DNA of 20,013 nt from a virus: positions 1-20,013 of the IMG/VR virus record IMGVR_UViG_3300027736_000304; one strand, 5' to 3'. Positions 1-20,013 of the stretch are shown here, piece after piece; positions within the stretch are counted from its first letter, which is position 1, and the number at the start of each line of letters is the position of its first letter. The position numbers were made by a program, and so were the translations under genes. The notes beneath the pieces are model-generated. The model saw only the letters and a list, made by a program, of their open reading frames with translations, made no database searches and was not told where the DNA came from.

Positions 1-4
1 GCAA

Positions 5-1174
5 ATGGGTGTTCCAACAAGAGCAAGAACCCAAGAAGAACAGCAAGCCTATTTAGGTCAAGGCATGAGAAATCCTCTAACCTCGGCAATGGCTAGTGCT
101 CTGTTAAGCAAAAACATAGAAAACCAAGATTTCCAAAATATTCTAAGAAGTGCAGGCATGGGCAACGCGCCTAGCGCACCTATGGGTGGTGCGCCTGCCA
201 CATCGGTGGGTGGTGCGCCTAATGCGGGCGGTGCAACTATGGTTGGTGCGCCTACTGGTAACGCGCCTAATTTAAATCCCTATATATTGGCAATGAGTGC
301 TAATCCACAGGCTCAAAAATTGGCTGAATTTATCCAAAAAGGACAACCAGAATATGGAACAACTCCTCAAGTATTACAAAAGGCTGATGGCACTTTATTT
401 GAAAGAGTTTATGGCAAAAAAGGCGAAATAATTGATCGCCCATTAAGTGCCACACCATACGAAAAAGAACCAGAACTTAATAGAAGCGTTACATTGGCAA
501 TTAAAGCCGCAGGCGTAGAGCCAACAAGTCCAGAAGGTAAGAATATGTATCGCAATTTGATTGCGAAACAAACCTCTCATCCATTGGGAACAAATGTAAA
601 AATTGAGAACAAGATGGGTGAAGGCATTGCGGCTCAGATTGGCCCAATGATGAAGGATTCGGTAGACATTGCAACTGGTGCTGTTAAACAAGTGGACGCG
701 GCAAAGCGTGTTGTTGGTGCTATTGACTCGGGCAAAATCATTGCAGGCCCATTTGCGGGCGGTCGCGTCACTTTGGCTCAAATGGGTCAAGCCTTGGGCG
801 TTGGCGGTGCAGATGCTAAACAACAATTGGCAAACACACGCGATGTAATCCGTGGACTTGCAGAAATGACGCTACAAGGTCGTTCACAAATGAAGGGTCA
901 AGGCGCAATTACCGAGAGCGAAGGATTGCTTGCTGAACGGGCAAATTCTGGAAAAATTGAAGATTTGACAATTCCTGAGATTAAACAACTTGCCCTAGCA
1001 AGTGAACGGGCGGCTCGGTTTGCGTATGCAGAGCACGAAAGAAAATATCAAGAAATGTTGAAAAACCCAACAACTTCATCACTTGCCACTTATTACCAAG
1101 GCCCTGCAATGCCACCCGCTATTACTACACCTAGCGAAGAACCACCAGTAGGTGCGGTTCGGAGGATTAAATAA
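5..1174 (+). CDS. virion-associated protein, possible ejection protein (389 aa, start uncertain)
   Basis: I do not recognise a named family. The protein opens with a polar segment. Residues 50-90 form a low-complexity Gly-Ala-Pro linker (repeated GGAP/GNAP units). From about residue 150 to 360 it is a long, mostly alpha-helical region rich in Lys, Gln and Ala (GRSQMKGQGAITESEG near residue 290). Such helical proteins sit late in the structural modules of podovirus-like phages and are often internal virion or ejection proteins; that role is inference from position. No in-frame stop and no Shine-Dalgarno is visible in the four bases before the ATG, so the true start may lie outside the window. 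The stop overlaps the next ATG by one base (TAATG), which suggests translational coupling. Confidence 0.6.
   Translation: MGVPTRARTQEEQQAYLGQGMRNPLTSAMASALLSKNIENQDFQNILRSAGMGNAPSAPMGGAPATSVGGAPNAGGATMVGAPTGNAPNLNPYILAMSANPQAQKLAEFIQKGQPEYGTTPQVLQKADGTLFERVYGKKGEIIDRPLSATPYEKEPELNRSVTLAIKAAGVEPTSPEGKNMYRNLIAKQTSHPLGTNVKIENKMGEGIAAQIGPMMKDSVDIATGAVKQVDAAKRVVGAIDSGKIIAGPFAGGRVTLAQMGQALGVGGADAKQQLANTRDVIRGLAEMTLQGRSQMKGQGAITESEGLLAERANSGKIEDLTIPEIKQLALASERAARFAYAEHERKYQEMLKNPTTSSLATYYQGPAMPPAITTPSEEPPVGAVRRIK
161..267 (+). repeat. Gly-Ala-Pro coding repeats
   Basis: The hexamer GCGCCT or its variant GCACCT recurs six times at irregular short spacing, encoding GNAP, SAP, GGAP, GGAP, GAP and GNAP. 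It makes a flexible linker between the N-terminal and helical parts of the first protein. It is a coding low-complexity tract, not an iteron. Confidence 0.75.
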
Positions 1175-3243
1175 TGGCTACTTTTCAAGTTGATATTGGC
1201 AATGCTACTTATGAGGTAGACGCGGCTGATGAAAAAACTGCTTGGAAATTGGCTAATCAAGCGCATGGCGCACAGCCTTTAGCACCACCGCCTCAACAAG
1301 CACCGCAACAAGCCCCCCAACAAGCACCAGAGCCAAGAGATATTTCTGGTCAAGGCATCTTGATGGGCATAAAAGACCCAATCAATGCTGGCGCACAGTT
1401 CATAGCAAGAAATGTCCCACCCTCAATAAATGAGGCAATTGATGTAATCCCCGCCCAATTACGGGCAAGCAATATCCCAATAGTGTCTAAGTTGGCTAAT
1501 GCTTTGTTGGCAAACCCAAGACCAGAGGCTATTGACAAAGAAATCAGAGATAGAGAAGAAGCCTACCAAGCCCTACGCCAACAAGTAGGGGATGAGGGCT
1601 TTGATGTCAACCGAATGGTAGGCAATATCTTGCCAACTGCCGCAGCTACTTCTGCTTTAATCCCTGCCAAAGCGGTCAGCACAATTCCTCGCTTGTTGGG
1701 AACTTCTGCCATTGTGGGTGGCGCATCAAGCCAATTAACCCCTGCGGTCACTATGGGAGAACAAGCCTCCTACCCTGCGTTTAAACAAGGTCAAGCCGTT
1801 GCAGGCACAGTATTAGGCCCTGTCGGGGCTACTGTTGGACGCATGGGTGGTGGCGTAATTAGGAACATTGGAGAGCGTATTAGCGAATCTACCGCTATGG
1901 ACGCGGCTAAATTGAAATTGGCAGATTTGTTGTCAAGAAGTGGTCGAGGAAATTACTTCCAAGGTGGCGGTGGTGACCCATTGGCACAAGTTGAGGCTAA
2001 ATTGATGACGCAAGGTCCAGAGGCAACGATTGCAGGGGCTGGAGGACAAACCTCTAAGAGTTATTTGGACTTGATGGCTACTTTGCCTGGTCAAGCGAAG
2101 GACTTGGTAGAGCAGTTCATTCGCAACCAACAAGCCACCAGAGCAAAGCGGTTAGTAACCGCGGCAGATGAGGCTTTAGGTACTGCTGGCAAGACTTACA
2201 CAGGAACACTAAGCGGATTGATTGCTGAAAAACAAACAGTCTCCGCGCCTTTATACAAGCAATTAGAGGGTGTTTCTGTACGGGTTGATGATGACCTATC
2301 CAAACTAATCCAAGCGTCTAAAACGGCTCATGGTGGTGCTGAATTGTTGGCAGAACTTAAAAGCACAACGCCAATTGATGTGTCCAAAATCAAGGTGGGT
2401 GACGATATTCCCTTTGATACCTTGGACAAGGTTAAACAGGCTTTGTTTGATTTGGCAGAAAATTCTAAGGGTGAGTTTGGCAAGCCAACTGCACTCAGTA
2501 ATGCTTACAACGACTTACGGGTTCGTCTGACAAACAAGATGGACGATATGAGTCCTAAAGACAAAGCGTTGAAGAGCGACACAAACCCATTGGGTAGCAT
2601 CTACAAAGAGGCTAGGGATGCGTTTGCAGGCCCGTCTCAGTTAGAGGGCGCGGTTAAGGCTGGTCGCAATGCCATGAAAGAGGACGCAATCAAGGTTGCA
2701 GATGCTACTCAGGGCATGAGTAAAAGTGAGATTGAGGCTTACAGAATCGGTGTTTTACAGTCTTTGAAAGACAAAGTGGGTACTGAAGGCGGTCAAACTT
2801 CCCTTTTGAAAATGTGGAAAGAGCCTGCTACAAGCGACAAACTAAAAGAGATATTTGGCAATGATTACCGCAAATTCGCGTCTGATGTGGCGCGTGAGGC
2901 TCGATTAAAAGAGATTGAAAGCGTAGGCAGAGGGTCACAGACTGCAGCAAGATTATCTGGAATCAATGAAGATGCTTTGAGAAATACAGCCCAAGCGGGT
3001 CAAGCGGTAAGTTCAGCATCTCAAGGTAATCCACTTCCCGCAATTGGAACTCTTACAAAACTTCTTAGCCAAGCAAGTACCCCAGAAACAACACGCAACG
3101 AAATTGCCAAACTTTTACTTCAAAAGGGCAATGTTGCTCAAAATACAGTTCGTGAATTGCCCGAGCGAGTTCGTCAATACAATGAACAGTTAGCAAGACA
3201 AGCAGCTATGGCTAACGCACTAGCACAACAACCTCAGAGGTAA
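1174..3243 (+). CDS. large virion or internal/ejection-like protein (689 aa)
   Basis: Unrecognised at family level. Residues 1-32 form a small domain (ATFQVDIGNATYEVDAAD then TAWKLANQAH) of a kind seen at the N-terminus of phage virion proteins. A QQAP repeat linker follows at residues 41-55. Residues 150-230 are rich in small and hydrophobic residues (NILPTAAATSALIPAK; GTVLGPVGATVG) and could associate with membrane. Residues 280-689 are highly helical with charged repeats and a Gln-rich tail. Size, helicity and position just before the tail fibre fit an internal or ejection protein delivered with the DNA; this is inference. A GGAGG Shine-Dalgarno at 1161-1165 lies 8 bases before the ATG, inside the end of the upstream gene. 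Confidence 0.6.
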   Translation: MATFQVDIGNATYEVDAADEKTAWKLANQAHGAQPLAPPPQQAPQQAPQQAPEPRDISGQGILMGIKDPINAGAQFIARNVPPSINEAIDVIPAQLRASNIPIVSKLANALLANPRPEAIDKEIRDREEAYQALRQQVGDEGFDVNRMVGNILPTAAATSALIPAKAVSTIPRLLGTSAIVGGASSQLTPAVTMGEQASYPAFKQGQAVAGTVLGPVGATVGRMGGGVIRNIGERISESTAMDAAKLKLADLLSRSGRGNYFQGGGGDPLAQVEAKLMTQGPEATIAGAGGQTSKSYLDLMATLPGQAKDLVEQFIRNQQATRAKRLVTAADEALGTAGKTYTGTLSGLIAEKQTVSAPLYKQLEGVSVRVDDDLSKLIQASKTAHGGAELLAELKSTTPIDVSKIKVGDDIPFDTLDKVKQALFDLAENSKGEFGKPTALSNAYNDLRVRLTNKMDDMSPKDKALKSDTNPLGSIYKEARDAFAGPSQLEGAVKAGRNAMKEDAIKVADATQGMSKSEIEAYRIGVLQSLKDKVGTEGGQTSLLKMWKEPATSDKLKEIFGNDYRKFASDVAREARLKEIESVGRGSQTAARLSGINEDALRNTAQAGQAVSSASQGNPLPAIGTLTKLLSQASTPETTRNEIAKLLLQKGNVAQNTVRELPERVRQYNEQLARQAAMANALAQQPQR
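1294..1329 (+). repeat. three tandem 12-bp QQAP repeats
   Basis: Three in-frame copies of CAACAAGCACCG, with the variants CAACAAGCCCCC and CAACAAGCACCA, encode QQAPQQAPQQAP. This tract could expand or contract by slippage. It links the N-terminal domain to the rest of the 689-residue protein. Confidence 0.85.
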
Positions 3244-3248
3244 TACAA

Positions 3249-4655
3249 ATGAGTTACAACGGAAGTGGAACATTTAACATCAACTCTACTGGTCAACCAG
3301 TAGTAGCAGGCACAGTCATATCGTCTTCAGCGTTTAATGCGTTGACTACTGACCTAGCCACAGGACTGACAACCGCCATCACCAAGGACGGACAAACTAC
3401 CACAACGGCTCGGATTACCTTTGCCCAAGGAGTTACTTCTAGCCTAGTAACGGACTCTTCTAGCATCTCCACAGGCTCGATCATTACTGGTGGTGGTGTA
3501 GGTATAGCCAAGGCTTTGTATGTGGGTACAACGGCTAATGTGGCGGGTGCTGTGACGCTTGGCGGTATAGCAACCTTTAGCGCACAACCGATCTTCTCTA
3601 GTTTGACAGCATCTAGCGCGGTTGCTACGGATGCCTCTAAGGGTTTGGTAAGCGTTACTAACACGGGTACTGGTAACAATGTATTGGCTACCTCTCCAAC
3701 CATTACAACTCCAACTATCAGTTCACTCTCGAGTGCCGCAGCTACTGCGCTAACTTTGCAGTCTGCTGGCACTACTGCGATTACTGTTTCGACTTCACAG
3801 AATGTGGGGATTGGTACTGCCTCTCCAACGCAGAAACTGCAAGTTGCTGGTAATGTATTTGTTAGTGCGGGTCAGTATGTTATGTGGGATAACGCTGGTG
3901 CATGGAGTTGGCAAAGCGATGCTTCTACTTATTTACGTGCATATTACGCAGGCAATGAGGCTTTGCGTATCGACTCCTCTGGTAATGTGGGGATTAACAC
4001 TACATCGCCTAATGCAAAACTTTATGTCAGAGTTGCCACAAATGCTAATTTAAGAGTAACTGATTCAAGTGGAACATTAAACCTATCTGCTGAGAATGAT
4101 GCTGGTAGCGCACAAGTAGCCATGAAATTTAATGGCTCACAAATGATGCTAACCTCTGCTGGTGAATTATTAGTTAATGGAACAGCCGCACCCGTTAATG
4201 GCTTAAAAATGGCTATTACCAATGGTTCTGTTAAGTGGTCATTTGGTCCAGATGGTTCTGGTAACTATTGCGTATTTAATGCTTCTGGTACTGGTGTCTA
4301 TGTAACCAATGGCGGAACATCATGGACAGGCACTTCTGACGAGCGATTAAAAACAGATTTAATTCCTATTACAAACGGATTGCAAAAAGTTAATTCATTG
4401 CGTTCTGTAACTGGTAGGTTTAAAACTGATGAAGAGGGAACAAGTCGTTCTTTCCTAATTGCTCAAGATGTCAAAGCAGTATTTCCAGAAGCAGTAAATA
4501 CTTTGAATGATGAAATTGGCACTCTTGGGCTTGCATACACAGATGTAATTCCATTGCTTGTGGCATCCATAAAAGAACTAAAAGCGATTAACGACACACA
4601 AGCCGAAACAATCAACGCACTAACCGCCCGAATCGTGGCTTTGGAGAGCAAATAA
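3249..4655 (+). CDS. tail fibre/spike protein with C-terminal S74 intramolecular chaperone
   Basis: The 468-residue protein is Ser/Thr/Gly/Ala-rich and beta-repetitive, as in trimeric phage fibres, with fibre-type turns GIGTASPTQKL (about residue 190) and NVGINTTSPNAKL (about 245). The last 108 residues match the peptidase S74 (endosialidase-type) intramolecular chaperone: a TSDERLK motif with predicted catalytic Ser363 (codon 4335-4337) and Lys368, and a C-terminal helix ending in AETINALTARIVALESK. By analogy with the family, the chaperone trimerises the fibre, cuts itself off just before Ser363 and leaves the mature fibre to bind the host surface. A GAGG Shine-Dalgarno at 3237-3240 precedes the ATG by 8 bases. 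The gene overlaps the next by one base. Confidence 0.88.
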   Translation: MSYNGSGTFNINSTGQPVVAGTVISSSAFNALTTDLATGLTTAITKDGQTTTTARITFAQGVTSSLVTDSSSISTGSIITGGGVGIAKALYVGTTANVAGAVTLGGIATFSAQPIFSSLTASSAVATDASKGLVSVTNTGTGNNVLATSPTITTPTISSLSSAAATALTLQSAGTTAITVSTSQNVGIGTASPTQKLQVAGNVFVSAGQYVMWDNAGAWSWQSDASTYLRAYYAGNEALRIDSSGNVGINTTSPNAKLYVRVATNANLRVTDSSGTLNLSAENDAGSAQVAMKFNGSQMMLTSAGELLVNGTAAPVNGLKMAITNGSVKWSFGPDGSGNYCVFNASGTGVYVTNGGTSWTGTSDERLKTDLIPITNGLQKVNSLRSVTGRFKTDEEGTSRSFLIAQDVKAVFPEAVNTLNDEIGTLGLAYTDVIPLLVASIKELKAINDTQAETINALTARIVALESK

Positions 4656-4945
4656 TGGCTACTACTTGGACAATTACACAACTAGACCGCCAAACCTCTA
4701 ATGGGTTTGTAACAACTGCACATTGGACTGCAAGCGCAGTAGATGGAGATTACTCCGCATCTACATACTCAACAAGTTCATGGGCTGATGGAACACCCAC
4801 AACTCCCTATGCTGACTTAACGCAAGCAACTGTATTAGATTGGATATGGGCTAATGGAGTAGACAAAAAGGCGGTAGAGGCTAGTCTGCAAGCGCAGATT
4901 GATGCTAAGAAGAATCCTGTAAGTGCTACTGGAGTGCCTTGGTAA
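4655..4945 (+). CDS. small fibre-associated protein, DUF7936-like (96 aa)
   Basis: The start overlaps the fibre stop (TAATG). The sequence begins ATTWTITQLDRQTSNGFVTT, is aromatic and beta-rich in its first half, and ends with a short helix (VEASLQAQIDAKKNP) and VPW. I recall small proteins of this form next to tail fibres in freshwater and marine phages, annotated DUF7936. Their function is not known; a virion or fibre-assembly role is inferred only from position. The family name comes from memory and is uncertain. Confidence 0.65.
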   Translation: MATTWTITQLDRQTSNGFVTTAHWTASAVDGDYSASTYSTSSWADGTPTTPYADLTQATVLDWIWANGVDKKAVEASLQAQIDAKKNPVSATGVPW

Positions 4946-5142
4946 TGCTTGAGGATACTGAGACACGCCTAGCGATTCACGAAGTTCTGTGCGCTGAGAG
5001 ATACAAGCGGATAGACGAGTCTTTGTCCACGGGTGAAAAGCGCATGGCAAAGATTGAGTATTTGCTGTATGCGGTGATCTTGGTCGTGTTGCTCGGGCCT
5101 GGCGTGGCGGCAGAGTTTGTCAAGAAAATGATCGGAGTGTGA
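4945..5142 (+). CDS. small one-TM protein, XhlA/holin-like (65 aa)
   Basis: The ATG at 4945 overlaps the previous stop (TAATG), so it is preferred over an in-frame TTG six bases upstream. The first 35 residues are charged and helical (MLEDTETRLAIHEVLCAER). A single hydrophobic segment follows (EYLLYAVILVVLLGPGVAAEF), then a Lys-rich tail (VKKMIGV). A soluble helix followed by one C-terminal membrane segment recalls XhlA-type lysis accessory proteins. Its place at the head of a cassette with a holin and an endolysin supports a lysis role. The family assignment is inference. Confidence 0.65.
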   Translation: MLEDTETRLAIHEVLCAERYKRIDESLSTGEKRMAKIEYLLYAVILVVLLGPGVAAEFVKKMIGV

Positions 5143-5143
5143 C

Positions 5144-5845
5144 ATTGACCCTTTTTCGTTGTTACTTTTGGCTCAATCTGCTTATAGTGCAATTAAACAA
5201 GGTTGCTCGATGTTGCACGAAGGTCGTATGGAATTGGAGGGTGCAAAATCCACCATTCAAGGCGTACAAGCAGACATTAAAGCAATTAAAGGTCTGTGGG
5301 ATTGGTTTATTGGTTTGTTTAGCAAGCCTGCCGAAACCAAGCCTGTGGCGCAAAAGAAAGCCCTCAAAAAAGACCAATCCTATGAATCTATGGAGTTGCA
5401 AGTCATTAACGATGTGGGTGTGCAACTGGGCAATTTCTTTGAAATACAAGCGCAGTTAAAAAACTACTACGCATCGCTGGAAGCAGAATCTAAGGAACGC
5501 TACGACCCTACGCAAAACACCTCAAAAAAAGCGATAGAGCGAAGTCTAGTTGAACTCCAAATGGAAAATTTGGATGCCCAGATTCGTGAGCAAATGACTG
5601 TATATGCACCAGCAGAACTCAAAGCGATATACACCAGATTTTTGAAGATGTATGCAAGAATTCAACAAGAACAGGAATGGGCTAGGGCAGAAGAAGTCAA
5701 GAAAATGAGACTATTGCGGTGGCAAAAGGAACAGGAAGAGATCAGGGCTATTGAGTTAACTAGTGGAGTAATTGCTGTGGTATTTATATCATCACTTTTT
5801 GGGTGGGTAATGTGGCAACTGCGCGTCTTATCGGGTGGGTTTTAA
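5144..5845 (+). CDS. conserved phage protein with C-terminal membrane anchor (233 aa from an ATT start)
   Basis: The reading frame is open from 5132. The first ordinary start is TTG at 5159, but reading from ATT at 5144 gives MDPFSLLLLAQSAYSAIKQG. That matches the MDP-hydrophobic opening I recall for related phage proteins. GGAG at 5134-5137 lies 6 bases before the ATT, and the upstream stop TGA (5140-5142) is one base away, so a rare ATT start by coupling is plausible. The N-terminus is hydrophobic, followed by a helical region (about residues 40-60), a Lys/Gln linker and long charged helices (150-205). A C-terminal membrane segment follows (GVIAVVFISSLFGWVMWQL). Function is unknown. Membrane topology and position suggest a lysis or envelope role. 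Confidence 0.65.
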   Translation: MDPFSLLLLAQSAYSAIKQGCSMLHEGRMELEGAKSTIQGVQADIKAIKGLWDWFIGLFSKPAETKPVAQKKALKKDQSYESMELQVINDVGVQLGNFFEIQAQLKNYYASLEAESKERYDPTQNTSKKAIERSLVELQMENLDAQIREQMTVYAPAELKAIYTRFLKMYARIQQEQEWARAEEVKKMRLLRWQKEQEEIRAIELTSGVIAVVFISSLFGWVMWQLRVLSGGF

Positions 5846-5979
5846 GCGCGGTAGCGTTGTGCCTGATCGTTGCTACGACCTCCATTGCCTACATTGAAAC
5901 GCTGTATATGAAAGCCCAACTTAAGCAAGAAATCAGGGAACTACGCAAACTTAAACGAGAACTCAAGGAAAGTAAATGA
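5812..5979 (+). CDS. small membrane protein with coiled-coil tail (55 aa), possible spanin-like
   Basis: A GTG start at 5812 (an alternative GTG lies at 5803) gives an N-terminal hydrophobic segment (LIGWVLSAVALCLIVATTS) and a C-terminal charged helix of Lys, Glu, Arg and Leu (MKAQLKQEIRELRKLKRELK). The first 34 bases overlap the previous gene, and the stop overlaps the holin ATG (ATGA). An N-terminal anchor plus a charged periplasmic helix is the shape of an inner-membrane spanin, but 55 residues is short and no outer lipoprotein partner is seen, so this is inference. The only Shine-Dalgarno-like signal is GGGTGGG just upstream. Confidence 0.6.
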   Translation: MATARLIGWVLSAVALCLIVATTSIAYIETLYMKAQLKQEIRELRKLKRELKESK

Positions 5980-6428
5980 ATGAACTATTCAATATTCTCA
6001 AGGGTATCGCACCCACATTGGCAACTGCTGTGGCTGGCCCTCTGGGTGGTGCTGCTGTTACCGCTTTGGCTAGTAAATTTGGTGTTTCTGATTCCATTGA
6101 TGCTGTTGCAAAGGCTATTGCGAGTGACCCACAAGCTGCTCAAAAACTTGCTGAAATGGAACTTGAATATTACAAAATAGAGCAAAACAACCTCACAGAC
6201 CGCCTCAAAGCAGATATGGCATCTGACTCTTGGTTGTCCAAGAACATACGCCCAGCGACCCTTATATTCCTTTTGTTGGCGTATAGCGGTTTTGCAGTAG
6301 CCTCAATCTTTGGATGGGAAACTAGGGGGGCTTATGTGGAACTACTTGGGCAATGGGGAATGTTAGTAATGTCGTTTTACTTTGGTGGTAGAACAATGGA
6401 AAAAATAGCAGATAAGGTGAAAAAATGA
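5976..6428 (+). CDS. holin, three-TM superfamily
   Basis: The 150-residue protein matches the three-TM holin family (gene-transfer-agent type, PF11351 as I recall). It has a Gly/Ala-rich hydrophobic segment at residues 11-35, a Gln/Glu/Lys-rich soluble middle (50-85), and the conserved SWLSKNIRPATLIFLL entry into a second membrane segment (93-113). The third segment (121-138) ends SFYFGGRTMEKI. Holins gather in the inner membrane and open it at a set time so that the endolysin can reach peptidoglycan. ATGA overlaps at both ends tie it to the 55-residue membrane protein and to the endolysin. Confidence 0.88.
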   Translation: MNELFNILKGIAPTLATAVAGPLGGAAVTALASKFGVSDSIDAVAKAIASDPQAAQKLAEMELEYYKIEQNNLTDRLKADMASDSWLSKNIRPATLIFLLLAYSGFAVASIFGWETRGAYVELLGQWGMLVMSFYFGGRTMEKIADKVKK

Positions 6429-6871
6429 ACCTTACAGAGCATTTCACACTTGAAGAGTTAACACACACCGAGCATCGGGAACTGGAGAACATACCAAATG
6501 AAATTGAACTTGCAAACCTTAAAAGATTGGCTGAATTCCTTGAAACAGTCAAAACTGTGCTTGGCGGTAAGCCAATCATGGTTAACTCTGCGTTCCGCAG
6601 TAAAGCGGTTAATGACGCGGTAGGCTCAAAAGATACCTCTCAGCATAGGGTAGGGTGCGCTGCCGATCTGAGAGTGCCTGGCTTGACCCCTGATGAGGTG
6701 GTGAAAGCAATCATTGCGTCTGGGATTGGCTATGACCAAGTGATCAGGGAGTTTTCTGACCCCGTTAAAGGTGGTGGGTGGACTCATGTCTCTATACCCA
6801 ACAAGTTATTTGACTCTCCCCGTAAGCAAGCCCTTATTATTGATAAACAAGGGGTTAGGGTATATGGCTAA
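6425..6871 (+). CDS. endolysin, peptidase M15 (D-Ala-D-Ala carboxypeptidase-like)
   Basis: This 148-residue protein is a full-length M15 domain. It starts with a HFTLEEL opening common in this family. NSAFRS (54-59), SQHRVGCAADLR with zinc ligands His74 and Asp81, the probable catalytic Glu109 (QVIREF), and GWTHVSI with His121 as third ligand follow in the right order. The predicted activity is zinc-dependent cleavage of peptide bonds in the peptidoglycan stem. There is no signal peptide, as expected for a holin-released enzyme. It begins inside the holin stop (ATGA). It is the last rightward gene before the convergent early operon, and its stop overlaps the end of a leftward small gene by four bases. 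Confidence 0.92.
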   Translation: MNLTEHFTLEELTHTEHRELENIPNEIELANLKRLAEFLETVKTVLGGKPIMVNSAFRSKAVNDAVGSKDTSQHRVGCAADLRVPGLTPDEVVKAIIASGIGYDQVIREFSDPVKGGGWTHVSIPNKLFDSPRKQALIIDKQGVRVYG

Positions 6872-6969
6872 TCCTCTACACTCATACAAAGAACTGCCAC
6901 TAGGATGCCAACACCGACAAACGCGCCAATAAGTAGCACAACAATAATGGTAAGAATACTGCTAAGCAT
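6868..6969 (-). CDS. 33-residue single-TM protein
   Basis: A leftward frame opens with ATG at 6969 after a strong AAGGAG Shine-Dalgarno (6975-6980) five bases away. It reads MLSSILTIIVVLLIGAFVGV, continues GILVAVLCMSVED and stops. Nearly the whole protein is one membrane helix with a short acidic tail. The start lies 8 bases inside the end of the 208-residue gene, so translation is probably coupled. The ribosome site, membrane pattern and overlap make it a credible last gene of the leftward operon. Function is unknown. Confidence 0.65.
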   Translation of the reverse strand: MLSSILTIIVVLLIGAFVGVGILVAVLCMSVED

Positions 6970-7588
6970 CTCGACTCCTTATATCGTAAAACCAATCATC
7001 TGAGGCAACCCACTTGCGTGACCCGTCCACCGAGTAGGTCTGGGTGGCAACATTAAAGTCTGGAGTTAGTGTTCCTGAGACTAGACTTTGATCGTACCAG
7101 ATACACCGATTGTTGGGTTGGCAAGCAAACTGTCCGTTGTCGAGTTTAATGAAATTAAAGGATTTGTGTTCCTCTGCGGTCTCAGAAAAACCCGTATCAA
7201 TATCGGTCTGGTCAGCACAAAAGTCCACAGTAAACATATAAGTACCAAAGTGCCATTGGCGGTCTTTTCCAAAGACCTTGACACTTAGATTCCTGAGTAA
7301 AACCTTTTCAATGATGGTAAACCGATACCCTAGACAATCCCACAACTGGAGAGCGTCTAAGGGCAAGTCACCGCCATCTTTCCAACAGTAAGCGTGGATG
7401 GGTAGTTTGTCGTACAAAGCCCCATATCTAGGTAAGAGAGACTCAATCCTAAAGACTTGCCCTCGTATGGCTTTGAGAGACACCCAGATACAGGGTTCTA
7501 ACTCTCCATGACCCTTGTGGTGGTCATACAGGAATTCTTTGCGTATAAAGCATTTTAAAGGTGGCAGAGAGCCTACTAGATAACTCAT
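6962..7588 (-). CDS. conserved phage protein of unknown function (208 aa)
   Basis: It begins MSYLVGSLPPLKCFIRKEFL followed by YDHHKGHGE. I recall similar proteins in freshwater and marine podovirus-like genomes, always unannotated. The middle is rich in Trp, Tyr, Phe and Asp with alternating hydrophobic residues and no membrane segment, which suggests a compact soluble beta-rich protein. No catalytic motif is clear, although the His and Asp residues near the N-terminus (YDHHKGHGE) could bind metal. Its ATG overlaps the TGA of the upstream 40-residue gene (ATGA). It lies near the end of the leftward early operon. Confidence 0.75.
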   Translation of the reverse strand: MSYLVGSLPPLKCFIRKEFLYDHHKGHGELEPCIWVSLKAIRGQVFRIESLLPRYGALYDKLPIHAYCWKDGGDLPLDALQLWDCLGYRFTIIEKVLLRNLSVKVFGKDRQWHFGTYMFTVDFCADQTDIDTGFSETAEEHKSFNFIKLDNGQFACQPNNRCIWYDQSLVSGTLTPDFNVATQTYSVDGSRKWVASDDWFYDIRSRDA

Positions 7589-7707
7589 CTTGCCCTCGCA
7601 AATACATGGAACTGGCGAACCCTAATATCCCTTTTAGGCTGTATTTTAGGTGCTGACCAAAAATGAGGGTAAAAGGTTTTCATAAAGTCTTTGTGAAAGG
7701 CGTTCAT
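7585..7707 (-). CDS. small basic protein (40 aa)
   Basis: The ATG at 7707 shares ATGA with the stop of the 67-residue gene, and the stop shares ATGA with the next ATG, so it fills exactly the gap between two genes. An ATG at 7719 would add four residues but lacks this junction. The sequence begins MNAFHKDFMKTFYPHFWSAP and ends with an Arg-rich stretch (RVRQFHVFARAR). Basic and aromatic content could fit nucleic-acid or protein binding. I do not recognise it. Confidence 0.6.
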   Translation of the reverse strand: MNAFHKDFMKTFYPHFWSAPKIQPKRDIRVRQFHVFARAR

Positions 7708-7907
7708 GTGTTTTTCCATTTAACTTTAGCCTCTACAAAACGGGCAATATCGTACATACTTTGACCCTCTTCCCATTCAAAATTGTTTATTTCTTCTTCA
7801 GTTAGCCAAACCCAAGGGCGTTTGTATTCTTGAATATCGTCATCTTCAGCAGCATTGCGTCTGATTTCACGCGAGATTCGTTCAAATTCTTCATCTTCTG
7901 GTGTCAT
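7704..7907 (-). CDS. small acidic protein (67 aa)
   Basis: ATGA overlaps join it to both neighbours. It is strongly acidic, opening MTPEDEEFERISREIRR, with a WVWLTEEEINNF segment in the middle and a basic C-terminus (VEAKVKWKNT). Short phage proteins with a W-hydrophobic-LT(D/E)EEI core are common in early operons and have no known function. No enzyme motif or membrane segment is present. Confidence 0.7.
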   Translation of the reverse strand: MTPEDEEFERISREIRRNAAEDDDIQEYKRPWVWLTEEEINNFEWEEGQSMYDIARFVEAKVKWKNT

Positions 7908-8131
7908 TTTTGCCTCGTAAAAAGATCAAGTGCCACTTTTCTCCAAAGGTTTTTAGCCTCTCGGTGTTGGGCGCACATGGGACAGTTTTGAATGGTTTGT
8001 AAGATTTCTTGTTTAACAATAAAGTTTCTTACATCTTCTCTAAGCTGCTTATGCTCGGGCAGATCATAGATTTCTTTGGTAATGCTTTCTGTAATCACAG
8101 CAATTCCCTCTGGATTGGGGTTATCTTCCAC
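7904..8131 (-). CDS. small protein with one CxxC motif (75 aa)
   Basis: It reads MEDNPNPEGIAVITESITKE, followed by a charged helical middle and one CPMCAQH motif near residue 50. A single CxxC with a nearby His could bind zinc but does not make a complete finger alone. The start lies 37 bases inside the end of the winged-helix gene upstream, an unusually long overlap for this operon, so a later start cannot be excluded. The end overlaps the next gene by ATGA. Function is unknown. Confidence 0.6.
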   Translation of the reverse strand: MEDNPNPEGIAVITESITKEIYDLPEHKQLREDVRNFIVKQEILQTIQNCPMCAQHREAKNLWRKVALDLFTRQK

Positions 8132-8412
8132 TCGCGTTCTAAGCGGTTAGATTTTGACTTAACCACATTCCCCGTCAAGCAGATTTCTCCCTCTCTCTCC
8201 AACTCATGCAACCGCCTAGCGACTTGCATGGACTCCAAACCAGTATGGTGAGCAATACCATCTTTGCCTAGACTCCCGTGATCTTTAAGGCATTGGATGA
8301 TCTTGGTGGCGTGGGCTTTGGCAAGGTCTTTGGCAGACCCCGCAGCCACCCAACTTGTCATTGGGTCGCTATTTCTTACTCTTGGGTGATCAAAAGTCGA
8401 TAGTGTCATCAA
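8095..8412 (-). CDS. winged-helix DNA-binding protein (105 aa)
   Basis: Residues 14-30 (NSDPMTSWVAAGSA) resemble the DP-TS-AA opening of a small phage winged-helix family. Residues 36-85 fit a winged helix-turn-helix: HATKIIQCLKDHGSLGKDGI, then HTGLESMQVARRLHELEREG as recognition helix, then a beta wing (EICLTGNVVKS). A role as early-operon regulator or replication accessory is inferred. Two adjacent ATGs (8412 and 8409) are possible starts, both inside the 3' end of the 73-residue gene. Confidence 0.7.
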   Translation of the reverse strand: MMTLSTFDHPRVRNSDPMTSWVAAGSAKDLAKAHATKIIQCLKDHGSLGKDGIAHHTGLESMQVARRLHELEREGEICLTGNVVKSKSNRLEREWKITPIQRELL

Positions 8413-8611
8413 AATCCTTTGGCTTTGGTGCGTTCATATATGCCCAACCAGACCACCCACCCTCAACGATGGGCATACAGTCAAACTTGAGCATTGGGCC
8501 GTTCTTGGTCTCGATAACCGAGCCTATGCGCTGATAGCGATTCTTTTCTTGTCCGTCTTTATTGGTGTATTTGCCAGTAATGACAGAAATTTCGTATTGG
8601 GTTTTAGACAT
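8390..8611 (-). CDS. small conserved protein, possibly OB-fold-like (73 aa)
   Basis: The sequence (MSKTQYEISVITGKYTNKDG onward) is a run of short beta strands with a KNRYQRIGSVI segment and GGWSGWAYMN near the end. I recall similar 70-90 residue proteins in phages and plasmids near recombination genes. An SSB-like or nucleic-acid-binding role is suggested by the strand pattern and by its place directly after the exonuclease, but no diagnostic motif supports it. The start overlaps the exonuclease stop by 8 bases. Confidence 0.6.
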   Translation of the reverse strand: MSKTQYEISVITGKYTNKDGQEKNRYQRIGSVIETKNGPMLKFDCMPIVEGGWSGWAYMNAPKPKDFDDTIDF

Positions 8612-9227
8612 TTTTCACTTTCAGATTAGTTAACTTTGCTACTTTAATTTCCAATTCCTCAAGGAAACTGATTACCTCTTCTTCTAACATTGCCACATAA
8701 GTTTGATTAAATTCAACCCTTTTGACAAACAATTGAAGGTCTTGTGGTAAACGAGGGTCGAACGACACAAACTCACACCATTGCCTTTCACAGCAAGCCA
8801 TTTGCCATTGCATTTGAGTGATGTATTTGCCTGGCACAGTCTGGGTCAACAGCGTGTCAATATGGGTGGCGGTGTTGGGGCATTTAATCTCCAACATTCC
8901 AAACAGCCCCACCAACCCGTCAGGAGACGCGCCAGAGTCCCTAATGCGTGGGTGAGGTACAAACCCCACTTCCTCAACCATTACATCCGCATGAGCCTCA
9001 AAAGCCGATCTAGCCAAAGGCTCGGTTTCAGTCCCCCAAGTCATAGCTGCATTAGTAAACGATTCACCTTGTTGACCAGTTAGCCTTTCGCAAATAAGTT
9101 GCGCCATATAGTTATCCCGACTAGCGGAATAGCCTGATTTGGTCTTGGCGATTACATCTGCCACGCGGGATGCGGTGACTCGACCGAGCCTGCTTTGAAA
9201 CCATGCTTCACTTCTTTGAATATCCAT
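8604..9227 (-). CDS. YqaJ-family recombination exonuclease (lambda Exo-like)
   Basis: The 207-residue protein carries the YqaJ/PD-(D/E)XK nuclease pattern: RSEAWFQSRLGRVTASR at the N-terminus, MTWGTETEP (Glu68), SPDG with Asp103, MLEIKCP with Glu113 and Lys115, and YITQMQWQMA (about 135-144). The family degrades one DNA strand 5' to 3' and passes the other to an annealing protein. Here the partner is the ERF protein two genes upstream in the same operon. An HNH endonuclease gene separates the two and its end overlaps this start by 20 bases. The C-terminus is a long Glu/Leu helix (VAMLEEEVISFLEELEIK), a possible oligomer or partner-binding element. Confidence 0.93.
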   Translation of the reverse strand: MDIQRSEAWFQSRLGRVTASRVADVIAKTKSGYSASRDNYMAQLICERLTGQQGESFTNAAMTWGTETEPLARSAFEAHADVMVEEVGFVPHPRIRDSGASPDGLVGLFGMLEIKCPNTATHIDTLLTQTVPGKYITQMQWQMACCERQWCEFVSFDPRLPQDLQLFVKRVEFNQTYVAMLEEEVISFLEELEIKVAKLTNLKVKNV

Positions 9228-9783
9228 TTAAAGTACCCCTTTTTAATCTTAAATGAGCCGCACCCCTAGAGATGCCCAATTTTGTTGCTACATCATTAAT
9301 GTGAAAAACATCCTTGCCGTTTGTCACAAATATCGAATTATTTTTATTTCTTTGTTGTTGTGTTTTGGTTGCCCATCGCACATTGTTTGGTTCATATCCT
9401 TTTGAGTTATCTATTCTGTCAATCGAATGTTGTGCAGATGGTGCAGGGCCAATATGCTCAAAGAAAGACTCAAAACTATTTGCCCATTCATCACAAATCA
9501 AAATTCCTTTACCGCCATATCTATCAAAATCTTTTGCTTTTTTGTAGGTGCATCTAACTTTCATTGCTGACCAAGTGGAATATTCCTTTGAATTTCTCAT
9601 TCCGTGGGTTTTTATTTTTTCTGCGCTGGCTTTAGTTGCACACTTTTTGCATTGGGTTACTCGGTTGTTCCGCACTCTTGTAGCAATGTATTCAGATACA
9701 TCGCCACAAGAACATTTACACAACCATTTGATATGCCCATCCTTTGACTTTGATTCAGATACAGAAAGAAAAGATAAGTTCAT
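9208..9783 (-). CDS. HNH endonuclease, homing-type, with zinc ribbon and C-terminal HTH
   Basis: Three parts are visible in 191 residues. The first is an N-terminal zinc ribbon (CKCSCG at 22-27 and CKKC at 45-48). The second is an HNH core of the common phage mobile type (CTYKKAKDFDRYGGKGILIC; then HSIDRIDNSKGYEPNNVRWA at 119-138). The third is a C-terminal helix-turn-helix (INDVATKLGISRGAAHLRL). These proteins nick or cut DNA to spread their own gene. It sits between the ERF and YqaJ genes, which normally work as a pair, and its base composition looks richer in A/T than theirs. AAGGA upstream of ATG 9783 supports the start. Confidence 0.88.
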   Translation of the reverse strand: MNLSFLSVSESKSKDGHIKWLCKCSCGDVSEYIATRVRNNRVTQCKKCATKASAEKIKTHGMRNSKEYSTWSAMKVRCTYKKAKDFDRYGGKGILICDEWANSFESFFEHIGPAPSAQHSIDRIDNSKGYEPNNVRWATKTQQQRNKNNSIFVTNGKDVFHINDVATKLGISRGAAHLRLKRGTLNGYSKK

Positions 9784-9823
9784 GCAATTTCCTTGTAATG
9801 GTTTACAAGCAGATTATAAACCA

Positions 9824-10387
9824 CTACGATTTCAATGTCCTTTTCATCAAGTCTTTAGCACCAGTAACCGCCTCAAGCCATTCCTTATCCGTACCCGCAG
9901 ACTTATAAGCCTCTTTAAAGCGCGTCTGGAGTTCCTCTAGCGTGGTGGACTCGCTGATTGAGGTGATGTGGTCTTGCATCTGGTTGTGGTTGGCCTTGGT
10001 TTCCTTAACCGCAGGCTTAGTAGCTGCGTTGCCATCGTCATCCTCGGGGGCTTGCCCTGTGGCGGCCATGAGTGAGGCTCTGCGGATGTAGGTCAGGCAC
10101 GACATAAACCCTTGGGGGTCGTGTTTAGGTGAGGGAAAGAACAGTTTTCCGCAGTCAAGGCGTTCGCCTGATTCATGTAGGAAACTGGTCTCACAGATAA
10201 CCCCGTCTGTGTGCTCTGTGGTTGTTTGGAATAGGAATATCCCATTGTCGTTTAAAGCCCCTATAACGCTATCCACGCAAGATGCTAGGTCAACATACTT
10301 GGAACGGAAATGAGGGTTTGTAGCGTTCTTTAGGGCGGGTGCAAAGGCTTTCTGAGCCTTGACTAGAGCAGTAGCAATGTTTTTCAT
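9824..10387 (-). CDS. erf: ERF-family single-strand annealing protein
   Basis: Residues 1-120 match the ERF superfamily: KAQKAFAPALKNATNPHFRSKYVDL, a glycine turn (DNGIFLFQ), ETSFLHESGERLDCG, then DPQGFMSCLTYIRRASLMAA and the diagnostic APEDDDGN near 114-120. The C-terminal 65 residues are a charged linker and helix typical of the variable tail. ERF proteins anneal complementary single strands during phage recombination, circularisation and replication. It is read from the leftward early promoter, with YqaJ exonuclease downstream as probable partner. The start lies immediately after the stop of the small membrane protein. Confidence 0.9.
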   Translation of the reverse strand: MKNIATALVKAQKAFAPALKNATNPHFRSKYVDLASCVDSVIGALNDNGIFLFQTTTEHTDGVICETSFLHESGERLDCGKLFFPSPKHDPQGFMSCLTYIRRASLMAATGQAPEDDDGNAATKPAVKETKANHNQMQDHITSISESTTLEELQTRFKEAYKSAGTDKEWLEAVTGAKDLMKRTLKS

Positions 10388-10525
10388 TTAATTTCCTGTA
10401 ATTAAAAAGGCAAAGATAAGACCGCAGACAAAGCCAGATAACCAAAACAATACTTTGTCAACAAGTGTGGGGGCGGGGGTGTATGGGCCATCTAGCCCGT
10501 GTTCTGTGTATTTAGAGTGCTTCAT
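10388..10525 (-). CDS. small single-TM protein (45 aa)
   Basis: The frame is open further upstream, but the ATG at 10525 (MKHSKYTEHGLDGPYTPAP) overlaps the end of the 90-residue gene by 14 bases and gives the natural protein. A longer version would begin with an unlikely basic stretch. The hydrophobic segment VLFWLSGFVCGLIFAFLITG forms one C-terminal membrane helix. The soluble N-terminus is short and polar. Function is unknown. Small early membrane proteins in phages often act in superinfection exclusion or envelope interference, which is only a possibility here. Confidence 0.6.
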   Translation of the reverse strand: MKHSKYTEHGLDGPYTPAPTLVDKVLFWLSGFVCGLIFAFLITGN

Positions 10526-10784
10526 AGTGTTTAGCCTCGTAGCGGGAAATAGCAGAGTCCAAAGCGTCAGCATCAGCCTCTTCTTGACAGGCTTTTGCAT
10601 AAGCGCGTTCTAGGGATTGGATTACTGTGTCGCGCAGTAGTTCTTGAATACAAGCACCATTTGCGTATACAAACCAAAGGCTACCGCCCTCAGATGCAAA
10701 ATAGCATTCAAGGTCTTGACTAGGCACATCGTGGTGTTCACAGATCATTTGGTCTAATTCTGGGTGTTGGGTGGGGTAAGTCAT
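10512..10784 (-). CDS. hypothetical early protein (90 aa)
   Basis: The ATG at 10784 follows AAGGAA by 5 bases. The protein starts MTYPTQHPELDQMICEHHDV, has a beta-like middle (YFASEGGSLWFVYANGACIQE) and ends in an acidic, Ala-rich helix (AKACQEEADADALDSAIS). No family is recognised, and no membrane segment or catalytic motif is seen. A 5-bp GC hairpin lies between the upstream gene and this start, within the ribosome-loading region. Confidence 0.65.
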   Translation of the reverse strand: MTYPTQHPELDQMICEHHDVPSQDLECYFASEGGSLWFVYANGACIQELLRDTVIQSLERAYAKACQEEADADALDSAISRYEAKHYEAL

Positions 10785-10797
10785 AAGATTCCTTAAT

Positions 10798-10811
10798 GGG
10801 GCTTGCGCCCC
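10798..10811 (-). promoter_or_regulatory. GC-rich hairpin with GCAA tetraloop
   Basis: On the leftward transcript GGGGC-GCAA-GCCCC forms a perfect 5-bp stem with a GNRA-type tetraloop. It sits between the stop of the 87-residue gene and the Shine-Dalgarno of the 90-residue gene. There is no U run, so it is not an intrinsic terminator. A role in mRNA stability, processing or ribosome access is inference. Confidence 0.55.
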
Positions 10812-10817
10812 GTGGGT

Positions 10818-11081
10818 TTAATAATCTTGACCAGCCTGTGCGCGTTGTGCGCCCAAGAACTGTGAGTTAAATGGGGCATCATGTTTCCATGCCACTTCTT
10901 TCTTAGCATCGATGCGTTTGAATAAATCTGCTTGTTTGCTTGTTTCGCATTTCACGCATCGATACTGATCTGCTTTGAACTCAGACCAGTTACCTGACAT
11001 TGGTGTGCGGAGTATGTTTCTACCGCAAGCAGTTCTGGATGTCATGCCAGAACCATATTTGTTTAAGTGCATTACTCTCAT
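10818..11081 (-). CDS. first gene of the leftward operon, zinc-ribbon-like protein (87 aa)
   Basis: The ATG at 11081 follows AAGGAG (11088-11093) by 6 bases, one of the best ribosome sites in the window, and the promoter lies just beyond it. Residues 16-50 hold TACGRN, then a Trp/Phe-spaced stretch, then RCVKCETSKQ. A single Cys followed by CxxC recurs in small phage proteins that may bind zinc. The C-terminus is basic then polar (KHDAPFNSQFLGAQRAQAG). An internal Met at residue 4 is an alternative start. Function is unknown; as first gene from the early promoter it should be made early and strongly. Confidence 0.65.
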   Translation of the reverse strand: MRVMHLNKYGSGMTSRTACGRNILRTPMSGNWSEFKADQYRCVKCETSKQADLFKRIDAKKEVAWKHDAPFNSQFLGAQRAQAGQDY

Positions 11082-11127
11082 TACTAACTCCTTAAAAGAC
11101 CCCGTGCGTTTTGCTAGGGCATGATTT

Positions 11128-11156
11128 ATTATAAGTTAGATTAAGTCTTGTGTGTA
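11128..11156 (-). promoter_or_regulatory. leftward early promoter (sigma70-like)
   Basis: Read leftward, TACACA (11151-11156, 4 of 6 to consensus) and a perfect TATAAT (11128-11133) are spaced by exactly 17 bases. Transcription would start near 11121 and run through a 40-base leader with AAGGAG to the ATG at 11081. It is the only strong candidate for the 4-kb leftward operon. Confidence 0.75.
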
Positions 11157-11169
11157 GGGACTTTCCCTA
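11155..11169. promoter_or_regulatory. operator-like palindrome over the leftward -35
   Basis: TAGGGA-CTT-TCCCTA is a perfect 6+6 inverted repeat with a 3-base centre. Its left arm overlaps the -35 box of the leftward promoter (11151-11156). A dimeric repressor bound here would block leftward transcription. The small Cro-like protein encoded 36 bases to the right is the obvious candidate; binding is inference. Confidence 0.6.
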
Positions 11170-11177
11170 ATACGGAT

Positions 11178-11189
11178 TAAGTTAACTTA
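11178..11189. promoter_or_regulatory. second operator-like palindrome and GATTAAGT repeat
   Basis: TAAGTTAACTTA is a perfect 12-base palindrome just before the Cro-like gene. GATTAAGT occurs twice (11139-11146 and 11175-11182). TAAGTTA also occurs at 11132-11138, next to the leftward -10. Repeated half-sites on both sides of the first palindrome fit a small switch region. Confidence 0.5.
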
Positions 11190-11204
11190 TGTAAAATATC
11201 GGGC

Positions 11205-11357
11205 ATGACAAAAGAACATCTTATCCGTCTGGCAGGCTCACAGCGTGATCTTGCTGACATTCTTGGTATTAGCCAAGCTGCGGTTTCGCAATGGAAGACT
11301 GTTCCCAAGGCAAGGATGTGGCAGTTGTTAGTTCTTAAACCTGAATGGTTTAAATAG
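11205..11357 (+). CDS. Cro-like/YdaS-type HTH repressor (50 aa)
   Basis: A compact helix-turn-helix protein: MTKEHLIRLAG, then SQRDLADILGISQAAVSQWK (residues 12-31), then VPKARMWQL and a short tail. SQxxLA-LGISQAAVSQW followed by VPxxR is the signature of Cro/YdaS-type repressors. At 50 residues it is near the minimum for the fold. It is the first rightward gene facing the leftward operon, with operator-like palindromes in between, so it probably controls the early switch. No Shine-Dalgarno is visible before the ATG. A TAAAAT box at 11192-11197 would place a transcript start at or near the ATG, suggesting a leaderless message. Confidence 0.8.
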   Translation: MTKEHLIRLAGSQRDLADILGISQAAVSQWKTVPKARMWQLLVLKPEWFK

Positions 11358-11376
11358 TTTTAAAAGTATGTATAAT
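11349..11376 (+). promoter_or_regulatory. rightward promoter for the structured RNA
   Basis: TTTAAA (11349-11354, 4 of 6) and a perfect TATAAT (11371-11376) are spaced by 16 bases. The start would be near 11382. The -35 lies in the last codons of the Cro-like gene. The first possible hairpin begins at 11383, exactly where the transcript should start. Confidence 0.65.
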
Positions 11377-11381
11377 CCAAA

Positions 11382-11540
11382 GCGTCTAGAGTGGCATTTA
11401 GACGAGAACGCGAATCTTGAACCCCGTAAGGTACTGTGTGGTCTTGTACGACAGCAGGCGAGATTTTTGATTCGCGTCAATCGTCTTGCTGTTGCTCTCG
11501 CCAAGAGCCAAGACCACAGAGCATCTTGCGGGGTTTTTGC
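11382..11540 (+). ncRNA. putative structured, terminated phage RNA of about 160 nt
   Basis: No convincing gene lies here, but complementary segments are dense. H1 pairs 11383-11390 with 11397-11404 (8 pairs, one G-U, 6-base loop). P2 pairs 11422-11446 with 11509-11533 (25 positions, two mismatches, two G-U) and runs into TTTTT. P3 inside it pairs 11457-11463 with 11496-11502 (7 perfect pairs). A competing stem P4 pairs 11401-11405 with 11481-11485 and 11408-11416 with 11469-11477 (14 pairs) and cannot coexist with H1 and P3, nor easily with P2. With the promoter at 11349-11376 this is a complete transcription unit. It could be a free regulatory RNA or an attenuator leader for the replication genes. 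It matches no RNA family I can name. Confidence 0.65.
11422..11538 (+). terminator. intrinsic terminator formed by the long P2 stem
   Basis: The 5' arm starts CCCCGTAAGG and the 3' arm ends CTTGCGGGG directly followed by TTTTT (11534-11538), the form of a rho-independent terminator. The stem encloses 62 bases, far more than a usual terminator loop, which is why the element looks like a folded RNA rather than a simple stop. Confidence 0.6.
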
Positions 11541-11756
11541 TTTTGGCGATCTAGATCGTCAGGGCGCGTTAGCAAATGGTCTGCATGGACTGAACCCAAG
11601 AAACACCGCACTCATTTCACCCGTGAGCAAAAAGCGACCAGCGTTGATTGAGCGACTGGTAAAGCAGATGGGACATGGTGAAACAACCCATTTGTATAAG
11701 CGAATCAATCCGTCACGCGCACTTGGGGCTTATTGTTTACATATAAGTCTGGAGAA
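11541..11756 (+). other. 216 bases without a convincing gene
   Basis: Frames are open through this stretch (one runs 11368-11802), but none has a ribosome site or a recognisable protein. Visible elements are a perfect 12-base palindrome CGATCTAGATCG (11547-11558), a hairpin in ACCAGCG...CGACTGGT near 11638-11661, and TATAAG boxes at 11695 and 11742 without good -35 partners. It may be an untranslated leader, a replication origin near the replication gene, or a decayed gene. Confidence 0.4.
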
Positions 11757-11782
11757 GGTTAATAGATTGAACTCTATTCACC
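11757..11782 (+). promoter_or_regulatory. leader hairpin before the replication gene
   Basis: GGTTAATAGA and TCTATTCACC pair in 9 of 10 positions around a 6-base TTGAAC loop. The stem ends 4 bases before the GGAG that serves the 8-codon leader frame. It could limit or position ribosome loading. It is not a terminator because no U run follows. Confidence 0.5.
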
Positions 11783-11794
11783 CTTGGAGAAACT

Positions 11795-11821
11795 ATGTCT
11801 AAAAGGAAATGCAATGTTTGA
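11795..11821 (+). CDS. possible 8-residue leader peptide
   Basis: GGAG (11786-11789) is followed after 5 bases by ATG and the short frame MSKRKCNV, stopping at 11819-11821 inside the start of the replication gene (ATG 11814). Its codons contain the AAAAGGAAA that would serve as ribosome site for the next gene. It may couple translation, or it may be fortuitous. Confidence 0.35.
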   Translation: MSKRKCNV

Positions 11822-12170
11822 AGAGTTCTGGAAGGCATGGCCTAGCAATGTTAGAAAGGGCGGTAAAGCCCAATGCAAGGCCAAGTGGGACAAACTAAAA
11901 CTTGACCTACAAGCAGACCAAATAATTAAACACACCGAGTGGATGAAAACCACCGACCAATGGAAAAAGGGCGATGGGGCATTTATCCCTGCGCCTCTGG
12001 TCTATATCAACCAAATGCGGTGGGATGGGGCTGAAGTGCCTGAGATGGTGCTAAATGTAAATCTAAACTTTAGAGACCCTGCCTTAGTGAAGATCGAGGA
12101 AGACACAAAGAATATTTCTCCTATGCCTGTATCTGTTCGTGATTACATCAAACGATTGACTGGAAAATGA
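11814..12170 (+). CDS. replication-initiation-type protein (118 aa, DnaT/replisome-organiser C-terminal-like)
   Basis: The ATG at 11814 gives MFEEFWKAWPSNVRKGGKAQ, the F-xxFWxxxP opening of the C-terminal domain of phage replication proteins related to DnaT and primosome organisers. Upstream in-frame codons (from TTG 11784) give no such match. Ala/Lys-rich helices follow, then the typical ending FIPAPLVYINQMRWDGAEVP (residues 61-80). These proteins help load the host helicase at the phage origin. This copy has only the C-terminal domain and no DNA-binding N-terminal domain. AAAAGGAAA lies about 5 bases before the start. The stop overlaps the methyltransferase start (ATGA). Confidence 0.75.
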   Translation: MFEEFWKAWPSNVRKGGKAQCKAKWDKLKLDLQADQIIKHTEWMKTTDQWKKGDGAFIPAPLVYINQMRWDGAEVPEMVLNVNLNFRDPALVKIEEDTKNISPMPVSVRDYIKRLTGK

Positions 12171-12991
12171 ATGAGTTGGCATTATTTGCGGGCGGTGGCG
12201 GGGGAATCCTTGCAGGACATTTGCTTGGGTGGCGATGTGTTGCAGCCGTTGAAATCGAAGACTACCCACGCAGAGTTTTATTGCAACGGCAGTCTGATGG
12301 ATTCCTACCTCGATTCCCTATCTGGGACGATGTCGCAACATTTGATGGAAGACCTTGGTGCGGAAAAATCGATGTCATCTCAGGGGGATTCCCTTGCCAG
12401 GACATCAGCATTGCAGGCCGAGGCGCAGGGCTTGACGGAGAACAATCCTCAATGTGGTATCACATGGCGCGGGTGGTTAGCGAAGTTCGACCAAGATTCG
12501 TATTCGTGGAAAACAGCCCAATGCTCATTCATCGAGGAATCGGGCGAATCCTTGGTGACCTTTCCTGTCTCGGGTATGACTCGAAATGGACTGTTATGGG
12601 AGCTGCCGATGTTGGCGCACCGCACAAACGCGACAGAACGTGGATTGTGGCGCACTCCAGACACGGGGGGGGGGACATCTGGACTGCTCAAAGAAGGCAA
12701 GAATCATCGAGCGAATGGTCAACCCATACAAATCAGATTGGTCGACCAAGTGAACAATCCAAGACTTTGGCCGACACCAGTACAGAGAATGTACAAAGAC
12801 AAAGGATATCCCTCGGAGTACGGCAGGAACGAGATACCCCTAGCGGCTCAGGTTGGTGGGCCGTTGAACCCCGATTGGGTAGAGTGGCTCATGGGGTGGC
12901 CCATAGGGTGGACAGACTTAAAGCCCTTGGAAACGGACAAGTCCCACTTTGTGCAGCAACCGCCTGGAGACTCTTGAATGACCAAAAGTGA
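12167..12991 (+). CDS. DNA (cytosine-5)-methyltransferase
   Basis: The 274-residue protein has the ordered C5-methyltransferase motifs. Motif I is LALFAGGGGGILAG (4-17). Motif IV is GGFPCQDISIAGRGAGL, with catalytic Cys77. Motif VI is FVFVENSP, with Glu115 and Asn116. Motif VIII is HKRDRTWIVA (153-162). Motif X is RLKALGNGQVP (250-260). The enzyme transfers methyl from S-adenosylmethionine to C5 of cytosine, most likely to protect phage DNA from restriction. The region between VIII and X is short, so the target site cannot be guessed. The start shares ATGA with the replication gene and the stop shares GTGA with an 82-codon frame. A second long frame overlaps nearly the whole gene. Confidence 0.93.
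   Translation: MNELALFAGGGGGILAGHLLGWRCVAAVEIEDYPRRVLLQRQSDGFLPRFPIWDDVATFDGRPWCGKIDVISGGFPCQDISIAGRGAGLDGEQSSMWYHMARVVSEVRPRFVFVENSPMLIHRGIGRILGDLSCLGYDSKWTVMGAADVGAPHKRDRTWIVAHSRHGGGDIWTAQRRQESSSEWSTHTNQIGRPSEQSKTLADTSTENVQRQRISLGVRQERDTPSGSGWWAVEPRLGRVAHGVAHRVDRLKALGNGQVPLCAATAWRLLNDQK
12171..12977 (+). CDS. overlapping-frame protein of a recurrent phage family (268 aa)
   Basis: This frame lies one base forward of the methyltransferase frame, begins 4 bases after it (ATGAATG) and ends 14 bases before it. It directly follows the TGA of the replication gene and directly precedes the ATG of the next small gene. It reads like a real protein: MSWHYLRAVAGESLQ, SYSWKTAQCSFIEESGESL, FPVSGMTRNGLLWELPML, GLWRTPDTGGG and LNPDWVEWLMGWPIGWTDL. 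I recall phage proteins with the same order (MSWLYSRALVEEYS, SWKTAQCSLL, SGMMRNG, LWPTP, LNPEWVEWLMGWPIGWT) annotated separately. A shadow frame open for 268 codons with these family-like blocks is unlikely by chance. Function is unknown. Confidence 0.6.
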   Translation: MSWHYLRAVAGESLQDICLGGDVLQPLKSKTTHAEFYCNGSLMDSYLDSLSGTMSQHLMEDLGAEKSMSSQGDSLARTSALQAEAQGLTENNPQCGITWRGWLAKFDQDSYSWKTAQCSFIEESGESLVTFPVSGMTRNGLLWELPMLAHRTNATERGLWRTPDTGGGTSGLLKEGKNHRANGQPIQIRLVDQVNNPRLWPTPVQRMYKDKGYPSEYGRNEIPLAAQVGGPLNPDWVEWLMGWPIGWTDLKPLETDKSHFVQQPPGDS

Positions 12992-13217
12992 AGCCCATGC
13001 AATCCTTGACAAAATCAGAGATGGAATGCCCGTGGCTGGCGCAACTCAAGCCTTGGAACGGACAGGGGATATTCCTCGACTATCTGGTCAACCACTATGC
13101 TTTATTGGCTATGAACAAAGGAACAATCGACCATGCCAGGCACATGACCAAGCTGCTGAAGTCGGATTTTCCTACTCTGCCTACCTTGATTGTCCAACGA
13201 CTGAAAGTGCTACATGA
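12978..13217 (+). CDS. small early protein, frame B (79 aa)
   Basis: The ATG abuts the stop of the 268-residue frame (TGAATG), and the stop shares ATGA with the 68-residue gene, so it fits the operon exactly. The first half (MTKSEAHAILDKIRDGMPV, ALERTGDI) resembles short phage proteins of the form MT-EA--LL--I--G. The second half is less protein-like. It overlaps an 82-codon frame for nearly its whole length. Either both are made, or one protein is made through a frameshift near 13070. Confidence 0.5.
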   Translation: MTKSEAHAILDKIRDGMPVAGATQALERTGDIPRLSGQPLCFIGYEQRNNRPCQAHDQAAEVGFSYSAYLDCPTTESAT

Positions 13218-13236
13218 GCAAAGACGAATTGATTGA
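12988..13236 (+). CDS. small early protein, frame A (82 aa, GTG start)
   Basis: The GTG shares GTGA with the methyltransferase stop; an in-frame ATG lies at 12997. The second half (GIFLDYLVNHYALLAMNKGT, then IDHARHMTKLLKSDFPTLPT) is a regular amphipathic helical pattern and looks more protein-like than the competing 79-codon frame there. The first half is less convincing. The end overlaps the 68-residue gene by 23 bases. No function can be named. Confidence 0.45.
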   Translation: MKPMQSLTKSEMECPWLAQLKPWNGQGIFLDYLVNHYALLAMNKGTIDHARHMTKLLKSDFPTLPTLIVQRLKVLHEQRRID

Positions 13237-13420
13237 AATGCTAAAAATAGCAAACTGCGACATAAACACCATTATTTTTGCTGTTAACGCTTGGGAGATG
13301 GGCGCGGAATGGCAAAAAGAACAATGTGCGTTGCTTTGTGAGGAAGAGCGCATAAACGCCACCCACTACTCAGCCCCTACCCAATCAAATTGGTTGGCAA
13401 AGAAAATACGCGCCACATGA
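13214..13420 (+). CDS. hypothetical early protein (68 aa)
   Basis: ATGA overlaps join it to the 79-residue frame before it and the TGT-like gene after it. It reads MSKDELIEMLKIANCDINTI, then WEMGAEWQKEQCALLCEEER and a basic end (WLAKKIRAT). Small phage proteins with an E(R/Q)CA--CEE helix followed by an Ile-Arg tail are very common in early operons and have no known function. Confidence 0.7.
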   Translation: MSKDELIEMLKIANCDINTIIFAVNAWEMGAEWQKEQCALLCEEERINATHYSAPTQSNWLAKKIRAT

Positions 13421-14094
13421 TTCACTATCACGGCACACCCATATCGCCTATAAAAGCGATTGAAACTATGGGTGGTAAGCATTTTTGTGTGTCTTACGCT
13501 AGACCAGATGACCTTAAACGATGTTTGCGCCTTGGGCAAAGCCTAATGCTTGATAACGGGGCATTTAGTGCCTATACCCGTGGATTACAGTTTGACCGAG
13601 ATGGATTTTACGAGTGGGTAGAGCCTTTGTTAGCCCATCCCCATTGGGCGGTAGTGCCAGATGTGATTGACGGAACTGTGGAACAACAACGGGAAATGGT
13701 CAAAACATGGCCTTTCCGCAAAGAGTTTGGGATTCCAGTTTGGCACTTGGGGCTACCGATTGACTACCTTTTGGAGATTTCAGACCAATGGGGTCGTGTG
13801 TGTTTTGGCTCGGCTGGTGAGTATTGGCAAATTGGAACGACCAAGTGGTGCGGAAGGATGGACGAGGCTTTTAATGCTTTGTCTAAGACTTTTGGCAAGC
13901 TGCCTTGGGTTCATGGACTGAGAATGTTGGGGCAGTCGGCAGGCCCGTGGCCTTTGGCAAGCGCAGACTCCACCAATGTTGCCCTACACCATGCAGAAAA
14001 CGCGCCTTGCGCGGGTTGTATGGCTAAACGCATAGATTCCACTAACCCGCCCCTCAAATGGGAAAACAAACCTTTGCAAGAATCATTTTTATGA
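13417..14094 (+). CDS. TGT/DpdA-like transglycosylase-fold protein (225 aa)
   Basis: The ATG at 13417 (MIHYHGTPISP) shares ATGA with the gene before; a TTG nine codons upstream is not needed. Motifs suggest the tRNA-guanine transglycosylase TIM-barrel superfamily, closest in my reading to DpdA-like phage proteins: SLMLDNGAFSAYTRG with Asp46, WAVVPDVIDG with Asp82 and Asp85, VWHLGLPIDYLLEI, WVHGLRMLG, and a C-terminal CAGC near HH that could bind zinc. The superfamily exchanges guanine for a 7-deazaguanine in tRNA or, for DpdA, in DNA. No preQ0 synthesis gene is seen here, so any base would come from the host or from genes outside the window. Its place after the methyltransferase fits DNA modification. 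Confidence 0.6.
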   Translation: MIHYHGTPISPIKAIETMGGKHFCVSYARPDDLKRCLRLGQSLMLDNGAFSAYTRGLQFDRDGFYEWVEPLLAHPHWAVVPDVIDGTVEQQREMVKTWPFRKEFGIPVWHLGLPIDYLLEISDQWGRVCFGSAGEYWQIGTTKWCGRMDEAFNALSKTFGKLPWVHGLRMLGQSAGPWPLASADSTNVALHHAENAPCAGCMAKRIDSTNPPLKWENKPLQESFL

Positions 14095-14513
14095 CACTAA
14101 TCGTAACTTTTGAGGTCGAAGGTGACCCAGTACCCAAAGGCAGACCAAGGTTTGCCCGTAGAGGTCAATTCGTGCAGACATACACCGATGCCAAAACAAT
14201 CGACTACGAAACCCAAGTAGCCATGAAAGCAAGACACGCAATAGGCGCATCAGAGCCACTACAAGGGGCTTTAACTGTGTTTTTATACCTTCGCTATGGT
14301 GTACCTACTTCCTACTCTAAAAAGCGCAAGGAAGCCTGTTTACGAGGTGTGGAATATCCCAAGAAAGTAGATTTAGATAATGTTTACAAAAGTATTACCG
14401 ATGCCATGCAGGGCATTGTTTATTTAAATGACTCGCAGATCGTAGAGGCGCACATCACCAAGGTCTATGCCGAGACTGCTGGCGCAAACATCATGGTGCA
14501 AGAATGCGAGTAG
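14091..14513 (+). CDS. rusA: RusA-family Holliday junction resolvase
   Basis: The ATG at 14091 shares ATGA with the previous stop and gives a 140-residue protein of normal RusA length. It begins VTFEVEGDPVPKGRPRF, and the catalytic region is KKVDLDNVYKSITDAMQG followed by LNDSQI, with acidic residues Asp94, Asp96 and Asp114 in the RusA pattern. RusA dimers cut four-way junctions made during recombination and replication. With ERF, YqaJ, NinB and an HNH protein it forms a full phage recombination set. Confidence 0.92.
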   Translation: MTLIVTFEVEGDPVPKGRPRFARRGQFVQTYTDAKTIDYETQVAMKARHAIGASEPLQGALTVFLYLRYGVPTSYSKKRKEACLRGVEYPKKVDLDNVYKSITDAMQGIVYLNDSQIVEAHITKVYAETAGANIMVQECE

Positions 14514-14908
14514 AGTTAAACAAGGACAACGCGACTGCGGTGATGGGAACGCTGTGGCCAAAAGTCAAAGAAGCCCTATCATCTGGCAAGCAATTGACCT
14601 TGGAGATCAAGAACGCCAGTCGGTCATGCCCACAGAATTCCAAGTATCACGCCATGATTGAGGAAATAGCCCAACAAGCCTCACACTTAGGCGCAAAGTG
14701 GGATGCCGAGGATTGGAAACGAATGCTAGTTTGGCAGTTTTGCAAAGACCAAAAACTTAATGAGGGCAAGATTGTGCCAAGCCTAGACGGGACGGGAATT
14801 GTGCAGCTCGGTCAGCAAACCCGTAAATTCACCAAAGAACAAGCATCTGAGTTTGTGGAGTGGCTACACGCATGGGGTGCAGAACACGGGGTTACCTTTG
14901 AACAATAA
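14504..14908 (+). CDS. ninB: NinB-like recombination protein (Orf family)
   Basis: The 134 residues match lambda NinB/Orf. The core SCPQNSKYHAMIEEIA (42-57) is followed by HLGAKWDAEDWKRMLVWQF, VPSLDGTGIVQLGQQTRKF and a helical end FVEWLHAWGAEHGV. Lambda Orf acts like RecFOR, helping annealing or recombinase proteins load on single-strand DNA covered by SSB. The start overlaps the RusA stop by 10 bases. The rusA-ninB-HNH order resembles the nin region of lambdoid phages. Confidence 0.92.
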   Translation: MRVELNKDNATAVMGTLWPKVKEALSSGKQLTLEIKNASRSCPQNSKYHAMIEEIAQQASHLGAKWDAEDWKRMLVWQFCKDQKLNEGKIVPSLDGTGIVQLGQQTRKFTKEQASEFVEWLHAWGAEHGVTFEQ

Positions 14909-15155
14909 ACCTACCCTAGAAGAGCGCAAGCACTTAGCCCAGATCAAGGAAATGAACTGTGGGGTCTGTGACGCGAGTGGCCCAAGTGACGCGCACCACA
15001 TCGTCCAACATGAGCAATATCTTTGCATTCCCTTGTGCAAAGATTGTCATCAAGGGGCGCACAACGGAATACACGGACAACAAAGAATATGGAAGGTTTA
15101 TAAAACAAATGAGATGACAGTATTGAACGAAACGATAAGAACCTTGCTAAAATAA
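14898..15155 (+). CDS. HNH nuclease, Ref-like (85 aa, TTG start)
   Basis: From the TTG at 14898 the protein reads MNNKPTLEERKHLAQIKEMN, then CGVC, DAHHIVQHEQ, CIPLCKDCHQGAHNGIHG and WKVYKTNEM. Paired CxxC motifs plus the HH of the ββα-metal core and HNGIHG define a compact HNH domain like that of Ref, a RecA-dependent nuclease, and related phage proteins. It would cut DNA during recombination. An ATG in frame starts too late (inside the fold), and a GTG at 14877 is an alternative. The 11-base overlap with ninB suggests coupling. It is the last gene before the terminator. Confidence 0.85.
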   Translation: MNNKPTLEERKHLAQIKEMNCGVCDASGPSDAHHIVQHEQYLCIPLCKDCHQGAHNGIHGQQRIWKVYKTNEMTVLNETIRTLLK

Positions 15156-15172
15156 AGAAGAGCAGTTGCCTT

Positions 15173-15198
15173 TGGGGGGTGCTCTCCCCCACCTTTTT
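15173..15198 (+). terminator. rho-independent terminator ending the rightward early operon
   Basis: TGGGGG (15173-15178) and CCCCCA (15186-15191) pair perfectly around a 7-base loop, followed by CC and five T residues (15194-15198). It lies 17 bases after the HNH stop and 9 bases before the next ATG, so it separates the recombination genes from the glycosyltransferase/terminase module. Confidence 0.85.
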
Positions 15199-15207
15199 AG
15201 GATATAT

Positions 15208-15576
15208 ATGGCTTACGAAAACCAAAAAGATGTTGCAGACTTCATAAGCACATTACTCCACTCGGGAACTGTTACCCACTTCATGCACTTGTCCACCACC
15301 GATCTAGGTGTGCATAAAGCCTTGGGCAAATACTATCCCCAGATCATTGAGTTAACCGATAGATTTGCAGAAGCCTACTCAGGGTGTTACGAGCGCATCA
15401 AAGATTTCCCAGAAAACTTCCATAATGCTAAAGACCCAATGAAATACATGGTTAGCATACAAAACTATGTAATAAAAAACAGAAAAGCAATGCCTGATGA
15501 GAGTCAATTGCAAAACATTGTTGACGAAATAGCGGAATTGATTGACAGGACGATCTATCGTTTAGGGTTGCAATGA
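15208..15576 (+). CDS. DUF5856-like phage protein (122 aa)
   Basis: The ATG at 15208 follows AGGA by 5 bases and lies just after the terminator; a longer frame would run through the terminator stem. The protein is all-helical: VADFISTLLHSGTVTHFMHL, THKALGKYY-like helix (HKALGKYYPQIIELTDRFAE), AYSGCYERI, and LQNIVDEIAELIDRTIYRL at the end. This matches the DUF5856 pattern in phages as I recall it. The His and Glu residues spaced along four helices (HFMHL, HKAL, EAY, DEIAE) recall ferritin-like proteins, but metal binding is only a suggestion. The end shares ATGA with the glycosyltransferase. Confidence 0.75.
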   Translation: MAYENQKDVADFISTLLHSGTVTHFMHLSTTDLGVHKALGKYYPQIIELTDRFAEAYSGCYERIKDFPENFHNAKDPMKYMVSIQNYVIKNRKAMPDESQLQNIVDEIAELIDRTIYRLGLQ

Positions 15577-16250
15577 TCAGAATCTTTGCAGGCTACGACC
15601 CTCGGGAGGCTATTGGGTATCATGTTTTTACCCAATCCTTGATTGAGCGCACCTCAGAAGCGGTGGCGATCACGCCTTTTTTTGGCAAGCAAAGAGACGG
15701 GTCGAACACATTTATCTACCAAAGATTCTTAGTGCCTTACTTCACAGGGTTTAGAGGTAGGGCGATATTTATGGATGCAAGCGATATGCTGATGCTTGCC
15801 GACATAGCCGAACTGGACAAGTTATTTGACCCCACCAAGGCGGTGCAAGTAGTTAAGCACAATTACTTTACCAAACACAAAAGGAAATACATTGGCACAG
15901 CGATGGAGACCAAGAACGAGAACTATCCGAGAAAGAACTGGTCGAGCCTGATACTGTGGAACTGTGAGCATCCTGACAACAAGGTGTTAGACCCTGATTT
16001 TGTGGATGACCATACAGGAAGTGAACTACATCGGTTTGAGTGGCTAAAAGACGATCAGATAGGTGAGTTACCAGAAGAGTGGAATGTTTTGGTGGGTGAA
16101 GATCAACACAACGCCAAGATAGCGCATTACACTCTTGGAATACCAGAGTTTGAGCATTACAAGAATTGCGCGTATTCTCAGGAATGGCACAAAACCAAGT
16201 CAAGAATGCTTAACGGGCTGATAAACATGAAGGAAAACGCTCATGCCTGA
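15573..16250 (+). CDS. glycosyltransferase, GT-A fold (GT8-like)
   Basis: The 225 residues open IRIFAGYDPREAIGYHVFTQ, then GSNTFIYQRFLVPYFTGFRG and AIFMDASDMLML, where Asp68-Ala-Ser-Asp71 is the metal-binding DxD-type motif. Conserved WSSLILWNCEH and a late GEDQHNAKIAHYTLGIPEF fit family 8-like nucleotide-sugar transferases. It would move a sugar from a nucleotide donor to an unknown acceptor: phage DNA, a virion protein or host surface sugars. It is coupled to the DUF5856-like gene by ATGA and overlaps the next gene by 8 bases. Confidence 0.8.
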   Translation: MIRIFAGYDPREAIGYHVFTQSLIERTSEAVAITPFFGKQRDGSNTFIYQRFLVPYFTGFRGRAIFMDASDMLMLADIAELDKLFDPTKAVQVVKHNYFTKHKRKYIGTAMETKNENYPRKNWSSLILWNCEHPDNKVLDPDFVDDHTGSELHRFEWLKDDQIGELPEEWNVLVGEDQHNAKIAHYTLGIPEFEHYKNCAYSQEWHKTKSRMLNGLINMKENAHA

Positions 16251-16608
16251 ATATAGTGATGAAGAAATTTACAGTCAATTGGCTAAAGCGTTGTCATCAC
16301 CAGTTCGCTATGACGCATCTGGCAATATTATCGCAATACCAAAAGGCTTTGCTGGCGGGGGTCGAATTGGCGCAAATATTCCATTGTCAAACAATGAATC
16401 AATAAACGCTGGTTTAAGTATGTCTGGGGTACAAACGCCCAATTTTCAAGAATTAAAAGCACAGGGCATGGATTTGGCGTATCAAAAGGGTGATGAGACT
16501 TATGGAATGCGTTACAACAGACCACCTCCTATCCCTATGACTGACCCACATGGAAGGTTACAAGCCCCACCGCCAAGATTTATGCTCAATTACTCTAAGA
16601 GATATTGA
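16243..16608 (+). CDS. hypothetical protein upstream of the polyvalent protein (121 aa)
   Basis: It begins MPEYSDEEIYSQLAKALSSP and holds a Gly-rich turn (GFAGGGRIGANIPL) and a Pro-rich C-terminus (NRPPPIPM, LQAPPPRFML). GGGRIG followed by beta-like repeats recalls short tail or assembly segments found in phage polyvalent proteins, but I cannot name a family. The start overlaps the glycosyltransferase by 8 bases and the stop shares TGATG with the next gene. Confidence 0.6.
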   Translation: MPEYSDEEIYSQLAKALSSPVRYDASGNIIAIPKGFAGGGRIGANIPLSNNESINAGLSMSGVQTPNFQELKAQGMDLAYQKGDETYGMRYNRPPPIPMTDPHGRLQAPPPRFMLNYSKRY

Positions 16609-17936
16609 TGCCTGATTACAGAGCATTAGCCCAAGCCTTGGGTACATCGCAACCAACCCCACAAGAGATTGAGCGCATGGCAGCATTGCAAAGCCCCGCC
16701 TTTGGTGTATTTCCGCAGATGAAACCTTATCGGTCTGAGCAAGACATAACGGCAAGTGCCAATGTGCCTGTGGATGTGCTAAGAGGGCGTATTGCTGGCA
16801 CACGGGGTTTATTTGGCGATGTAGTAAACCAACCAATACCAATGGTCAGACCGCTACAACTTCTTAGCCAAGCGTTTACAGGACAGCAAAAGTACCCTGA
16901 TACGGAACATTATTTAGAAACAATGCCATTAAAGTCAAACACACCAATTGGTGATGTTGCGGGAAGAATGGGCAGCTTTGCGCCAATTAACCCAATGCCT
17001 GCGGTAAAAGGCTACCTCAGTTTATTGGGTAACGAGATCAACGCAGGGATGACGGGACAGCCGACCAGATCGGTTATTGGGCAGATGACACCCAAGCCTT
17101 TACAGATATTTATTGGTGAAAACGCAAAGACTTGGGACAAAGTAGATGCTGTTAGAGCGCAAGCAATGGAGAAGAAAGGCGCAACACCAGAAGAGATTTG
17201 GACAGAAACAGGCACATTCCGTGGCCCAGAAGGTAAGTGGAGACAAGAGATAAGCGACCAAAACCTTGGTATACAAGATTTTAGGAACACGGGTGGCGCA
17301 TTGGTGATCAAGCACCCAGAACTGCAAGCCTCTTATGAGCAATTGCCTAGAGGCGTAAAAGTAGTGCCAACACCAGAATATGAGCAAATGGCATCCTACG
17401 AAGCCCCAAAGAGGGAATTAGATTGGCAATTAGGGGAAGGTGGAACTATTCGCGTTCCAACCAATGAGCCAACACCGATAGATGTATATGCCCATGAACT
17501 GCAACACGCTGTGCAAGCCAAAGAGGGGTTTCATCCTGGCGGTAACCCAAAAATGTTTAAGCCACATGATGTGTTTACTACGCAAGCATTAGAAGATTCG
17601 GCAATTATTGACAAAATGATGCGTGGTGCAAACTTAAGTCAATTAGAAGCACAGCAAAGGTTTGAATCAGTATTTCAACGAAAACCAAGCGCAGGGGCAT
17701 TTGCCGCACTTGAAAGAGTAGGAACTGGTGACAAATTAGATAAGGCTGTGGAAGCGGCTAGACTTTCTGATAACCCAATGGAATCATATTTCCGTTTGGC
17801 TGGCGAAGCAGAGGCTAGAGCAGTCCAAGAACGCTTAAATATGACGGATACAGAAAGACGGGCTAAGTTTCCTTATGAATCTTATGATGTACCCAAAGAA
17901 AAACTTATAATTAAAAATACTTATAATGGAAACTAA
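16608..17936 (+). CDS. polyvalent-type protein with HELQH metallopeptidase-like domain (442 aa)
   Basis: The ATG at 16608 overlaps the previous stop (TGATG). The N-terminal half (1-160) is a linker-like region. The middle has FIGENAKTWDKVDAVRAQAM and WTETGTFRGPEGKWRQEISD. The C-terminal half holds VYAHELQHAVQAKEGFHPGG, with His296-Glu297 and His300 as zinc ligands and catalytic Glu, and RLAGEAEARAVQ with Glu400 as likely third ligand. This layout matches a zincin-like domain of large polyvalent phage proteins, which can be carried with the DNA into the host. The substrate is unknown. Its place between a glycosyltransferase and the terminase, not beside a portal or MuF gene, is uncommon in my experience. 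Confidence 0.7.
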   Translation: MPDYRALAQALGTSQPTPQEIERMAALQSPAFGVFPQMKPYRSEQDITASANVPVDVLRGRIAGTRGLFGDVVNQPIPMVRPLQLLSQAFTGQQKYPDTEHYLETMPLKSNTPIGDVAGRMGSFAPINPMPAVKGYLSLLGNEINAGMTGQPTRSVIGQMTPKPLQIFIGENAKTWDKVDAVRAQAMEKKGATPEEIWTETGTFRGPEGKWRQEISDQNLGIQDFRNTGGALVIKHPELQASYEQLPRGVKVVPTPEYEQMASYEAPKRELDWQLGEGGTIRVPTNEPTPIDVYAHELQHAVQAKEGFHPGGNPKMFKPHDVFTTQALEDSAIIDKMMRGANLSQLEAQQRFESVFQRKPSAGAFAALERVGTGDKLDKAVEAARLSDNPMESYFRLAGEAEARAVQERLNMTDTERRAKFPYESYDVPKEKLIIKNTYNGN

Positions 17937-18237
17937 AGTAGTTAAAAGTAGGAAGAAGGCGGGAGGGCGTACATCAGGAACGCCCAACAAGACCACACAA
18001 CAGGCAAGGGAGGCGATTGCTTTGTTTGTTGATGGTAATGCACACAGATTAGCAGAGTGGCTAGATAAGGTCGCAGATGGCATTCCTGAGGCAGATATAA
18101 AACCCAACCCTGCAAAGGCATTTGAGTTATTCCAAAGCGTAGTGGAATACCATGTGCCTAAACTTGCTAGGACAGAGATAACGGGCGCAGATGAAGGCGC
18201 AATCGAAATGGTGGTCAAGTGGGAAGGCGCGAAGTAA
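17926..18237 (+). CDS. small terminase-like protein (103 aa)
   Basis: It starts with a basic tail, METKVVKSRKKAGGRTSGTP then NKTTQQAREAIALF, the GGR-GTPNKTT opening of small phage proteins placed before terL (DUF5681-type). The rest is helical (HRLAEWLDKVADG; AKAFELFQSVVEYHVPKLAR). Position directly before the large terminase and a DNA-binding N-terminus support the small terminase subunit, which selects the packaging site. It overlaps both neighbours (11 and 19 bases). Confidence 0.75.
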   Translation: METKVVKSRKKAGGRTSGTPNKTTQQAREAIALFVDGNAHRLAEWLDKVADGIPEADIKPNPAKAFELFQSVVEYHVPKLARTEITGADEGAIEMVVKWEGAK

Positions 18238-19538
18238 TCATCCCCTACTCTCCGAGAGAGGCGTTCATGCCCTTTCACCAAAGGACGGAGAGATGGTCTT
18301 GTCTGGTGGCACACCGAAGGGCGGGGAAGACAGTCGCAGCTATCAACGATCTGATACGCAGAGCATTGACCGAGGGTGGGGTGAGAGCACAGTATGCCTA
18401 TATAGCCCCGTTCAGAAGTCAAGCCAAGTCTGTGGCGTGGGATTACCTAAAGTTCTACGCCCAACCCGTAAGTAAAAGCACCAATGAGAGCGATCTAACA
18501 GTCGAACTGGTTAACGGGGCAAAGATCAGACTATTTGGCTCAGACAACGCAGATGCTATGCGTGGACTAGGATTCAATGGGGTATACCTAGACGAGTATG
18601 GAGACTTTAAACCTAGTGTGTGGGGTAATGTCATAAGACCCACTTTGTCTAGCACCTTGGGTTGGGCAGTCTTTGGGGGTACTCCAAAGGGAAAGAATCA
18701 GTTTCACGACATATACAGGGTTAGCCAGGCAACCCCAGATTGGTTCTTGCTACGCCTACCAGCCACAGTCTCTAAGATACTGCCTGACTCGGAACTGAGG
18801 GCTGCCAAAGACCAATTGAGTCAAGACCAGTACGACCAAGAGTATGAGTGCTCGTTTGAGGCAGCTATCCTCGGGGCGTTCTACGGGGTGGAGATGCGCC
18901 AACTAGACGCAGATGGCAGAATCCAAGACCTCAAGTTTGACCCTGATGCACCAGTATTCACAGCGTGGGACTTAGGCTATCGAGATGACACCGCGATCTG
19001 GTGGTATCAGGTAGTCAGGGGTGAGATTCATGTGATGGACTACTACGCAGTCTCAGGCGCATCCATCGAGGAAATAGCCAATGTTGTGAACTCTAAGGGC
19101 TATCGGTACACCAAGCACTACCTACCGCATGACGCTAGAGCCAAGACCCTTGCATCTGGAGGCAAGTCAATCCTTGAACAACTTGCTAGTCACCTTGGAG
19201 GGATTGGCAAACTAGCCATAGTGCCTGAGATCGGGGTGCAAGACGGCATACAGGCGGTGCGGATGATTCTGCCGAAGTGCTACTTTGACCCGATCTGTGA
19301 TGAGGGGCTAGAGGCACTCAGACAGTACCAAAGAGAATATGATGAGGACAAGAAAACTTTTCGTCAAACTCCAAGGCATGATTGGTGTTCACACCCCGCA
19401 GATGCGTTTAGAATGCTTGCAGTCGCGTATCGTCAGGACAAGTCAAACGAACCCCAACCCAAAGGGAAGACTTTACAGACGATTACGCTAGACGAATTGT
19501 GGGATTTTGAAACTACACATAAAGAGGAACGCATATGA
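18219..19538 (+). CDS. terL: terminase large subunit (packaging ATPase and nuclease)
   Basis: The 439-residue protein has an N-terminal ATPase with Walker A AHRRAGKT (31-38), Walker B GVYLDEYGDF (Asp125-Glu126) and the coupling segment FGGTPKGKN. The C-terminal RNase H-like nuclease has AWDLGYRDD (Asp251), LPHDARAK (Asp305) and SHPADAFRM (Asp395). It pumps DNA into the capsid and cuts the concatemer. The start is a GTG (18219) inside the end of the small terminase gene. The family resembles the P22/podovirus type. Confidence 0.94.
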   Translation: MGRREVIIPYSPREAFMPFHQRTERWSCLVAHRRAGKTVAAINDLIRRALTEGGVRAQYAYIAPFRSQAKSVAWDYLKFYAQPVSKSTNESDLTVELVNGAKIRLFGSDNADAMRGLGFNGVYLDEYGDFKPSVWGNVIRPTLSSTLGWAVFGGTPKGKNQFHDIYRVSQATPDWFLLRLPATVSKILPDSELRAAKDQLSQDQYDQEYECSFEAAILGAFYGVEMRQLDADGRIQDLKFDPDAPVFTAWDLGYRDDTAIWWYQVVRGEIHVMDYYAVSGASIEEIANVVNSKGYRYTKHYLPHDARAKTLASGGKSILEQLASHLGGIGKLAIVPEIGVQDGIQAVRMILPKCYFDPICDEGLEALRQYQREYDEDKKTFRQTPRHDWCSHPADAFRMLAVAYRQDKSNEPQPKGKTLQTITLDELWDFETTHKEERI

Positions 19539-19807
19539 GTGCACCAGTAGCAGAAGTCGGTGGATACAAGAACATCACAGCAACGGGGGCGGTCTCGACA
19601 GGGGCTTGTCAACTTATTGGGTTCTATGTGAATAGCACTAACGCAGGCACATTAGTTCTTACAGATGGTGGCGCAGGCGGTACAGCGATGTCTGGAACTA
19701 TCACACCAGCCATAGGGTTTCACCGATTCCCTGCCAATGTAGGAACAAGCCTCTATGCGACTATCGCTGGAACTGCATTGAATGTGACATTCTTCTACGC
19801 GGCTTAA
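19535..19807 (+). CDS. small beta-rich virion-associated protein (90 aa)
   Basis: The ATG shares ATGA with the terminase stop. The protein is rich in Gly, Thr, Ala and Val with alternating strands (AVSTGACQLIGFYVNSTNAG; GTLVLTDGGAGG; YATIAGTALNVTFFYAA). No Lys or Arg cluster and no membrane segment is present. Its position between terL and the portal and its beta-sandwich-like pattern suggest a capsid decoration, neck or fibre-like part. The family is not recognised. Confidence 0.65.
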   Translation: MSAPVAEVGGYKNITATGAVSTGACQLIGFYVNSTNAGTLVLTDGGAGGTAMSGTITPAIGFHRFPANVGTSLYATIAGTALNVTFFYAA

Positions 19808-19808
19808 T

Positions 19809-20013
19809 ATGTACGAGAACGCCTACGATGATGGGGCTTATGAGGAAGATCAAGGCCCGTTCTGGCACGACCAACTAGACAAAGCTGCCAAGGTCTTTGA
19901 CAAGTGGGAAAAGCGCGGTAAGAAGGTAGTAAGACGCTACCGAGACGAGCGCGATGCCATTGAGATGCCAAGGATGAAGTTCAACATCCTGTGGTCAAAC
20001 ATCTCTGTCTTAT
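19809..20013 (+). CDS. portal protein, P22-like (N-terminal part, cut by the window edge)
   Basis: Only the first 68 residues are inside the window. The N-terminus is acidic (MYENAYDDGAYEEDQGPFW), then DQLDKAAKVFDKWEKRGKKV, RRYRDERD and RMKFNILWSNISVL. The W---L--A-K-F--W---GKKVV-RYRDER--(K/R)FNILWSN order is typical of P22-like portal/connector proteins. The portal forms the dodecamer ring at the capsid vertex through which the terminase pumps DNA. Identification rests on this start and on the position after terL. Confidence 0.82.
   Translation, partial: MYENAYDDGAYEEDQGPFWHDQLDKAAKVFDKWEKRGKKVVRRYRDERDAIEMPRMKFNILWSNISVL

Follow-up and report, generated by a model that had tools for sequence, protein, structure and literature searches.

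What occupies the gap between the Cro-like gene and the replication gene of this phage, and does it act on the genes that follow? The window analysed here is the complete IMG/VR virus record IMGVR_UViG_3300027736_000304 (20,013 bases). The gap is flanked by a Cro-like gene (11205-11357, PF14549 match) and by a replication gene, Rep (11814-12170), which matches PHROG replication initiation families; a cytosine methyltransferase gene comes next (12167-12991). Shortly after the methyltransferase gene lies a gene (13390-14094) that matches PHROG 887, queuine tRNA-ribosyltransferase. The original prediction placed in the gap an RNA with a promoter, a terminator and two competing folds, and suggested that it might attenuate the replication and modification genes.

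A non-coding RNA gene and its fold

It is near certain that positions 11371-11546 of the window are a discrete non-coding RNA gene, RNA1, with a predicted length of about 150-165 nt. Judged from Rfam 15 and from literature searches with many journals outside their coverage, RNA1 is undescribed so far. RNAs of the same type in other phages make up class A (139 unique copies, 136 of them parsable). The parts of RNA1 and the element 3' of it are as follows.

11349-11376, + strand: promoter; TTTAAA (11349-11354), 16 nt, TATAAT (11371-11376)
11383-11404, + strand: P1 hairpin, from the fold; 11383-11390 pairs with 11397-11404, loop GUGGCA at 11391-11396
11408-11416, + strand: P4 5' arm, ACGCGAATC; hypervariable key strand, extended by 11401-11405 in the alternative fold
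11420-11446, + strand: P2 5' strand, from the fold; compensatory changes, for example U-A to C-G (4) and G-C to A-U (4)
11451-11461, + strand: P3 5' strand; A-U to G-C in 14/61 copies, plus other changes
11464-11468, + strand: U-rich strand between P3 and the P4 3' arm; UUUU invariant in relatives (alignment A1, T99-T102)
11469-11477, + strand: P4 3' arm, GATTCGCGT; inside the P3 loop, extended by 11481-11485 in the alternative fold
11481-11492, + strand: P3 3' strand, from the fold and covariation
11494-11508, + strand: P5 hairpin, GCUC-UCGCCAA-GAGC; C-G to U-A in 3/61 copies
11509-11546, + strand: P2 3' strand and U-rich end, TTTTTGCTTTTGG; terminator-like, T-run nearly invariant
11547-11735, + strand: RNA2a, second structured non-coding element 3' of RNA1; 3' boundary approximate

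The TATAAT promoter that had been proposed is present, preceded by a weak TTTAAA at -35. Across the 136 unique relatives the best match to the -10 box is 6/6 in 92 and 5/6 in 39 (0 and 16 in shuffles), and -35 matches of 5-6 out of 6 occur in 42 (6 in shuffles). P1 is the hairpin expected at the first base of the transcript: it begins at the predicted start, 11383, and the -10 box ends 6-7 nt 5' of it in 134 of the 136. The long terminator-like stem corresponds to P2, whose 27 positions (11420-11446 with 11509-11535) end in GGGG-TTTTT, followed by TTTTTGCTTTT.

The predicted fold of RNA1 has an energy of -76 kcal/mol, compared with -47.2 (sd 3.9) for 200 dinucleotide shuffles, none of which equals it (z = -7.4). 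Searches with Rfam 15 gave no gathering-score match for the window, which places RNA1 outside the known Rfam families; at E<=5, the sole match in the region 11150-11850 was a 16-bit chance match at 11279-11298, outside RNA1. In an alignment of 61 diverse class A copies P1, P2, P3 and P5 were all recovered, and compensatory changes in related phages, whose absence had been set beforehand as the refuting outcome, occur on both sides of 13 of the 41 nested pairs; sampling relied on conserved seeds, and the conservation of P2 is partly produced by the search patterns. Non-canonical cells at nested pairs are G.U in 224 cases and A.C in three. Only selection on the + strand RNA would be expected to leave such an asymmetry.

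Loop sequences point to further contacts. GGCA in the P1 loop is invariant, while the closing pair changes from A-U to U-A in 6/61 aligned copies. The loop's UGGC is complementary to GCCA of the P5 loop, and this possible kissing pair is invariant in class A; a P1-P5 contact is suggested by the same pairing in the class B RNAs described below, where CUUGGU faces ACCAAG. The U-rich strand at 11464-11468 may be the site where a pseudoknot loop crosses a groove.

A chance open reading frame (11368-11802) spans RNA1. The original view that no protein frame explains the complementarities agrees with the relatives, where no conserved frame is found: the P1-P2 distance falls in all three frames (60/39/37 in class A relatives), as does the P2-P5 distance (54/42/40), and variable sites of RNA1 relatives have no codon-position bias. 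On these grounds a protein-coding gene was rejected. In the main subgroup, 30 of 45 distinct helices go with a total RNA1 length in one phase of three. Such a period of three is not expected under a model of RNA alone and may stem from shared ancestry.

A hypervariable pseudoknot and a competing pairing

A pseudoknot helix of about 10 bp, P4, is formed by the apical loop of P3 and the strand that connects P1 to P2. We found 88 distinct P4 helices among the 136 unique RNAs, with a mean of 10.1 bp (58 helices in an earlier set). P4 reaches at least 8 bp in 94% of them, versus 5.5% after exchanging arms between phages, a shuffle that ignores relatedness. Because of that property of the shuffle, comparisons between RNAs with near-identical cores are the stronger test. 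Among RNAs that share an identical core of 111-115 nt, eight groups have two or more P4 helices, by real replacement in seven of the eight, and one identical core bears four unrelated, well-paired P4 helices. Where cores differ at two positions, each P4 arm of about 10 positions has changed at 4.7 of them on average. The arms lie about 60 nt apart, and both are replaced together while the intervening sequence is unchanged. Watson-Crick pairs fill 1137 of the 1161 P4 cells, and eight are G.U. Taken as comparative sequence evidence, the case for the existence of P4 is exceptionally clear.

The original prediction also described a 14-pair stem that blocks the other folds. The stem is there (11401-11405 and 11408-11416 with 11469-11477 and 11481-11485), but nine of its 14 pairs are the P4 core, which can coexist with P1, P2 and P3 in a pseudoknot. 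The outer five pairs alone compete, with the 3' strands of P1 and P3 and never with P2. At the varying extension pair, between a base of the P1 3' strand and one of the P3 3' strand, 129 relatives have A-T (52), G-C (40) or G-T (37) and none has A-C, a tally used only as an overall R-Y count since the parse of one P3 position is unreliable. The absence of A-C here supports the proposed competition between folds. The A-T, G-C and G-T combinations recur within groups of near-identical cores, and several relatives pair 5' GACGTAG with 3' TACGTT. Calculated energies in the window are -9.4 kcal/mol for P1, -12.6 for the P4 core, -19.6 for the extended P4 and -19.1 for the P3 hairpin. Together there is moderate evidence that the extended P4 is a real alternative pairing. 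It touches neither P2 strand, so it would not be able to switch the terminator directly.

Distribution, neighbours and equivalent RNAs

With a looser pattern, RNA1 was found in at least 120 viral contigs, and the 25-mer of the P2 3' strand (11509-11533) is exact in 101 viral stretches. Two patterns detected no prophage copy of RNA1 in prokaryote genomes representing 84,980 species, one genome per species. No class A RNA1 was present in the plasmid collection, and INPHARED gave chance matches only. Where present, RNA1 is single-copy per genome (11/16 genomes). Of the 139 class A copies, 105 precede Rep and one follows it, 11 stand directly after TerL and two before it, three are near a ParB-like/helicase pair, one is by another gene, and 16 are on short contigs or in other contexts. 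RNA1 thus acts like a mobile gene that brings its own promoter along. A search of 17 related genomes, several of them perhaps incomplete, recovered the positive controls but no integrase, ParA or S24 repressor. A temperate or plasmid-prophage lifestyle was rejected on this basis, and the phages look virulent. A relative of the window, L004, has an int-alpA RNA (RF02996) just above the cut-off at 3122-3188.

Where phages have the same replication gene but lack the RNA of the window, other structured RNAs are present, likewise equipped with this kind of promoter and a T-run. Class B (51 contigs) has a P4 of 6-7 bp that joins a 5' segment, typically CNNNNGA, to a hairpin loop, typically UCNNNNG; 23 distinct pairs occur in 40 unique copies, and 96% have at least 6 bp, versus 26% when shuffled. 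In class C (31 contigs) a variable P1 loop pairs with a downstream segment. Five matched versions were seen (GUGGAAA/UUUCCAC, GUAGAAA/UUUCUAC, GUGAGAA/UUCUCAC, GUCGAAA/UUUCGAC and GUAGGAA/UUCCUAC), and GUGAUAAG, GUGCAAA and GUAACGGU once each. Class C equivalents are located after Rep, for example in MW202484. Promoters of both classes mostly have TTGACA at -35, and neither class was found in annotated phages or plasmids with the sequences used. Classes A, B and C are unrelated in sequence and appear alike in design, each built around a variable pseudoknot. In L071 and L079 the class B promoter spacer holds inverted repeats upstream of TATAAT, such as CGCACAAACAAAGTGTGCG, possibly operators for the Cro-like protein. 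Additional RNA1-like variants at the same locus in L025, L037 and L059 fit classes A-C poorly.

Class A RNA1 is usually followed by a second structured element. For RNA2a, the form in the window, 26 relatives show compensatory changes in 15 of 17 predicted pairs (0 in shuffled columns) and a consensus energy of -9.1 kcal/mol versus 0.0 for shuffled columns. Stops occur in every frame of RNA2a in relatives. A different form, RNA2b, has compensatory changes in 13 of 39 pairs (1.1 in shuffled columns). In 93 contexts the element after class A RNA1 is RNA2b in 56, RNA2a in 28 and another in seven, with two unparsed. RNA2a is also present at 4390-4680 of L002, and in MW202484 the end of the class C RNA1 together with RNA2a is annotated as the hypothetical protein UOF77725.1, probably a misannotation. 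Inspection by eye revealed no promoter between RNA1 and RNA2; RNA1 may accordingly end at a site of processing or at a terminator that leaks. A tRNA suspected by eye within RNA2 of L285 was discarded after ARAGORN found none.

Betaproteobacteria-1 RNA (RF02932, 101 bits) is present in four of 50 related phage contigs (L284, L290, L291 and L292), which gives this RNA family a phage context. In L291 (10563-10680) and L284 it lies directly 3' of a class B RNA1, the same position relative to an RNA1-type RNA that RNA2a holds. It differs from RNA1 in being the neighbouring element, and the window gives no RF02932 match.

Possible functions of RNA1

The concerted variation of P4 implies a role that needs both pairing and identity. 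At slightly less than even chances, the reading we favour is that RNA1 is an independently transcribed, trans-acting phage RNA in which P4 serves as a private self-recognition element under diversifying selection. RNA1 and RNA2 would form a mobile two-RNA module with RNA1 first. P4 would form within RNA1 itself or between copies of the same RNA, two arrangements that are expected to look alike at the sequence level. In the cis form, P3 and P4 would stack (about 21-23 bp) beside P2 (about 25-27 bp); by counting, P3 and P4 together come close to the length of P2 in class A, with a similar agreement in class B, which makes a compact cis fold geometrically possible. The self-recognition role we infer for P4 is that of an address, by which RNA1 would recognise RNA of its own type and ignore that of a different type brought in by a co-infecting phage. 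The helix would be replaced over and over, its two strands remaining complementary, by selection that disfavours cross-recognition or that comes from an antagonist reading P4. This would probably serve competition between phages or host take-over, as opposed to regulation of a neighbouring gene in cis.

Concerted change of matched segments, with the scaffold conserved, is familiar from the c4 RNA of phages P1 and P7, the CI RNA of phage P4, RNAI/RNAII and the repBA pseudoknots of IncB/IncI, where the complementary segments are type-specific and the partner transcript is known. RNA1 shares the concerted change and differs in two respects. No lysogeny genes were found in the 17 related genomes, and a partner was not found: complementarity to P4 arms shows no excess over the arms of other phages, either within 2.5 kb (92 contexts) or across five whole phage genomes, and a trans target of P4 in the phage's own genome was rejected for this reason. 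In the packaging RNA of phi29, too, loop sequences vary between phages while complementarity is kept, and some RNA1 copies stand by a terminase gene. The fold of RNA1 is another one, no phi29-type packaging gene was seen, and most copies are by a replication gene.

Antisense-type superinfection exclusion or copy control is an unlikely alternative. RNA1 or its complement would bind the counterpart element in an incoming phage; phages of the same type would thereby exclude one another, and a rare P4 would be favoured. This would explain paired changes of the arms on a fixed scaffold and suits the 105 of 139 copies just before the replication gene. It also has a precedent in extrachromosomal mycobacterial prophages, for which RNA-based replication and its diversification to avoid incompatibility have been discussed (PMC7157519). 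Against it stand the lack of signs of lysogeny in the 17 related genomes, the terminase-linked copies with no adjacent replication gene, and the failure to find a second copy or complement of P4 nearby, although an opposite-strand transcript of RNA1 itself may be the partner.

A homo-oligomer made of RNA only is quite improbable. In such an assembly, comparable to the GOLLD/ROOL cages and the phi29 pRNA rings, each copy would offer its 5' arm to the P3 loop of its neighbour, and the private loops would keep assemblies unmixed in co-infected cells. The design of P4, a loop facing a single strand, would permit intermolecular pairing, and kissing loops identified by covariation in GOLLD and ROOL turned out to be intermolecular (PMC12286853). 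As described there, these RNAs are like RNA1 in being phage-encoded, structured and pseudoknotted with covarying loop contacts. At about 650-800+ nt they greatly exceed RNA1 in length, they assemble into cages, and they are not known to have private hypervariable helices; RNA1 has no Rfam match. The agreement in length between P3 plus P4 and P2 in classes A and B speaks for a sterically plausible cis fold and against the oligomer.

Alternatively, P4 might be a neutral structural helix that need only pair, its sequence drifting with the help of template switching between the arms. We regard this as rather improbable, too. Pairing is indeed kept while the sequence is free, as the predominance of Watson-Crick cells indicates, but drift would need a local rate far above that of the rest to place wholly different helices on identical cores, and G.U intermediates are nearly absent. 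Their scarcity (8/1,161 cells) also fits template switching at an inverted repeat, a mutational process yielding perfect arms that could account for the hypervariation instead of selection.

Very unlikely is an anti-defence role, in which RNA1 would act as a decoy or as an orphan RNA antitoxin, directed at a host system able to sense or bind structured RNA, with P4 engaged in an arms race with the host factor. A moron-like gene with its own promoter in varying places, and alternative RNA classes at one locus, would be in keeping with it. However, no toxin or defence gene was consistently seen next to RNA1, the proposal comes with no candidate host factor, and an arms race alone does not predict that P4 changes while P2 stays fixed.

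Extremely improbable, and rejected here, is the originally suggested attenuation in cis of the replication and methylase genes: the terminator-like P2, the alternative stem and the usual position upstream of Rep in the same direction would suit such a role, but the alternative stem overlaps P1 and P3 only and leaves P2 intact, the 139 copies hold no fixed place upstream of one gene type, RNA1 adjoins terminase and other genes in other phages, the equivalent RNA comes after Rep in MW202484, L031, L043 and L044, and its behaviour is that of a mobile gene, equipped with a promoter of its own, in varied contexts.

Returning to the self-recognition reading, it is possible, though doubtful, that classes A, B and C form a superfamily of sequence-unrelated phage RNAs, each combining a constant scaffold with a private, fast-changing, self-complementary helix for kin discrimination between phages within one cell. 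If self-recognition holds, a small RNA would act as the identity tag of virulent freshwater phages. Metagenomes would then reveal its specificity code directly, at about 6-10 bp and with at least 88 types in class A, and the system would offer a testable case of competition between phages at the RNA level. Even without that mechanism, RNA1 is a widespread RNA family absent from Rfam, one in which two separated strands are replaced jointly on an unchanged scaffold.
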